A DNA stretch of 64,000 nt from Bacteroidota bacterium. Lineage in GTDB: Bacteria; Bacteroidota; Bacteroidia; Chitinophagales; Chitinophagaceae. Numbering within the stretch: the stretch's first letter is position 1; every line of letters begins with the position of its first letter. The stretch lies in assembly GCA_947454025.1 (NCBI GenBank), contig CANGIZ010000002.1, forward strand, positions 1-64,000. The letters run 5' to 3'. Both the position numbers and the translations under genes were made by a program. Shown one piece after another: positions 1-64,000 of the stretch. Under the pieces are notes generated by a model. The model did not search any database and was not told the origin of the DNA. It saw only the letters and a list, made by a program, of their open reading frames with translations.

Positions 1-918
1 CGTTTTTTTCCTAGATTGTCTAAAATGATTTCTTAAAGATTTATACAAATAAAATAAAAGTATAAAAGCAACAGAGACATCTAATAATGTAAACGACTTA
101 TTAAAAATCCACTCATATACATCATCTAAAATTGTTACGACAAATAAGATGATAAAAAAAGCGCAATAGATATGAATACTAAATATCAAATGATCAACAA
201 AATAATGCGCTTTACTTCTTCGATATAGCATCCATAAAAAGAATGCAAAAACAGGTAGAGAAATATACAATATCCTAGAGAAATAATGTTTAAATTGCTC
301 AACTAGTGCTTTCCCAATTTCTAATTTATCGTCTTTGTATTTTTGAGTAAGATAAATCTGTTGCTTTGCAAGCTTTGATTCCAACCAATTAGCTCTTTTT
401 GAAACTGGCAATTTGTTTTGTGCAGCTTCATATTGAGCTAATGTTTTATAATTAAATGTATCGGATCCAATTCTAAAATGAAAGTCATTATTTTCTTCAT
501 TTATAGAATCAAGTTTCAATCTTTTTAAATTTGCTGTCTTTGATACTAATGCACTTGAATCCGCTTTATGCTTATCTAACGCACTTGCTTCACTTAAATT
601 TTTAGGAGCACCCGTGAATATCACCAAGAAGAATACAGCAGATACAAATAAATACATTCTTATTGGATGTAAATAAGTTGCACGCTTACCATCCATATAA
701 TGCTTTGTTAAACTTGCTGGCTTAAATAAAAGCAACTTTAGTGTTTTCCAAAGCTTGCCATCAAAGTGAGTCAAGTCCTCAATAAAATGCATTAACAAAT
801 GCCAGATACTTTCTTTTACGACTACATTTTCTTGACCGCAATGCTGACAATAACGACCAATTACGGTGGTTCCACAGTTTAGGCAATTCTTTTCGGTTCT
901 TTCTTTTAAATGAGACAT
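1..918 (-). CDS. DUF3667-type zinc-ribbon membrane protein, 3' end outside window
   Basis: The frame opens with ATG at 918 and stays open to base 1, so at least 306 residues are present and the C-terminus is missing. The N-terminus has two CxxC pairs (CLNC and CQHC, residues 12-30), a probable zinc ribbon. A conserved-looking block follows (GKLWKTLKLLLFKPASLTK), then hydrophobic segments near residues 90-105, 215-230 and 240-290. This arrangement matches the Bacteroidota family DUF3667, whose function is unknown. The charged stretch around residues 105-205 probably lies outside the membrane. Family assignment is from memory of the pattern; no function is claimed. Confidence 0.75.
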   Translation of the reverse strand, partial: MSHLKERTEKNCLNCGTTVIGRYCQHCGQENVVVKESIWHLLMHFIEDLTHFDGKLWKTLKLLLFKPASLTKHYMDGKRATYLHPIRMYLFVSAVFFLVIFTGAPKNLSEASALDKHKADSSALVSKTANLKRLKLDSINEENNDFHFRIGSDTFNYKTLAQYEAAQNKLPVSKRANWLESKLAKQQIYLTQKYKDDKLEIGKALVEQFKHYFSRILYISLPVFAFFLWMLYRRSKAHYFVDHLIFSIHIYCAFFIILFVVTILDDVYEWIFNKSFTLLDVSVAFILLFYLYKSLRNHFRQSRKKT

Positions 919-945
919 GGTGCTAAGATACAAATAGTTGTTTAG

Positions 946-969
946 TGGTCTTACCCAAAGCCTTTTCAA
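946..969. repeat. 24-bp direct repeat, copy A
   Basis: A 24-bp word starting TGGTCTTACCCAAAGCC is repeated exactly at 1028-1051, 82 bp away. It lies between the DUF3667 gene and the tRNA-Leu terminator. The core TTACCCAAAGCCTT occurs again at 5576-5589, at the head of the second structured repeat. Confidence 0.8.
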
Positions 970-1027
970 ACTATCCTCAATTGGGACTGCCGTTTTTCGC
1001 TTTGCTCAAAACGTCTTCCCATGTGAT

Positions 1028-1164
1028 TGGTCTTACCCAAAGCCTTTTCAACACAAATCTTTGATTTGTGTTGTGCTTTTTTTATGCTCGCCAACTTTCG
1101 AAAGCAAGCTTTCGTCGTTGTCTTGCATAAAAAAAGCCTCTCAACTTTCGTTGAGAGGCTTTGT
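1028..1164. repeat. Composite hairpin repeat, copy 1 (3' of tRNA-Leu)
   Basis: A run of nested palindromes. (i) An 11-bp perfect hairpin at 1049-1059/1063-1073. (ii) A 13-bp inverted pair GCTTTTTTTATGC/GCATAAAAAAAGC at 1075-1087/1125-1137, enclosing a CAAC/GTTG stem (1092-1095/1117-1120) and a tip hairpin GAAAGC-AA-GCTTTC (1100-1113). (iii) The 10-bp terminator hairpin 1136-1145/1150-1159. The same architecture recurs at 5576-5707 with different stem sequences. The last 40 bp (1125-1164) are identical in both copies. The 24-bp direct repeat copy B occupies 1028-1051. Confidence 0.75.
1128..1162 (-). terminator. Intrinsic terminator of tRNA-Leu
   Basis: On the minus strand GCCTCTCAAC-GAAA-GTTGAGAGGC (10-bp stem, GNRA tetraloop) is followed by seven T. 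It starts within a few bases of the tRNA-Leu 3' end. Confidence 0.85.
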
Positions 1165-1468
1165 GCCCCAGGCGGGAATCGAACCCGCACGGGCGTTGCG
1201 GCCCACAGGATTTTCTTACTACTATGGTTTTCACCACCCTACACCGGTTTGTAGTCTGGACTATGCCTTCACCATATCTTTCGATTTAGGTGCTCCGTGT
1301 CTAGTCTCTACACGTTCCCTTTCGGGCTTCGCTCGGCATTCCCATTTTAAAGGGTTCGCCGAATTTACGGAGTTCTACATCTTCAATTTCTCGAAGCGCA
1401 CTCAAATTCTTGTTCTCCTAAAGAACAGTGTCTAAGTCCTGCGTGTCTACCAGTTCCACCACCAAGGC
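1164..1468 (-). tRNA. tRNA-Leu(UAA) interrupted by a group I intron
   Basis: Exon 1 is 1434-1468 (35 nt) and exon 2 is 1164-1214 (51 nt), giving an 86-nt mature class II tRNA. The acceptor stem GCCTTGG/CTGGGGC closes with three wobble pairs and discriminator A. The anticodon arm forms only after joining the exons: CAGGA-CUUAAAA-UCCUG, anticodon UAA. There is a long variable arm (GGGC...GCCC), and the T arm GCGGG-TTCGATT-CCCGC is perfect. CCA is not encoded. The gene follows tRNA-Gly on the same strand after 47 nt that hold a terminator-like hairpin and no recognisable promoter. Confidence 0.93.
1215..1433 (-). other. Group I self-splicing-type intron in the tRNA-Leu anticodon loop (219 nt)
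   Basis: The intron sits after U34 of the UAA anticodon, the position used by cyanobacterial tRNA-Leu introns. The 5' exon end ACUU pairs with an internal guide GAGU, placing a U-G wobble at the splice site, and the last intron base is G. Core helices can be traced by hand. P3 is CUCCGU (1367-1372) with ACGGAG (1293-1298). P4 is UCGGC/GCCGA. P6 is CCC-GAAA-GGG. P7 is GACUA (1302-1306) with UAGUC (1259-1263). P8 is CACC...GGUG with an AUC-GAAA-GAU tip. No open frame for a homing endonuclease fits inside. Splicing itself is inferred, not shown. Confidence 0.9.
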
Positions 1469-1485
1469 GTCTATTGAAAGACTTA

Positions 1486-1515
1486 AAAAAAATCCCGAAC
1501 CGAAATTCGGGATTT
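1486..1515 (-). terminator. Terminator-like hairpin between tRNA-Gly and tRNA-Leu
   Basis: On the minus strand AATCCCGAA-TTTCGG-TTCGGGATT is followed by eight T. It directly follows the tRNA-Gly CCA end and precedes tRNA-Leu, so tRNA-Leu must depend on readthrough or on a promoter I do not recognise. Confidence 0.75.
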
Positions 1516-1591
<76 letters not shown>

Positions 1592-1617
1592 TTGTACAAG
1601 AACTATTTTTAGGAGTG

Positions 1618-1647
1618 CAAAAATAAGGAATCAAAGCACTCTACCAA
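1618..1647 (-). promoter_or_regulatory. Bacteroidota-type promoter of tRNA-Gly
   Basis: Minus strand: TTG (1645-1647), 19-nt spacer, TATTTTTG (1618-1625), matching the TTG-N19-TAnnTTTG consensus exactly. The -7 box is followed by CACTCCT, as in the tRNA-Lys promoter at 55396. The expected start point is about 20 nt before the tRNA. Confidence 0.8.
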
Positions 1648-1657
1648 AATTTTTTTT

Positions 1658-1861
1658 CTATTTATATTCTGGCTTGTACTGAGAGCTTGTTTGCACCTCT
1701 GGAGTTGGCTTTTTAAAACCACTGCTAAATAACTTTGTGCAGTTGCCTAAAACCAATGACAATATAGCAAATACAGATACGTAGAATAAGAATCTTGAAG
1801 AAGTAACCCAATTTGAGTTAATGTCTTTAGATGCTTCTGGTTGTTGTAAATCTTGTGACAT
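1658..1861 (-). CDS. Small single-span membrane protein, unknown function
   Basis: 67 residues from ATG at 1861. A polar N-terminus (residues 1-22) is followed by one hydrophobic segment (about 24-41, FLFYVSVFAILSLVLG) and a basic, proline-containing tail. No family is recognised. It lies between tRNA-Gly and a GT2 gene on the same strand, 53 nt after the glycosyltransferase start side. The size and good membrane helix make it a plausible real gene, but there is no independent support. Confidence 0.5.
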   Translation of the reverse strand: MSQDLQQPEASKDINSNWVTSSRFLFYVSVFAILSLVLGNCTKLFSSGFKKPTPEVQTSSQYKPEYK

Positions 1862-1914
1862 ATGTGATTAATTACGGACGCAAAAATAGCAACTAGTTCT
1901 TAATAAAGAACGAG

Positions 1915-2928
1915 TTAGTTAACAATTTTATTAAAATACTGCTTCTTTTTTATAAAGTACTGATATACCAAGGATCCAGCGTATACTCCATCCAATGAAA
2001 TAAGGCTTTTAGGCTGGGTTGAGCGTTTAATTTTGCCCCCTAACGCAAAACCAATCACTGCAAAATGCGCTTTTACGATGGCAGTAAAAAAGTATCCATC
2101 GCCACTTAATAAGCCTTTCCAAGCCGAAATTGCATCCAACGCAAATCGAAAAGGTAGTTTCCAAGCTAATTCTGCCAATGGCAAATTTTTACACATCATC
2201 ACTAAATTGTTCCTAAAGTTCAAAAACACTTTACGACCACCTCTTGGCAAAGTTCCTGCTCCTACATGGTATACAATTGACTGAGGACAACAAAATGCCT
2301 TATACCCTGCCAGATGCATTCTCCAACACAAATCAATCTCTTCCTGATGTGCGAAGAAGGTATGGTCAAAACCATTCAATTCATGAAATACCGATGAACG
2401 AATCATCATGGCCGCGCCAGAAGCCCAAAAAATCGGAGCTACATTATCGTATTGCGCTTCATCTTTTTCACATACATCAAATATTCTACCTCTAGAAAAT
2501 GGATAGCCAAGACTATCTATCCAACCACCTGCGGCACCAGCATATTCAAAATTAAAAGGATTTGCGAAAGAAAGTAGTTTAGGTTGACAAGCTCCATTTT
2601 TAGGATTTGCTTCCAAAACATCCACCATTGGTTCAATCCAATTTGGAGTAACCTGAACATCAGAATTCAACAACACATAATAATCTGCTTCGATTCTTTT
2701 TAATGCCCAATTGTACCCTCCTGCAAAACCTTCATTGGTAGCGGAAGTAATAATTTTAACTGATGGAAAATTTGCCTTTAAAAAAGCGATTGAGTCGTCG
2801 GATGATCCATTGTCTGCAACTACCACTTCGTAGCTTTCATACTGGGTAGCCAATACTGAAGGCAAAAATTCTTTAAGATATTTTACCCCGTTAAAATTCA
2901 GAATAACAATGGATACAAAAGGTTTCAA
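1915..2928 (-). CDS. Family 2 glycosyltransferase
   Basis: 337 residues. The GT-A fold start VSIVILNFNG is at residues 5-14. The nucleotide-sugar and metal motif region is VVADNGSSDDS (about 36-46) and LLNSDVQ (about 86-92). The acceptor-side acidic motif is HQEEIDLCWR (about 195-204). It resembles rhamnosyl/dTDP-sugar transferases of the WcaA/GT2 type used in surface glycan assembly. The start codon is TTG at 2928: no ATG lies upstream in frame and the family N-terminus begins here. The sugar donor and product cannot be read from sequence. Confidence 0.85.
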   Translation of the reverse strand: MKPFVSIVILNFNGVKYLKEFLPSVLATQYESYEVVVADNGSSDDSIAFLKANFPSVKIITSATNEGFAGGYNWALKRIEADYYVLLNSDVQVTPNWIEPMVDVLEANPKNGACQPKLLSFANPFNFEYAGAAGGWIDSLGYPFSRGRIFDVCEKDEAQYDNVAPIFWASGAAMMIRSSVFHELNGFDHTFFAHQEEIDLCWRMHLAGYKAFCCPQSIVYHVGAGTLPRGGRKVFLNFRNNLVMMCKNLPLAELAWKLPFRFALDAISAWKGLLSGDGYFFTAIVKAHFAVIGFALGGKIKRSTQPKSLISLDGVYAGSLVYQYFIKKKQYFNKIVN

Positions 2929-3113
2929 CGACTTTGTTTTTGCGAATGTAAGTCCAAAATATGGGAATTTAAAGAGAAAAACTTAACTTACACCTATGAA
3001 CAAGGTACATGTATTGATTTTGAACTTAGATTTATTGAATCATCCCTTGGGGTAATCGTATTTGCCTCCTCTTTTTTATTACATTTTTTTTACTTTTTTT
3101 AAATTTATACATA

Positions 3114-4349
3114 ATGTCAACTAACCATCATGTTAGTGCCAATGCTGCAAAGTATTTGGAACTAGAAGATCAATTCGGAGCCCACAACTATCATCCAATT
3201 CCTGTCGTTTTAGAAAAAGGCGAAGGTGTATTTTTATATGATGTAGACGGAAAAAGATATTTCGATTTTTTAAGCGGTTATTCAGCCGTGAATCAAGGTC
3301 ATTGTCATCCTGCAATTGTAAAAACTTTACAAGACCAAGCCGCTAAATTAACTTTAACCTCTCGTGCTTTTCACAATAATTTACTAGGCGAATACGAAGC
3401 CTACATCACCAAATATTTTGGATACGATAAAGTGTTACCGATGAATACTGGGGTTGAAGGCGGAGAGACTGCTATAAAACTAGCACGTAGATGGGGCTAC
3501 AATGTAAAGGGCATTGCCGAAAACCAAGCGCGCATTATTTTTGCCGAAGGTAATTTTTGGGGACGCACTTTAGCAGCCATTTCTTCCTCTACCGATCCAA
3601 GTAGTTTTAAAGGCTTTGGCCCTTATATGCCAGGTTTTGGATTGGTACCTTATAATGATTTAGCCGCTTTAGAAAATGAATTAAAAGATACCAATGTAGC
3701 TGCATTTATGGTGGAACCTATACAAGGTGAAGCAGGTGTTGTATTACCAGACGAGGGATATTTAAAAGGCGTGCGCGATTTATGTACTCAATACAATGTG
3801 TTATTTATTGCCGATGAAATTCAAACTGGTTTAGCAAGAACGGGTAAAATGTTAGCATGTGATCATGAAGGCGTAAGACCAGATATTTTAATTTTAGGAA
3901 AAGCATTAAGTGGAGGCACTTTGCCTATTTCTGCTGTACTTGCAGACAATATTGTGATGATGCAAATTAAGCCAGGCGAACATGGTTCAACTTACGGCGG
4001 AAATCCATTGGCATGTGCTGTGGCAATGAAGTCATTGGAAGTATTAAAGACCGAGAAAATGGCAGAGAATGCCCAAGCAATGGGCACACTATTAAGAGCT
4101 GAATTAGAAAAATTAAATTCTCCACTTATTAAATTAGTACGCGGTCGTGGTTTGTTAAATGCGATTGTTATTGACCACAAAGATCCTGAAGTTTCTTGGG
4201 AACTTTGTTTACACCTACTTGATTTAGGATTATTAGCAAAACCAACACATGGAGATAAAATTCGTTTTGCACCACCTCTTATTATTAACGAAGCTCAAAT
4301 TAAAGAAGCCGTTGGTATTATTGGCGAAGCATTAAAAAGATTGTCATAA
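3114..4349 (+). CDS. rocD: Ornithine aminotransferase
   Basis: 411 residues, the usual length for EC 2.6.1.13, which converts ornithine and 2-oxoglutarate to glutamate semialdehyde and glutamate. This class III PLP aminotransferase has [17 protein letters not shown] (PLP-phosphate cup, about 104-120), the acidic [15 protein letters not shown] motif (about 230-244) and the Schiff-base lysine in [10 protein letters not shown] (about residue 263). The start [17 protein letters not shown] is characteristic of ornithine rather than acetylornithine enzymes. It stands alone, with a strong hairpin terminator after it. Confidence 0.93.
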
Positions 4350-4367
4350 TATCATTGCACTTCAAAT

Positions 4368-4399
4368 AAAAAAGCCTCAATTATATTTGAGGCTTTTTT
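4368..4399. terminator. Bidirectional terminator after rocD
   Basis: A perfect 13-bp stem AAAAAAGCCTCAA / TTGAGGCTTTTTT with a 6-nt loop. A-tract and T-tract flank both sides, so it can end rocD (+) and the convergent small membrane protein gene (-). Confidence 0.9.
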
Positions 4400-4418
4400 A
4401 TTTATAATAATTTTATGA

Positions 4419-4805
4419 CTATTTAGGGATCTTAATTTTTGGCAAGAAAGTCATGATTAATATTCCAAATGAAATAACAATACACGCATACAAGGCCCAT
4501 TGCTTTTGAGGGCACTCTCCCATTTGGCAAGTTGATAAAACAATAAAATTTCTAAATGACCAAGCAAGAATTAAAGCTCCTAGAACTACATTAAAACGTT
4601 TAGCCCATAAATAAGGCAGGGCAAAAAAGAGTAATGATAATCCACCAAAATATGCAAGAAATTTTCCTGGTTGACCAAAGCTACTTCCCGCACTCTTCCA
4701 GCCTGTGATTACCCAATGTTGACTATCGATAATAACCAAGGGTTGCGTAGTACAATAAAATAATGCAGCACATAATAAAAAGCCAATAGTCTGGGAATGT
4801 TTCAT
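4419..4805 (-). CDS. Small polytopic membrane protein, unknown
   Basis: 128 residues with about four hydrophobic segments: 7-22, 50-66, 72-88 and 105-121. A CQMGECPQK segment between the third and fourth helices has two close cysteines. I recognise no family. It is convergent with rocD and sits downstream of higBA on the same strand, 29 nt after the higA start side. Function unknown. Confidence 0.6.
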   Translation of the reverse strand: MKHSQTIGFLLCAALFYCTTQPLVIIDSQHWVITGWKSAGSSFGQPGKFLAYFGGLSLLFFALPYLWAKRFNVVLGALILAWSFRNFIVLSTCQMGECPQKQWALYACIVISFGILIMTFLPKIKIPK

Positions 4806-4834
4806 GGAGCAAAAATAGGTGTTTCAATGTTCAA

Positions 4835-5128
4835 CTAAGCAATCTTAAGTCTTTTTATCCTATTAAATTGATCTCCTTTTTCCAATAGCTCTTCTTCGAT
4901 ATCAAAATCGTTTTGTAAGCCTAGCCAAAAATTTGGAGTATTTCCAAAGTATTTTGCCAATCTTAAGGCAGTATCGGCTGTAATGCTTCTATTCCCTTTT
5001 ATTATTTCTGAAATTCTAGTTTGTGCAATATCAGTTTCCTTGCAAAGGCGATATGCACTTATATTTAATGGTATTAGAAACTCTTCTTTTAATACTTCTC
5101 CCGGATGTATGTTTTTTATCTTTTTCAT
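4835..5128 (-). CDS. higA: HigA-family antitoxin (XRE HTH)
   Basis: 97 residues. It begins HPGEVLKEEFLIPLNIS, the typical HigA opening, and has a helix-turn-helix over about 20-56 (YRLCKETDIAQTRISEIIKG...ITADTALRLAKYFG) ending NTPNFWLGLQ. It binds the toxin encoded just upstream and represses the operon. The toxin-first gene order, 9 nt after higB, is the hallmark of higBA. A palindrome upstream of higB is a candidate operator. Confidence 0.9.
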   Translation of the reverse strand: MKKIKNIHPGEVLKEEFLIPLNISAYRLCKETDIAQTRISEIIKGNRSITADTALRLAKYFGNTPNFWLGLQNDFDIEEELLEKGDQFNRIKRLKIA

Positions 5129-5137
5129 AATAGTGAA

Positions 5138-5419
5138 TTAATGGTAGTCAATTATTTGAATGTTTTCAACGTTTTCATTTATCCAAATAAATATGATTCT
5201 CCATTTATTATTAATTCTTATAGAATAATATGCCGACAAATCACCTTTTAACTTTTCTAACTTATTGGAAGGTGGTAAGGAAAGATCCTTAATATTTTCA
5301 GAGCGATGGACCATTCTTAACTTCCTTCTTGCGATTGCCTGAATTGATGCTGGTAATTTTTTTGAAAATTCACCTTGCCAAATTTTAAGCGTTTCTTTAT
5401 TCCCAAAACTTAGTATCAT
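5138..5419 (-). CDS. higB: HigB-family toxin (RelE-like ribosome-dependent mRNase)
   Basis: 93 residues. It has the RelE/HigB signature: RKLRMVHRSENIKDLSLPPS followed by LEKLKGDLSAYYSIRIN and KWRIIFIW. Family members cut mRNA on the ribosome using basic residues in these strands. The partner antitoxin follows 9 nt downstream. The pair lies about 300 bp left of the tRNA-Cys island boundary, so it is outside that element as I delimit it. Confidence 0.9.
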   Translation of the reverse strand: MILSFGNKETLKIWQGEFSKKLPASIQAIARRKLRMVHRSENIKDLSLPPSNKLEKLKGDLSAYYSIRINNKWRIIFIWINENVENIQIIDYH

Positions 5420-5421
5420 AC

Positions 5422-5456
5422 TAACGTTTTACGATACTTACGTTAAAGGTAAGTAT
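5422..5456. promoter_or_regulatory. Candidate HigA operator
   Basis: Upstream of higB: ATACTTAC (5434-5441) and GTAAGTAT (5449-5456) form an 8-bp inverted repeat with a 7-nt spacer. It is overlapped by TAACG/CGTTA (5422-5426/5441-5445). The site position and symmetry suit XRE-antitoxin autoregulation; binding is inferred. Confidence 0.5.
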
Positions 5457-5511
5457 ATTTTTTAATGACGTATAGATAAATAATAATTGGGCTTTAGGTT
5501 TTCGGAAAATA

Positions 5512-5571
5512 CTAGCATCCGCACCGGTATACTTGGATTGCTAGCTTCGCTAGCATCCGCACCGGTATACT
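5512..5571. repeat. 22-bp direct repeat pair
   Basis: A 22-bp word beginning CTAGCATCCGCACCGGTATA occurs at 5512-5533 and 5550-5571 (period 38 bp). The spacer holds the palindrome GCTAGC-TTC-GCTAGC. No gene here. Confidence 0.8.
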
Positions 5572-5575
5572 CGCT

Positions 5576-5707
5576 TTACCCAAAGCCTTCCAAATAAAAT
5601 GCAAGGCATTTTATTTGGCTTTTTTTATGCTTGCCCGCTCATTCAAGCAAGCTTGATTCGCGGTCTCGCATAAAAAAAGCCTCTCAACTTTCGTTGAGAG
5701 GCTTTGT
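5576..5707. repeat. Composite hairpin repeat, copy 2 (ancestral 3' flank of tRNA-Cys)
   Basis: Same architecture as 1028-1164 with different stems. A 13-bp hairpin lies at 5590-5602/5606-5618. The GCTTTTTTTATGC/GCATAAAAAAAGC pair is at 5618-5630/5668-5680. Inside are CCGC/GCGG (5635-5638/5660-5663) and a tip TCAAGC-AA-GCTTGA (5643-5656). The shared terminator hairpin is at 5679-5688/5693-5702. Before the island inserted, this stood directly 3' of tRNA-Cys and would have been its terminator. Confidence 0.75.
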
Positions 5708-5710
5708 ATC

Positions 5711-5724
5711 GAGGTCCCGAGCGG
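5711..5724. repeat. Attachment-site repeat, distal end (14 bp)
   Basis: Identical to 15717-15730. Only the last bases of tRNA-Cys are present, so this is not a tRNA gene. It joins the old tRNA-Cys terminator on its left to element DNA on its right. Confidence 0.85.
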
Positions 5725-6042
5725 GTCACATTTAAATTATTTAAACTCAATAATATCAAGGATTTTGGCATACTTAATAGTTATTAGTTACCTAAAAAGA
5801 CACCAATTGGCTTTATAAATTCTCTATTCAGATAACAATACTAAGTTACCAAAAACTATGCAAATAATCAAAAAATAACACATATAAAAAAGTACTAATT
5901 AATGTGTCTAGTGAAATGTTTTTAGCCGTAAAACCGTTCAAGTTGGCTCTCATACTTGACAAAAAAATTAGTACAAAGTACAATATATATGTATATAAAA
6001 TCCCCCATTTATAAAGACCTAGCTAATTTTTAACAAGAATTG
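5725..6042. other. Element left end, no gene seen
   Basis: 318 bp of AT-rich DNA without a convincing frame. It holds two copies of the word (T)TWAGTTACC, at 5784-5792 and 5842-5850, shared with the right end of the element (15586-15594, 15598-15606). These are candidate integrase arm-type sites. An AAGTACTAATT/AATTAGTAC inverted repeat is also present around 5890-5975. Confidence 0.5.
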
Positions 6043-6315
6043 TTACTTGAAAAATAATGTTAATTTAAAAAGTTCTTTAACTCTTAGGTAATTTTCAACT
6101 TTCAGATTATAGTAGAAACACAATCTATAATTGAGCCTAACAGCATCTTCCAAATACTCGTTTCTTTTACCATTTAGATATCTAAATTGCATAAGTTCTT
6201 CATAGCACTGATCCATTAAGCCTTCTAGGTCTCCGGAAGCTTCTTCAAAATGTTCTAATATTCCATCTAATTCTTCTTCAGAGAATGAATCGCTAATTGG
6301 TCCATCGTATTTCAT
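6043..6315 (-). CDS. Hypothetical acidic small protein on the island
   Basis: 90 residues. The N-terminal half is strongly acidic (DSFSEEELDGILEHFEEASGD). The rest is helical in appearance with several Tyr and Phe (RLCFYYNLKVENYLRVKEL). No signal peptide and no recognised family. It starts 17 nt after the stop of the giant repeat gene and so is probably its last cotranscribed partner. Function unknown. Confidence 0.55.
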   Translation of the reverse strand: MKYDGPISDSFSEEELDGILEHFEEASGDLEGLMDQCYEELMQFRYLNGKRNEYLEDAVRLNYRLCFYYNLKVENYLRVKELFKLTLFFK

Positions 6316-6332
6316 AAATGAAAATTTAAAAA

Positions 6333-9300
6333 TTATAATTTTTTCTCTTGTGCCAACTTGAGCAGCATTAACTCTATCCTATTTAACCTTTCTTTTAATT
6401 CTGTGTTTTCTTTGCTTAACTCCTGAATTGACTTAACCAAAACTGGCATCAAGTTACCATAAGTAGCCTCCCATTTATTGGGGGTGGCTTTATAGACTAA
6501 TTTAAGCCAATCTGCTTTAAACTTGTTCTGAGATTCGTCTAACTCTTGGGCAATGAACCCAGCATTTAATTCTCTCCCGATTTTGCTTCCATCAGATTTG
6601 CCATCATGATACCACTCTCTTTTATCCCAATTAAAAATTCTTGGCTTCAATGAGTTTATAAAATCCAATCCAACTGTCAAATCTTGTATGTTTTTCTTGT
6701 CTCTTCTATCAGAAAGAGAAGTAATGTTTTGAACATTTGATCTGATTGTAGTAATTGAACTATTCCCAAGTGTAACTTCATTTGAAACATTGTTTCCAGA
6801 GGCAGTTGCACCATAACCGATAACTATATTATTATTTCCAGTCATTAGACTTGCACCTGCATTATCTCCAATTACAACGTTATAATTTCCGGTTGTATTA
6901 CTATATAATGAATATCCCCCAATTGCCACATTACGACTTCCAGTTGTATTATTAAACAAAGCATCCATTCCAATACCATTATTTAAATTACCTGAAGTAT
7001 TTCTAGCAAGAGCCGCTAATCCAATTGCTGTATTTTGTGCCCCAGTTGTATTATCATGTAAGGTAGAAGCTCCAATTGCCGTATTTTGGGCTCCAGTTGT
7101 ATTCAAGTTTAACGCAGTGTGACCTAATGCGCTATTGGCCCAACCTGAAGTATTATATGCAAGTGTATTACTACCAACTGATGTGTTTTCTTGACCAATT
7201 GGCAGAGTACCTACAATGTTGCTAATTAAAGCATTTTTACCGATAGCTGTATTTGAGGTATCTGCTCCACCACCTCTACCAACAATTAATGAATTAACTT
7301 TTAAATCAAATGCACCTAAATCAACTGCTTGAGTTGCTCCTGTATAAGGAACCCCAGAAGTTACAGAAGTTGAAACCGTTCCGTCTGCCATTAAATACTG
7401 GTTTGAAGTTCCTGCTAATATTTTGTAACCAGAAGCTAATATTGTTCCAGAAGTTTTCACGTCAGTTATATTTGCATCACCTAGTTGTATTGTATTTGAT
7501 GTTGCTACTAAGCTATTAGCTCCAATAGCAGTTGAATTGGAAATTGTACCACTAAATACATCTGCTGAATAACCAATCAATGTGTTATTATTCCCTGTGG
7601 TATTTGATAATCCAGATGAAAGGCCAATTGCTGTATTGTTATTCCCAGTTGTGGTTCTATTTAAAGAATAATAACCTACTGATGTATTATTGTTTCCATT
7701 ACTATTTTTAAGTGCGCCATTCCCAAATGCACTATTATTGATTCCGGTTAAATTATAAAATAATGATGTCACACCAAATGCTGAATTTCTATAACCTGTT
7801 GTATTACTAAATAAAGAAAATAAGCCAAATGCACTATTATCAAACCCCGTAGTGTTTGAAACTAAAGATTGATAACCTAACGTAGAATTTTCATTACCAG
7901 ATATATTGTTCTGCAATGCACCTGGACCAACTGCAGTATTCCAATAACCAACTGTATTATTCTGCATACTTGCAGATCCAACCGAGACGTTTTCATATCC
8001 AGTAGAATTAGAAAACATAGAACTTGAACCAATAGAAGTATTGTTGCTACCAGTTGTATTAGATGTCAAAGCATAGCCGCCTACACTAGTATTATTTGAA
8101 CCTGTCGTTGTCCCAAATTGAGAATATGTACCTATAGCAGTGTTAAAATTTGAAGTTGTGTTACGAGTTAATGACTGCATTCCTAAAGCAACATTATAAG
8201 ATCCAGTTGTATTTTGATATAAGGCTAAAGATCCACTGGCAGTATTTCCAACACCAGTAGTGTTAGAATATAAAGTACCTGACCCAAAAGCCCCATTAAA
8301 ATTCCCAGTAGTGTTAGAATATAAACTAGCTACACCTAAAGCCCCATTATTATTCCCAGTTGTATTGTGTATTAATGAATTGACCCCAATAGCAGTATTA
8401 TCTGAGCCGGTTGTATTATCCCTTAAACTCATGGTTCCAACTCCAGTATTTGTATTTCCGGTTATATTTGAAACCAATGCGCTATCTCCAACAGCAGTAT
8501 TCTGAAACCCAATTGTATTGGATGCAAGACTATAAACACCTAATGCACTATTAGAATAACCAGTTGTATTTGAATAAAGTGAATTAGTTCCCAATGCGAT
8601 ATTATTAGAAGCAGTAGTATTGTTATAAAGACTTTGGTAACCTATAGCAGTATTATTACTACCTGTAGTATTATAGAACATTGAATTCGAACCTAAAATT
8701 GAATTAAAGCTACCAGTTGTATTAAAAAATGAACTACTAGTTCCTATTGAAGTATTATCATGACCAATTGTATTCGAATATAATCCACCCATCGCAACTA
8801 AATTATTACCTGTTGTATTCGCTCTTAAAGTTCTAAAGCCTATTGCAATATTAGCATTAGCCTGATTGTTTAATAATGCCTCTACACCAACAGCAACATT
8901 TTCTCGGCCATCAGTATTGCTATTTAAAGCCTTATATCCTATTGCTAAATTTTCAATACCAGTAGTGTTATTTTGAGAAGCTTGATATCCAATAGCTGTA
9001 TTATAAATACCACTTATATTGCTATTTAACGACTGGAATCCAATTGCTGTATTATTTGTAACTGAAGCAGTTCCAGCTCCGATCCCTATTGTTAGCCCAT
9101 TTACTTTTAAATCATATGCACCCAAATCAACTGCCTGACTAGCACCAGTGTATGGCACACCAGCAGTTACTGATGTGGTTACAGTTCCATCTGCTCTCAA
9201 ATATTGCGTTGATGTTCCATTAGGAACTTTAAACCCAGCAGCAGTTACTGCGCCATTAGTTTTTACATCCGTTATGTTTGGATCCCCTAGTTGAATCTGA

Positions 9301-10601
9301 TTGCTCGCAGTTACTTGTGCGTTGTATCCAACTGCAGTTGAATTTGAAATTGATTGAAGAGTCGATCTAGTTAGTGCACCTAATAAAGTTACTTTCGAAG
9401 CAGTGGTTAAGGTATTACCCGAAAATGAGCCAACCGCAACGTTATCATCTCCATTATTATTTTGCAATGAATTAAAACCAATTGCGGAATTTCTAACTCC
9501 GATTGTATTTTTATTTAAGGATAATGCACCAACAGAAACATTTCCAAACCCTTCAGTATTATTTTGGAAACTATGAGATCCGATTGAAGTGTTTGAATAA
9601 CCAATAGTATTACTAACCATTGAAGATTTACCTATTGCAGTATTTCTAAAACCATCTGTATTAGAAGAGAGTGCACTATCGCCAATTGCGGTATTACTAA
9701 CTCCAGTAGTATTTGTAAAAAGGGATTGAAAACCTACTGCCGTATTATATCCACCATTAGTATTTGATTTAAGCGACTCAAAACCTATCGCTACATTTCT
9801 AATGCCAGTAGTATTATTTAAAAGCGCATTGTTACCGACCGTAGTATTCGATGTGTTACTCGAAGTTCCTGAACCAATTCCAATTGTCAACCCACTGACT
9901 TTTATGTCATTTGTAAAATTGGAATTACTAACTGCCATTTTACCATCGATTCTACTAGATAAACTAGCTGTGTCAGAATAGTTAAATTTTGAATTAATTC
10001 TATTTGATAAACTAATTGTATCACTTTTATTAAGCTTTGTGTCTAAACTTGCTTGGGTTAAAGTAGAAATCGGCTTATCCAAATCTGCTGTATTATTCAC
10101 TTTATCAATAGTAAGAACTACTTTCAAATCACTTATACTAGCAACACCAGTTCCTCCCGATTTAACAGGAAGAATACCAGCCACATTTACTGCATCTACA
10201 CCATTACTATAGTATGAATAAGGGACAAATTGTAAAGGAGTTGTTCCCATTGTAATAAAATTTATCCCACCTGTTGGGTCCATCTCAACTTTCAGATATT
10301 TGTTACTCAATTTCCAATTCACATTTGAGTAATTGCCAATGGCTGATATTACTCCTGTATCTCCTATCACTACAGAAAATATACCTTGTGCATTTGTTAG
10401 AACATTTCTTGTTTCGATATAATCAGGATTACTTGTATTTGTTCCAGTTAAGATTGAAAGCTTTAAAGAAATCTTTTGACTTGCAAGTATTGTTCCGTTT
10501 GCACTTCTAGCAACTCCTTGAAAGTTAATGCCCTGCGAGTTGCCCACATAACTTATCATCAAAAACACATACACAACTATTGATTTTAGGATCCATTTCA
10601 T
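6333..10601 (-). CDS. Giant secreted YadA-head-like repeat protein with C-terminal S74 chaperone domain
   Basis: 1422 residues. A signal peptide (about 1-22) is followed by an N-terminal beta domain (24-130, NFQGVARSANG...). Three cycles of left-handed-roll head repeats follow (about 240-455, 480-1060, 1083-1280), of the form NTTGxxNTAIGxxSLxxN. Each cycle closes with a xNxxLGxxxIT element, and the first two are followed by a near-identical linker (GVPYTGAxQAVDLGA). The C-terminus is a peptidase S74 intramolecular chaperone: SDRRDKKNI with the Ser1297/Lys1302 pair, GFIAQELDES, then a coiled coil (about 1390-1420). S74 domains trimerise tailspike-like fibres and cleave themselves off. No YadA barrel anchor and no T9SS tail are present. 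Likely a trimeric surface fibre or adhesin; the role is inferred. Confidence 0.85.
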   Translation of the reverse strand: MKWILKSIVVYVFLMISYVGNSQGINFQGVARSANGTILASQKISLKLSILTGTNTSNPDYIETRNVLTNAQGIFSVVIGDTGVISAIGNYSNVNWKLSNKYLKVEMDPTGGINFITMGTTPLQFVPYSYYSNGVDAVNVAGILPVKSGGTGVASISDLKVVLTIDKVNNTADLDKPISTLTQASLDTKLNKSDTISLSNRINSKFNYSDTASLSSRIDGKMAVSNSNFTNDIKVSGLTIGIGSGTSSNTSNTTVGNNALLNNTTGIRNVAIGFESLKSNTNGGYNTAVGFQSLFTNTTGVSNTAIGDSALSSNTDGFRNTAIGKSSMVSNTIGYSNTSIGSHSFQNNTEGFGNVSVGALSLNKNTIGVRNSAIGFNSLQNNNGDDNVAVGSFSGNTLTTASKVTLLGALTRSTLQSISNSTAVGYNAQVTASNQIQLGDPNITDVKTNGAVTAAGFKVPNGTSTQYLRADGTVTTSVTAGVPYTGASQAVDLGAYDLKVNGLTIGIGAGTASVTNNTAIGFQSLNSNISGIYNTAIGYQASQNNTTGIENLAIGYKALNSNTDGRENVAVGVEALLNNQANANIAIGFRTLRANTTGNNLVAMGGLYSNTIGHDNTSIGTSSSFFNTTGSFNSILGSNSMFYNTTGSNNTAIGYQSLYNNTTASNNIALGTNSLYSNTTGYSNSALGVYSLASNTIGFQNTAVGDSALVSNITGNTNTGVGTMSLRDNTTGSDNTAIGVNSLIHNTTGNNNGALGVASLYSNTTGNFNGAFGSGTLYSNTTGVGNTASGSLALYQNTTGSYNVALGMQSLTRNTTSNFNTAIGTYSQFGTTTGSNNTSVGGYALTSNTTGSNNTSIGSSSMFSNSTGYENVSVGSASMQNNTVGYWNTAVGPGALQNNISGNENSTLGYQSLVSNTTGFDNSAFGLFSLFSNTTGYRNSAFGVTSLFYNLTGINNSAFGNGALKNSNGNNNTSVGYYSLNRTTTGNNNTAIGLSSGLSNTTGNNNTLIGYSADVFSGTISNSTAIGANSLVATSNTIQLGDANITDVKTSGTILASGYKILAGTSNQYLMADGTVSTSVTSGVPYTGATQAVDLGAFDLKVNSLIVGRGGGADTSNTAIGKNALISNIVGTLPIGQENTSVGSNTLAYNTSGWANSALGHTALNLNTTGAQNTAIGASTLHDNTTGAQNTAIGLAALARNTSGNLNNGIGMDALFNNTTGSRNVAIGGYSLYSNTTGNYNVVIGDNAGASLMTGNNNIVIGYGATASGNNVSNEVTLGNSSITTIRSNVQNITSLSDRRDKKNIQDLTVGLDFINSLKPRIFNWDKREWYHDGKSDGSKIGRELNAGFIAQELDESQNKFKADWLKLVYKATPNKWEATYGNLMPVLVKSIQELSKENTELKERLNRIELMLLKLAQEKKL

Positions 10602-10603
10602 GA

Positions 10604-11128
10604 CTAAAGCTTGATAATTTTATAAATTCCCGTTTTAATTTTTCCTGCAATTGGCTTAAAATAAACCTGAATATAATATTGTCCAGAAGCAAAATTTGAC
10701 ATATTGACTTGATTTTGCATAGAACCAAATGTTGTAAAACTTGGACTTCGGTAAAATATCCTTGATTCTAGATCAATAATTTGATATTGTAGCTGCCCCC
10801 CGCTGCTTAAATCAGAATTCAAGTGCGCTATAGTATTAACAGGATTAGGAGTTATATTTATTTCGTTAATGCCAAATGGAGTATATATTTCATTAATTCC
10901 GGTTACTAGTGGAGGATTTTCTTGCAAAAATCCACTACTTAAACTAACGCCACTAGTGCTATTGAAATTAGTAATTGAGATTGTTTCCCCTGTACTAATA
11001 GTCAATGAAAATCCATTTTGCGTACCTGACAAACCTCCAATATTTAAAGTAAAAGGTGAAATCGTCTGTGACTTCCCATTTATAAAAACAGTGCCTATCA
11101 ATAAAAGAGATAGTAAAAATGATTTCAT
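10604..11128 (-). CDS. Secreted protein with T9SS type A sorting domain
   Basis: 174 residues. A signal peptide (about 1-20, cut near GKSQ) leads a short N-terminal region. Residues about 92-174 form a type A C-terminal sorting domain: ITPNPV, a central YQIIDLESR strand, NMSNFASGQYYIQVY, and the basic KTGIYKIIKL end. Such tails direct export by the type IX secretion system. The stop lies 2 nt before the ATG of the 1422-residue repeat protein, so the two are almost certainly cotranscribed. Because the partner has no anchor, this protein may attach or present it; that is inference. Confidence 0.8.
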   Translation of the reverse strand: MKSFLLSLLLIGTVFINGKSQTISPFTLNIGGLSGTQNGFSLTISTGETISITNFNSTSGVSLSSGFLQENPPLVTGINEIYTPFGINEINITPNPVNTIAHLNSDLSSGGQLQYQIIDLESRIFYRSPSFTTFGSMQNQVNMSNFASGQYYIQVYFKPIAGKIKTGIYKIIKL

Positions 11129-11389
11129 CTTAAAATTGTCTAAAGTTTTAAAATACTTAATGGACTCAATTATTAAAGAAACGCTGATATCGAGTTATTT
11201 AAAATTAACTCGTCAATAACAAAACGACTACAAATGCGACGAAGTATTAGACTATTTTAGGTTAAATATCTAAATGAATAAAATCTTATTTAAAATATTG
11301 ATTTACAATAAAATACAAATTAGTTATATACTAAATAACAAACCTAATACTGTTGAAATAATTATTAACTTCGAGTTTTATCCAACCTA

Positions 11390-12769
11390 ATGAAACAAGT
11401 ACTTACTATTACAGGCATAATACTCTGTTTTGCAGTTTCCTTTTCACAGTCAACTTCAAATAACAAAGGATTAGACGTATTATCACTATCAAATCAATCA
11501 ATCCAGATTTTCGGTAAGCTTAGAACTTCCAAGTACTTGTCATTGGCAAAGCCATTCAATAACCACATTCAAACTATTATTAAGTCAGATAGTGGCATTT
11601 TCTGTCTCGTTGACGGAACTGGAATGCTTTACAAACTATCTAAATCTGATGGTCAATTCAAAAGAGTAGACTCAACTCTTTTTTGGGGTTACAACCTTGG
11701 TGCATTCCCGTTTACTTATAAAACGGAGATCTACAATTTAGGTGGCTCTGGCTTATGGAGAAGTAATGGACACTTACGTAAATTTAATTTTAAAGCCCAT
11801 GAATGGGATATTGTTCCCCTTAATGAGGAAGTGTCAGTCATTTCAAGCGACAAAGCTGGTTTGGTCTATTATGATCAACAAACTGGAAAAATTTACTCCG
11901 GCTATTCATACAATATTAATGATGGGATTAAACCTGATTCCAAAGGTCCCGAATATTACTACAAAGTAATGTGCTTAAATCTGGCAACTAATGAATGGAG
12001 CTACCTAGGTGAATTGAATTCAAATCTGATTGATGATATCAAATCAGAGTACAATATAGCAGCTACGCCAATTGGACTCCTAACATTAAACAATACAAAT
12101 CTTAGCCTCTGGGACTTCAAAAACAATCAACATTACCAATTGAATGATGCAAAAGGTGTATTTCAGTCAATAAAAAGAGGAATCGATACAACACTTGTTT
12201 TTTACAAAGACAACCAACTATATTTAAGCAGAGGAACAAACAATCTGGATTCAATCAAGTTAACTATTGACGATTTCCATTTAGCCGGCACTATATACTC
12301 AACTTCATTATTAACAATACTTAAACCTTATAGAAAGGCTATTTACATCCTCATTGTTGCACTTATTTTGATGTCTGGATATCGAGGTCTGATTGCATAT
12401 AAAAGGTCCGTAATAAGCAAATATGAGGCGCAGGCCTTAGCTGAAAAAGAAACCTTAGATGTGTCAATTAAGTTGTTTACTGATCAAGAGCTGCTATTAC
12501 TAAATTTACTCATTTCTAATAGCTCGAAAGGTGCAAAAACCAACATTAATGACATTAATGATTTCTTAGGCTTTGCCCATATGTCTATAGATACGCAAAA
12601 GCAGCAACGACATAATCTTATCACAAGCATCAATAAAAAATACCTAAACAAGACAACAAGAAACTTGATTCAAAGAGAGAAGCTGGAGTTCGATAAAAGG
12701 TCCTTTGTCTACTTTATATTTGAAGATGAACTTTCAATACTTCCAAAGTATATTCCCAAGGATGTTTAA
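11390..12769 (+). CDS. Membrane-spanning one-component regulator
   Basis: 459 residues. A signal peptide (1-19) is followed by a periplasmic part of about 290 residues with Kelch/propeller-like strands (for example WGYNLGAFPFTYKTEIYNLGG). A single transmembrane helix lies at about 314-334. A cytoplasmic part of about 125 residues starts with a short coiled region and LFTDQELLLLNLLIS, then RHNLITSINKKYL and a basic FDKRSFVYF end, which I read as a winged-helix-like DNA-binding domain common beside Bacteroidota surface genes. It is divergent from the T9SS/S74 operon across 261 bp, so it probably senses at the surface and controls that operon. Domain names are tentative. Confidence 0.65.
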   Translation: MKQVLTITGIILCFAVSFSQSTSNNKGLDVLSLSNQSIQIFGKLRTSKYLSLAKPFNNHIQTIIKSDSGIFCLVDGTGMLYKLSKSDGQFKRVDSTLFWGYNLGAFPFTYKTEIYNLGGSGLWRSNGHLRKFNFKAHEWDIVPLNEEVSVISSDKAGLVYYDQQTGKIYSGYSYNINDGIKPDSKGPEYYYKVMCLNLATNEWSYLGELNSNLIDDIKSEYNIAATPIGLLTLNNTNLSLWDFKNNQHYQLNDAKGVFQSIKRGIDTTLVFYKDNQLYLSRGTNNLDSIKLTIDDFHLAGTIYSTSLLTILKPYRKAIYILIVALILMSGYRGLIAYKRSVISKYEAQALAEKETLDVSIKLFTDQELLLLNLLISNSSKGAKTNINDINDFLGFAHMSIDTQKQQRHNLITSINKKYLNKTTRNLIQREKLEFDKRSFVYFIFEDELSILPKYIPKDV

Positions 12770-13558
12770 TTGAAGTTATGAATGTGTAGTAAATTGATAC
12801 TAAAGTGATGTAAGGAATGCAAACAATCTACTTTGTCTCTTTATGACTTAATCATTTTAAACAAGCTTGATTCCAAATATCCATTTTTTGTCTTCTTCCT
12901 CCACTTAGCAATGATTTGAAAAACTTTATTTGATTATTCATTGTCAACAAGGCATACCGAGCTTTATCCATAGCACCCTTATTTAGCTTAATCAAATTAA
13001 CTACGATCTGAGTTAATTGAATGAGAATAGAAAGTGATAGATTGGATAGCTCATTATATGATCGCACCCTTCGTAAGATCAATTGTTTTACAACAATACT
13101 GGGATCAAACTAAGCTTATAGGCTTTTCTATATTCACCTAGTCAGCAGAATCATAATCGGTTTTATGTAGAAGCCTTACCAGTGAAGACTGTGCATTTTG
13201 ACCCAGTTGTCAGTCGGACGACATTGCCGGGATTAACCGTTGATGAACTAATTTACTTTACGAATAAAGCGCCAATGAGTTGAGTAAGGATTTCCATTTC
13301 CTTAAGCAGTCAAGTTTTAGCCAACACTGCTTTTATGTAATAATAATTAGTAAGAGATTGCACAAAACGTATCCAGAAAAACAATTAACTTTCCCCAAAT
13401 CATTCACAATAGCCATTTAAAATTCAAAACAGCTAAAAATGAGATACGTTTTGGCAACCCCCTACTACGCTTTGCCAATATGTCAAAGAACTTTTTGTAA
13501 GCGCAACATTATTTGCCGGTTACTCTTCGAATTGATTTTTATCTATTAAAATGATTTT
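12770..13558. other. Gene-poor stretch inside the island
   Basis: 789 bp without a convincing gene. A frame open from 13122 to 13283 (+) lacks a start codon but has natural-looking composition near its end (KTVHFDPVVSRTTLPGLTV), and may be the 3' remnant of a lost gene. CAAAACGTATC and its inverse GATACGTTTTG occur about 80 bp apart (near 13365 and 13443). A 76-codon frame at 12852-13082 (-) is not supported by any motif. Confidence 0.4.
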
Positions 13559-13945
13559 TTAGGAAGCACTTAGGGTTATTCTTTGGAGTTCAGCTAAGCT
13601 TATTTCATACGCTAAAAAAGAGTCAAAAGCACGTTTGTAAACTTCAATGTATTCAGCTTCCAACCCTAGATTTATTGCATTTTCATACAAACGCATTGAT
13701 AGCCCAACGATAAACTTGTAGTTCACTTCATCATAATGACGATATCCATCTTTATTGTAAACACAAGCAACCTGCTCTTTCTCAATACCCTTTTGCTCAT
13801 AGTAATCAACTAGATAATGAAATATGGCTTTCCTTGTCCATTCCCTTATTACCCAGTCTTGTTTGTTATTTTCGAGTCTTGTTATAAATTGATTCATCCC
13901 ATCTTTAAACTCTTCAAAGTCGAAATTTGGCTTGTAAATGATCAT
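13559..13945 (-). CDS. Hypothetical protein of the integration module
   Basis: 128 residues, no signal peptide or membrane helix, rich in Tyr, Phe and acidic residues (DEVNYKFIVGLSMRLYENAINLG). Not recognised. It is the third gene of a tight leftward unit: integrase, 1-nt gap, HTH protein, 2-nt gap, this gene. It is probably an accessory to element maintenance, inferred from position only. Confidence 0.6.
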   Translation of the reverse strand: MIIYKPNFDFEEFKDGMNQFITRLENNKQDWVIREWTRKAIFHYLVDYYEQKGIEKEQVACVYNKDGYRHYDEVNYKFIVGLSMRLYENAINLGLEAEYIEVYKRAFDSFLAYEISLAELQRITLSAS

Positions 13946-13947
13946 AA

Positions 13948-14247
13948 TTATTGATTTGAATTGTTAGTGAATTGGGTTTTGTTTCTTTCAAGCATTGCAT
14001 TTACATCGGACTGGTAATAGAAGTAGATCCCGCCAACTTTAGTGTAATTAAGGTGGCCATTGTTTCTTAAATTTTCAATGGTGCTATCGCTGATTGCAAG
14101 TTGTTTTTTCAGGTCCTTTGACTTAAGGATTTTGTACTCTTGCATACCAGATTGCTTAGGAAGCTTATTTTCAAGTTCCTTTAATAGATCGTTTTTGAAT
14201 TGGTTTAACATCTCTTGGATGTCTGACTGATCGTACATTGTTTTCAT
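13948..14247 (-). CDS. HTH DNA-binding protein, excisionase-like
   Basis: 99 residues. An N-terminal amphipathic region (1-35) leads a winged-helix/MerR-like motif over about 40-85: LKSKDLKKQLAISDSTIENLRNNG, then KVGGIYFYYQSDVNAML. This is the HTH_17 pattern of Bacteroidota excisionases and recombination directionality factors. It begins 1 nt after the integrase stop, which fits a role in excision control. Regulator rather than Xis remains possible. Confidence 0.7.
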   Translation of the reverse strand: MKTMYDQSDIQEMLNQFKNDLLKELENKLPKQSGMQEYKILKSKDLKKQLAISDSTIENLRNNGHLNYTKVGGIYFYYQSDVNAMLERNKTQFTNNSNQ

Positions 14248-14248
14248 A

Positions 14249-15466
14249 TTATAAATTGTTTGATGATTTACTTGTATGGTTGCCGAAAATGGCTTTTAGA
14301 GCACCGAAATCGTCCTCTACTTTCTGAGAGGATACCTTGCTATAAATTTGAGTTGTCTTGATGCTAGCGTGCCCTAATGCCCTAGAAATCGTCTCCATGG
14401 GCACTTTGTTATTCACAGCTATACAAGCAAAAGAATGCCTCCCAATGTGGCAGGTTAACGACTTATTTAAACCTGCTTCTTTAACAACATCCTTTAAAGC
14501 TTGATTCATTTTTTGATTTGATGGCACTGGGAATGATTTGCCTTTATACTTTGCTGCCGGATTGTTCTCATACCTTTCAATTAACATCCTTGCGTTTGGT
14601 AAAATAGAGATAATGCAATCTTCGTTTGACTTCTGTCTAGAAATTCGGATTAGCTTCTTTTCACTATCAATATTTTCAGGTGCAAGATTCTTAAGATCTG
14701 AGTAACTCAATCCAGTGTATACCATAAAACAAAACAGATCTCTAACTATGGCCAAGCGTTGATTATCTTTAAAGTCCAATGACATAATTTTATCTACTTC
14801 CCCTATAGTTAATGTTATTCGTGTCGTAGGAGCCAGCTTGATTTTGTACTTTCTTGTTGGGTCGGATTCAATCCAATCTAGCTTAAGGGACATATTAATA
14901 ACCGCCCTGATTCGTTTAATATGCTTTGCAATAGTATTGGTTTTGTTGCCTCGAAACTTGCTTAGATAGGTGCTATAAGATGTCAGAAATTCATAGTTGA
15001 CGTCTTGCAGGTTTGCATTACTTTGCTTGTATTGCTTCCTTATAAACGACTCTAAGATACCCTTATCGGCCTTATAGTGGCAGATAGTATCTTTGTTGTA
15101 CTGATCCTTATTGGAGTCTATAAAAAATTGAAAAGCATCCAACAACTTTTTTGCTTCTACATTGTTTTCGTTGCCTTTTAGAAATGCCTTAACTGAAGCA
15201 TTTGTGACTTCCTTATTCAGCATTCCCATTTTGCCAACATAAGCCCAAAAGTCCTTTTCCTTTTGTTGGATGATACTATTAAGATGTAAGGACTGAGGAT
15301 GAGTAGATTTAAACCTGAACTTGTTTTCATCCCAATACTTGGGATCCTCTGAAATATTCATTGAAAGGTTTATCTCGTTCCCAATCCCATTGATTCTCAT
15401 GTAGATGGGTGCCTTACCTAAACCGTTCATTTTTGATTTAATCTGATAAAAGTTAACTTTTAACAT
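14249..15466 (-). CDS. Tyrosine recombinase (integrase)
   Basis: 405 residues. An N-terminal arm-binding domain (about 1-95, IYMRINGIGNEINLSM) and a SAM-like core-binding domain (about 100-205) precede a catalytic domain. It has HIGRHSFACIAV (HxxR box), LGHASIKTTQIYSKV (second His and nucleophile Tyr) and the first-arginine region YTGLSYSDLKNL, where Ser replaces the canonical Arg, as known for CTnDOT-type integrases. The gene faces away from tRNA-Cys, 250 bp from the att repeat. It most likely integrates this element into tRNA-Cys. Confidence 0.92.
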   Translation of the reverse strand: MLKVNFYQIKSKMNGLGKAPIYMRINGIGNEINLSMNISEDPKYWDENKFRFKSTHPQSLHLNSIIQQKEKDFWAYVGKMGMLNKEVTNASVKAFLKGNENNVEAKKLLDAFQFFIDSNKDQYNKDTICHYKADKGILESFIRKQYKQSNANLQDVNYEFLTSYSTYLSKFRGNKTNTIAKHIKRIRAVINMSLKLDWIESDPTRKYKIKLAPTTRITLTIGEVDKIMSLDFKDNQRLAIVRDLFCFMVYTGLSYSDLKNLAPENIDSEKKLIRISRQKSNEDCIISILPNARMLIERYENNPAAKYKGKSFPVPSNQKMNQALKDVVKEAGLNKSLTCHIGRHSFACIAVNNKVPMETISRALGHASIKTTQIYSKVSSQKVEDDFGALKAIFGNHTSKSSNNL

Positions 15467-15585
15467 CGTGAAATTTTGTTTAGTACATATATAAATATCA
15501 GAGTGGAAGACAAAAAATGGCTAAATCGAAAAAAACTTTAAAATAATTTAAATAGTATGTTAATAGGAATTGTGGATGGATCCCG

Positions 15586-15606
15586 TTAGTTACCCAATTG
15601 GTTACC
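15586..15606 (+). repeat. Candidate integrase arm-type sites, right end
   Basis: TTAGTTACC (15586-15594) and TTGGTTACC (15598-15606) are tandem copies 12 bp apart. They match TTAGTTACC and TAAGTTACC at the left end, all on the same strand. Position between integrase gene and att core suits arm binding; not demonstrated. Confidence 0.45.
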
Positions 15607-15716
15607 AAATAACATTAAGATTTATGCCAGATAAAGGATTCAGGGAGGCTTGGAAACAAAAAATGCCAGTAATCTAGGATGATTACCAGCATTAATTGTA
15701 TTATAAAAACATACGT

Positions 15717-15730
15717 GAGGTCCCGAGCGG
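15717..15730. repeat. Attachment-site repeat within tRNA-Cys (14 bp)
   Basis: Identical to 5711-5724. It covers the discriminator, the 3' acceptor strand and the first T-stem bases of tRNA-Cys, the usual target of tRNA-specific tyrosine integrases. Confidence 0.85.
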
Positions 15731-15788
15731 ATTCGAACCGCTGTAGAAGCTTTTGCAGAGCTCTGCCTAGCCACTCGGCCACAGGACC
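15718..15788 (-). tRNA. tRNA-Cys(GCA)
   Basis: A 71-nt cloverleaf. The acceptor GGTCCTG/CGGGACC has one G-U pair and discriminator U. The anticodon arm is GAGCT-CTGCAAA-AGCTT with anticodon GCA. The T arm is AGCGG-TTCGAAT-CCGCT. CCA is not encoded. The gene stays complete because the element regenerates its 3' end, but its former terminator now lies 10 kb away at 5668-5707. Confidence 0.95.
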
Positions 15789-15884
15789 CTTTCGGGACGC
15801 GAAAATAACACAAAGAAGTTAATTATAAAAGAATTTTCCAACTAATACGAATTAAACGACATTTGTAGCCTAAATAACATTGTA

Positions 15885-16760
15885 ATGTCGACAATTGGAG
15901 CATCGGAATTGATCATTAATGATCGTGGAGCAGTTTACCATCTAAATGTAAGGCCAGAGGAATTAGCAGATACGATTATAACAGTGGGTGACCCAGAAAG
16001 AGTTGCCACAGTTAGTAAATATTTTGACCGCATTGAACACAAATGTGCGCATAGAGAGTTTATTACACATACTGGATATATTGGCAATAAAAGAATCTCT
16101 GTTTTAAGTACCGGAATTGGCCCCGACAATATCGACATTGCGCTTAACGAAGTAGATGCCTTAGCAAATATCGATTTTGAAACACGCACTATAAAAGAGC
16201 AGAAAAAATCTGTTTCAGTTATTCGTATGGGCACTTGTGGGTCATTACAAGGCGAAGTGGGCGTAGATCAATTGGTTGCAGGAACACATGGTCTTGGCAT
16301 TGACAATTTGCTACATTTTTACAAGCTCAATAATAATTCCGAAGAACAATCTATATTAACTGCATTCGAACAACATACCCAAATTACAAACCATAAAATA
16401 CAGCCTTATATTGCCAGTGCAAGTGCGGGGTTAATTAAGCACTTTGCCGACGGATATAGTCATGGCATTACGGTTACCTGTCCTGGATTTTATGGTCCGC
16501 AGGGACGTATTTTAAGGCTGCCATTAAGTATGCCCAATCTGGTGGACCAGATGACAAGTTTTAGATATGGCAACCATCATATTGCTAACTTTGAAATGGA
16601 AACCAGTGCCATTTACGGGTTGTGTAATTTATTGGGGCACCAATGTTTGAGTATTAATGTTATTGTTGCGAATAGAGTGAAGAAAGAATTTAGTAAAGAT
16701 CCAGCGAAAGCGGTGGAAAATATGATTCAAAAATCATTAGGCATTATTGCATCTATTTAA
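15885..16760 (+). CDS. Nucleoside phosphorylase (uridine phosphorylase-like)
   Basis: 291 residues. PNP/UDP family 1 motifs: ITVGDPERV near the start (phosphate-binding), LSTGIGPDNIDIALNE, VIRMGTCGSLQ, and ANFEMETSAIYGL (ribose-binding Met-Glu). It cleaves a nucleoside with phosphate to free base and ribose-1-phosphate, probably uridine. The exact substrate is not certain. It heads a run with dapF (20 nt) and a NUDIX gene (21 nt). Confidence 0.85.
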   Translation: MSTIGASELIINDRGAVYHLNVRPEELADTIITVGDPERVATVSKYFDRIEHKCAHREFITHTGYIGNKRISVLSTGIGPDNIDIALNEVDALANIDFETRTIKEQKKSVSVIRMGTCGSLQGEVGVDQLVAGTHGLGIDNLLHFYKLNNNSEEQSILTAFEQHTQITNHKIQPYIASASAGLIKHFADGYSHGITVTCPGFYGPQGRILRLPLSMPNLVDQMTSFRYGNHHIANFEMETSAIYGLCNLLGHQCLSINVIVANRVKKEFSKDPAKAVENMIQKSLGIIASI

Positions 16761-16780
16761 TAAAATGTAAAGCAACTATT

Positions 16781-17560
16781 ATGCAAATACAATTTTCAAA
16801 ATACCAAGGCACAGGCAATGACTTTGTAATCATTGATAATCGTGATGGAAGTATCTCTTTGTCCAATCAACAAGTTGCTTTTTTATGTGATCGAAGATTT
16901 GGTGTGGGTGGAGACGGCCTTATGTTATTAGGCACTGCTACAGGATTTGATTTTTCAATGACTTACTATAATGCCGATGGCACCGAAGGAACTATGTGTG
17001 GCAATGGAGGAAGATGTTTAGTTCAATTTGCGCATGACAATGGAATTGTCAAAGAGCATTACCACTTTATTGCAATTGACGGCCCACATGAAGCCATAAT
17101 TCATAACAATGGATGGATACATCTAAAAATGTCTGATGTTAATGCAGTTGAAACTGGCGAAGGATTTTTTGTAACCAATACCGGATCTCCTCACTATATT
17201 AAAATGGTATCCAATATTGAAAAGCATGATGTAGTTGGGGAAGGAAAAGCAATAAGATACAATGACCGTTTTACAAAAGAAGGGATCAATGTGAATTTTG
17301 TAGAACACCTAGCCGATCACTTATTTATAAGAACTTACGAGCGTGGAGTAGAAAATGAGACCTATAGCTGTGGAACAGGTGTAACCGCTGCTGCCATTGT
17401 TTCTTGCTTGCATAAGGAAGGGGAACACAATGTGCCTATTCAAACCTTAGGTGGAAAATTAGCAGTTAGTTTTAACAACAAAGGAGGTGGCCACTTTAAT
17501 CATATCTGGCTAAAAGGTCCCGGCACATTTGTTTTTAAGTCTAGTATTCATTTAAAATAG
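16781..17560 (+). CDS. dapF: Diaminopimelate epimerase
   Basis: 259 residues. It converts LL- to meso-diaminopimelate for lysine and peptidoglycan. Both catalytic cysteines are visible: TMCGNGGRC (about 71-79) and YSCGTGVTAAA (about 197-207). The start FSKYQGTGNDFVIID is diagnostic. Slightly short but complete for the family. Confidence 0.95.
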   Translation: MQIQFSKYQGTGNDFVIIDNRDGSISLSNQQVAFLCDRRFGVGGDGLMLLGTATGFDFSMTYYNADGTEGTMCGNGGRCLVQFAHDNGIVKEHYHFIAIDGPHEAIIHNNGWIHLKMSDVNAVETGEGFFVTNTGSPHYIKMVSNIEKHDVVGEGKAIRYNDRFTKEGINVNFVEHLADHLFIRTYERGVENETYSCGTGVTAAAIVSCLHKEGEHNVPIQTLGGKLAVSFNNKGGGHFNHIWLKGPGTFVFKSSIHLK

Positions 17561-17581
17561 TCTTCCTAAAATATTTTACCA

Positions 17582-18046
17582 ATGGCATTATTTAATGTAC
17601 GTGTATATGGCATTTTAATTGATAGCCAAGACAGATTATTAGTAAGTGACGAATTCATTCGTGGCGCCTTTATTACAAAACTTCCTGGTGGAGGTTTAGA
17701 AATTGGCGAAGGTACAAGAGATGGCCTTGCCAGAGAATTTATGGAAGAAGCCAATTTAGAAGTGAAAGTGGGTGAACATTTTTATACGACCGACTTTTTT
17801 CAAATATCCGCCTTCAATAATACAGACCAAATTATCTCTATTTATTATCGCGTATACTCCGACAAAACCGAAACCATTGTAGCAAAAGAAAAAGCTTTTG
17901 ATTTTTTACCCGAGCAGGTTGCCGATAATACTGGTACCGCAGAACATTTAAGATGGATTTATCTAAATGAATTAAACGAGGAAGCAATGACATTGCCAAT
18001 TGACAAAGTTGCTGTTAAAATGTTGTTAGACCAACGCCATTTTTAG
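17582..18046 (+). CDS. NUDIX hydrolase
   Basis: 154 residues with a NUDIX box at about 38-61: G-GLEIG-E-GTRDGLA-REFMEEAN, matching Gx5Ex7REUxEExGU except for Asn in place of the last Gly. The N-terminus (VRVYGILIDSQDRLLVSDE) is the usual first strand. It hydrolyses a nucleoside-diphosphate-linked substrate that I cannot name. It lies in the same direction as dapF. Confidence 0.85.
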   Translation: MALFNVRVYGILIDSQDRLLVSDEFIRGAFITKLPGGGLEIGEGTRDGLAREFMEEANLEVKVGEHFYTTDFFQISAFNNTDQIISIYYRVYSDKTETIVAKEKAFDFLPEQVADNTGTAEHLRWIYLNELNEEAMTLPIDKVAVKMLLDQRHF

Positions 18047-18063
18047 TAGCTGAAGAAAATTAA

Positions 18064-18849
18064 TTACACTTCATTTTCAATTCCCATCGCAGCTAATTTC
18101 ATTTTCTTAGCAGTGTCGTGTCCTAAATAAATTTCAATTCTTTTTTCTACAATAGTAATTACAGGAGTAAGTATAATAGCCATTGTAAACTTATACATAT
18201 AGTTCACAATACAAACCGCAATTACAAAACTCCAAGTCCAATTGTTACCCAATTTAAATGCAATTACTAAAACCACGAAGCTATCCACTAACTGCGAAAC
18301 CACAGTGGAACCTGTGGCACGCAACCAAGGCATCTTCTCCCCTGTTATCTTTTTAATTTTGTGAAACACAATAACATCTATAAACTGACTCACTAAAAAA
18401 GCAACCAAACTTCCTAAAATAATCCACATACCTTGACCAAAAATGGCTTCAAAAGCAGTTTGCATACTTGGCACGCCATTGCCCACCTTGGAGCCTACCC
18501 AAAAAGCAGCAGGCGCAATACGCATGGCGATGTAAAACATTAAAAAAGCATAGGCAATTAAACTCACCGCTGTAATGCTTATCCTTCTTACGGCCTTTGG
18601 TCCATAATATTCATTTACAATATCGGTAATCACAAACTCTAATGGCCATAACAACACGCCACAAGTTAAATTAAAGGACAAGCCCGATTCCCCTAAAATG
18701 GTAAAATTCGCCGGAGCTATTCCCAACACCCCTTCCAAAGAAAAGATCTTTCCACCAATACATTCCGCAATTAAAGCATTGGCTACAAAAAAAGCAGTTA
18801 TGCCTAAAAAAAGCTTAGTGGATTTATCTTTAAGAATTGAATGAATCAT
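18064..18849 (-). CDS. Queuosine precursor transporter (YhhQ/VUT family)
   Basis: 261 residues from the ATG at 18849. A longer frame to 18927 exists, but its extra residues would overlap the neighbouring gene and are unlike the family. About six membrane helices. The family signature is LLWPLEFVITDIVNEYYG, with a late polar motif TGSTVVSQLVDSFVVL. Family members import queuosine precursors such as preQ0/preQ1. The next gene upstream ends 17 nt before it. Confidence 0.85.
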   Translation of the reverse strand: MIHSILKDKSTKLFLGITAFFVANALIAECIGGKIFSLEGVLGIAPANFTILGESGLSFNLTCGVLLWPLEFVITDIVNEYYGPKAVRRISITAVSLIAYAFLMFYIAMRIAPAAFWVGSKVGNGVPSMQTAFEAIFGQGMWIILGSLVAFLVSQFIDVIVFHKIKKITGEKMPWLRATGSTVVSQLVDSFVVLVIAFKLGNNWTWSFVIAVCIVNYMYKFTMAIILTPVITIVEKRIEIYLGHDTAKKMKLAAMGIENEV

Positions 18850-18866
18850 GGATATCTTTTGAGGTG

Positions 18867-19163
18867 TTAAATAAAAGCAGCGATTATTTGTAGCAATAAC
18901 ATTAAAACAATCACAATTGTTTGCCATTTTGAAACTTGAATGGGCTGCTTAGTGAATTTCATGGCCAAGTACCAAATTCCAAAACTAATATTAGCAACGG
19001 GTGACATTTCCAAGCCCAAAACAGCTATGAAATTGGCCAAATAACTGGGCAATTTCAGCCATTTCAAAAGCATGATCATCAAGCTCAGTATAAAAAACAC
19101 ATTGCAAATAATAGCAAGCTTGCCTAAGAACGCCAGTACCGAATTGTTAAAAATTTGTTTCAT
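18867..19163 (-). CDS. Small membrane protein, unknown
   Basis: 98 residues from ATG at 19163. The frame can be extended to 19244, but that would overlap the start of the divergent YfhO-like gene and adds a non-membrane stretch. Three hydrophobic segments (about 10-33, 40-62, 77-97). It probably shares a transcript with the transporter gene 17 nt downstream. No family recognised. Confidence 0.6.
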   Translation of the reverse strand: MKQIFNNSVLAFLGKLAIICNVFFILSLMIMLLKWLKLPSYLANFIAVLGLEMSPVANISFGIWYLAMKFTKQPIQVSKWQTIVIVLMLLLQIIAAFI

Positions 19164-19216
19164 AGGAACCAATTGGCTACAAGATAAGAAAATTACGCAA
19201 AAAGGCTTTTTAGTTG

Positions 19217-19224
19217 TAGGTTTG
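19217..19224 (+). promoter_or_regulatory. -7 box (TAGGTTTG) before the YfhO-like gene
   Basis: Matches TAnnTTTG, 18 nt before the ATG at 19243. No TTG at the expected -33 spacing, so only half of the promoter is supported. Confidence 0.4.
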
Positions 19225-19242
19225 TGACTATAATTTATACGC

Positions 19243-21741
19243 ATGTTGAAGACCTATTTTAAGTCGGTATTACCGCATATTATTGCCGTTGCCATTTTTG
19301 CTATTGTTGCCATTGTTTATTGTAAACCTGCTATGGAAGGAAAGGTTCTACAGCAATCCGATATCACACAGTGGAAAGGAATGGCACAGGATGCCTTACA
19401 ATATCGTGACAAATATGGACATACGCCATATTGGACAAATAGCATGTTTGGTGGAATGCCTACGTATCAAATTACCGGTATCCCTGCCAATCCATTTTCA
19501 ATTGGCGCTTTAGATGGCCTTTTTACTTTACACTTGCCTGAACCTATTGGCTTATTTTTCTTGGCCAGCATTTGTTTTTATTTCTTGGCACAGGTTTTAG
19601 GTTTTAATACCCTCTTAAGTATCATTGGCGGATTGGCATACAGTTATGCAACCTATAATCCAATCATTGTAATGGTGGGGCATATTACTAAAATGCATAC
19701 CATTGCTTATTTGCCGTTTTTCATTGGAGCACTATTATTATTGTTTCGCAAAAAATATATTACAGGTAGTATTTTAACCACCATTGCTACTGCCCTATTT
19801 GTGCAAGCCAATCACTTGCAAATCACTTATTACGGAATTATCATTGTTGCATTTATGTCCATCTATTTTTTAATAGTTTGGATTAAGGCAAAAGAATATA
19901 ACCACTTATTTAAAACTATGGGATTAGCCATAGTTGCTGGTATGCTAGGTTTAGCGGTGAATGCGCCCATGCTAGTGAGCACTTATGAATACGGAAAAGA
20001 ATCCATCCGTGGCGGTAGTGCTTTAACAACTAAGGATAGCAAAACGACAGCAACTGGTTTAAATAAAGACTATGCATTTAGTTATAGTATGTACAAATCT
20101 GAGCCTTTGGTGATGATGTTTCCTAATTTGTATGGTGGTTCGAGCGACCCTAATACGGTAGATCCTGCAAGCTCAAAAGGAATTGAAGTATTACAACAAA
20201 TGCAACCACAAATTGCACAACAAGTACAATCCTTTTTAAATTTTTATTGGGGAGGTATCGGTTTAACGGCAGGCCCTCCTTATGTTGGTATTATCATTTG
20301 CTTTTTTGCTATAATGGGATTAAGTGTTAAATCAAATGAGCACCGCTGGTGGATAGCGGCAGCTATTATTTTTTCATTGATGCTAGCTGCAGGTTCGTAT
20401 TTTATTTCATTTAATAGTTTTGTTTTAGAACACCTTCCTTTCTATGATAAATTCAGAGCACCAAGTATGATTATTGTGGTACCTACTTTATTGTTAGGCG
20501 TTATGTCTTTATACGGAATGGATGCAATGAGTAAAGAAAGCGATTGGAAAGCTGTTTTCTCGAAATACAAATTGAGCTTTTTAGTACTTGGTTTTGTAAT
20601 TGGTTCGGCATTGTATATTTATATGACCAGTGACTTTAAAAGCAGCGAGGACGTACAAAGATTGGCTCAATGGAATTCAATTGTGAATGCTCAAATTAAA
20701 GATCCAGCTACAGCTGCTCAATACACTACTCCAGCAAATGATTTAGTAAATGCAGTGGCAACCGATCGTAAAAATTTAATTGAAGGCGATCTTGCTAAAG
20801 TATTCTTTTATATTTTGGCGATTGGCGTTTTGCTTTTCTTAGCCTTTAAAAAAATCATCAACCAGACTGTTTTGTTTATTGCATTTGGATGTATTGCACT
20901 ATTTGATTTATTCCATTTGAATCTTAAATATTTAAAACCAGAAAGCTTTGTGGAAGCTTCTGAAAACGAAAATGCATTTACTTTAACACCATTAGACAAT
21001 GCCTTGTTAAAAGACAAGAGTCATTACCGCGTTTTTGATATTCGATCTGGTGTTCAAAATTCATTTAATGGAGGTGCCATTATAGCCTACCATCACAAAA
21101 CTGTGGGTGGATACAATCCTGCTAAATTGAGCATCTATCAGGACTTAATTGAAAATCAGTGGTACAAGTTTCCAAACTGTATGCCAACAGTAAATATGAT
21201 GAATACGAAATACATCATCACAGGAAACATCAATAATGATACGGTCCCAAATCCTAACGCTTGTGGCAATGCCTGGTTTGTGAAAGGAATTGATTTCAGA
21301 AAAGGACCTGCTGAAGTGATGAATCAATTGAGTTATTTTAATCCAAAAGACACAGCAATTGTAGAGGAAAAAGATAAAATTGCAGACTTATCTGATATAC
21401 AATTTGACAACCAAGCCTCAATTCAATTGGTTAGCAACGAAAATGATGTGGTGAACTACACAAGCAATTCAAGCAAAAAGCAACTGGCCATTTTCAGTGA
21501 AGTATATTACAAATTAGGTTGGAAAGCTTATATAGACAATAAAGAAACGCCGATTGTAAAAGCGAATTATGTATTAAGGGGCTTGGTGGTTCCAGCTGGC
21601 AAACATGATATCCGTTTTGAGTTTAAACCTAGTTCTATTGAAACTGCTCAACTAGCCAGCAAAAGCATTTCATGGATTTTATGGGGTGTTATAATCGGAT
21701 TGATTGGAATACATTTTTACAATAAGAAAGCGCAAGACTAA
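19243..21741 (+). CDS. YfhO-like polytopic membrane protein
   Basis: 832 residues with about a dozen membrane helices: one at 9-28, several between about 105 and 250, more between 345 and 570, and a last one near 803-822. A large soluble part (about 575-800) precedes the last helix. The early YWTNSMFGGMPTYQI block and the later SYATYNPI and VGHITKMHTIAYLP blocks are typical of Bacteroidota YfhO proteins, which have a GT-C glycosyltransferase-like fold and are tied to cell-surface glycan modification. Its stop overlaps the next gene's start by one base (TAATG), so it opens the glycan cluster transcript. Confidence 0.8.
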   Translation: MLKTYFKSVLPHIIAVAIFAIVAIVYCKPAMEGKVLQQSDITQWKGMAQDALQYRDKYGHTPYWTNSMFGGMPTYQITGIPANPFSIGALDGLFTLHLPEPIGLFFLASICFYFLAQVLGFNTLLSIIGGLAYSYATYNPIIVMVGHITKMHTIAYLPFFIGALLLLFRKKYITGSILTTIATALFVQANHLQITYYGIIIVAFMSIYFLIVWIKAKEYNHLFKTMGLAIVAGMLGLAVNAPMLVSTYEYGKESIRGGSALTTKDSKTTATGLNKDYAFSYSMYKSEPLVMMFPNLYGGSSDPNTVDPASSKGIEVLQQMQPQIAQQVQSFLNFYWGGIGLTAGPPYVGIIICFFAIMGLSVKSNEHRWWIAAAIIFSLMLAAGSYFISFNSFVLEHLPFYDKFRAPSMIIVVPTLLLGVMSLYGMDAMSKESDWKAVFSKYKLSFLVLGFVIGSALYIYMTSDFKSSEDVQRLAQWNSIVNAQIKDPATAAQYTTPANDLVNAVATDRKNLIEGDLAKVFFYILAIGVLLFLAFKKIINQTVLFIAFGCIALFDLFHLNLKYLKPESFVEASENENAFTLTPLDNALLKDKSHYRVFDIRSGVQNSFNGGAIIAYHHKTVGGYNPAKLSIYQDLIENQWYKFPNCMPTVNMMNTKYIITGNINNDTVPNPNACGNAWFVKGIDFRKGPAEVMNQLSYFNPKDTAIVEEKDKIADLSDIQFDNQASIQLVSNENDVVNYTSNSSKKQLAIFSEVYYKLGWKAYIDNKETPIVKANYVLRGLVVPAGKHDIRFEFKPSSIETAQLASKSISWILWGVIIGLIGIHFYNKKAQD

Positions 21742-22646
21742 TGCAATTAAGCATTATTATATGTAGTTACAATCGTGCCACTTATATTGGCGATGCCCTC
21801 ACTTGTTTATATGAACAAACAAGTGGCCTTGAAGCATTTGAAGCAATTATTGTGGACAATAATTCTACCGACAATACTCCTGCAGTTTTTCAAGCATGGA
21901 GAGCTGCTCACCCCAATGGCAATTTTTCTTACATCACTGAACCCCAGCAAGGTGCTTCCTATGCAAGAAATACAGGTGCTAAAATAGCCAAAGGTCAATG
22001 GCTTTGTTTTTTAGACGATGATGCACTTGCCACTGAAACATATGTTGCCAATGTCATTAGACATATTCAGGACCAACCCTATATTGTTGGATTTGGAGGA
22101 CGCATTATACCCAAATACATTCCTGCCGAACCCAAATGGATGAGTCATTATGTGTCTTCACTAGTAGGTAATTTTGACTACGCCCCTGTTGCATGTGCAT
22201 TTGAAAATGGAAAGTATCCTTTGGAGTCCAATATGATAGTTAAGAAATCTGTTTTTGAGGAAGTAGGTGGATTTAATACGGCATTGCCTGGCGTGGTAGG
22301 AACTTTAAGAATTGGAGGAGAAGGAAAGGAATTGTTTTTTAAAATTATGGCCCTGAACCATACTATATATTATGATCCTAGTATTTGTGTGTACCATGTA
22401 GTGGAAGTAAAGAAACTAACTAGTGAATATATGTATCGAGTGGCGAGTGGTATAGGCCGCGGGGAAAGAGCAAGAACAAAAGCCATTTCTCAAAAAGCAT
22501 ATTACTACAAAGTCATTGAGTATGTCATTAAATGGGGCGCCTCCCTTGTACTAGCCATAAAATATGCACTTCAAGGGAAACCAGCAAAATCTTGGCCAGT
22601 GATCCAGTTTAGAATTGACGCATTAAAAGGTTTGCTGATTAAATAA
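21741..22646 (+). CDS. Family 2 glycosyltransferase
   Basis: 301 residues. The GT-A start LSIIICSYNRATYIGDAL, VDNNSTDNT (about 38-46) and LDDDALAT (metal-binding DDD, about 93-100) are clear. The C-terminal region is basic with a possible membrane-associated helix near 265-275. Translationally coupled to the YfhO-like gene. Donor and acceptor unknown. Confidence 0.88.
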   Translation: MQLSIIICSYNRATYIGDALTCLYEQTSGLEAFEAIIVDNNSTDNTPAVFQAWRAAHPNGNFSYITEPQQGASYARNTGAKIAKGQWLCFLDDDALATETYVANVIRHIQDQPYIVGFGGRIIPKYIPAEPKWMSHYVSSLVGNFDYAPVACAFENGKYPLESNMIVKKSVFEEVGGFNTALPGVVGTLRIGGEGKELFFKIMALNHTIYYDPSICVYHVVEVKKLTSEYMYRVASGIGRGERARTKAISQKAYYYKVIEYVIKWGASLVLAIKYALQGKPAKSWPVIQFRIDALKGLLIK

Positions 22647-22675
22647 ACTGCGGAACTTTACAAACGAACACAAAT

Positions 22676-23683
22676 TTATATACACTTGTAAAAATGTGCT
22701 TTGCCCCCCATAATAGTTGGCGCTAATCTCCACACTTCTATTACATTTTTTCCAAGTGCCCAATATTGCTTTAAGGCAGGCAAAGGCGATTGCAATTGGA
22801 TGACACTTTCAATGATACAACAAAACATTGCAAAGGGAACTGACCAGGTAAAATTCAATAGCTGAAATAAAAACCATGCAATACCATATTGTTTTCGAAT
22901 ACGTACATGATTGGAGACCATTAATTGAAGCCCCTTTTTGTCATATAAGTTCTCATAACTATTGTCCATTGAATGGGTTGCCTCTTGAATGGTAGCGCCT
23001 ATTAAATGTATGATTTGTAAATCTCCATAAATACATATACTGCCTTGTTTTCCTAAACGACTACACCACTCTACTTCCTCGGCGTATAAAAAAAAGTCTT
23101 CATCCATCAGTCCTGCTTTATCGATTGTCAATTTTTTGACCATCAAAAAAGCACCGCTTATCCAATCAATAACTTGTTCTCTTTGTGCCTGTAATACCGA
23201 AGGAGTAGATGTTTTAAAAATGCCAGCAATCTTTTTTAATAAGCTACCCCAGTAAGGCAATGGCATTAAGTGATTCAATCCGCCTTTCATGAAATTACTT
23301 CCTGAAAATTGAGGACGCAAATCCTTGTGCACTAATTGTACACCACAAGCAATATGATTTGATGATAATAATCTATCCAAACAGGCTTGAATAGTACCTG
23401 CAATTAATAAAGTATCAGGATTTAATAAAAGTACTGCTTGCGCATTTGACCTTCGAATGCCCTCGTTATTGGCCCTTGCAAATCCAGCGTTATATCCCAT
23501 TTGAATCCATTGTACAAAAGGGAATTGATTACAAATGGTCAACTTGCTATCATCTTGGGAATCATTGTCCACCACAATCCATTCAATTTGTTCATTTGCC
23601 AATAATTGCGCATCGGCAGATGCTAAACAATCGCAGATAAATCCACTTGACTTATAATTGACAATGATGATTGAAAGTTGCAT
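22676..23683 (-). CDS. Family 2 glycosyltransferase (rhamnosyltransferase-like)
   Basis: 335 residues from ATG at 23683 (MQLSIIIVNYKSSG). A TTG/ATG-less extension to 23725 only adds unrelated residues. Motifs: VVDNDSQDDS, GYNAGFARANNEG, LLNPDTLL (DxD equivalent) and AEEVEWCSRLGKQG (acceptor acidic motif). A hydrophobic stretch near 285-300 may anchor it to the membrane. Convergent with the previous GT2 and divergent from the acyltransferase. Confidence 0.88.
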   Translation of the reverse strand: MQLSIIIVNYKSSGFICDCLASADAQLLANEQIEWIVVDNDSQDDSKLTICNQFPFVQWIQMGYNAGFARANNEGIRRSNAQAVLLLNPDTLLIAGTIQACLDRLLSSNHIACGVQLVHKDLRPQFSGSNFMKGGLNHLMPLPYWGSLLKKIAGIFKTSTPSVLQAQREQVIDWISGAFLMVKKLTIDKAGLMDEDFFLYAEEVEWCSRLGKQGSICIYGDLQIIHLIGATIQEATHSMDNSYENLYDKKGLQLMVSNHVRIRKQYGIAWFLFQLLNFTWSVPFAMFCCIIESVIQLQSPLPALKQYWALGKNVIEVWRLAPTIMGGKAHFYKCI

Positions 23684-23726
23684 GTACAATAAGACTTTGA
23701 GACATGAAGATACGGCGAAATCCATT

Positions 23727-23734
23727 TATATTTG
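23727..23734 (+). promoter_or_regulatory. -7 box (TATATTTG) before the acyltransferase
   Basis: Exact TAnnTTTG match 16 nt before the ATG at 23751. It supports that start over the earlier in-frame one. The nearest TTG (23697-23699) is 27 nt upstream, wider than usual. Confidence 0.4.
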
Positions 23735-23750
23735 CCTTATACCTTACATC

Positions 23751-24818
23751 ATGCATCAGTCACAAAATATGCTAAAGCCTACTACTCGAGCAGCCAATAA
23801 TTTTGACATTATTCGTATTCTATTTGCATGGTTAGTCATTATATCGCATGCCTATATTTTATCGGGGAGTAAGCAATGTGATTGGATATGCGAAGCTACT
23901 CACCATTATATTAATTTCTCTTATTTTGGCGTAAAAGGGTTTATCACTATTTCCGGATTTCTAATATTTAAAAGTCTACAGCGTTCCCCCAATCCACTAG
24001 ACTATTTATGGAAACGTGTCATTCGTATTTATCCAGGACTCATAATTGTATTAGGACTTTCTATTGGGATGGCCTATTTAATTTACCAGCCAGGCAATGA
24101 CTATTTTAATTTTAAGACTGAGGCAACCAATTATTTTTTAAATAACCTAACCCTATACCATAATCAATGGCGCATTCATGGTGTATTAGATAACAACCCC
24201 AATACAGCTATTAATGGATCCCTATGGACTATGGGATTTGAATTCTTCTTTTACTTGGTATTATTAATCATTTTCCCATTTCGTTCTTATAAAAATTTTA
24301 TAGCCATCCTCTTACTCATTGGGATTGCCATTTTATTGTATGGAAACTTATATCATATCAACGATTTAAGAGCCGTAGATTTTAAATTAAGAGTGGATTT
24401 TATTTTTGAATTAGGCGTCTTTTTTTTAATAGGTTCTTTTTGGGCTTTGATTGATTGGTCTTTACTAAAATATGATATGCACTTGTTCATTGTTGCCTGC
24501 GTATGGATGGTTATTGTCATTGGAGGAAAGATGAACCCCATTTGGCTATGTTTAGCATGGCCCTATATTGTTTTATATATTGGACAAAAAACTTCCCCCT
24601 TTGCTGGGTGGATTCATCGTAACTTGGAAGACCCTTCCTATGGCATTTATTTATACGCATTCCCGGTACAACAAATGCTTATCTACTTTTTCAAACCAAG
24701 TGTGGGCGTATTGCTCTGGTCCAGCACGGTTATTGCATTTGCGCTAGGAATTGTTTCTTGGAAATGGATTGAAAAAAAGATATTAAAACTAAAAGACTTA
24801 TTCGCTTTTAGGCCTTAA
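23751..24818 (+). CDS. Acyltransferase 3 family membrane protein
   Basis: 355 residues from ATG at 23751. Earlier in-frame starts fall inside the divergent glycosyltransferase and before the -7 box. About ten membrane helices. The N-terminus NNFDIIRILFAWLVIISHAY holds the family's R and catalytic-type H (IISHA). Members O-acetylate or succinylate surface sugars. Its 3' end overlaps the convergent glycosyltransferase by 21 bp. Confidence 0.87.
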   Translation: MHQSQNMLKPTTRAANNFDIIRILFAWLVIISHAYILSGSKQCDWICEATHHYINFSYFGVKGFITISGFLIFKSLQRSPNPLDYLWKRVIRIYPGLIIVLGLSIGMAYLIYQPGNDYFNFKTEATNYFLNNLTLYHNQWRIHGVLDNNPNTAINGSLWTMGFEFFFYLVLLIIFPFRSYKNFIAILLLIGIAILLYGNLYHINDLRAVDFKLRVDFIFELGVFFLIGSFWALIDWSLLKYDMHLFIVACVWMVIVIGGKMNPIWLCLAWPYIVLYIGQKTSPFAGWIHRNLEDPSYGIYLYAFPVQQMLIYFFKPSVGVLLWSSTVIAFALGIVSWKWIEKKILKLKDLFAFRP

Positions 24819-25742
24819 TAAATAATTGAGTGTCATGAGCATTTTTGACAACACCCCCATTCTTAAGAGTGCTAGTGGAATTTGTTTTTGGAACGCCAAC
24901 ATTTTTTGAATCACTCGTAAAATTCGATCTTTCGAAACACCATCGCTTTCTAAGTCCTCGATGGACCTGATTTTATAGTTACGCAGAAGTCTCCAATAAT
25001 AATCGTAAATCAATATATCTGCAAAAGCTTTATTGCCCATTTTTTGCGCAAACCAAATATTTTCTTTCACAATAACATCTTCATTGTTACGGCAAAAAAC
25101 AGTTGTTTGATCTTCATGTAATCCAATGCTTACTAAGTGCTGATCCAAATAAATATATTGTATCCCCTTGTTTAACAATTGCACGTAATAGTCCACATCT
25201 ACTAGCCAAATATAGTCCTCGTCATAATGCACATCCACCCCCTTTTTAAGCATCGTATTGCTTGGTGGGCCAATAACATTGGCTCTTAAAATATGATTCG
25301 GCTTGTCTTTCATTTCCTTTAATAAGGACTTAATGTATTGCAAATTCAACTGCGTACCATCGGGTTGAATCGCCGTGTTTTTACAAAATACAAATCCAAT
25401 AGCTGGATTGGATTTAAATGCGGCTAAATAAATGGCCAAGCAAAGTTCGGATTCCAACCAATCATCCTGGTGTAAAAGCATATAATAATCACCTGTTGAA
25501 AGCTGTATGGCATGATTCCAATTCTTTGGGCTCTTGAGCGCAGGTTGATTGTGATAATATTTGATATTGAGCTGAGAAATATAAGATTGTATCGCTATTT
25601 TTATATCCTCATTTGGAGAATCGTCCGAAATGATGATTTCTACATTTTTATAGGACTGCTTTTGAACAGACTGAATAGCACGAATGACGAACTCAGGCTT
25701 TTTATACGCAGGTATACAAATGGAAATTAAAGGATCCGACAT
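24798..25742 (-). CDS. Family 2 glycosyltransferase
   Basis: 314 residues. Begins ISICIPAYKKPEFVIRAI, then IIISDDSPNED and LHQDDWLE (metal DxD equivalent, about 93-100), with IWLVDVDYYVQLL further on. Tail-to-tail overlap of 21 bp with the acyltransferase, and divergent from the FkbM gene across 15 bp. Substrate unknown. Confidence 0.87.
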   Translation of the reverse strand: MSDPLISICIPAYKKPEFVIRAIQSVQKQSYKNVEIIISDDSPNEDIKIAIQSYISQLNIKYYHNQPALKSPKNWNHAIQLSTGDYYMLLHQDDWLESELCLAIYLAAFKSNPAIGFVFCKNTAIQPDGTQLNLQYIKSLLKEMKDKPNHILRANVIGPPSNTMLKKGVDVHYDEDYIWLVDVDYYVQLLNKGIQYIYLDQHLVSIGLHEDQTTVFCRNNEDVIVKENIWFAQKMGNKAFADILIYDYYWRLLRNYKIRSIEDLESDGVSKDRILRVIQKMLAFQKQIPLALLRMGVLSKMLMTLNYLLRPKSE

Positions 25743-25757
25743 TTAATAAGCGAATTA

Positions 25758-26573
25758 ATGATAATTACAAATATACTACAGGGAATTGGAAAAAAGCTGC
25801 GCAAAAAGCAGTCCTCAACCAATTACCCTAGACTCAGTTGGCTATCAGAAAAAATCATCAAACACCAGGAAGACCAACTTTGTAAGCAACACTCATTTGG
25901 AAAGTTCGTTGTGAACTATAAGCGCCCCTATGAAATGATTAAAACCTACAAGGAAATATTCAATGACGAGATTTATCAATTTAAAAGTAATCGCGCTCAA
26001 CCCATCATTTTGGACTGTGGAGCCAATATTGGGTTAAGCACTATTTATTTTGGTTTGCAATATCCCAACAGTACGATTCATGCATTTGAACCCGATGCAA
26101 GTATTTTTGAGTTACTACAAAAAAATAGGCAAGACAATCATTTGTCCAATATTAACTTGCATAATCAAGCAGTATGGACACAAGACACTGAATTATCATT
26201 TAGTAATAAAGGGTCCGAAGCTAGTCAGATAGATGCTACTGGACAAAGTGCCACCAAAGTAAAAGCCATACACTTCGCTCATTTTTTACAACAATTTGAA
26301 ATTGTAGATTTCTTGAAAATGGATATTGAAGGGGCGGAATTTGAAGTGGTACAAGACTGTGCCGAACAATTGTACAAAATTCAAAACTTCTTTTTAGAAT
26401 ACCATGGCAGGAGTAGTGAAACACAAAAACTCATCACCCTACTAGAAATTGTGAAGCAAGCTGGCTTTAAAGTTTATATTAAAATGGCAGCAGACAATTT
26501 AGACAAACCATTTGTTCAACAAAGCACCGGCACCCCTTTCGACGTTCAATTAAATATTTTTTGCTACCAATAA
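25758..26573 (+). CDS. FkbM-family methyltransferase
   Basis: 271 residues. SAM-binding motif I ILDCGANIGLSTIYFG (about 75-90), the acidic post-strand HAFEPDAS, and the FkbM signature LKMDIEGAEFEVV (about 184-196). Family members O-methylate sugars or small molecules. Here, among glycosyltransferases, sugar methylation is the likely role. Confidence 0.87.
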   Translation: MIITNILQGIGKKLRKKQSSTNYPRLSWLSEKIIKHQEDQLCKQHSFGKFVVNYKRPYEMIKTYKEIFNDEIYQFKSNRAQPIILDCGANIGLSTIYFGLQYPNSTIHAFEPDASIFELLQKNRQDNHLSNINLHNQAVWTQDTELSFSNKGSEASQIDATGQSATKVKAIHFAHFLQQFEIVDFLKMDIEGAEFEVVQDCAEQLYKIQNFFLEYHGRSSETQKLITLLEIVKQAGFKVYIKMAADNLDKPFVQQSTGTPFDVQLNIFCYQ

Positions 26574-26582
26574 ATATCCCTC

Positions 26583-27383
26583 ATGAATCCTTTAATTAGC
26601 GTTGTAATTCCTTGCTTTAATGATGGTGCTTATTTACCGGAAACCATTCAAAAATTAAATTTACAAACAGAGCAATCTTTTGAAATTATTATTGTAAACG
26701 ACGGATCGACTGATGCACATACCTTACAAGTATTATCCGAATATAACCAACAAGCAAATATTACCGTATTGCATAAGGAAAATGGAAGAATGGGTGCAGC
26801 TCGAAACTATGGGGTGCAACATGCAAAAGGCACTTATATTGCGGCATTGGATGCAGACGATTATTTCGATCCAAGTTTTTTTGCAAAGGCAATAGCAGTT
26901 TTCGAACGCGAAGCCAATTCGGCCGTTGTAACTAGTTATATACAATACTTTGGCAATAAAAAAGGAAAATCAAAGCCACGTGGTGGAAACGCCTATAATT
27001 TTTTATTTTCCAACCAATGCCCGGCATGTGCCATGGTAAGAAAAGATGTTTGGAACCAGGTGGGCGGCTATGACGAAAGCATGAAATTAGGATATGAGGA
27101 TTGGGAGTTTTATATACGCATTACCAAAATTGGATTACAGGTTCATTTAATTCCCGAGTTCTTATTATTCTATCGACAAACCAATAAAAGTACCCTTCAA
27201 AATCATACACACCCCAATCGTAAGCAAATCATTGCGTATATCCTAAACAAACATAAGGACTGGTATATTTCATGTCTTAACAGCTTGATAGACGACAAAC
27301 AAGTTATTTATACCGAAAGTCGGATTGCTTATGGAACCATTTGGAAGCTATTCAAGAATAGGCTCACCCGTAAGTATAAATAA
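26583..27383 (+). CDS. Family 2 glycosyltransferase
   Basis: 266 residues. ISVVIPCFNDGAYLPETI start, IIVNDGSTDAHT, and LDADDYFD (DxDD, about 89-96). GYDESMKLGYEDWEFYIR is the acceptor acidic region. It lies 9 nt after the FkbM gene and 15 nt before the flippase gene, in one rightward run. Confidence 0.9.
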   Translation: MNPLISVVIPCFNDGAYLPETIQKLNLQTEQSFEIIIVNDGSTDAHTLQVLSEYNQQANITVLHKENGRMGAARNYGVQHAKGTYIAALDADDYFDPSFFAKAIAVFEREANSAVVTSYIQYFGNKKGKSKPRGGNAYNFLFSNQCPACAMVRKDVWNQVGGYDESMKLGYEDWEFYIRITKIGLQVHLIPEFLLFYRQTNKSTLQNHTHPNRKQIIAYILNKHKDWYISCLNSLIDDKQVIYTESRIAYGTIWKLFKNRLTRKYK

Positions 27384-27398
27384 TAATATATTTGTGCC

Positions 27399-28919
27399 AT
27401 GGGGATTATTCAAAAACAAGGCATTAAGTCGTCCTATTTTATTTTTTTAGGATTTTTAATTGGCGCAATCAACTTATTAGTCCTATTCCCGATGTTCTTC
27501 ACAAAAAATGATCAAGGATTGGTAAGGGCCATGATTGATATAGGCGCCACCCTTTCAGTTTTTTGCACTTTGGGTACACTGCCAGTAGTATATAAATTCT
27601 TCCCATTTTACAACCATTATTTAGGAAGCAATAAGAACGAACTGCCTTTTTTAACCTTACTCATCAACTTGTTGGGTTTTGGAATATTAATGATCATTGG
27701 ATGGTACAACAAGGATTTTATTATACGTAAACTTGGCAAGTCCCCAAGTTTGGGTCATTACTTTAGTTATATCTATCCCTATACTTTTTTCTTATTGTTA
27801 TTTTATTGGCTAGAAGCATTTGCTTGGGGATTGCACAAAGGGGTGATGACTAACTTTTTAAGAGAAACCACAATTCGTGTATTAACCACAATACTCATTG
27901 TTTTATTTGGATTGCATTGGATTAATTTAACCCAGTTTATTGGTTTGTTTAGTTGCATTTACTTACTACCTATGTTGTATTTACTATATAACCTAATTCA
28001 GTCCAAACAATGGTCTTTCAATACCTTTACTATAAGTAGCGTGACACGTAGGTTAAAAGGCCGAATGATTAGTTTTGCACTATTTGTTTTTGCAGGTCAG
28101 TTTTTTAACTTATTGGCCCGTACCAATGATACTTTTATGATAGTGGGGTTAAAGGGATTGAGTGATGCAAGTATTTTTGCGATTGCTACTTATGTATCTG
28201 CTATTTTAGAAATCCCACAACGAAGCCTTACATCTATTAGCATTCCGATTCTAGCAAAAGCATGGAAAGAAAAAGATTTTGAAAACATTAAACATATCTA
28301 CCACAAAAGCGTTTCCAATTTATTGGCAGTTGGTTTATTATTATTTGGATTAATTTGGTTGAATATTCAAAACTTAGTTTCATTTTTAAACTGGGTAAGT
28401 CACAAACAAGGTGGAGGCTATGACGCATTAGTAAACCTTGCCTTTATTATGGGCTTAGCCAAATTAATCGACTTAGCAACAGGTGTGAATGCCCAAATAA
28501 TTGGCACTTCCAATTACTGGAAATTTGATTTTTTTACCAATGTGTTATTTGTAATTGTGTCGATACCATTAAATTATTACTTGATAAAACATTACGACTT
28601 AACGGGATTGGCCTATTCTAATTTAATTGCTTACACTATTTATAATTCGGTACGATTTGGCTTTTTGTATAAGAAGTTCAATTTGCAACCCTATAGTTGG
28701 AAGCATGGCCTGTTTTTATTATTAAGTATTGGGCTCATGTTATTAGTACATCAAATTCCAGCACCCGAAAATTTTGTGTTGAATATCGCTATCCAATCAA
28801 TGGTGTATGGCATTGGATTTTATGTACTTACAGCATGGATCAATCCAGCTCCTGAAATTTTAGATTACTTTAATGACTTTGCTAAAAAGGGATACCGAAA
28901 ACTATTTAAGCAGGGATAA
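27399..28919 (+). CDS. Wzx-like polysaccharide flippase
   Basis: 506 residues with about 14 membrane helices spread over the whole length and few charged residues, typical of the MOP/PST exporter family that flips lipid-linked oligosaccharides. QGIKSSYFIFLGFLIGAIN at the N-terminus is the usual Bacteroidota pattern. It is the last gene of the FkbM-GT2-flippase run. Its stop overlaps the convergent mqnA by 18 bp. No polymerase (Wzy) is visible nearby. Confidence 0.85.
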   Translation: MGIIQKQGIKSSYFIFLGFLIGAINLLVLFPMFFTKNDQGLVRAMIDIGATLSVFCTLGTLPVVYKFFPFYNHYLGSNKNELPFLTLLINLLGFGILMIIGWYNKDFIIRKLGKSPSLGHYFSYIYPYTFFLLLFYWLEAFAWGLHKGVMTNFLRETTIRVLTTILIVLFGLHWINLTQFIGLFSCIYLLPMLYLLYNLIQSKQWSFNTFTISSVTRRLKGRMISFALFVFAGQFFNLLARTNDTFMIVGLKGLSDASIFAIATYVSAILEIPQRSLTSISIPILAKAWKEKDFENIKHIYHKSVSNLLAVGLLLFGLIWLNIQNLVSFLNWVSHKQGGGYDALVNLAFIMGLAKLIDLATGVNAQIIGTSNYWKFDFFTNVLFVIVSIPLNYYLIKHYDLTGLAYSNLIAYTIYNSVRFGFLYKKFNLQPYSWKHGLFLLLSIGLMLLVHQIPAPENFVLNIAIQSMVYGIGFYVLTAWINPAPEILDYFNDFAKKGYRKLFKQG

Positions 28920-29645
28920 AAACAAGTCCAACCCCTTTCGCTTTTCTGCTGTAAATGCATAACTGATATTCTCGGTATAGTACTTGTGTAAATCATATAC
29001 TTGTTCCGAGGCAGGTATCCCCGCAATTACTTCTTGCAAGTGATTTAATCCATAAGCATTTGCTTTATCAAATGCATTCATGAATTCAGCAGGAATAGGC
29101 TTATTGGCAATCCAAGTAGCGAATACAAAAGGCAAACCGGTATGTTCTATCCAATTTGAAGCTAAGTCGTAAACATATTTGTAATGAGGTCTGGCCGCTA
29201 ATGCCCTATCTCCAATAATCACCCCAGCAGTGGTGCCATTTATTTCTTGTATATATCCTTCATCTGCCTTTAAGAACTCAACTTCTTTTTTCCAAAAATC
29301 TTGTAATAAAATGCGCGCTAATTGTACCGAGGTTCTACTTTGATAATCTAAATATACTTTTTGAATTTGCTCCATCGGGACCTGGCTAAAAATACAAACA
29401 CTCGCAACTTCCCCTTCAGCCCCTATACAATAGTTTGATACAAAATGTGCTTCTTTCAATAAAGGTGTAATAGCCACTGGCACCAGCCCCATATCAATGG
29501 TGCCATCGATTAACGCTTGGGCAATTTTAGCTGGATAAGCTTTTACCAATTCAATCTGTGGCAGTAAGCCCGACTGCTCTAGTCCTAATAATAACGGGCG
29601 TGTGTTTAAATAACTTACCGCCCCAATGCGCCACTTTCTCTCCAA
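28902..29645 (-). CDS. mqnA: Chorismate dehydratase (futalosine menaquinone pathway)
   Basis: 247 residues. RIGAVSYLNTRPLLLGL at the N-terminus, DMGLVPVAITPLL, and EVASVCIFSQVP with TSVQLARILL are the MqnA pattern (periplasmic-binding-protein fold). It forms 3-enolpyruvyl-benzoate from chorismate, the first step of the futalosine route. The start codon appears to be TTG at 29645: an in-frame stop lies upstream and no ATG precedes the conserved N-terminus. Confidence 0.92.
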   Translation of the reverse strand: MERKWRIGAVSYLNTRPLLLGLEQSGLLPQIELVKAYPAKIAQALIDGTIDMGLVPVAITPLLKEAHFVSNYCIGAEGEVASVCIFSQVPMEQIQKVYLDYQSRTSVQLARILLQDFWKKEVEFLKADEGYIQEINGTTAGVIIGDRALAARPHYKYVYDLASNWIEHTGLPFVFATWIANKPIPAEFMNAFDKANAYGLNHLQEVIAGIPASEQVYDLHKYYTENISYAFTAEKRKGLDLFLSLLK

Positions 29646-29698
29646 TTGAATTAACTTTGCGCAAAGATATCAAAAACCAATTGTTAAAAGCAATCAAT

Positions 29699-31039
29699 AT
29701 GTCACAACTTAGTTCCATTTCCCCCATCGATGGTCGTTACCATAAACAAACTGCACATTTAAGCACTTATTTTTCAGAATTTGGCTTAATCAAATACAGG
29801 GTATTGGTGGAAGTACATTACTTTTTATTTTTAGCCGACAAAAAGTTTTTTAAATTAACGCCAACTTTAAGAAAAAGTTTATTGGCAGTTGTTGATAATT
29901 TTTCGGAAGAAGATGCACAAAAAATTAAACATATTGAAGCTACCACTAATCACGATGTGAAAGCGGTAGAATATTTTTTAAAGGAAATTTTGGACGCTCA
30001 TAAAGCAAGTGAATTAAAAGAATGGATTCACTTTGGATTGACTTCTCAGGATATTAATAATACGGCTATTCCATTAAGCTGGAAGGATGCCATGGAAAAC
30101 AATACATTGCCCGCATTAGTGAATTTGCAAAACAGATTGTATCAATTTGCAAAGCAATGGAAAAAAGTTCCTTTGTTGGCGCGTACACATGGACAAGCAG
30201 CCTCTCCTACTACATTAGGAAAAGAAATGATGGTTTTTGTAGAACGTTTACACAATCAAATAGAATTGTTTGCAGCCATTCCTTATGCAGCCAAATTTGG
30301 TGGAGCAACAGGCAACTTTAATGCACATCATATTGCATATCCTAAAAAGAATTGGGTTTCATTGGGTAATGAATTTGTGGAAGATGTATTAGGATTGCAA
30401 AGAATGCAGTTCACTACTCAAATTGAGCATTACGACAACTTCGCAGCACATTGTGACAACTTAAAAAGAATCAATAATATCTTAATTGATTTGTCTCGTG
30501 ATATTTGGACCTATATTTCTATGGACTACTTTAAGCAACAAACTAAAAAAGGGGAAGTGGGTTCAAGTGCCATGCCGCATAAAGTAAACCCAATTGATTT
30601 TGAAAACGCAGAAGGCAACTTGGGTATAGCAAATGCTTTACTAGAGCACTTAGCAGCAAAATTACCCATTAGTCGATTACAGAGAGACTTAACCGATTCA
30701 ACGGTATTAAGAAATATAGGTGTTCCGGTGGGACATATAGCCATTGCTATTAATTCTCTTGAAAAAGGATTGGGTAAATTAATTTTAAATGAAGTAAAAA
30801 TACAAGAGGATTTAGAAAATAACTGGGCTGTAGTGGCAGAAGCGATTCAAACCATATTACGTCGTGAAAAATACCCTAATCCTTATGAGGCTTTAAAAGA
30901 TTTAACAAGAGGTAACAATAAAATTGATAAAAAATCAATGCATAAATTTATTGACGGCTTAAAAGTGACTGCAGCTTTAAAAAAAGAATTAAAGCAAATC
31001 ACACCTCAGAATTATACAGGAATTACAGCGGAATATTAA
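29699..31039 (+). CDS. purB: Adenylosuccinate lyase
   Basis: 446 residues from ATG at 29699 (MSQLSSISPIDGRYHKQT). An upstream in-frame extension would run into mqnA on the other strand. Fumarase/aspartase superfamily signature GSSAMPHKVNPIDFENAEGN (about 288-307), plus LTSQDINNTA and ARTHGQAASPTTLGKE with the catalytic His. It acts twice in AMP synthesis, releasing fumarate from SAICAR and adenylosuccinate. This is the E. coli-type PurB. Confidence 0.95.
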   Translation: MSQLSSISPIDGRYHKQTAHLSTYFSEFGLIKYRVLVEVHYFLFLADKKFFKLTPTLRKSLLAVVDNFSEEDAQKIKHIEATTNHDVKAVEYFLKEILDAHKASELKEWIHFGLTSQDINNTAIPLSWKDAMENNTLPALVNLQNRLYQFAKQWKKVPLLARTHGQAASPTTLGKEMMVFVERLHNQIELFAAIPYAAKFGGATGNFNAHHIAYPKKNWVSLGNEFVEDVLGLQRMQFTTQIEHYDNFAAHCDNLKRINNILIDLSRDIWTYISMDYFKQQTKKGEVGSSAMPHKVNPIDFENAEGNLGIANALLEHLAAKLPISRLQRDLTDSTVLRNIGVPVGHIAIAINSLEKGLGKLILNEVKIQEDLENNWAVVAEAIQTILRREKYPNPYEALKDLTRGNNKIDKKSMHKFIDGLKVTAALKKELKQITPQNYTGITAEY

Positions 31040-31089
31040 TTCAAAAATTGATTGCATACTACTCGAAATTCAACTCGAGCGAACATAAA

Positions 31090-31668
31090 CTAAATAGCGT
31101 CTCCTTTATTGGGTGGCGCTATTTTTTTGCGGGGTTCTTTCTTATTCAATAAATAGTGAATGGGGTCCATACCCTCTTTTTCAATGGCCATGGTTAAAAC
31201 TTGCGCTGTAGCAGCTGCGTCACCCCAAGCGCGGTGACGACCTTCGATACGAATTCCTAAATCTCTCGTTAAAGAACCTAAACCATATTTTACAAAGCCA
31301 GGAAAAACCTTCTTACTTAATTTAATCGTGCACAATTTGGGAGCCGACCAGTTATAGCCATGATGGTTTAATAAATAATGTACAAAACCATAGTCAAAAC
31401 TTACATTATGTGCAACAAAAATACGCCCCTCCAATAAGTTATAAATTTGTTGAGCGACTTCCTCAAACAAAGGCGCAGTAGCCACCATTTCATCGCTAAT
31501 CCCAGTCATATTTACAATAAAAGGAGGAATTTTTTGAAGTGGATTAATCAGGGTCACATATTTGCCCGTCACTTCCAACCCATTGTGAATCACAATAGCA
31601 ATCTCGGTAATGCCGTGTGATTGTGGCATCCCGCCTGTGGTTTCTATGTCTACGACTGCAAATTCCAT
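31090..31668 (-). CDS. DnaQ-like 3'-5' exonuclease
   Basis: 192 residues from ATG at 31668, as the family begins at MEFAVVDIETTGG. A longer frame overlaps valS. DEDDh motifs: VVDIETTG (Exo I), VAHNVSFDYGF (Exo II) and HRAWGDAAATAQVL (Exo IIIe). It resembles the proofreading epsilon/PolC exonuclease domain alone, without the fused GIY-YIG nuclease seen in some Bacteroidota. Role in repair or replication is inferred. Confidence 0.88.
   Translation of the reverse strand: MEFAVVDIETTGGMPQSHGITEIAIVIHNGLEVTGKYVTLINPLQKIPPFIVNMTGISDEMVATAPLFEEVAQQIYNLLEGRIFVAHNVSFDYGFVHYLLNHHGYNWSAPKLCTIKLSKKVFPGFVKYGLGSLTRDLGIRIEGRHRAWGDAAATAQVLTMAIEKEGMDPIHYLLNKKEPRKKIAPPNKGDAI
31092..31131 (+). terminator. Terminator for purB inside the dnaQ-like 3' end
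   Basis: AAATAGCG (31092-31099) pairs with CGCTATTT (31117-31124), followed by a T run. It overlaps the last codons of the convergent exonuclease gene. Confidence 0.6.
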
Positions 31669-31755
31669 TTGGCGCCAAGTTCGGAAATTTTTGTCAAAAT
31701 AAGCTTGCTGCTTTTCCTTATTTTTGTGACTCAATTTAGGTAAAGAAAAAACAGC

Positions 31756-34365
31756 ATGGAACTGAGTAAAAATTATATCCCAGGTGAAGTAGAAACCAAG
31801 TGGTACCAACATTGGATCGACCAAGGTTATTTCCATAGTGAGCCCAATAATAAACCGGCTTATACTGTGGTCATTCCTCCACCCAATGTAACCGGTGTAC
31901 TACACATGGGCCATTGTTTAAATAATACGATTCAGGATATTTTGGTTCGCCGTGCACGTATGCAAGGAATGAATCCTTGTTGGGTACCTGGAACCGATCA
32001 TGCTTCTATTGCTACAGAAGCAAAAGTAGTAGCCATGTTGAGAGAAAGAGGGATAGCAAAATCATCTTTATCTAGAGACGAATTTTTGGGATACGCCTGG
32101 GAATGGAAAGAAAAGTATGGTGGCATTATTTTGCAACAATTAAGAAAGATGGGTTGCAGTTTGGATTGGGAACGCACTTCCTTTACCATGGATCCAGACT
32201 ATTATGAAACCGTCATTAAAGTTTTTGTTGATTTATACAATAAGGGAAAAATATACCGCGGCAAACGCATGATTAACTGGGATGTAAAAGCAAAAACAGC
32301 CCTAAGTGACGAGGAAGTAATTCATAAGGAAGTAAATGGAAAAATGTATCATATCCGTTATAAGTTGGATATGCCAGGAGAAGAATACATTACCATCGCA
32401 ACTGTACGCCCTGAAACCATTTTTGGCGATACTGCAATTTGCGTTCACCCTAAAGATGATCGATATAAGCATTTAGTAGGTAAGCATGCATTTGTCCCTA
32501 TGATTAATCGTCGTATTCCCATTATTGCGGACGATTATATTGAAATAGAATTTGGAACTGGTGCCTTAAAAGTTACTCCTGCGCATGATGTAAATGACTT
32601 TAACTTAGGTCAAAAACATGGATTGGAAGTAATTGAAACCATGAACGATGATGGTACCATGACCGATGCTGCACCAATGTATTTGGGCAAAGATCGAATA
32701 GAAGTGAGAAAGATAATTGCAACTGATTTAGAGGCAAGTGGCAATTTAGTTAAGATTGAAGATTATGTAAACCAAGTTGGTTTTAGCGAAAGAACCGATG
32801 CCATTGTAGAACCAAGATTAAGTTTACAGTGGTGGGTGGATATGAAACAATTGGCGGGTCCTGCTTTGGAAGCGGTAATGAGTGATGAAATTCAATTTCA
32901 TCCTGCTAAATTTAAAAATGTTTACCGTCATTGGATGGACAATATCAAAGACTGGTGTATTAGCCGTCAGTTATGGTGGGGACATCGCATCCCTGCTTGG
33001 TATGATGCGGATGGGAATGTGTATGTGGCAGAAAACGAAGCAGCTGTCAATGCAAAATATCCTGAAACTAACGGTAAAACCTTAACACAGGATTCAGATT
33101 GTTTAGATACTTGGTTTAGTAGTTGGTTATGGCCTATTGAAGTATTTAAGGGCATGTCCAATCCAAACAATACTGAAATTAATTATTACTACCCTACAAG
33201 CACCCTAGTAACTGCACCTGAAATTATTTTCTTTTGGGTAGCACGAATGATAATGGCAGGTGAAGAGTATATGGGCAAGATACCATTTAAGGATGTGTAC
33301 TTTACGGGTATTGTAAGAGATAAGCAAGGAAGGAAAATGAGCAAGAGCTTAGGTAACTCCCCCGATTTATTAGGACTCATTGATCAATATGGAGCAGACG
33401 CAGTTCGTTTTGGTATTATGATTGCTTCTCCTGCTGGTAATGATTTATTGTTTGATGAATCCACATTAGAGCAAGGAAGAAATTTTAATAGTAAATTATG
33501 GAATGCAGCGAAGCTGTTAAAAATGTGGGAACCTCGAATCAGTAATGAAGGTACTGTACCACAAGACGCAGCATTTGCAATGGATTGGTTCCAGGCAAAA
33601 TTAAGCGCTACGCAAATTGAAGTGGATGAAATGTTAAAGACCTTCCGTTTAAGTGAAGCGTTAAAAACCATTTACGGATTAATATGGGATGATTATTGTA
33701 GTTGGTATCTAGAATGGATCAAGCCAGGATTTGAACAAGCAATACATGCAGATGTGTACAATAAGAGTATTGAGTTTTATGATTCCTTATTGCAATTATT
33801 ACACCCTTTCATGCCTTTCATAACAGAGGAATTACACCATGCTTTAAAAACGCAAACTCAGGATTTATGCGTTAAGGAATACGAAGCAATTGGAAAAGTA
33901 GACGAAACTGTATTGAATGCAGGTGCATTGTTAAAGAATGTGATTTCTACATTGCGTGATGCAAGAAATAAAAATCAAATCAAACCAAAGGACTCAATTG
34001 ACTTACATATTCAATCTGAAAACAACGCAGCCTACCAAAGAATTGAAAATATTTTAGCGAAACAAGTTAATGCAAAAAGCATTGCATACACGCAGGCCTC
34101 CATTGGGTCAAGTATAGTAGTGGCATTGGAAAAAGATAAATTTTACCTAGTTGCCGATCAAGCTATTGACACCGCAAGCTTAAAAGAAAATTTATTAAAG
34201 GATTTGGAACATCAAAAAGGATTCCTAGCTTCTGTTGAAAAGAAATTAAGCAATGAAAAATTTGTTCAAAATGCAAAACCAGAAGTAATAGCCATTGAGC
34301 AAAAAAAGAAGGCAGATGCATTAGCGAGAATCCAAACAATTGAAGAAAGTTTAGCCCAATTATAA
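31756..34365 (+). CDS. valS: Valyl-tRNA synthetase
   Basis: 869 residues. Class Ia motifs: PPPNVTGVLHMGH (HIGH variant, about 36-48) and GRKMSKSLGN (about 517-526). A CP1 editing domain lies between them (ATVRPETIFGDTAICVHP), and a C-terminal coiled coil fits ValRS. A -7 box TATTTTTG lies at 31719-31726, 29 nt upstream. A symmetric hairpin follows the stop. Confidence 0.96.
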   Translation: MELSKNYIPGEVETKWYQHWIDQGYFHSEPNNKPAYTVVIPPPNVTGVLHMGHCLNNTIQDILVRRARMQGMNPCWVPGTDHASIATEAKVVAMLRERGIAKSSLSRDEFLGYAWEWKEKYGGIILQQLRKMGCSLDWERTSFTMDPDYYETVIKVFVDLYNKGKIYRGKRMINWDVKAKTALSDEEVIHKEVNGKMYHIRYKLDMPGEEYITIATVRPETIFGDTAICVHPKDDRYKHLVGKHAFVPMINRRIPIIADDYIEIEFGTGALKVTPAHDVNDFNLGQKHGLEVIETMNDDGTMTDAAPMYLGKDRIEVRKIIATDLEASGNLVKIEDYVNQVGFSERTDAIVEPRLSLQWWVDMKQLAGPALEAVMSDEIQFHPAKFKNVYRHWMDNIKDWCISRQLWWGHRIPAWYDADGNVYVAENEAAVNAKYPETNGKTLTQDSDCLDTWFSSWLWPIEVFKGMSNPNNTEINYYYPTSTLVTAPEIIFFWVARMIMAGEEYMGKIPFKDVYFTGIVRDKQGRKMSKSLGNSPDLLGLIDQYGADAVRFGIMIASPAGNDLLFDESTLEQGRNFNSKLWNAAKLLKMWEPRISNEGTVPQDAAFAMDWFQAKLSATQIEVDEMLKTFRLSEALKTIYGLIWDDYCSWYLEWIKPGFEQAIHADVYNKSIEFYDSLLQLLHPFMPFITEELHHALKTQTQDLCVKEYEAIGKVDETVLNAGALLKNVISTLRDARNKNQIKPKDSIDLHIQSENNAAYQRIENILAKQVNAKSIAYTQASIGSSIVVALEKDKFYLVADQAIDTASLKENLLKDLEHQKGFLASVEKKLSNEKFVQNAKPEVIAIEQKKKADALARIQTIEESLAQL

Positions 34366-34372
34366 AATACTA

Positions 34373-34396
34373 AACGCCTCCATTATCGGAGGCGTT
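34373..34396. terminator. Hairpin after valS
   Basis: AACGCCTCC / GGAGGCGTT, 9-bp perfect stem with a 6-nt loop. It ends immediately before the acetyltransferase start region and has no long T run, so termination may be weak. Confidence 0.6.
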
Positions 34397-34408
34397 ATGA
34401 TATATATT

Positions 34409-34924
34409 ATGAGTGAGATAAAAATTAGACCTGCTTTATTAGAAGATCGAGCATTTATACGCTCCGTATCTGAACGAACTTGGCCGAGTACTTATGGCCA
34501 TATCATTTCTCAGGAACAAATTGATTTTATGTTGGACTGGATGTATAGCGATACATCCTTAGCTGAACAATTTGAAAAGGGGCATCAGTTTTACATTGCC
34601 AATTTAAATGGAGAAGATATTGGATTTTGCTCTGTAAGCGCCGGACCTACTAAAGAAGAAGCCAATGATCAAAAAGCACACAAGTTAAATAAGCTTTATG
34701 TTTTACCCATTGCGCATGGAACAGGTGCAGGCAAAGCATTATTAAACAAAGCCATTGAAGTAGCAAAATCAGAAAATTCCACTTCCCTATTCTTACAAGT
34801 GAATAAACACAACAACGCTTATACTTTCTATCTTAAAAATGGATTTTTAAAAGAAAGTGAATACAAGTTTGATATTGGCAATGGATTTTTTATGGACGAT
34901 TATGTAATGCGCTTGCATTTTTAA
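34409..34924 (+). CDS. GNAT-family N-acetyltransferase
   Basis: 171 residues, taking ATG at 34409 (MSEIKIRPALLED); another ATG lies 12 nt earlier. Acetyl-CoA motif A is LYVLPIAHGTGAGKALLNKA (about 104-123), then NTYTF-like AYTFYLKNGF. Substrate not determinable. It begins right after the valS hairpin. Confidence 0.87.
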   Translation: MSEIKIRPALLEDRAFIRSVSERTWPSTYGHIISQEQIDFMLDWMYSDTSLAEQFEKGHQFYIANLNGEDIGFCSVSAGPTKEEANDQKAHKLNKLYVLPIAHGTGAGKALLNKAIEVAKSENSTSLFLQVNKHNNAYTFYLKNGFLKESEYKFDIGNGFFMDDYVMRLHF

Positions 34925-35448
34925 ACCATCACATGGGTTTGCTTCACTACTCCCATAATAAATACGCTCTGCACTTGACCAATATTTTCGGCCTGACTTA
35001 ATTTGTTTACGTGGAAATTGTAATAGCTATTCATATCTTCTGTCACAATTTTTAACATAAAATCAAATTCACCCGAAATACTGTAACACTCCACTACTTC
35101 AGGTAATTCATTGATGAGTTTAATAAATTGCGTACCCGATTTTTTACTATGTTGGTTTAAAGAGACATAACAAATCACCATCAACCCTTTTCGGATTTTT
35201 GCACCATCAATTAATGCCGCATATTGTTTTATCACTCCACTCGCTTCCAACCTTTTAATACGTTCATGAACAGGCGTAGTACTTAACTGAACTGCTTCTG
35301 CAATGGCAGCCACCGACATTCTTGCATTGTTTTGCAATAACCTCAAAATGGCTAAATCCTTCCCATCTAATGGAACCGTATTTTGGATGGATTGAGCACT
35401 TGTGTTTTGATCGGTAGCCGAATCTCCTGTTTGTGTCTTATTTTTCAT
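34921..35448 (-). CDS. Lrp/AsnC-family transcriptional regulator
   Basis: 175 residues. A polar N-terminal extension of about 25 residues precedes the HTH (LDGKDLAILRLLQNNARMSVAAIAEAVQLSTTPVHERIKRLEASGVI), followed by the RAM ligand-binding domain (YYNFHVNKLSQAENIGQVQSV). The stop overlaps the end of the convergent acetyltransferase. It is divergent from ahcY across 118 bp and could regulate it or itself; untested. Confidence 0.92.
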   Translation of the reverse strand: MKNKTQTGDSATDQNTSAQSIQNTVPLDGKDLAILRLLQNNARMSVAAIAEAVQLSTTPVHERIKRLEASGVIKQYAALIDGAKIRKGLMVICYVSLNQHSKKSGTQFIKLINELPEVVECYSISGEFDFMLKIVTEDMNSYYNFHVNKLSQAENIGQVQSVFIMGVVKQTHVMV

Positions 35449-35538
35449 AATAAAAAAGCATAAATAAGTATAAAATTAACTATTTATAGCGTATTACACT
35501 AAATATTATATAAATTTTATTATTATCTCCTACGAATT

Positions 35539-35546
35539 TACCTTTG
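35539..35546 (+). promoter_or_regulatory. -7 box (TACCTTTG) of ahcY
   Basis: Exact TAnnTTTG match 20 nt before the ATG. The purE promoter has the same 8 bases. No clear TTG at -33. Confidence 0.6.
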
Positions 35547-35566
35547 AGCCTTAAATAAATACTATT

Positions 35567-36886
35567 ATGGGCTTACAAAACATCGATTTTAGCTTACCGT
35601 ATAAGGTAGCAGATATCACCCTAGCTGATTGGGGTCGTAAAGAAATTCGTTTAGCTGAAGCAGAAATGCCTGGTTTAATGAGCATCCGTGCCGAATACGG
35701 ACCAAGTCAACCTTTAAAAGGTGCTAGAATTGCAGGTTGTTTACACATGACTATTCAAACTGCGGTGTTAATTGAAACATTAACAGCATTAGGAGCTGAA
35801 GTTAAGTGGAGCTCTTGTAATATCTTCTCTACACAGGATCAAGCTGCTGCTGCTATTGCTGCAACAGGTGTGGGTGTATTTGCATGGAAAGGACAAAGTG
35901 TTGAGGAAGGAGATTGGTGTATTGAGCAAACATTATTCTTTGGTGGTGAAGACCGTCCTTTGAATATGATTTTGGATGATGGTGGTGATTTAACCAATAT
36001 GGTATTTGATAAATATCCTCAATTTGTTGCTGGCATTAAAGGATTGAGTGAAGAAACAACTACAGGTGTTCACCGTTTATATGAGCGTATGGCTAAAGGT
36101 ACTTTACCAATTCCTGCGATCAACGTAAACGACTCTGTAACTAAATCTAAATTCGATAACAAATATGGTTGTCAAGAATCATTGGTAGATGCGATTCGTC
36201 GTGCAACTGATGTAATGATGGCTGGAAAAGTTGCTGTTGTTGGTTCTTACGGCGACGTAGGTAAAGGTTCTGCAGGTTCATTACGTGGTGCTGGCTGCCG
36301 TGTAATTGTAACTGAAATTGATCCTATTTGTGCATTACAAGCTGCAATGGATGGTTTTGAAGTGAAGAAAATGGAGAACGCTGTTAAAGAAGCGGATATT
36401 ATTGTAACTGCTTCTGGATGTCGTGATTTGATTACTGAAAAACATTTCAGAAACATGAAAGACAAAGCGATCGTTTGTAATATTGGTCACTTTGATATCG
36501 AAATTGATATGGCTTGGTTAAATAAAAACTATGGTCATACAAAAGATACTATCAAACCTCAAGTTGATTTATACAATATCGATGGAAAGGATGTAATTGT
36601 TTTAGCGGAAGGTCGTTTAGTAAACTTAGGTTGTGCAACTGGTCACCCTAGCTTTGTAATGAGTAATTCTTTCTCTAACCAAACATTGGCTCAAATTGAA
36701 TTATGGACCAACAGCAAAAACTACGAAAATAAAGTATACGTTTTACCTAAGCATTTAGATGAAAAAGTAGCACGTTTACACTTAGCAAAAGTAGGTGCTG
36801 AATTAGACGAATTAACAACTGAACAAGCTGAATACTTGGGTATACCTAAGGCAGGACCGTTCAAGTCAGATATGTACAGATACTAG
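35567..36886 (+). CDS. ahcY: Adenosylhomocysteinase
   Basis: 439 residues. It cleaves S-adenosylhomocysteine to adenosine and homocysteine with bound NAD. NAD-binding motif [20 protein letters not shown] (about 224-243), active-site [13 protein letters not shown] and [18 protein letters not shown]. The C-terminal KSDMYRY tail is invariant in the family. A terminator follows. Confidence 0.96.
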
Positions 36887-36923
36887 TCCTACCCTTACTG
36901 TAGAATTAGTTCAAAATACACGC

Positions 36924-36956
36924 AACCCGGCCCCAGAAATGGTGGTCGGGTTTTTT
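36924..36956 (+). terminator. Terminator of ahcY
   Basis: AACCCGGCC / GGTCGGGTT, a 9-bp stem with one G-U pair and an 11-nt loop, followed by six T. Confidence 0.85.
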
Positions 36957-37018
36957 ATTTTTAGTATCTTTAGAAAGCTTATACAACGAGTAAGCCTAAA
37001 ATATTAAAACGATTGAAT

Positions 37019-38911
37019 ATGAAACTCAACAAGTGGACACTATTAGTATTGGCCGTAATTTGCGGAAGTCAATTAAAAGCACAAAGCTTGAACATTATTC
37101 CAGAACCTTTTCATGTAGCAAAAGGAATTGGTATATTTCAATTTCCAAAATCTATAGCAATCAATGCACCTTCAAGTGCCAACGAAGTAACTGACCAAAT
37201 AGCCAATCAAATTAGAAAAGCTACCGGCAAAACGGTTTTTTTTAGCAAGAATAATGCTAGTATCAATTTAGATATTATTAAAGACGAAGTACTAGGTAAC
37301 GAAGGATATACTTTGAATGTGAATGCCGAAGGTGTTACCATTAGTGCCAATACCAATGCAGGTTTATTTTATGGCTGGCAAACGGTACAACAAATTATGC
37401 CAGCAGCTATTTATGCTAAAACAATTCAACAAAATATCAATTGGCAGGTTCCATTTGTATCCGTGATTGATAAGCCCCGTTTTGGATGGAGAGGTTTAAT
37501 GTTAGATGTAAGCAGACACTTTTTTAGCAAAGCCGATGTAAAAGTATTCATCGACGACATGGCACGTTATAAATACAATCGTTTTCATTGGCATCTAACC
37601 GACGACCAAGGTTGGAGAATTGAAATTAAATCACTTCCCAAATTAACCGAAGTGGGCGCATGGAGAGCAGAAAGAAAAGGAAAGTGGATGAATATTACAA
37701 CTCCCGCAATTAACGAACCAAAAACATACGGAGGATTTTACACACAAGATGACATCAAAGAAATTGTCGCTTATGCAAAATCAAAATTCATCGAAGTGAT
37801 TCCTGAAATTGATATCCCTGGACATAGTATGGCCATTAACACTGCTTACCCGCAATTAAGTACCACTCCAAATTATCCTTACCAAGTGAATGCAGGAGAC
37901 GAGTTTATGGATTGGGAAGGAATCAATGGGCACGTAACAGCCAGAATCGATAATTCTTTAGACCCTTCCAATGAACTAGTATATACTTACCTTGATAAAA
38001 TTTTCAGTGAAATCGCGCCTCTATTTCCATTTGAATATATCCATATGGGGGGAGATGAAAATGCAAAAAACAATTGGGAGAAGTCAGCGAACGTACAAGC
38101 TTTAATGAAAAAAGAAGGATTGAAAAATCAGAACGAAGTGCAAAGTTATTTTGTACGTAGAGTGCAAAAAATCATCAATAGCAAGGGAAAGAAAATGATG
38201 GGATGGGATGAGATTTTGGAAGGTGGTTTGAGCGGGGACGCAGCAGTAATGAGCTGGAGAGGTATTGCTGGAGGAGTGGAAGCTGCTAAACAAGGACACA
38301 AAGTAGTGATGTCTCCTAATCAATACAACTATATTGACTTTTATCAAGGAGAATTAACTGCAGAAGGTAAAGTATATGCAGGTTTAAGAATGAAAAAAAC
38401 CTACAGCTTTGATCCAATACCTGAAGGCATAGATTCTTCATTGATTTTAGGTAATCAAGGAAACCAATGGACCGAGCAATTGCAAAACATGCGTAATGTT
38501 CAATACATGACCTGGCCAAGAGCTTTGGCTATTGCAGAAACTAGTTGGTCACCAAAGGAAAAGAAAAACTGGAATGGATTTGCAAAAAAAGTGGAAGCTC
38601 ATTTTGATAAATTTGAAGCTGCAAATGTAAAGTATGCAAAAAGTATGTTTGACCCCATTGTTACAACACAGTTAAATACAAAAGGAGAACTTATCGTGAA
38701 CATGGAAGGCGAAATAGACGGTTTGAAAATGTATTATAGTATTGACGATTCTATGCCTGATAATTTCAGTGAAGCATTCGTAAAACCATTTGTATTGCCA
38801 GAGGATGTTACGATCTTAAGAGTTGTGGCTTATAGAGACGGAAAGCAAATTAGCAAACTATTAAACATCCCAATAGAGTCCTTAAAGAAAAGAGCAGTGA
38901 AAGTGCTGTAA
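37019..38911 (+). CDS. Secreted GH20 beta-N-acetylhexosaminidase
   Basis: 630 residues from ATG at 37019; an in-frame TTG lies 6 nt earlier. Signal peptide 1-23 (ends QLKAQS). An N-terminal GH20b domain (about 25-150) precedes the catalytic barrel: RFGWRGLMLDVSRHFF, FHWHLTDDQGWRIEIK and HMGGDENAKNNW with the catalytic Asp-Glu pair near 345. The C-terminal beta region resembles a chitobiase domain. It removes terminal GlcNAc/GalNAc from glycans. It precedes the outer-membrane protein gene by 7 nt. Confidence 0.94.
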   Translation: MKLNKWTLLVLAVICGSQLKAQSLNIIPEPFHVAKGIGIFQFPKSIAINAPSSANEVTDQIANQIRKATGKTVFFSKNNASINLDIIKDEVLGNEGYTLNVNAEGVTISANTNAGLFYGWQTVQQIMPAAIYAKTIQQNINWQVPFVSVIDKPRFGWRGLMLDVSRHFFSKADVKVFIDDMARYKYNRFHWHLTDDQGWRIEIKSLPKLTEVGAWRAERKGKWMNITTPAINEPKTYGGFYTQDDIKEIVAYAKSKFIEVIPEIDIPGHSMAINTAYPQLSTTPNYPYQVNAGDEFMDWEGINGHVTARIDNSLDPSNELVYTYLDKIFSEIAPLFPFEYIHMGGDENAKNNWEKSANVQALMKKEGLKNQNEVQSYFVRRVQKIINSKGKKMMGWDEILEGGLSGDAAVMSWRGIAGGVEAAKQGHKVVMSPNQYNYIDFYQGELTAEGKVYAGLRMKKTYSFDPIPEGIDSSLILGNQGNQWTEQLQNMRNVQYMTWPRALAIAETSWSPKEKKNWNGFAKKVEAHFDKFEAANVKYAKSMFDPIVTTQLNTKGELIVNMEGEIDGLKMYYSIDDSMPDNFSEAFVKPFVLPEDVTILRVVAYRDGKQISKLLNIPIESLKKRAVKVL

Positions 38912-38918
38912 ATAAAAT

Positions 38919-40751
38919 ATGTTTAAAAAAGTACTATTCTTCCTTTTATGCTCCCCCCTATACATACATTCCTTTGCCCAAAAAGGATACCAGTATAATA
39001 TTGCAAATTCTAAGGATAGTACTTTACTAAATAACTTTATTAGATTGTTCAAAGGGAAGCCCAACCCCTTAATTGACTCCACGAGTATTACAATAAATAA
39101 AGTGATCAAGTCAGTTGAGAGTCAGGAAGGTAAAAGAATTAATCGTATACAAATTGAACACCGTCATTTTGGTACATTTGGATTTAGCGACTCTAGTCAC
39201 AACTTAACCCTACTTACAAAAGCAGCGAATAAACTACACAATTTCACTAAGGAAAATACCATTCGAAAAAACTTGTTCTTTCATGAGAACGAATATATGA
39301 ATCCATTGGTCATTGCCTTTAATGAAAAATGGCTAAGGGACCTTCCCTATTTACAAGACGCAAGAATTATTGCTTTCCCTTTACTAACTGATAGCAATAG
39401 TGTTGATATTTATGTAGTCACAAAAGACATCTTCCCATTTGGCGGTAGTTTGCAATTTAAAAACACCAATGCTTATGACGCGAGTGCTACAGCCGAAAAC
39501 ATAAGCGACCAAGGAAATTCATTTACCATTTTACACAATTTTGATATCAATCGAAAAGACAAAGCTGGATGGGGAATGAATTACAATGCTAGAAATATAT
39601 TAGGAAGTTTTTTTGACGTCAATATAGGAGCCAATACCCTCGAAAACAATTATGCCAATAGTGCTAGCTCTGCAACAAGTGTTTATATAAAAGGCTATTT
39701 ACCATTGTTGAATCCCTTAAGCAAATGGACAGGGGGATTTGAATGGAATGGCTCCCGCAACAATAACGAATACCCCAATAAATGGAGTGATTCATTATAC
39801 AAGGCAAGTTTACAATATCGATTAAACCATTTTGACAGCTGGGTAGGCTATCAATTGTTTAATAAAGCATGGAACTTTAACAATGACCATTTACGTCACT
39901 TTGTTCAGTTTAGGTATTTAGACAACCATTTTATAAGCAGACCCGATAATTATCTTTTACAAATAGACAAAAATTATCAAAATACGATTGCTTATTTAAT
40001 GTCCTACACGGCTTTTCAACAAAAAATTATCAGAACGCAATATTTATATGGATTTGGAAGAAATGAAGATTTGCCAACGGGTAAATCTCTTACCATTACT
40101 GCAGGACAATACCATCGCGAGAACGCTTCACTTCCCTATCTTGGCGCCATGATCGAAAAATATACAATGCTGAAAAATGAACAATTCAGCCATATTGTTA
40201 TAAGTGCAGGTTCCAGTTATGCCGACAATCAATTAATGGATGCGAAAATTTTAATGAGTCTGGAACAAATTTCAAAATTACACTATTTAGAAAGTGGTTA
40301 TAAATATCGAAGTATTTTGAATTTAAGTTTTGCTGAAACTTTTAAAAATAAATTCAACGATGCATTATTGATTAATAGCATTTATGGTATACCCCAACTC
40401 ACCAAGGAACGCATTAAAGGGGGTACTCGTTTAAGTGCTAACTGGGAATCCATTTGGTATAATTCAAAGTCCTTTTATGGATTTAGACAGTCCCCATTTG
40501 TATTTGCCAACCTAACTTTTATCAGAACAGTGGGTGACCCAATTGGATCGGGTGATATTTATAGTGCGATTGGTGGTGGTACTCGAATAAGAAATGAAAA
40601 CTTGATATTTGGAACTGTTGAAATTAAAGGTTTCTATTTCCCAAGAACCAATTTGCAATTAAGTCCATGGAATATAAGCATAACCACGAATCTTAAATTT
40701 AAGTACAATTCAAACTTAATTAGTAAGCCTGATTTTGTGCAAGTGAACTAA
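38919..40751 (+). CDS. Outer-membrane beta-barrel protein, BamA/TamA-like
   Basis: 610 residues. Signal peptide about 1-20 (SFAQ). POTRA-like strands at about 65-165 (INRIQIEHRHFGTFG, then ENEYMNPLVIAFNEKWLRDLPYLQDARI). The remainder is a beta-barrel of alternating aromatic strands, ending with NLKFKYNSN near the C-terminus. It resembles the Omp85 (surface antigen D15) superfamily in layout, but the canonical barrel motifs are weak. Substrate or partner unknown. It is coupled to the GH20 gene. Confidence 0.65.
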   Translation: MFKKVLFFLLCSPLYIHSFAQKGYQYNIANSKDSTLLNNFIRLFKGKPNPLIDSTSITINKVIKSVESQEGKRINRIQIEHRHFGTFGFSDSSHNLTLLTKAANKLHNFTKENTIRKNLFFHENEYMNPLVIAFNEKWLRDLPYLQDARIIAFPLLTDSNSVDIYVVTKDIFPFGGSLQFKNTNAYDASATAENISDQGNSFTILHNFDINRKDKAGWGMNYNARNILGSFFDVNIGANTLENNYANSASSATSVYIKGYLPLLNPLSKWTGGFEWNGSRNNNEYPNKWSDSLYKASLQYRLNHFDSWVGYQLFNKAWNFNNDHLRHFVQFRYLDNHFISRPDNYLLQIDKNYQNTIAYLMSYTAFQQKIIRTQYLYGFGRNEDLPTGKSLTITAGQYHRENASLPYLGAMIEKYTMLKNEQFSHIVISAGSSYADNQLMDAKILMSLEQISKLHYLESGYKYRSILNLSFAETFKNKFNDALLINSIYGIPQLTKERIKGGTRLSANWESIWYNSKSFYGFRQSPFVFANLTFIRTVGDPIGSGDIYSAIGGGTRIRNENLIFGTVEIKGFYFPRTNLQLSPWNISITTNLKFKYNSNLISKPDFVQVN

Positions 40752-40790
40752 ATTTATACAACCTTTTAGCTCAATTATTGTTATAAAGTC

Positions 40791-41582
40791 ATGGTTCAAG
40801 CATATAATTTTTTAGCCAGCTGGCAACTATTCCCCGAAAAATGCAATTTCGAATATCAAATTGTCCCTAAATCAGGTAATTATAAAATAGAGTCGGTGCA
40901 TGCAGGTCATTTACTCAGCTTTAGTCACAACTGGGTGAGTTTGGATAACGAAGCTTTCTATGCACAATACCAGGTAAACCCAAATGGGGAATTGCATGAT
41001 TTTGAAAACAAGGAATTAGCCGACGCCATTGCAGCAGAAATTAACAATGCATCTTGTTTGACCGTTCAGTTTTATAAAGGCGAGCAATTGGTTTTAAAAG
41101 TAGTGCACGAAATATTGGCCAACGGATTTTTGAAAGTAAGCCATTTTGGAAATAAGGAAGACGGCATGCCTTTTATAAATACCGAAGTTTACCATAAACA
41201 ATTAAGTGTGCTCCCCTATGCCTCTTCTGCAGGCAGTGTTGCGATTCGTCCAACTAAGGAAGGTGTGATTAAACACAAGGCCTTGTCGGCCATGGAGGAT
41301 CAAACCAACATGCAACTGAATCAAATTAAAGAACAGATTGAATTATTAGCAAGACAAGCACAGGAAATAAGAAAAAGAAAGGAGTTGAGTTTAATGATTT
41401 ACGAAGCAAAAATTACCTTCAAACCTCAAATAGGACAAGTATACCATGTGTATGAAAAAGCAGATGGTTCACACGTACTCTCCTTGGTCGCACCATCGGA
41501 ATGGGGAGGTGGATCAGGCCCCTTTGCACAATTTATTGCCACTGTAAAATTACTAGCCGATCATACTTGGGTGGAATGCTAA
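40791..41582 (+). CDS. DUF2452-containing protein
   Basis: 263 residues. The N-terminal part (1-135) looks like a lipocalin/THAP4-like beta domain (FLASWQLFPEKCNFEYQIVPKSGNYKIES). The C-terminal part (about 140-263) matches DUF2452: SSAGSVAIRPTKEGVIKHKAL, a coiled QIKEQIELLARQAQEI and FKPQIGQVYHVYEK. Function unknown. Convergent with the UbiD gene with only one base between. Confidence 0.75.
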   Translation: MVQAYNFLASWQLFPEKCNFEYQIVPKSGNYKIESVHAGHLLSFSHNWVSLDNEAFYAQYQVNPNGELHDFENKELADAIAAEINNASCLTVQFYKGEQLVLKVVHEILANGFLKVSHFGNKEDGMPFINTEVYHKQLSVLPYASSAGSVAIRPTKEGVIKHKALSAMEDQTNMQLNQIKEQIELLARQAQEIRKRKELSLMIYEAKITFKPQIGQVYHVYEKADGSHVLSLVAPSEWGGGSGPFAQFIATVKLLADHTWVEC

Positions 41583-41583
41583 A

Positions 41584-43407
41584 TTAATAACCGTACTTCG
41601 CTAAAATTGCATCTACTCTTTTTTCAATTGCTGCATCTTTAAGTACTGGAGGAGCGTGGTGCTTTTTGATAGTAGCATCAATAATCAATGGGCCTTTACA
41701 ACCCCAATGTTTATTTTTTACAAATGCATCTACCCCATCAATATCATGTGAAGGATTCGCTCTCGTAAAAGCAGCCCATAAAAAGTTTTGCATATTGCTC
41801 GCCATCCATTTAGCGTCTTCGGTTAACACCAACATGGCTACACCTAGGCTTTCCAATAATTCGGTACCCAATCCATTCAAAATAGTTTGCAACAAACTCG
41901 TGTTTATTTTTGCGGCATTTAATGCAATTACACCAGGCATGATTAAATGTGCATCTGCATTCAAATTTTGAATTGCTTCAGGAATGGACTTTGCTAAAGT
42001 TCTAATTGGATCCCCATAAGCAGCCAATACCAATTTAGAACCGCTGTTTAAATTTTCACCCGAATAATCCAAAGTATCAATCGTGGTATTGGTATAAAAA
42101 TGTAAGTCTCTGCTAAAATCCATGCGTTCTAAAATATGTTTAAAGAACGCTAATTCATTATGGGTATCTAATGCCGCATCAGAAGTAGCCGCTGATTTTA
42201 CATCGGGTGCAGTAATCCATAAAAACTTTGCCAAACTCAATTGTCCGGTACCTAAAATATGATTGGCAATGGTTAAGATTTCTGCAGGACGTTTGTCCTT
42301 TAAATACGGCGTATACCTTTCACTTCCAATAGCAAGCAACAAAGGGTGCACACCTGCTGCATCTACAGCATGCACTTCCTTTAATCCTGGTATTTCATTG
42401 GAGATAGCAGACCCTGTTATAGAATGAATCAATTGACCAAAACTAGTATCTTCTTGTGGTGGACGACCCACAACCGTGAATGCCCAAATGGCGTCTTTTC
42501 TTGCAAATACTTTATGCACTTTCATTACTGGAAAATCATGTTGCAAACTATAATAACCCAAGTGATCTCCAAATGGACCTTCAGGTTTATTCTCACCAGG
42601 AAATACTTCCCCAATAATTACAAAGTCGGCATCTGTACTAACGCAATATCCATCTACATAAGTGTAATTAAAACGTTTACCTGCTAGTACTCCAGCAAAA
42701 TTCATTTCGCTCATGCCTTCAGGTAATGGCATAACCGCTGCTACATTATGCGCTGGAGGTCCACCAACAAACACACTCACTTTTAAAGGCAAGCCTTTAT
42801 TGTTCGCCTTGGTTTGATGCACTCCAATGCCACGATGCAGTTGATAATGCAATCCTACTTCCTTATTCAACACATAATTGTTACCACTTAATTGAATACG
42901 GTACATGCCTAGATTGGAATTGGCCATTCCTGGTTTATCAGCATCCTCGGTATACACTTGCGGAAGTGTTACAAAGGCACCTCCATCCATGGGCCAATGT
43001 TGAATTAAAGGCAAATCACTAATTTGAATTTCTTCAAATAAAACAGGCTTCGACAATGGCATCCCATTCGGCAATGCATTCACCGCAGCAGGCAAGGCCG
43101 ATAAAGTTTTAAAAGGATTTTTTATTGCTGCCGTTGGATCAATTTTAATATCAATCAATTGCTTTACTTGTGGCAAAGTATCTCTAAAAATAAACTCGCT
43201 ACGTTCTAATGTGCCAAAAATATTGGAAGCCGCACGAAACTTACTTCCTTTTACTTTTTCAAATAATATGGCGGGACCTTTTTGTTCAAAAATGCGCAAA
43301 TGAATCGCAGCCATTTCCAAATTTGGATCTACTTCCTCCTTTATTCGTAAAAGTTGCCCATTACGCTCTAAATCTAACAAACAAGCTTCTAAATTAGAAT
43401 ATGCCAT
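41584..43407 (-). CDS. UbiD-family decarboxylase (menaquinone-type)
   Basis: 607 residues, the length of the Bacteroidota menaquinone biosynthesis decarboxylase group. UbiD features: [42 protein letters not shown] and [13 protein letters not shown]. It uses prenylated FMN. Together with mqnA in the same window a role late in the futalosine route is likely, though UbiD enzymes act on other aromatics too. Divergent from pdxJ across 40 bp. Confidence 0.85.
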
Positions 43408-43447
43408 GCGATACTATTTGAGTTGCAAAAATAACTTAAATTCGCCT

Positions 43448-44173
43448 ATGACTCGTTTAAGTGTAAACATAAATAAAATTGCCACCCTAAGAAATAGTCG
43501 TGGTGGAGACAATCCCAATTTAGTGCAAGTAGCAAAAGATTGTGAACGTTTTGGAGCAGAAGGAATTACCGTACACCCGAGGCCAGATGAACGTCATATT
43601 CGTTACCAAGATGTTTATGATTTAACCAAAATTGTAACCACAGAGTTCAACATTGAAGGCAATCCTAAGGAGGACAAGTTTGTGGAATTGGTTTTAGCCA
43701 CAAAACCGCATCAGGTTACATTAGTACCAGATGCTTTGAACCAATTAACGAGCGACCATGGTTGGGATACGATTGCTGAGCAGTCTTATTTAAAAGAGAT
43801 CATTGCAAAATTTAAAGCTGCTGGCATTCGTGTTTCCATTTTTGTAGATCCTATTGAAACAATGGTACGAGCTGCTGCAACCACTGGAACCGATCGAATT
43901 GAATTGTATACCGAAGCGTATGCGCGCGGATTTGCTGCAGGAAATAAGGAAGCTGCAGTTGCACCCTATATTAAAGCTGCAAGCATTGCACATGAATTAG
44001 GATTGGGTATTAATGCAGGGCATGATTTAGATAGATTCAACTTAGCCTATTTAGCAAAAGCCATACCTTTTATGGACGAAGTGAGTATTGGTCATGCCTT
44101 AATTGCAGATGCTTTGTATTTAGGTTTAGAAAATACCATTCAGTTGTATAAACGTGCATTAGCGATTGAATAA
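43448..44173 (+). CDS. pdxJ: Pyridoxine 5'-phosphate synthase
   Basis: 241 residues from ATG at 43448 ([20 protein letters not shown]). The extension to 43406 overlaps the divergent gene's start. Family motifs: [30 protein letters not shown] and [10 protein letters not shown]. It makes the vitamin B6 ring from aminoacetone-type precursor and deoxyxylulose phosphate (DXP-dependent route). Confidence 0.95.
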
Positions 44174-44222
44174 AATCAAATAGTGCAGCTCAAAATATTT
44201 ACTTGAAATTCTATTTATGTTT

Positions 44223-45560
44223 ATGAAAAGATTGCCTGCTATTTTATTACTTGCTATTTTATTTTGCGTTAATAGTATAAAGGCCCAAAGCAAATTTGGA
44301 CCTACACCTACCAAAGAACAATTGGCATGGCATGATAAAGAATTTTATTTATTCATGCATTTTGGCCCCAACACTTTCACCGATTTGGAATGGGGACATG
44401 GCAGTGAAGACCCTAATGTATTTAATCCTACAGCTATTGATTGTAACCAATGGGCACGTATTGCCAAAGCAGCTGGAGCAAAGGGTATCATCATTACCGC
44501 TAAGCACCATGATGGATTTTGTTTATGGCCAAGCAAGTTTAGTACGCATACCGTAAGAGAAAGTAAGTGGATGAATGGAAAAGGGGATGTATTAAAAATG
44601 TTATCGGAAGCATGTAAAAAAGAAGGCATTGAAATGGGCGTATATATTTCACCATGGGACCGCAATCATCCCGACTATGGCACTCCTAAATACAATGAAG
44701 TATATATTAACACCATGAAAGAATTGTTGACAGGCTATGGAAAATTCTTTGAACTATGGTGGGATGGCGCAAATGGTGAAGGCCCCAACGGAAAAAAGCA
44801 AGTGTATGATTTTACACGATTTAAAAATGCTGCATTAAAAGAGCAACCTCAATTAATCATTTTCAGTGACATAGGTCCACATGCAAGATGGATAGGTAAT
44901 GAAAATGGAATCATCAATGAAACCAATTGGAATTTATTAGACACTGCTGGTTTCAAGCGTGGAGAAGGTGCTCCAGCAAACGACACTTTAAATAGAGGGA
45001 ATTACAACGGCAAAAATTGGATTGGCGCCGAAGCCGATGTGTCTATTCGCAAAGGATGGTTTTATCATAAAGAGGAAGACAATACTGTTAAATCAGGCCC
45101 TACTCTTTTTGATTTGTATTTAAAATCAGTTGGACGAGGTGGCAATATGTTATTGAATGTTCCACCCAACCGAAAAGGTTTAATTGATCCTTTGGATTCT
45201 GCAGCACTTATGCAATTTAAGCAAATTCGCGACAAAGCATTTTCCAAGAATGAATTTGCTAGTGCTAAATATTTGAAGACAAAAAATAGTATCGAAGTGC
45301 ATTTACAAAAAGCAGTGCCTATCAATACAATTGTTTTAAAAGAACAAATACAGCTGGGTCAGAGAATCGTTAAATTTGAGATTTCAGGCGGAAATGATTT
45401 GGAGCAATTTCATACCATTGCCGAAGGAACCACCATTGGCCACAAACGTATTATTCAATTTCCAACTCAAAACATAAAATACTACCGCATTAAAATCACC
45501 GAATTCAAAGCTACTCCAATCATAAGTGCGGTGGAAGCCTACAATTCAACCGCTTTATAG
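44223..45560 (+). CDS. Secreted GH29 alpha-L-fucosidase
   Basis: 445 residues from ATG at 44223; an ATG 6 nt earlier is equally possible. Signal peptide 1-22 (CVNSIKAQS). GH29 motifs: FMHFGPNTF, ITAKHHDGFCLWPS and FELWWDGANGEGP, whose Asp is the expected nucleophile. A GGNMLLNVPPNRKG block and a C-terminal beta domain follow. It cleaves terminal alpha-L-fucose from glycans. Independent of pdxJ, about 50 nt downstream. Confidence 0.93.
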   Translation: MKRLPAILLLAILFCVNSIKAQSKFGPTPTKEQLAWHDKEFYLFMHFGPNTFTDLEWGHGSEDPNVFNPTAIDCNQWARIAKAAGAKGIIITAKHHDGFCLWPSKFSTHTVRESKWMNGKGDVLKMLSEACKKEGIEMGVYISPWDRNHPDYGTPKYNEVYINTMKELLTGYGKFFELWWDGANGEGPNGKKQVYDFTRFKNAALKEQPQLIIFSDIGPHARWIGNENGIINETNWNLLDTAGFKRGEGAPANDTLNRGNYNGKNWIGAEADVSIRKGWFYHKEEDNTVKSGPTLFDLYLKSVGRGGNMLLNVPPNRKGLIDPLDSAALMQFKQIRDKAFSKNEFASAKYLKTKNSIEVHLQKAVPINTIVLKEQIQLGQRIVKFEISGGNDLEQFHTIAEGTTIGHKRIIQFPTQNIKYYRIKITEFKATPIISAVEAYNSTAL

Positions 45561-45585
45561 TTACAAAGCGTTTAAATAGGCTGTA

Positions 45586-45614
45586 TTGCATTTAGGGAAG
45601 ATTAATTACCTTTG
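45586..45614 (+). promoter_or_regulatory. Promoter of purE
   Basis: TTG (45586-45588), an 18-nt spacer and TACCTTTG (45607-45614) match the Bacteroidota consensus, 26 nt before the ATG. Confidence 0.75.
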
Positions 45615-45640
45615 TACTCATAACCATCAACTATTCGATT

Positions 45641-46159
45641 ATGGCGAATCCAGCAATTGTAGGTATCATTATGGGAAGCGACAGTGATTTAAATGTGATG
45701 CAGGCAGCTGCGGATGTTTTAAATCATTTTAATATCCCTTTTGAATTAACGGTAGTATCAGCACATCGTACACCAGAAAGAATGATGGATTATGCAAAAA
45801 CTGCACGTCATAGAGGTTTAAAAGTGATTATTGCTGGAGCTGGTGGTGCAGCACATTTACCTGGTATGGTAGCTGCCATTACAAGTTTACCTGTAATTGG
45901 TGTTCCTATTAAATCAAGCAATTCCATTGATGGTTGGGATTCTGTATTGTCAATTTTACAAATGCCTAACGGCGTTCCAGTTGCAACAGTAGCATTAAAC
46001 GCTGCAAAAAACGCAGGTTTATTAGCGGCTCAAATAATTGGCAGTTCCGATGCAACCATTGGCAATGCCATGGACGCGTATAAAGTAACTATGAATGAGG
46101 AAGTATTGTCAAAAGTGGACAAACTAAAAGGCCAATTCAATAACGAGTTCGATCATTAA
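45641..46159 (+). CDS. purE: N5-carboxyaminoimidazole ribonucleotide mutase
   Basis: 172 residues. [15 protein letters not shown] at the N-terminus, SAHRTPERM, and [15 protein letters not shown] are diagnostic of PurE. It converts N5-CAIR to CAIR in purine synthesis. The 3' end overlaps the convergent bshC by four bases. Confidence 0.95.
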
Positions 46160-47757
46160 CTTTCTGAAGTAAGTATGGTAAAGCCTTGCTCCATTGAATC
46201 AGAATGATGTAACACGGCTTCCACCCAAGCCCATCCATATTCTCCTACCCACTCTGCAAAATTATCAACACGTTCTTGTAAACTATTTTCAGGGAACAAT
46301 TGATTTTTTATATGCTGAATTCTTTCCAATGCAACCGCTTGTTTCTTTTTTTCAGCCTTCAATATTTTTTTCTCTAATTCTCCTAACTTCTTAATGGACT
46401 GCACCGACAAATTCATCGTATGATCCCCTAAAGTCGCATCCACTTGAATGGCTTGTTGCTGAATAGCCTTATACAATTGCTCCATTTGTTGTATTCCTTT
46501 TGCTAAGGACAACTCATGTTTTGTATTCTTTTTTACATAAGCCACTTCCAATACATTTGCAGGCGTAAATAAATCCACCAATTCAAATCCTAACGCGGCC
46601 CATTGTTTAGCCATTTTCTCTTTAATGAACAAAAAAGAATTTCTTAATTGCAATACTGGATAATGAATACCGGCAGCAGCAAATACTTCTTTTAATTCCA
46701 TCCAATATGCCAATTCTCCTCCGCCACCAATAAATACAAGACCTGGCAAAATGGTTTCCTGATACAATCCTCTTAATATCACATTCGGACTAAAGCGTTC
46801 AGGATATGCGTTTAATTCCGCAATCATTTCAGCCTGAGTGAAAGTTAAATCGGTATCTACAATGGTGTACACTCCGTTATTCAATTCGATACGTGCACGC
46901 GTACTATCTTTTAAATAAAATAAATTCAAAGTACGCCCCTCAGTTTGAACATGGTATTGTGCGCGCAATTTTGTAAGTGTAGGTTGTAATGCTTTATGAG
47001 AAAACTGCGTGGTTAATTCTTTTTCCATCACCGAAATAAAACAGGATTTCAATTTTGTATCATCGGGCTGAATAACCACCAAACCGTATTGACCAAAATA
47101 GCTATGCACCAAATTAAGGGTGGCTTCGTTAATCGTAACCCCTTTTTTGTATGCTTTGTTCAAAACCTCCATAGCCTCTTTACCCTGGTGTTTAACTGAC
47201 CAATACCCTTCGATATTTTTCAACAAAGCCACCAACGCATCATCAACCTTCATTCTTCCTATCGCACCTGTTTGCTTAGTCTCCCACTGTAATTTATCTC
47301 CGCCTAAATAAAAACTACCTACCTCGTCAATATCTGCATCCTCCGAACCCATATAATAAACAGGAACGTAATTGTTTTCAGGGAACTGCTTTTTTAAATC
47401 GGCAGCCAATTGAATCGCATGAATAATTTTATAAAAAAAGTACAAAGGGCCTGTAAAAATATTGGGCTGGTGTGCTGTAGTTATTACATAGGTGTTTTCC
47501 TGTAATAGCAAATCTACATTTTGGTCTACGGCTTTAATAGAATTTAAATTTCCATATTGCGCCTTAAGTACATCCACCAATAAAGGTCGGTTCACATTAA
47601 ACCCTTTTCGAGCTTCAATGGCTTTTTGAACGCCTTCAAAATTGGGAGTATAGGCTACAAAGTCCTGGGCAGTTCCTTTGGCATCCACGTAATCACGAAC
47701 CAATTGGGAAAAGAGCCCGGTAGCGTGATAAGGTATTTGAGTAGCATTAAATTTCAT
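46156..47757 (-). CDS. bshC: Bacillithiol synthase, cysteine-adding enzyme
   Basis: 533 residues. [17 protein letters not shown] near the start, [19 protein letters not shown] (TxHQ-P nucleotide-like motif), [14 protein letters not shown] and [13 protein letters not shown] are the BshC pattern, with a late coiled coil (about 425-485). It joins cysteine to glucosaminyl-malate, the last step of bacillithiol synthesis. The other bsh genes are not in this window. Confidence 0.93.
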
Positions 47758-47847
47758 AATGGAGGCATCCTGCGATTAGGGTGCAAATTAAGATAAAATT
47801 GATACATTTGGTAGCTGATTACTTATTGCTTGACCAAAATATGAATT

Positions 47848-49128
47848 ATGGAAACTTATGGTAAGATACTTATTATCGCAATGCCCCTATTTTTGCTATT
47901 AGTGATTTTTGAAAAATGGTATGGATGGAGAAAAGGATTTGATACAGTGCGAACTTTGGATATGGTTTCCAGCCTTAGTTCGGGAGTAACCAATTCTACC
48001 AAGGACGTTTTGGGACTCAGTATTGCCATTATTAGTTACGGCTGGCTTGTAAATCACTTAGCCATAATGCATATTCAAGCTACCTGGTTGGTATATGTCA
48101 TTGCTTTTTTAGCTTTGGACTTTTCGGGCTATTGGACCCATCGACTTGCCCATGAAATTAATTTTTTCTGGAACAATCATATTGTGCACCATAGTAGTGA
48201 AGAATTTAACTTGGCATGTGCATTAAGACAAAGCATTTCGGTGTTTGTAAGAATCTATGCCGTATTATTAATACCAGCAGCCATTTTAGGCGTGCCCGAA
48301 AAAGTAATTGCAGTGGTGGCTCCCCTACATTTATTTGCGCAATTTTGGTACCATACAAGACATATTAATCGAATGGGTTGGTTAGAGTATATCATAGTGA
48401 CTCCCTCTCACCACCGAGTACACCATGCCATAAATCCTGAATATTTAGATAAGAACTATGGCCAGATTTTTATTTTCTGGGATAGATTGTTTGGGACTTA
48501 TCAAGAAGAGTTACCAAATGTTCCAGCAGTATACGGAGTAACGCGTCCGGTAAGAACATGGAACCCTATTAAAATAAACTTTATGCATATGTGGCTGCTT
48601 ATTAAAGACGCATGGCATACCAAAAGCTGGAAGGACAAGTTTCGTATTTGGCTAATGCCATTGGGCTGGAGACCAGCCGATGTAATAGAAAAGTATCCTG
48701 TCGAAAAAATACAAGATGTGTATCATTTTGAAAAATATGATACCCCCGCTTCAAAAACAATGCAGGTATATTTATGGGCACAACTTATTTGCATGTTGTT
48801 ATTGGTGAGCTATTTGTTTGCAAATGTTGCTATGATAAAACAATTAGGTATCGCAAACTTATTTATTTATGGCGGCTTTATTTTCTTGCAAGTTTACGCG
48901 CTCACTGAATTTATGGACCGTGGAAAATATGCTTGGTTATTAGAAGCCATCAAGAATGTAGCTTGTATTGCGATGATTGTACAAAATGGAGCCTGGTTTG
49001 GATCCAATACAATCTCTCCGGCCATCGCACCAATATTGATTGGCTATTTTGCTATGAGCAGCATTGCAGTGTACTATTTTTCTAATACACCTGCTGACCC
49101 AAGTGCTAAATTGTATATTGTTAAATAA
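47848..49128 (+). CDS. Sterol desaturase/fatty acid hydroxylase family protein
   Basis: 426 residues. Several membrane helices (about 8-20, 48-65, 80-95, 310-330, 340-360). Di-iron His boxes are intact: HRLAHE, HIVHHSSEEFN and SHHRVHHAINPEY, followed by FWDRLFGTY. It oxidises a lipid C-H bond using oxygen; the lipid is unknown. A C-terminal extra membrane region (about 305-415) lengthens it beyond the minimal family. A -7 box TACATTTG is at 47803-47810. Confidence 0.9.
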   Translation: METYGKILIIAMPLFLLLVIFEKWYGWRKGFDTVRTLDMVSSLSSGVTNSTKDVLGLSIAIISYGWLVNHLAIMHIQATWLVYVIAFLALDFSGYWTHRLAHEINFFWNNHIVHHSSEEFNLACALRQSISVFVRIYAVLLIPAAILGVPEKVIAVVAPLHLFAQFWYHTRHINRMGWLEYIIVTPSHHRVHHAINPEYLDKNYGQIFIFWDRLFGTYQEELPNVPAVYGVTRPVRTWNPIKINFMHMWLLIKDAWHTKSWKDKFRIWLMPLGWRPADVIEKYPVEKIQDVYHFEKYDTPASKTMQVYLWAQLICMLLLVSYLFANVAMIKQLGIANLFIYGGFIFLQVYALTEFMDRGKYAWLLEAIKNVACIAMIVQNGAWFGSNTISPAIAPILIGYFAMSSIAVYYFSNTPADPSAKLYIVK

Positions 49129-49148
49129 AGTTAGCTGATAGATAAAGC

Positions 49149-50456
49149 TTAAACAAGCTCTCCTTCTAAGTCGTAATCATATGCTTTGGTGATTTTTACC
49201 ATAACAAAATCACCTGGTTTTAAACGCTTAGTGGTATTTATAACTACTTCATTATCTACTTCAACACTGTCAAATTCGGTACGTCCTAAATAACGGCCTG
49301 CTTCTTTTTTATCTACCAACACTTTTACAATCATGCCCTCTTTTTGTTGGTTAATGGCCAAACTAATTTCCTGTTGTACTTCCATTATTTCCTCGGCACG
49401 ACGCTGCTTTTCTTCGGCAGGCACATCGTCTACTAAATCATACGCACTTGTGTTCTCCTCGTGGCTGTAAGTAAATATGCCTACGCGGTCAAATTGATGT
49501 TCTTGCAAGAATGCTTTTAACTCTTCTACATCTTCTAAAGTTTCACCTGGGAACCCTGTAATTAAAGTAGTTCTAATGGCAATGCCCGGCACACGCTTAC
49601 GAATTTCTGCAATCAATTCACTCATTTCCTCACGCGTAATATTTCGACGCATGGCTTTAAGCATATTATTACTTGCATGCTGCAATGGAATATCAATATA
49701 CTTACAAATATTATCACGCTCACGCATGGTATCCAATACTTCCAATGGAAACTTACTAGGATAGGCATAGTGCAATCTTATCCATTCCAATCCTTCAACA
49801 TCTGCAAGCGCATTTAACAATTTAGGAAGCGCACGTTCCTTATAAATATCCAATCCATAATACGTTAATTCTTGTGCTATTAACATCACTTCTTTCACTC
49901 CTTTCTTTACCAAGCCTTTTGCTTCGTCTACTAATTGCTCAATGGTTTTACTTACATGTTGACCACGCATTAAGGGAATAGCACAAAATGCACAGGTTCT
50001 ATTACAACCCTCACTAATTTTTAAATAAGCATAGTGTTGTGGCGTACTTAATAAACGTTCTCCTAATAGTTCGGCTTTATAATCGGCATTTAATTGATTC
50101 AACATTAAAGGCAATTCCATGGTACCAAACCAAGCATCTACTTCCGGGATTTCAGCAGCCAAATCACCACGGTATCTTTCACTCAAACAACCCGTTACAT
50201 AAACTTTGTCTAATTTGCCTTTTTGCTTTAAAGCCACTTGATCCAAAATAGTGTTTACACTCTCCTCTTTTGCTTTGTCAATAAAGCCACAGGTATTCAC
50301 CACAACAATATTGTGATCTAACTTTTTGTTCTCATGCACCACATCAATATCGTTGGCAACCAATTGACCACTTAACATTTCACTATCTACTAAGTTTTTA
50401 CTACAACCTAATGTGATGATATTAACTTTGTTCTGTTTTAAAGTTTTTGACTTCAT
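49149..50456 (-). CDS. rimO: Ribosomal protein S12 methylthiotransferase
   Basis: 435 residues. The MTTase N-terminus ITLGCSKNLVDSEML carries the first cluster cysteines. The radical-SAM motif CNRTCAFC is at about 146-153, and a C-terminal TRAM domain (KEAGRYLGRTEFDSVEVDNEV) follows. It methylthiolates Asp of S12 using two iron-sulfur clusters. LGCSKNLVDSE separates RimO from MiaB. It follows prfC by 20 nt in a leftward run. Confidence 0.95.
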   Translation of the reverse strand: MKSKTLKQNKVNIITLGCSKNLVDSEMLSGQLVANDIDVVHENKKLDHNIVVVNTCGFIDKAKEESVNTILDQVALKQKGKLDKVYVTGCLSERYRGDLAAEIPEVDAWFGTMELPLMLNQLNADYKAELLGERLLSTPQHYAYLKISEGCNRTCAFCAIPLMRGQHVSKTIEQLVDEAKGLVKKGVKEVMLIAQELTYYGLDIYKERALPKLLNALADVEGLEWIRLHYAYPSKFPLEVLDTMRERDNICKYIDIPLQHASNNMLKAMRRNITREEMSELIAEIRKRVPGIAIRTTLITGFPGETLEDVEELKAFLQEHQFDRVGIFTYSHEENTSAYDLVDDVPAEEKQRRAEEIMEVQQEISLAINQQKEGMIVKVLVDKKEAGRYLGRTEFDSVEVDNEVVINTTKRLKPGDFVMVKITKAYDYDLEGELV

Positions 50457-50476
50457 ATTGTAAAATTAAGCGTCTA

Positions 50477-52063
50477 CTATTTATTTACTTCGTTTGTAAA
50501 ATGGAAAGTAATGTCGGGGTTATTGGTAATTTCCGTATTTAAGAACCATTCACTTTGTGCTAAATACACAGGTGAGCCGTCCTTATCCTCTGCAGCATTT
50601 TGTTGCTTGAATCGTAAGAAATCATGCAACTTATTTTTATCGGTAGATGTTAACCAACATGCCTTGTAAAAAGGAAGGGTTCTGAATTCACAAGCAGCAC
50701 CATATTCTTGCAACAAACGATATTGAATGACTTCAAATTGTAAGTCTCCCACACAACCAATAATTTTTTTGTTACCGCCAAACTGCGTAAACAACTGTGC
50801 AACTCCTTCATCGGTTAACTGTTGAATACCTTTTTCTAACTGTTTTGTTTTCATTGGATCCTTGTTTACTAACTCCTTAAATATCTCAGGAGAGAAAGTT
50901 GGAATACCTGTAAAATAAAACTTTTCACCTTCAGTTAATGTATCTCCAATTTTAAAATTACCTGTATCAAATAAACCAACCACGTCGCCAGGATACGCAT
51001 CATCCACAATATCCTTGCTACGTGCTAAGAAAGTATAAGGATTGGTAAATCGTACATCCTTATCCAAACGCACATGCTTGTAATACTTATTTCTTTCAAA
51101 CCTTCCACTACACACACGCATAAAGGCAATACGATCACGGTGCTTAGGATCTAAGTTGGCATGTATTTTAAAAATAAAACCACTGAACTTGTCCTCTCCT
51201 GCTTGTACTTTTCGAACACTGGTTTCTCTATCACGAGGCGTTGGTGCAATTTGAATAAAAGTGTCTAACATTTCTTGCACACCAAAGTTGTTTACCGCCG
51301 ATCCAAAAAACACAGGCGCAATTTTACCTTCTAAATAATCAGCAGGATTCAATGCACCATATACTCCATCAATTAATTCTACATCTTCTCTTAACAAATC
51401 CGCATCGCGGTCGCCTACTTTTTGTTGTAACACAGGACTAGACAAATCTTCAATAGCTACTACATCCTCATCATCTGCCTTGGTGCTAGCTGTAAATAAA
51501 CGAAGACTTTTATCGTGCAAATTATAAACCCCTTTAAATTCCTTACCGCTATTAATAGGCCAGGTCATTGGGTGTAAAGAAATTTTTAATTCCGCTTCTA
51601 TTTCCTCTAATAAATCAAATCGATTTTTACCGTCACGGTCCATTTTATTAATGAACACAATAACAGGCGTGGCACGCATGCTACACACTTCCATTAAACG
51701 ACGCGTTTGTGGCTCAACACCATTCACGCTATCAATTACTAAAATAACACTGTCTACCGCCGTTAATGTTCGATAAGTATCTTCCGCAAAGTCCTTGTGA
51801 CCAGGCGTGTCCAATAAGTTAATCAAATTGCCCTTATACTCAAAAGACATAACCGATGTAGCCACCGAGATCCCTCTTTGACGTTCAATTTCCATAAAAT
51901 CCGAAGTCGCATGTTTTTTGATCTTATTGCTCTTTACGGCTCCCGCTGTTTGAATAGCACCTCCAAACAATAACAACTTCTCAGTTAAAGTGGTTTTACC
52001 AGCATCGGGGTGAGATATGATGGCAAAGGTTTTGCGGCGGTTAATTTCTTTTTCGTACTTCAT
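50477..52063 (-). CDS. prfC: Peptide chain release factor 3
   Basis: 528 residues. The translational GTPase has G1 [15 protein letters not shown] (about 17-31), a [13 protein letters not shown] switch, G3 [12 protein letters not shown] and G4 NKMDRDG. The length and C-terminal [13 protein letters not shown] match RF3, which recycles RF1/RF2 after termination. Confidence 0.95.
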
Positions 52064-52124
52064 TCTACTTTATACTTACTATCTTCTTTTTATTTTTTGA
52101 TCTACTCAATTCCTCATTATTAAA

Positions 52125-52163
52125 AATGGCCCGCATTCAAAATAAATTGAATCACGAGCCATT
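52125..52163 (-). terminator. Terminator of lpdA
   Basis: Minus strand AATGGC...ATTCAA pairs with TTGAAT...GCCATT (stem broken by small mismatches), followed by a short T run. It lies between the lpdA stop and the prfC start. Confidence 0.55.
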
Positions 52164-52182
52164 CACTATATTCCTAAACTAG

Positions 52183-53592
52183 TTAGATATCAATTGCTTC
52201 GCCATAAGCTGCAGCAACGGCTTCTTTTAAACCTTCGCTCATGGTTGGATGCGGATGAATTGCATTTAAAATTTCATGTGCTGTAGTTTCTAATTTACGC
52301 GCTACTACTGCTTCTGCAATCATTTCTGTAACATTCATACCAATCATATGACAACCTAAGAATTCGCCGTATTTTGCATCAAAGATTACTTTTACAAAAC
52401 CTTCTGTTGCGCCTGCTGCAGATGCTTTACCACTTGCTACAAATGGGAACTTACCTACTTTAATTTCATAGCCTGCTTCTTTAGCTGCTTTCTCTGTATA
52501 ACCTACACTTGAAATTTCTGGAGTGCAATAGGTACAACCAGGTACATTGTTGTAATCAATAGCTTCAGGCATGTGTGCATGCTTCTTTTCTAAATAAGCC
52601 ATATGCTCTGCAGCATTGATACCTTCTTTAGCAGCAACGTGTGCTAATGCTTGACCAGGAGAACAATCACCCAATGCATAAATACCAGCAATACTAGTTT
52701 GTTGGAATTTATCTACAATGATTCTACCCTTATCAGTTTTAATGCCGTTAGATTCTAATCCAATATTTTCAATGTTTGCAACCACACCTACCGCACTTAA
52801 TACGATATCTGCTTCCAATGTTACAAAAGAACCATCTTGTAATTTCACTTTTGCTTTCACGCCAGCACCTGTTGTATCCACCGATTCAACTGAAGCATTA
52901 GTCATGATATCAATTCCTTGTTTCTTATATTGTTTTTCTAATTCCTTAGAAATATCTTCATCTTCTACTGGTACAATTCTTGGTAAGAATTCAACAATTG
53001 TAACCTTCGTGCCCATACTGTTGTACACATAAGCAAACTCTACACCTATCGCACCACTACCTACAATAATCATGCTCTTAGGTTGATTTTGCAATACCAT
53101 TGCTTCACGGTATCCAATTACTTTTTGACCATCTTGCTTTAAGTTGGGTAATTCTCTACTACGACCACCAGTTGCAATTGCAATATATTTTGTATCCACT
53201 ACTTGAGTAGATCCGTCAGCTGCTTTTACTTCTACTTTACCTCTTGATAAAACTTTACCATAACCCATGATCACGTCAATCTTATTTTTCTTCATTAAGA
53301 ATTGAACACCCTTGCTCATTTTATCGGCAACGCCACGGCTCCGAGAAATAACTTTACCAAAATCATGTGCAACACCTGTAGCTGTTACGCCATAATCAGC
53401 ACTATGTTTTAAGTACTCATATACTTGAGCACTTTTTAACAACGCTTTTGTTGGGATACATCCCCAGTTTAAACAAACTCCACCTAAACTTTCCTTTTCT
53501 ACAATTGCAACTTTCAAACCTAATTGAGAAGCTCGGATAGCCGCAGGATAACCCCCAGGACCACTACCTATTACGATAACGTCATATGCCAT
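52183..53592 (-). CDS. lpdA: Dihydrolipoyl dehydrogenase
   Basis: 469 residues from ATG at 53592 (MAYDVIVIGSGPGGYPAA); the frame's longer start at 53640 adds non-homologous residues. FAD-binding GxGxxG, redox disulfide GGVCLNWGCIPTK (about 36-48), NAD-binding IIVGSGAIGVEFA and the C-terminal His-Glu site HPHPTMSE. It is the E3 subunit of pyruvate/2-oxoglutarate dehydrogenase complexes. Confidence 0.95.
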   Translation of the reverse strand: MAYDVIVIGSGPGGYPAAIRASQLGLKVAIVEKESLGGVCLNWGCIPTKALLKSAQVYEYLKHSADYGVTATGVAHDFGKVISRSRGVADKMSKGVQFLMKKNKIDVIMGYGKVLSRGKVEVKAADGSTQVVDTKYIAIATGGRSRELPNLKQDGQKVIGYREAMVLQNQPKSMIIVGSGAIGVEFAYVYNSMGTKVTIVEFLPRIVPVEDEDISKELEKQYKKQGIDIMTNASVESVDTTGAGVKAKVKLQDGSFVTLEADIVLSAVGVVANIENIGLESNGIKTDKGRIIVDKFQQTSIAGIYALGDCSPGQALAHVAAKEGINAAEHMAYLEKKHAHMPEAIDYNNVPGCTYCTPEISSVGYTEKAAKEAGYEIKVGKFPFVASGKASAAGATEGFVKVIFDAKYGEFLGCHMIGMNVTEMIAEAVVARKLETTAHEILNAIHPHPTMSEGLKEAVAAAYGEAIDI

Positions 53593-53648
53593 TTTGTGTG
53601 TGTTTTTGAGTAATTGAATGAGGTAGCAAAAATACCCCAAAAAAAGGA

Positions 53649-54470
53649 CTATTCAAAGAAAACGCGGACCATCTGGAAAAACCATTTATTGTCGTTTGGA
53701 CGCTGCTTATTCATTTGATTTTCATCGTATTTGCTCAAGCCAAAAAGCCCGGCCATATTGCCTCCACGTACCGAAATTTCTAAATAGCCTGCTGAATTAA
53801 ACCAAGCTAGCTTGTCTGAAATAGGCACTGCCCCATAATTGCGGCTCAAAACTTCGATCGTTTCATTGCGGGTGAAGACTATTTTAAAGGGTCTCCCCTT
53901 GGCATGGGATTCAAATTCCTCCTGCCTTATATTCACCACTACATTCTCAAATTGATCGATAAATATAATTTGTCCCTCCATCCAATTGGCGTCAAACTTG
54001 GGCTGTGTTGGATAAATTTCTAGTACCTCAGTAGCCGGATCCCCTGCATCAGATAAATTACCGGAAGCAAAAAAGTAAGCCACCGATTCAACAATACGTT
54101 CTGTAATTTGTACAAAAGTATGGGCTCCTTTAATATCAATCTTCACAATATCCTTTGGCTTCAAACCCAACATCATTGTTAAAAACCCATTGTCTGGCAC
54201 CACAAAATAATGCCCATTAAAATGCGCAAACAATACATGTTCCTGAGGGTACTGAAAAAAATTAACCATCACAATATGCACCGTTCCCGACGGATAATGT
54301 TTGGCTGCGTTGTTGAAAATATAAGCGCCTTGTAAATAATTTTTGCTCGAAAGCTGATGGGTGATATCTGCTATTGCACATCCAGGTATGATTGACAAGA
54401 TTTGGCCCTTAACGGCGCCAATAATAAAATCCTCTTGGCCAATATCTGATGTTAATGTTATAACAGGCAT
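53649..54470 (-). CDS. SAM hydroxide adenosyltransferase family (DUF62) protein
   Basis: 273 residues. VITLTSDIGQEDFIIGAVKGQI at the N-terminus, FVVPDNGFLTMML, and a C-terminal domain with KLAWFNSAGYLEISVRGG match the family of SAM hydrolases related to SAM chlorinases and fluorinases. Most bacterial members hydrolyse SAM to adenosine and methionine. Same direction as lpdA (56 nt) and the SDR gene (29 nt). Confidence 0.88.
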   Translation of the reverse strand: MPVITLTSDIGQEDFIIGAVKGQILSIIPGCAIADITHQLSSKNYLQGAYIFNNAAKHYPSGTVHIVMVNFFQYPQEHVLFAHFNGHYFVVPDNGFLTMMLGLKPKDIVKIDIKGAHTFVQITERIVESVAYFFASGNLSDAGDPATEVLEIYPTQPKFDANWMEGQIIFIDQFENVVVNIRQEEFESHAKGRPFKIVFTRNETIEVLSRNYGAVPISDKLAWFNSAGYLEISVRGGNMAGLFGLSKYDENQMNKQRPNDNKWFFQMVRVFFE

Positions 54471-54499
54471 ATCCTATTAGTAACGAATAAATTATGTAT

Positions 54500-55306
54500 T
54501 TATTTTATCAATTGTCCATTCTTAAAAAAGAAATGATATGCTAGTTTATCGGCCCATGCAGGAAAAAATTTATTCATGAAAACAGTACGCTTCCCGGTAA
54601 AGGTCAACACCAAGCTACGCTTACGTTTCGCTATAGATTCAATGATATGATTTGCACATTCTTCAGAACTCATCATAGCCCCTTCATCCATTGGAGACTC
54701 CCCTTGTGCTTTGGCATCTTTATTTAATGCTGCATTACGAATATTAGAAGTAGTAAATCCTGGGCAAACCCACATCACATGGGTACCTGAGCCAAACAAT
54801 TCGGTTCTCAATGCTTCCAACCAACCATTCAAAGCATATTTAGAAGCAGAATATCCACTACGTCCAGGCAAGCCTCTATAACCTGCAATACTAGAAACAC
54901 CCACAATCACCCCTTTGGCTTTTAGAATAGCGGGCAAAGCTGCTTTAGTAGTATACACCGTTCCCCAAAAATTAATATCCATCACATTTTTTAAAGTCTC
55001 TATCGATACTTCACTCACCAAGGCGCGCATGGAAATTCCTGCATTATTTATGAGCACATCCACACCACCCCATTTATCTTGTACAGCCTGTAAAAAATCA
55101 ATGCACTGCCCTTGATGCGCAACGTCCACCTGCATGGTAAACAAGGACTGTCCTGTGTTTTCGCTTTCTAATAGGGCTAATTTATCTGCATTACGGCCAC
55201 AGGTAGCAACTTTGGCCCCCAATGCTAAAAACTGCTGCACCAAGGCTTTTCCAATGCCATCGGAACCACCCGTAATTACCACTATTTTATTGCTGAAATT
55301 GGCCAT
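54500..55306 (-). CDS. Short-chain dehydrogenase/reductase
   Basis: 268 residues from ATG at 55306 (MANFSNKIVVITGG). NAD(P)-binding TGGSDGIGKAL, NNAGISMRA and the catalytic SGYSASKYALNG (Tyr-x-x-x-Lys). Resembles DHRS7-type lipid SDRs, with a basic C-terminus (KRKRSLVL). Substrate unknown. First gene of the leftward SDR-DUF62-lpdA run. Confidence 0.9.
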   Translation of the reverse strand: MANFSNKIVVITGGSDGIGKALVQQFLALGAKVATCGRNADKLALLESENTGQSLFTMQVDVAHQGQCIDFLQAVQDKWGGVDVLINNAGISMRALVSEVSIETLKNVMDINFWGTVYTTKAALPAILKAKGVIVGVSSIAGYRGLPGRSGYSASKYALNGWLEALRTELFGSGTHVMWVCPGFTTSNIRNAALNKDAKAQGESPMDEGAMMSSEECANHIIESIAKRKRSLVLTFTGKRTVFMNKFFPAWADKLAYHFFFKNGQLIK

Positions 55307-55395
55307 GTGATTGAATTTATACAAATGTAGTTCTAAATTGAAAACGAACCACTTAGGAAGATTTTAAGAAGTTGAAAAGAAAAGTACATATTTAT

Positions 55396-55425
55396 TTGGA
55401 TAGTTTTATTTTATGCTTATTTTTG
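55396..55425 (+). promoter_or_regulatory. Promoter of tRNA-Lys
   Basis: TTG (55396-55398), 19-nt spacer and TATTTTTG (55418-55425) fit the consensus exactly. The following CACTCCT is shared with the tRNA-Gly promoter. Confidence 0.8.
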
Positions 55426-55450
55426 CACTCCTCAAAAGGGAAAAAGGTCA

Positions 55451-55526
55451 GATTCCGTAGCTCAGTTGGTAGAGCAATACACTTTTAATGTATGGGCCCT
55501 GGGTTCGAGTCCCAGCGGGATCACCA
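55451..55526 (+). tRNA. tRNA-Lys(UUU)
   Basis: A 76-nt cloverleaf. Acceptor GATTCCG/CGGGATC. The anticodon arm is ATACA-CTTTTAA-TGTAT, anticodon UUU. The T loop is TTCGAGT. CCA is encoded at 55524-55526. It borders the defence region. Confidence 0.96.
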
Positions 55527-55529
55527 CTT

Positions 55530-55572
55530 AAACTCCTAACAAATTGTTAATCAATATGTTAGGAGTTTTTTA
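55530..55572 (+). terminator. Terminator of tRNA-Lys
   Basis: AAACTCCTAACA / TGTTAGGAGTTT, a 12-bp perfect stem followed by a T-rich tail. Confidence 0.85.
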
Positions 55573-56092
55573 TTTTGATGGGGACAACATAGGGACAACA
55601 ATAAATAAATTTACATTTGGACAAATGCGTGAATAATTTTATCTAAATCCAATAAATCAAAAATGTGTCTAAACTTCTCTCATTACTTAGCAGCTCACCA
55701 CGTCAAAGTATTGTATTGTGTACATTTGGAAAGTTATGAATTTACGCAGAAAGAAAAGATTATAGACTTAGGAACAAAAACTCAGATCTGTAAATATCCA
55801 ACTCCGATTCTATAAATCGATCAGACTTCAAATTAGTTTTCATAGCCAACGTATCAAAAGAATGAATAAATGATAATTCAATCCATCGGTTACGAAAAAC
55901 TCATCCTGACACATAATTCAACTCTATAATTTAAAAAAAGAAGAATGGCTACTTCTAAAGTGTACGTAATTGTAATTTTCAAAATAAAAAAAATAAGGCT
56001 TCGTCAAATATAAATTTTAGTGTTGATGTGTTGAAGAAAATTTAGTTCAGCTAAATATAACTAAATAATTCAATTTTTAAAACAGATCTATG
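55573..56092. other. Gene-free stretch between tRNA-Lys and the defence operon
   Basis: 520 bp without a credible frame on either strand. It holds GGGACAACA twice in tandem (55581-55589 and 55592-55600), just downstream of the tRNA. The rest is AT-rich and looks like decayed or regulatory DNA. No integrase remnant recognised. Confidence 0.5.
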
Positions 56093-58126
56093 CTATTTAA
56101 TAAATTTAATTTCCCAAACATTACGATCAACAGAATTTAATAAACCGTCAAATCTATCTTTATGCACTGCTATGCAAAGTAAGTCAGTAGGCCTGGAGAA
56201 ACCAACATAAGCCATTTTGGTTGATTGTTTAACACGATCGCCAACATTTGAATCTATTTGGATTCCTAAAAATTGGTCTTTTAATCGTTGTGATTCGTAT
56301 GATTTTGCATTTGCGCCTCTTCCATCTTGCTGAAAATAAGACTCCAAATACAATGTTGCACAATGTGTTTGTCCTTTTACTGCGTGAACACTAGTAATTT
56401 CAATTTCAAGTCCATCCTCTTTGTAATAATTAGTTGGCGTAAATATTTCTATATTTTCGGTTGAATTTTCAACTAATTCCTTGTTAATAAAGTCCGCGCT
56501 TGCTGAAATTGTTTTGTCAAATATTGCAAGCAATGTCGGAATGTATGTTTTTATTTCTTCCAAAACTTCTATTGTTTTGTCTTGAATTATTCCGAATGAC
56601 CAATTGTAAAGATTCAAATTAAGTTCGTCATATTTTTTAATGTCTTTTTCGTGAATAAAATCAATGAGTTGTTTTTTTGAATATGGTCTGCCGTCAGTGT
56701 TGATGATTTTTTCAAAACTAAAGATTTTTAGAAAAGCGTTTAAAATGTTTTTACGTAAAGGTTCTAGCGTTTTCTTTCTCTCATAATACAATAAATAACT
56801 TCTTAAGTTGTAGTAGTCTTGTTTTGATTTGCCTTTTTCTTTCTTAAAACCTTTATAATAATCTTCTAAACGTAGTTTAGTTGCATCATTACGACTTATT
56901 TCATCTTCTTTCCATTCAGTATTCCAACAAACAACTTTGATTGGATTTACGGAATTTTCTAACCCGTTTTCTTTTACGATTTTAGCGAAAAAAGGAATAA
57001 TGCTTTCAATTGTGTTATTTTCAAAAACTAAAATATGAGGCTTTATTTCAACTTCATTTTTCCCAACAATATCAAAATTCTTTTCGCTGTATAATGCGAA
57101 TTTTTTTACAACATTAGCGATATGATTGCTTAGTCGTTGACTTCCGTTTAAACGTAAAACTTCTGGTCTGTCTACCCAAAGATCATCTGCTTTTACAGAA
57201 TTATAAATTGCCTGGTTCTTATCACCTATTCGTTGGAATATTGAAGTGCAGCTTCCCTCATCGTAAAATAATTTTTCCAACAACTTGTATTGATGAGTGT
57301 CCATATCTTGCATCTCGTCCACAAATACGAAAGAAAAGCGTTTTTGTATTATTTCTTTTATCAAAGAAAATTTATGAATATAACATTCAGCAAAATGATA
57401 AGCGTAATCGAATGAAATTATTCCTTTCTTTAAAACCTCAATGATTATTGCTTTGAGGCCAATGAATTTTTTATTTAGCTCATCTTTTAATAAAACATCA
57501 TTATTCCCGTTTTTTATTTCGTTTGTGATTAAATCATAATATAAGTCACGAACTTCTTTTTCTATGTACTTTTTACAGATTTCATTTTTGTGATTTTCAT
57601 TACCATTTGCTTCTGCAGTAGCTTTTTTGATATGCCTGTTATAAAACCATTTTGTGGGTTGGTCATAATCTTTATTCCAAGCAATGACTTTGAATAAACT
57701 TTCTAATTCTTCTTGATATCTTTCAGTGTCAATGCAGTTTAATTTCTTTTTGAATACAAGATTATAAAATGGTATTGCCAAGAACTCATCAACAAAACTT
57801 TGTATTGTTCCAATAAAATTTGGATAGGAAAATAATTTAGGACAATATTTTTGAATTTTTTCATTTATCTCATCTATGGCTGCGTTAGTATGCGACAAAA
57901 CTAGAATACCAGAACCGTCCGAAAAAGGCAGTTTACGTTCTAAAATAACCAACTTTGCGAGTAAAGCTGTTGTCTTTCCACTTCCAGGTACTGCTTGTAA
58001 ATCTATTGTGTTGAAATTACGAATAAACGCTTTGCGTTCTTCGTCAAATTCTTTGTCCTTAGGTAAAAGAATCTTTTCTGCATAGTGAATTTCATAGTCG
58101 GATATTTCGTCAATTACCTGTGGCAT
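56093..58126 (-). CDS. UvrD/PcrA-like helicase, Gabija GajB-like
   Basis: 677 residues. SF1 motifs: AVPGSGKTTALLAK (Walker A, about 45-58), FVFVDEMQD (motif II, about 267-275), SVHAVKGQTH (motif V-like) and VGFSRPTDLL (motif VI, about 641-650). Class 2 OLD nucleases are paired with such a helicase, and the pair is the Gabija anti-phage system. This one is longer than the ~494-residue reference GajB. Its start overlaps the nuclease gene by 17 bp, so the two are translationally coupled. Assignment as Gabija is inferred. Confidence 0.8.
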   Translation of the reverse strand: MPQVIDEISDYEIHYAEKILLPKDKEFDEERKAFIRNFNTIDLQAVPGSGKTTALLAKLVILERKLPFSDGSGILVLSHTNAAIDEINEKIQKYCPKLFSYPNFIGTIQSFVDEFLAIPFYNLVFKKKLNCIDTERYQEELESLFKVIAWNKDYDQPTKWFYNRHIKKATAEANGNENHKNEICKKYIEKEVRDLYYDLITNEIKNGNNDVLLKDELNKKFIGLKAIIIEVLKKGIISFDYAYHFAECYIHKFSLIKEIIQKRFSFVFVDEMQDMDTHQYKLLEKLFYDEGSCTSIFQRIGDKNQAIYNSVKADDLWVDRPEVLRLNGSQRLSNHIANVVKKFALYSEKNFDIVGKNEVEIKPHILVFENNTIESIIPFFAKIVKENGLENSVNPIKVVCWNTEWKEDEISRNDATKLRLEDYYKGFKKEKGKSKQDYYNLRSYLLYYERKKTLEPLRKNILNAFLKIFSFEKIINTDGRPYSKKQLIDFIHEKDIKKYDELNLNLYNWSFGIIQDKTIEVLEEIKTYIPTLLAIFDKTISASADFINKELVENSTENIEIFTPTNYYKEDGLEIEITSVHAVKGQTHCATLYLESYFQQDGRGANAKSYESQRLKDQFLGIQIDSNVGDRVKQSTKMAYVGFSRPTDLLCIAVHKDRFDGLLNSVDRNVWEIKFIK

Positions 58127-59879
58127 ATTTAATCGCTTTTACAAGGTAATAAATCGAGTCGTTGGCAGCTTCTGTAATTTGGATTGAAGTGGCTACGTTA
58201 ACTAATTCTTCATCTATGGCATTTGCAATATAATATGCAATGGCAGATTTTTTTAAGGTATTGTTAATCAACTTTCTTGCAAGTGCTTTTTCAAAGTCCG
58301 TATCCCAATCTGTATGAGTATGAATTGATCTTGCCGCCTTCTGTAAGTGTGTTGTTAAATAAACTGATTTAAACAAAGAATATTCAAATGTCCAATTTGG
58401 TGCAGGGAAATATTTTACGTTTTGTTCTGCTTTTCCGTTTATGTATGCTAATTTCGCTTGTGTTTCCATTTGAACGGTTTGAGAATCTAGTTTTACAAAA
58501 TCATCTCCATTCTTTTCGTATTCTCTAATGTCAGAATCAGTAATCACGGAAACAGGGATATTCATATTGGGCTCTGCTTGACGCAAGAATATTTTTGCAT
58601 AGTGATCAAAACCTGTGTGTCCTATATTTACAATAGAAACTCCTTTTTCGGTTAAGTCAATTCCGATTGCTTTTGCAATGCTTGGTAAAAGAATTTCTTC
58701 TGCCCAGCCCTCCACTAAAATTACACCTTTGGCAAAAAACAAATTGGCTTTTGTCGTGTCCAAAAACTTTTCCAAAAACTTGTAATTGTCTTTTTCCAAC
58801 TTGGTGTATGTATCGCCCATTGGAAATACATTTCCAATATTGCACATAATCAAGTTTTCCAATTTTAGTTTGGAAGCCAAATTCGGACTATGAGTGGTAA
58901 GAATAAGTTGAATATGTTTTTGTTTTTGAAAGGCTTCAATCACTTGCATTTGTGCTTGAGGATGCAAATGTGCTTCCAATTCTTCAACCAAGCCTAAACG
59001 CAAGCCTGACCAATTTGTTTTGGTTAAATGAAGCAATTCTGCAGACATAAATAAACGGTTTAAAGTTCCTAAGCCCGGATTTGGTTCCCCTTTCAAAGTC
59101 AAAGTAAGTTTTTCAAGAATACTTTTGATATCAGTTGATGTTGATTCAAATTCACTTTCGTTATCCTTGCTGTAAAAACTTTTAATGTAGTGGTCGATTT
59201 TGTCTTTTATCTTCTTTCCCTGCTTGGGTTGACCCAATTCATCAACTTCGTTAAAGTACTTTTCTAAATCTTCTTTTAAACTAGAAAAGATTTTTACCAA
59301 ATCATTATCTTTTTCTTTGCCCTTAAATGCTTCATCCCCCAGAAGAATTTGCGACAATCGTGAATTGCGTTTGGCAACCAATTCATTTTCGGCATCACGC
59401 AAAGGTTTTAGATAAGTGGCTTTCAGATATTCTTTTGCTTCTGCGGTAAGTAAATAACCTTCTTCATCAACACCTGCTTTTACATCTGTTGGGAATATTT
59501 TATCAACTTGGCGTTTTACATCGTAATTAAGTTTTAAAAATGGCGTCGCATCTTTACCTGTACCGTTCCACCCCAACCATTCTATAAAGTTTTTAGCTTC
59601 ATCGGGATTTAAATTGTCAAAAGCTAATTCTATACGGAAACGTCTTGCATCTTTATGAAAATCTTTATCATCTACTCTTATATAATCGTAGCTGTGTGTT
59701 TTTAAAACCAATTTTATAGCATCAATAATGGCCGTTTTACCCGAATCATTCTCACCAATAATTACATTTAAACCTTGGGTTAGGTTTAAATCCAAGTGAG
59801 GTTTTGAAAGATCAATTTCGCCCATTGCACCGAATTTTCTAAAATTCCAAAGTTTGATTTTTGAAAGATACATAGGCAT
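58110..59879 (-). CDS. OLD-family ATPase/nuclease, Gabija GajA-like
   Basis: 589 residues, close to the ~578 of GajA. The N-terminal ABC-type ATPase has IIGENDSGKTAII (Walker A, about 40-52) and LVEELEAHLHP (signature/Walker B region, about 293-303). The C-terminal Toprim nuclease has VILVEGWAEEILLP (catalytic Glu, about 390-403) and VITDSDIREYE (DxD, about 448-458). In Gabija the nuclease nicks phage DNA when nucleotide levels fall. ATG at 59879 is used; a second ATG lies 6 nt in. It starts 2 nt after the membrane-protein stop. Confidence 0.83.
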   Translation of the reverse strand: MPMYLSKIKLWNFRKFGAMGEIDLSKPHLDLNLTQGLNVIIGENDSGKTAIIDAIKLVLKTHSYDYIRVDDKDFHKDARRFRIELAFDNLNPDEAKNFIEWLGWNGTGKDATPFLKLNYDVKRQVDKIFPTDVKAGVDEEGYLLTAEAKEYLKATYLKPLRDAENELVAKRNSRLSQILLGDEAFKGKEKDNDLVKIFSSLKEDLEKYFNEVDELGQPKQGKKIKDKIDHYIKSFYSKDNESEFESTSTDIKSILEKLTLTLKGEPNPGLGTLNRLFMSAELLHLTKTNWSGLRLGLVEELEAHLHPQAQMQVIEAFQKQKHIQLILTTHSPNLASKLKLENLIMCNIGNVFPMGDTYTKLEKDNYKFLEKFLDTTKANLFFAKGVILVEGWAEEILLPSIAKAIGIDLTEKGVSIVNIGHTGFDHYAKIFLRQAEPNMNIPVSVITDSDIREYEKNGDDFVKLDSQTVQMETQAKLAYINGKAEQNVKYFPAPNWTFEYSLFKSVYLTTHLQKAARSIHTHTDWDTDFEKALARKLINNTLKKSAIAYYIANAIDEELVNVATSIQITEAANDSIYYLVKAIKYATGN

Positions 59880-59881
59880 TC

Positions 59882-60625
59882 TTATTTTTGACTATTACTT
59901 AATTCTTGTTTTAAATGAATTTGAAGATATTCTTCTGCTTGATGATGTAATTTTCTCATTAAAGTTGGAAAAACATCCAAAAACCGATAGGCAATCATTA
60001 TAACGTACATTCCTACTAAAATAAACACTGCAGCAATTGAGTACAAGAACCAGCCAAACTGTGGTATATAGATGAAATAAATAGAAATGGCAATCATCAT
60101 TCTAAATGCTAAAGAAAATGTAGCTTCTAAATTTTGTTTTGATTCATTTAGGCTAGACTCCATATTTTCAAATGCTTCAGTTGTCAATTTTGTTCTTAAA
60201 TTCTGATATAAGGAAACTAAAGTTTCTTTTGTGAGATTTATCGGACCAACAATTTCAGAAACTTCATTAATTTCTTTTAATCGCTGATCAATTATATCTT
60301 TTTTGAACTGATATTCTAATATTTCTTTGGTTAGTTTTACTGCTTTAAAATAATTAAAAGATAAAAATAGGATCATTGACAAAAATTGCGTTGTCCCATA
60401 AACCACAAGAAAAATACTGAATGGTATAAAAAAGTTACCTTTTATGAAAAAATCCAAAATGCCTTTATAGTCATTATAGTTCAACCAAGAGTAACTACCA
60501 TAAATTTTTTCGAACAAAAAAGAACTAATACTTAAGTTGAATAAAAAGTTTAGAATTCTACGAATTGAAGGTAAAATAGATTTGCCTTTCAAATAGTCCC
60601 CGATGAAAAAAAATAAATCGTTCAT
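59882..60625 (-). CDS. Membrane protein of unknown function within the defence operon
   Basis: 247 residues. Four hydrophobic segments: about 22-38, 65-92, 172-190 and 192-212. Between the second and third is a charged, coiled-coil-like region (about 95-165, KEILEYQFKKDIIDQRLKEI). The C-terminal tail is basic and helical. No catalytic motif seen. It is packed 34 nt after hsdS and 2 nt before the OLD nuclease, so it is cotranscribed with both. It could be a membrane effector or sensor; this is speculation from position. Confidence 0.7.
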   Translation of the reverse strand: MNDLFFFIGDYLKGKSILPSIRRILNFLFNLSISSFLFEKIYGSYSWLNYNDYKGILDFFIKGNFFIPFSIFLVVYGTTQFLSMILFLSFNYFKAVKLTKEILEYQFKKDIIDQRLKEINEVSEIVGPINLTKETLVSLYQNLRTKLTTEAFENMESSLNESKQNLEATFSLAFRMMIAISIYFIYIPQFGWFLYSIAAVFILVGMYVIMIAYRFLDVFPTLMRKLHHQAEEYLQIHLKQELSNSQK

Positions 60626-60659
60626 ATTTTAAGAAAGTAATTTGTTTTTTAATTTATTC

Positions 60660-61877
60660 CTAAACCTTTACTTGTCCATTCATAAGCATTGGAAGAAGCC
60701 AGTCTCTTAATTCAGTGAGTTTTTGGTTTTCATTCTGAATTAAACTAATCTTATCAAAAATTGGCTTTATCAAGTTATTAAACGCCAATATTAAACCTTT
60801 ATCTCGTGGCAGGCTAACATTTAATGCATTAAGAGTCAACTGGTTGACATTTTTCATTATTGTCCCCCCTGATCCATTTTGTATTTGATATTCAATTGAT
60901 TTTAAATAGAAAAAAACCGGAATCTTATAGTCTAAATTTTCTAATTCATAGTGAATTGCGAAACCACAATACAAAGTATTTTCTGCAATATCAGCAATTA
61001 ATCTAGTAGCTCCGGGGATTCCACTTCTTGCAATAATAATGCTTCCATTATGTACTGCATATTTTTTCACATCTGACATTCTTAAATAAACTATATCTAA
61101 ATCTTCATTTTTTAGAAAATAAGTTGATGAACTAATATTTCTAACATTTATTATTGGGCAAGCTACATCACCAGGATTTGATGGATCATAGTTGACTCCA
61201 TTTTTAAAGTTTCCTAGATCACCAAGTTTATGTAATTCCCATTCCTCGGGAATCTCCCTTTTCAATTCTTCACTCCAAACCATCTTCCCGCCACTAGACT
61301 TATATGGCTTCTCATTTTCATTTGGGAAGTCATACTGAACAAACCAATAATCATATAATGTTTTAGCCATTGATTCTAATTCAGCATTAATTTGATTATT
61401 TAATTCAATTTTGGAGTCAATACTATTCAGGAATATTGAAATTGATCTTTGAATTTTTAAGTCAGGTACACACATTTCAAATGATGCAAGTATATCAGAT
61501 GTTAAATTTGGAAAAGTAGAACCATTTGCTGCATTGAGTAAAGCGTTTAAATTTGAATATAATAAGAACTTTAAGAAATGATTATATTCATAGCCATTTT
61601 TATGAGAAATTGAAGCTAGTCCTCTACCTAAAGCATACTTCTGGTCTGCCCAATTCATCCTACCTGTTGTAGATCCTCTCACACAAAATAGAATATCTCC
61701 TTTATTACAAAACCTTTTGCCGTCAATTGTATATTGTTTCGGCACTGGATAACTGCTAGTGAATTCTGCAGGGCCATTCAAAAGAGCGACACCTTCTCCA
61801 ACCTCATTACAAGTTTCGCCTGATGGAGATTGGCCCATTTTTATATTAGCAATTTCAGATAACTTGACCTTATTCAT
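60660..61877 (-). CDS. hsdS: Type I restriction-modification specificity subunit
   Basis: 405 residues with two target-recognition domains: residues about 1-150 (KLSEIANIKMGQSPSG...) and about 210-370 (KLGDLGNFKNGVNYD...). Each is followed by a conserved helical spacer (IFLNSIDSKIELNNQINAELE and ISLIQNENQKLTELRDWLLP). It names the DNA site for the HsdM/HsdR complex. Overlaps hsdM by 8 bp. Target sequence unknown. Confidence 0.93.
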   Translation of the reverse strand: MNKVKLSEIANIKMGQSPSGETCNEVGEGVALLNGPAEFTSSYPVPKQYTIDGKRFCNKGDILFCVRGSTTGRMNWADQKYALGRGLASISHKNGYEYNHFLKFLLYSNLNALLNAANGSTFPNLTSDILASFEMCVPDLKIQRSISIFLNSIDSKIELNNQINAELESMAKTLYDYWFVQYDFPNENEKPYKSSGGKMVWSEELKREIPEEWELHKLGDLGNFKNGVNYDPSNPGDVACPIINVRNISSSTYFLKNEDLDIVYLRMSDVKKYAVHNGSIIIARSGIPGATRLIADIAENTLYCGFAIHYELENLDYKIPVFFYLKSIEYQIQNGSGGTIMKNVNQLTLNALNVSLPRDKGLILAFNNLIKPIFDKISLIQNENQKLTELRDWLLPMLMNGQVKV

Positions 61878-63495
61878 ATTTCAAACTCTTTAGTTGTTTC
61901 TGGATTTCTTTTTCTAAATTTTTTGATTCATCAAAAAGTGAATCTAAATTAGTCTTGAATCCCTCTATTTTTACAGCAAACTCCTTTGGAGTAATATCCG
62001 TGTATTCAATCTTTACATCAAAATATTGCCCAGCACTAAAGCTATAATTCTTTTCAGCTATTTGATCATAAGAAACAACTACTGTAAAATCTTCTATTGC
62101 TTCGTGTTTAATAAACGTGTTAATGATCTTTTGTTCTTCTTCCGAAGAAAGTAATGTCTTTTGATTCTTTCCGTCTTTTACTGTTGTTCCGAGCTTTGAC
62201 GCATCCATTAAGACAATGTTTCCTTTCTTATTCTCATTGTCTATAAATAATATACTTACGTTAGTTCCAGTTGTGGCAAATATATTACTTGGCATACTTA
62301 TTACCCCTCTAAGCATTTTTTGCTCAACAAGCTTTTCTCTAATTTTTCGCTCAATACCACTTTGTGCAGTTATAAATCCAGTTGGAACTACAATTGCAGC
62401 TTTGCCTTTAGCAGACAAGGAATACATTATGTGTTGAATAAACAATGGATAAATCGCCATGCCCTCTTTCTTTGCTTTAGGCACATTAGGTACACCTGCA
62501 AAGAAACGTTCATTATTCACCTTATTATCTAAGTCAGCAACATAATCACTAAAGTCTAATTTAAAGGGAGGGTTAGAAACAATAAAATCAAACTGCTTTA
62601 ACCTCCCATTGGCTTCTTTATGGTAAGGTTCAAGTATAGTATTCCCTTTTACAATATTGGGTATCGAGTGGACCAAATTATTTAGAATAAGGTTTAGCCT
62701 CAATAAATTCGAAGACTTCTGAGATATATCCTGTGAGTAGATGGTACACTTATCCTCTCCAATAGCATGTGCCAAATTCATTAATAATGTCCCAGAACCC
62801 GCAGATGGGTCATAACAAGTTACATTTTTTGTTCCTTCGGTAACTAAACATGATGCCATAATCTTTGCAACTGCATGTGGAGTAAAGTACTCAGCATACT
62901 TTCCACCACTATTTGTGTTGTAATCCTTAATTAAATACTCGAAAATGGTGGCGTAAAAATCAAACTTTTCGTGGAAGATGTTTTCAAAGCTAAAACCAAT
63001 TAATTTATTGATAATAGCTTTGCAAAATTCATCACGCTTATCAGTAACATATTTGCTAATGTTTTCAAATAAAACTATTTTCTCACCTCCTTCAGTAAGT
63101 ACTGAAAATAATCCACTATTCTCCTTAGCAATTTCTAGCAGTGTATTGTCAAATAATTCAGCAAATTTTGGATTATTCTGATTATCAAACAAGGTAGAAA
63201 TAAAATGATTTGTTTGAAGCCTTGCAGTATTTTCATTCAACTGCATTAACAGCATCTCATAGTCCCCTTTTTTATACCCTTTTAAAACCTCAACTAAATT
63301 TTCTGCCTTTTCTAGCTTTTTGTCTAGCTGCTTAACTTCATGGATAAGCTTATCGTTTAGGAATTTATAAAGGAATACTTGTGTAATGATTTTAAACTCA
63401 TTACCATCATTACCTAATCCATAGTTTGCACACACACTCTTTAAATCATCAATGAGTGCTTTTGTCTTTTTTTCAAATTCTAATGTTGTACTCAT
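61870..63495 (-). CDS. hsdM: Type I restriction-modification methyltransferase subunit
   Basis: 541 residues. An N-terminal helical HsdM_N domain (about 1-150) precedes the N6-adenine methylase: GGKYAEYFTPHAVAKIM, DPSAGSGTLLMNLA (motif I, about 228-241) and VSNPPFKLDF (motif IV NPPF, about 305-314). A C-terminal coiled region contacts HsdS. Starts 15 nt after the DinD-like gene. No hsdR lies in the window. Confidence 0.95.
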   Translation of the reverse strand: MSTTLEFEKKTKALIDDLKSVCANYGLGNDGNEFKIITQVFLYKFLNDKLIHEVKQLDKKLEKAENLVEVLKGYKKGDYEMLLMQLNENTARLQTNHFISTLFDNQNNPKFAELFDNTLLEIAKENSGLFSVLTEGGEKIVLFENISKYVTDKRDEFCKAIINKLIGFSFENIFHEKFDFYATIFEYLIKDYNTNSGGKYAEYFTPHAVAKIMASCLVTEGTKNVTCYDPSAGSGTLLMNLAHAIGEDKCTIYSQDISQKSSNLLRLNLILNNLVHSIPNIVKGNTILEPYHKEANGRLKQFDFIVSNPPFKLDFSDYVADLDNKVNNERFFAGVPNVPKAKKEGMAIYPLFIQHIMYSLSAKGKAAIVVPTGFITAQSGIERKIREKLVEQKMLRGVISMPSNIFATTGTNVSILFIDNENKKGNIVLMDASKLGTTVKDGKNQKTLLSSEEEQKIINTFIKHEAIEDFTVVVSYDQIAEKNYSFSAGQYFDVKIEYTDITPKEFAVKIEGFKTNLDSLFDESKNLEKEIQKQLKSLKYE

Positions 63496-63510
63496 AATTT
63501 AAGGAATAGT

Positions 63511-64000
63511 CTATTTATTTTTCTTCAACCCTTTTTTAGGTGCTAAAAAATTATCTGCATTAACTACTTTTCTTCCAGTCTTTGCTTCCAATTCTAACTT
63601 TGCATTTTTTGCAATTGACCCACCTTTCTTGCCGGCTTTTGCATTTTCTGCAAGCCCTTTTGCCTTTTCAGCCTCAGCGATTTGTCTTGTTGACATTTCA
63701 GCTAAAGCAGTAAATAACAATTCTGCTTCGTTCATATGATCTCTTATATTCTGGGTTTTTAGCCCTTTCATTTGCTTATGTTCTTTTACACTTACTCCTG
63801 ACCATTCTTTATGAATAATATTTGTCAATAAAGCAAATTCATCTGGTTTTGTTACTCCGCTATCTTTCCAATAATCTGTTAACTTGTTTCGAGTTTCTTG
63901 ACCAGTCATTCTTTGCTGTATCCACTTATCACTCCTGCCCATTTTTTGCCAATTGTCGCGAGCCCTATCCATACTTAAACTTGGATCTTGCATTTCTTGT
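63511..64000 (-). CDS. DinD-like protein, N-terminus outside window
   Basis: At least 163 codons; the frame is still open at base 64000, so the ATG at 63993 is probably internal. The visible part (QRMTGQETRNKLTDYW, LTNIIHKEWSGVSVKEHKQMKGLKTQNIRDHM, NEAELLFTALAEMSTRQIAE) matches the C-terminal half of DNA-damage-inducible protein D-like proteins, usually preceded by a Bro-N domain. Such genes are common beside type I RM genes. Role unproven. Likely first visible gene of the hsdM-hsdS operon. Confidence 0.8.
   Translation of the reverse strand, partial: QEMQDPSLSMDRARDNWQKMGRSDKWIQQRMTGQETRNKLTDYWKDSGVTKPDEFALLTNIIHKEWSGVSVKEHKQMKGLKTQNIRDHMNEAELLFTALAEMSTRQIAEAEKAKGLAENAKAGKKGGSIAKNAKLELEAKTGRKVVNADNFLAPKKGLKKNK

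Follow-up and report, generated by a model that had tools for sequence, protein, structure and literature searches.

In the window, the 64,000-nucleotide stretch of Bacteroidota DNA analyzed here, a gene for a long fibre protein that carries no T9SS tail lies directly downstream of a small partner gene that probably encodes one, and this pairing recurs among relatives. With moderate confidence, we interpret the protein as a trimeric surface fibre resembling the mosaic adhesive trimeric (MAT) proteins and receiving its T9SS signal in trans from the partner. The borrowed tag in the partner gene suggests a clue to how such fibres exit the cell, and the fibre is probably a member of a mosaic family displayed on the Bacteroidota cell surface.

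Table 1. Features of the fibre locus and its surroundings (positions in the window)
Feature	Position	Strand	Basis
Fibre gene, 1,422 aa	6333..10601	minus	open frame
Signal-peptide-like N-terminus, residues 1-22	10536..10601	minus	inspection of translation
Conserved beta-rich N-domain, residues 24-134	10200..10532	minus	HMM of relatives; seven-strand model
17-residue repeat rod, ~residues 240-1290	6732..9884	minus	lag identity; beta-solenoid in monomer model
Neck segments breaking the repeat rod	near residues 430-505 and 1035-1110	minus	
S74 chaperone/protease domain, residues 1297-1356	6534..6713	minus	Pfam PF13884
C-terminal helix, residues 1381-1422	6336..6461	minus	structure model, helix from ~1381
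Partner gene, 174 aa, ending 2 nt before fibre gene	10604..11128	minus	
Probable T9SS sorting tail of partner, residues 94-156	10661..10849	minus	Pfam PF18962
90-aa ORF after fibre gene	6043..6315	minus	
Divergent 459-aa gene with a signal peptide, an apparent membrane span, and a C-terminus in the cytoplasm	11390..12769	plus	inspection
128-aa island gene	13559..13945	minus	
99-aa small gene beside integrase, helix-turn-helix-like	13948..14247	minus	by eye
Tyrosine integrase of island	14249..15466	minus	Pfam PF00589, PF13102, PF17293
tRNA-Cys, integration target	15717..15788	minus	
14-bp attachment repeat at tRNA 3' end	15717..15730	minus	
14-bp attachment repeat, far island end; native tRNA-Cys terminator next	5711..5724	minus	

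Architecture of the fibre protein

The 1,422-residue open frame of the original prediction was borne out, and its strand, which had been left unstated, is minus. The signal peptide claimed there corresponds to an N-terminal stretch that, by inspection, is signal-peptide-like and ends at GNS-Q. S74 was the sole family detected in a Pfam scan of the fibre at E ≤ 10; the scan returned neither a T9SS tail nor an autotransporter barrel, in agreement with what had been stated. The S74 assignment itself also held, as PF13884 (Peptidase_S74) matched at 40.2 bits against a cutoff of 22. The SDxxxK motif at residues 1297 to 1302 reads S1297-D-R-R-D-K1302, and both Ser1297 and Lys1302 are invariant among the aligned C-termini (38/38). 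S74 would cleave itself off at Ser1297 and the fibre would form trimers. The structure models are two monomeric predictions of modest confidence (mean pLDDT, 64.8 for the N-domain and 61.4 for the repeat-plus-S74 part). The C-terminal helix, seen in the latter model, is likely the coiled coil of the S74 chaperone.

Sequence identity within the rod at a lag of 17 residues was 0.35, far above chance (maximum over all lags in 1,000 shuffles, 0.137). In the monomer model, the repeats form a generic beta-solenoid with two strands per turn and a pLDDT of about 70. Foldseek returned no match for the repeat-plus-S74 model at E ≤ 0.001, and VIA-align returned beta-solenoids of a generic kind (Z up to 11.1; rmsd, 2.7 over 159 residues). 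The repeats had been taken for YadA heads, an identification that we reject at the Pfam level: no YadA_head match was obtained at E ≤ 10, nor did any PDB sequence match the repeats at E ≤ 1. Among the 84 C-termini of relatives, two do match YadA_head, so kinship between the two repeat types is possible. No YadA chain appears in the VIA-align listing, an absence that is evidence neither way.

The beta-rich N-domain, about 110 aa long, was detected in 53/61 same-genus and 41/98 same-family genomes, both sets being samples. In these relatives, it lies close to the protein start and is joined to different tips, which among the 84 C-termini scanned with Pfam included Lcl_C (10), S74 (9), C1q (4), BclA_C (4), and others. 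Its model has seven strands, with a pLDDT of about 80 over the core, and found no Foldseek match at E ≤ 0.001. PDB sequence searches with the N-domain and with the S74 end yielded nothing useful at the limits used; across all PDB searches, the repeats included, there was one chance match to a Fab (E, 0.32).

The partner gene and its T9SS tail

The partner gene immediately upstream had been overlooked. Its tail lies just under both curated cutoffs (PF18962, 26.9 bits versus 27; TIGR04183, 17.7 versus 23). Among the aligned partners, PF18962 was found in 25/31 (E ≤ 1e-3) and TIGR04183 in 11/31, and none of the 84 relatives' fibre C-termini carries PF18962. The assembly itself contains only seven T9SS tails at E ≤ 1e-3 and encodes the translocon gene sprA. 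The original statement that attachment of the fibre is unexplained does not stand in that simple form, given a conserved N-domain at the signal-peptide end and a coupled partner gene with a T9SS tail.

Within the genus, the partner stands directly upstream in 27 of the 28 assessable loci, excluding the window, with gaps of −34 to +43 nt (29 loci were fetched, one of which, with only 45 nt upstream, was unassessable). At the exceptional locus, another N-domain ORF takes the partner's place. In a family census of ORFs with an intact start (76, one of them not assessable), a partner adjoined 57/75 N-domain genes (44 upstream and 13 downstream), and 18/75 had none. Within the fetched stretches of the fibre's own genome, a partner was found beside 4/6 N-domain genes compared with 3/120 other genes of the same loci, a control that is inflated by genes on the partner's far side; the remaining two N-domain genes have no adjacent partner. 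S74 fibres of Ignavibacteria, which have a different N-domain, adjoin a T9SS-tail gene in 36/47 cases compared with 26/167 other genes there, the control again being inflated in the same way. The Ignavibacteria fibre count excludes three loci from outside the Ignavibacteria and retains one from Flavobacteriaceae (L034, no T9SS neighbor). Because the iteratively built partner HMM picks up generic T9SS tails as well, "partner" means "T9SS-tail gene" in the Ignavibacteria and downstream counts. Distances among N-domains and among partners were correlated (Mantel r, 0.86 for 29 pairs; maximum in 2,000 shuffles, 0.25). A correlation of this kind is equally expected from plain coinheritance.

Integrative island

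A 10,006-bp island in tRNA-Cys, also overlooked previously, carries the fibre and partner genes as cargo, and its empty site is seen in 11/19 relatives. As the cassette travels on this island, fibre specificities can be gained horizontally. The divergent 459-aa gene, a candidate regulator, matched nothing in Pfam or NCBIfam. A homologue lies 1.7 to 2.5 kb from an N-domain gene in G108, G114, and G134, that is, in at least three genomes (the two lists of genes compared have only some contigs in common and cover part of the genomes). A relative of the 99-aa gene was observed near a second integrase at locus L077.

Proposed export route and relation to known systems

In the mechanism we favor, fibre and partner would be expressed as a two-gene unit, and Sec would take both across the inner membrane. 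Fibre chains would then assemble in threes, with folding nucleated by the C-terminal S74 chaperone, which would afterwards cut itself off. The fibre N-domain may bind the N-terminal beta-domain of the partner, whose type A tail would carry or tether the fibre at the outer-membrane translocon and so act as a sorting signal in trans. Once displayed, the fibre would be anchored at its cell-proximal N-domain end, with rod and tip extending away from the cell to serve in adhesion or receptor binding; its specificities could be acquired horizontally. Passage of a trimeric rod through the translocon is a puzzle that counts against export in trans, as do the N-domain genes without an adjacent partner, in the family and in the fibre's own genome, and the scores of the window's partner just under both T9SS cutoffs. 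More tentatively, T9SS may export and anchor large tail-less cargo through small cognate tail-bearing adaptors of the same operon; such a sorting tail in trans would serve a whole range of MAT-like Bacteroidota fibres whose tips can be swapped. In Ignavibacteria, it would have arisen with a second type of N-domain, and integrative islands would account for part of its spread.

We consider it rather unlikely, but a serious contender, that the fibre is surface exposed independently of T9SS, as MAT fibres are, and that the partner is a separate, coexpressed T9SS surface protein such as a coadhesin, a cap, or a postexport receptor. MAT fibres do reach the surface in Bdellovibrio with an unidentified anchor (PMC10769870), and the 18 of 75 N-domain genes that stand alone fit such a route. 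Against it, the pairing is tight, occurs in both phyla, and is complementary (a tail on 0/84 fibres), a pattern not expected of a neutral operon. A fibre acting undisplayed in the periplasm or at the inner side of the outer membrane would account for a chain that has a Sec signal but none known for export across the outer membrane, yet the lectin-, C1q-, and S74-type tips and the T9SS partner point outward, and we regard this location as improbable. Similarly low is the likelihood of a released decoy or competitor-binding fibre, in which S74 cleavage together with loss of the T9SS tail would free the partner-fibre complex into the medium. Release was proposed in the original prediction, and cleavage of T9SS tails after translocation is described for Porphyromonas gingivalis (PMC8545088). 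However, the part lost through S74 cleavage would be just the C-terminal 125 residues, and the N-domain would stay attached to the rod.

A phage tail fibre or decayed prophage remnant is very improbable. PHROG virion and tail-spike families match the fibre strongly, its repeat-plus-S74 part matches 43 of 50,697 phage records, and an integrase lies close by. In contrast, the N-terminal 167 aa, comprising signal peptide and N-domain, matched none of these records, and two pattern scans did not find this region in viral contigs, where relatives of the partner were likewise sought and not found. N-domain genes standing outside any phage cluster, as in this case, also speak against a phage origin. 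The island likewise encodes no capsid, portal, or terminase protein detectable with Pfam in the five proteins scanned (two further small genes lay outside the scan). As the N-domain is absent from phage records and widespread in the genus (53/61 genomes), the prophage reading was rejected. The suggestion that phage-fibre folding machinery has been reused in a cell-encoded fibre is well supported by the phage matches to the repeat-plus-S74 part and the lack of any to the N-domain.

For many Bacteroidota genes annotated as "tail fiber domain-containing protein," no exit route from the cell is stated. Should the T9SS signal come from the partner, tail-based substrate lists would be missing a class of large adhesins that the fibre-partner pairing offers a direct means of finding. 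The MAT idea of bacterial surface fibres with phage-style tips would then apply to a large environmental phylum as well as to a predator, with a candidate named for the missing MAT-type anchor and a route for horizontal exchange. Our literature search, which covered few subscription journals, found no title or abstract start linking T9SS export with tail-fibre-domain proteins.

No T9SS is known from Bdellovibrio; were its MAT N-domain homologous to the present one, T9SS could not be general for the two. S74-terminated cell-surface fibres have already been published as the MAT proteins of Bdellovibrio bacteriovorus, which have a signal peptide followed by a conserved beta-rich N-domain, a long rod, and exchangeable tips, among them S74 with SDxxxK and domains of the TNF-like and C-type-lectin-like kinds (PMC10769870). 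The comparison is one of layout only: a beta-rich domain directly behind the signal peptide is found here in the relatives' domain position and the seven-strand model, and swappable tips in the 84 C-termini. Unlike MAT fibres, the present one is from Bacteroidota, adjoins a T9SS-tail partner gene, has a 17-residue repeat rod, and is carried on an integrative island.

YadA trimeric autotransporter adhesins share a repeat rod of short turns and a probably trimeric state. They differ in that the fibre ends in S74 and a helix rather than in a C-terminal barrel and membrane anchor. The YadA repeat has a 14-residue period, whereas that of the fibre is 17 residues and is not matched by Pfam YadA_head. 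With phage Peptidase_S74/endosialidase chaperone proteins, the fibre has in common the C-terminal S74, the Ser-Lys dyad, the C-terminal helix, and sequence matches to its repeat-plus-S74 part, but it has a signal peptide and a cellular N-domain, and no virion gene was found beside it. As for type A substrates of T9SS (PF18962, TIGR04183), the partner has a tail that scores just below both cutoffs and sprA is present, while the fibre has no tail of its own and its signal would act in trans. Finally, the tyrosine integrase by a tRNA, the direct repeats, and the empty sites in relatives are those of tRNA-targeted integrative islands, with the difference that the cargo here is a surface-fibre cassette.

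The fibre gene and its modular ends

The original prediction had the open frame and its 1422 residues right and left its strand, found here to be minus, unstated. The predicted S74 domain was confirmed by Pfam (40.2 bits versus a cut-off of 22; residues 1297 to 1356); the motif SDRRDKK starts at residue 1297, and Ser1297 and Lys1302 are invariant across 38 aligned C termini. The proposed YadA head gained no support from Pfam, which found no second family down to E≤10, although YadA_head does match the C termini of 2 of 84 fibre relatives. A repeat of 17 residues makes up the middle of the protein: lag-17 identity was 0.35, compared with a maximum over all lags of 0.137 in 1,000 shuffles, and motif spacing was 17 in 27/40 cases. 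In a monomeric model of modest confidence (residues 1110 to 1422, mean pLDDT 61), two short strands per turn are followed by helices and then a long C-terminal helix; the modeled rod is a generic solenoid.

Directly after the signal peptide, residues ~24 to 134 form a beta-rich N-domain, the model of which (also monomeric and of modest confidence; pLDDT ~80 over the core) had no significant match in the PDB. This domain is present in 53 of 61 genus and 41 of 98 sampled family genomes, and the window's own genome has six copies at E≤1. In the fetched relatives, proteins of ~150 to 2700 aa that end in a mosaic of tips, it is found close to the N terminus. Among the 84 C termini scanned with Pfam, Lcl_C (10), S74 (9), C1q (4) and BclA_C (4) were the commonest, collagen (3) and Fib_succ_major (2) were rarer, and OmpA, a phage depolymerase domain and others occurred once each. 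Ten family fibres (L080, L083, L084, L087, L088, L092, L100, L105, L106 and L116) share a C-terminal module with an ending like VTSSxPGVAMKADPDKVKxGQVIGKALQ...KINVLVSIK, not obviously named in this tally and possibly another unrecognised tip or a chaperone.

The N-domain had no match in 50,697 phage records; in contrast, the repeat and S74 end matched 43. Two of 72,556 plasmids, from Aureispira and Flammeovirga, matched the N-domain. The relative in Aureispira anguillae lies on plasmid NZ_AP026868.1 (12755-13180); Aureispira is known for predation with surface hooks.

A tRNA-Cys island

The sequence after the far 14-base repeat is the terminator of tRNA-Cys itself, and in 11 of 19 genus loci (L139, L142-L146, L148-L150, L152, L153) it directly follows tRNA-Cys, an empty-site arrangement. 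Five loci (L147, L151, L154, L155, L156) have the genes of window 3440-4805 directly beside the tRNA, and three decide neither way. The tRNA-Cys, the repeats and the relatives' empty sites therefore identify a 10,006-bp insertion in the window. Besides the partner and fibre genes, it contains those of the integrase and a 459-aa protein, two small genes and a 90-aa ORF. The 459-aa putative membrane regulator is transcribed away from the partner-fibre cassette, and its relatives lie within 1.7 to 2.5 kb of an N-domain gene in at least three genus genomes.

Features in and beside the island
Feature	Position	Strand	Remark
Putative HigB-type toxin/HigA-type antitoxin pair	4835-5419	-	by eye; just outside far repeat
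Two exact 22-nt copies, CTAGCATCCGCACCGGTATACT	5512-5571		38 nt apart; beside island end
14-base repeat, CCGCTCGGGACCTC	5711-5724		also at tRNA-Cys 3' end
Fibre gene	6333-10601	-	1422 aa
Partner gene	10604-11128		ends two bases before fibre start codon
Integrase	14249-15466		beside tRNA-Cys 3' end
tRNA-Cys	15717-15788		

The island's contig carries another related integrase, likewise adjoined by a small gene of similar kind (L077 15960-17231; contig C2, ~80 kb). In L108 (genome G094), an integrase-like ORF (2931-4001; phmmer 1.2e-9) lies ~1 kb downstream of an N-domain gene (473-1969), perhaps a second mobile cassette.

The partner and its likely role

The partner gene encodes a secreted protein of 174 aa whose N-terminal beta-domain (consensus W-S-x-G-E ... 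G-x-L-Q-P) precedes a putative T9SS sorting domain at the C terminus; PF18962 matches 25 of 31 aligned partners, the window copy being borderline (26.9 bits versus a cut-off of 27). Besides the window's own, 29 genus loci were fetched, and 28 were assessed, L182 having too little upstream sequence. The partner is directly upstream of the fibre gene in 27 (gaps of -34 to +43 nt); at the exception, L191, another N-domain ORF holds that position. Among 76 distinct family N-domain genes, 75 assessable, it is upstream of 44, downstream of 13 and beside neither end of 18. Many of the surveyed genomes are incomplete. The own assembly (2.04 Mb, ~87% complete) encodes sprA and seven T9SS tails at E≤1e-3, and has the partner beside 4/6 N-domain genes versus 3/120 other genes in those loci. 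One locus there (L072, C1:55000-74999) is a long operon-like run in which a T9SS-tail partner occurs with an N-domain fibre of 2687 aa, an S74 protein of 321 aa and other secreted proteins.

The T9SS needs a C-terminal sorting domain, and none of the 84 scanned fibre C termini has one. The economical reading is thus that the partner would bind the N-domain and lend the fibre its own tail. The chief rival reading takes fibre and partner as separate surface proteins that share an operon. N-domain and partner distances are correlated (r 0.86, 29 pairs; at most 0.25 in 2,000 shuffles), which co-inheritance alone would also yield. Tail-less fusions served as the control in one T9SS study (PMC10994853).

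Ignavibacteria S74 fibres have the repeat of the window fibre with a different N-terminal domain, and a T9SS-tail gene adjoins 36/47 of them versus 26/167 other genes in those loci. In two groups, and with two types of N-domain, a fibre without a sorting tail is thus accompanied by a small protein that has one. In L004 and L007-L033, the conserved N-terminal domain has the consensus QNITNTLGTxGxFTIKD; these fibres are often tandem, most flanked by a T9SS-tail gene of ~160 or 255 aa.

The mosaic adhesive trimeric (MAT) fibres of Bdellovibrio bacteriovorus are described in PMC10769870 as having a signal peptide, a beta-rich N-domain of ~130 aa with a proposed position at the cell surface, a trimeric rod and exchangeable tips. 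Among these tips are TNF-like and C-type-lectin-like folds as well as S74 domains, which cleave themselves at the serine of SDxxxK. In layout, the basis of the comparison, the window fibre is the same, its rod being putatively trimeric. By analogy, it is most likely a surface fibre of this kind, whose N-domain would be cell-proximal and whose tip would mature when S74 cleaves at Ser1297. Relative to MAT fibres, the novelty lies in the partner, a candidate for export and anchoring.
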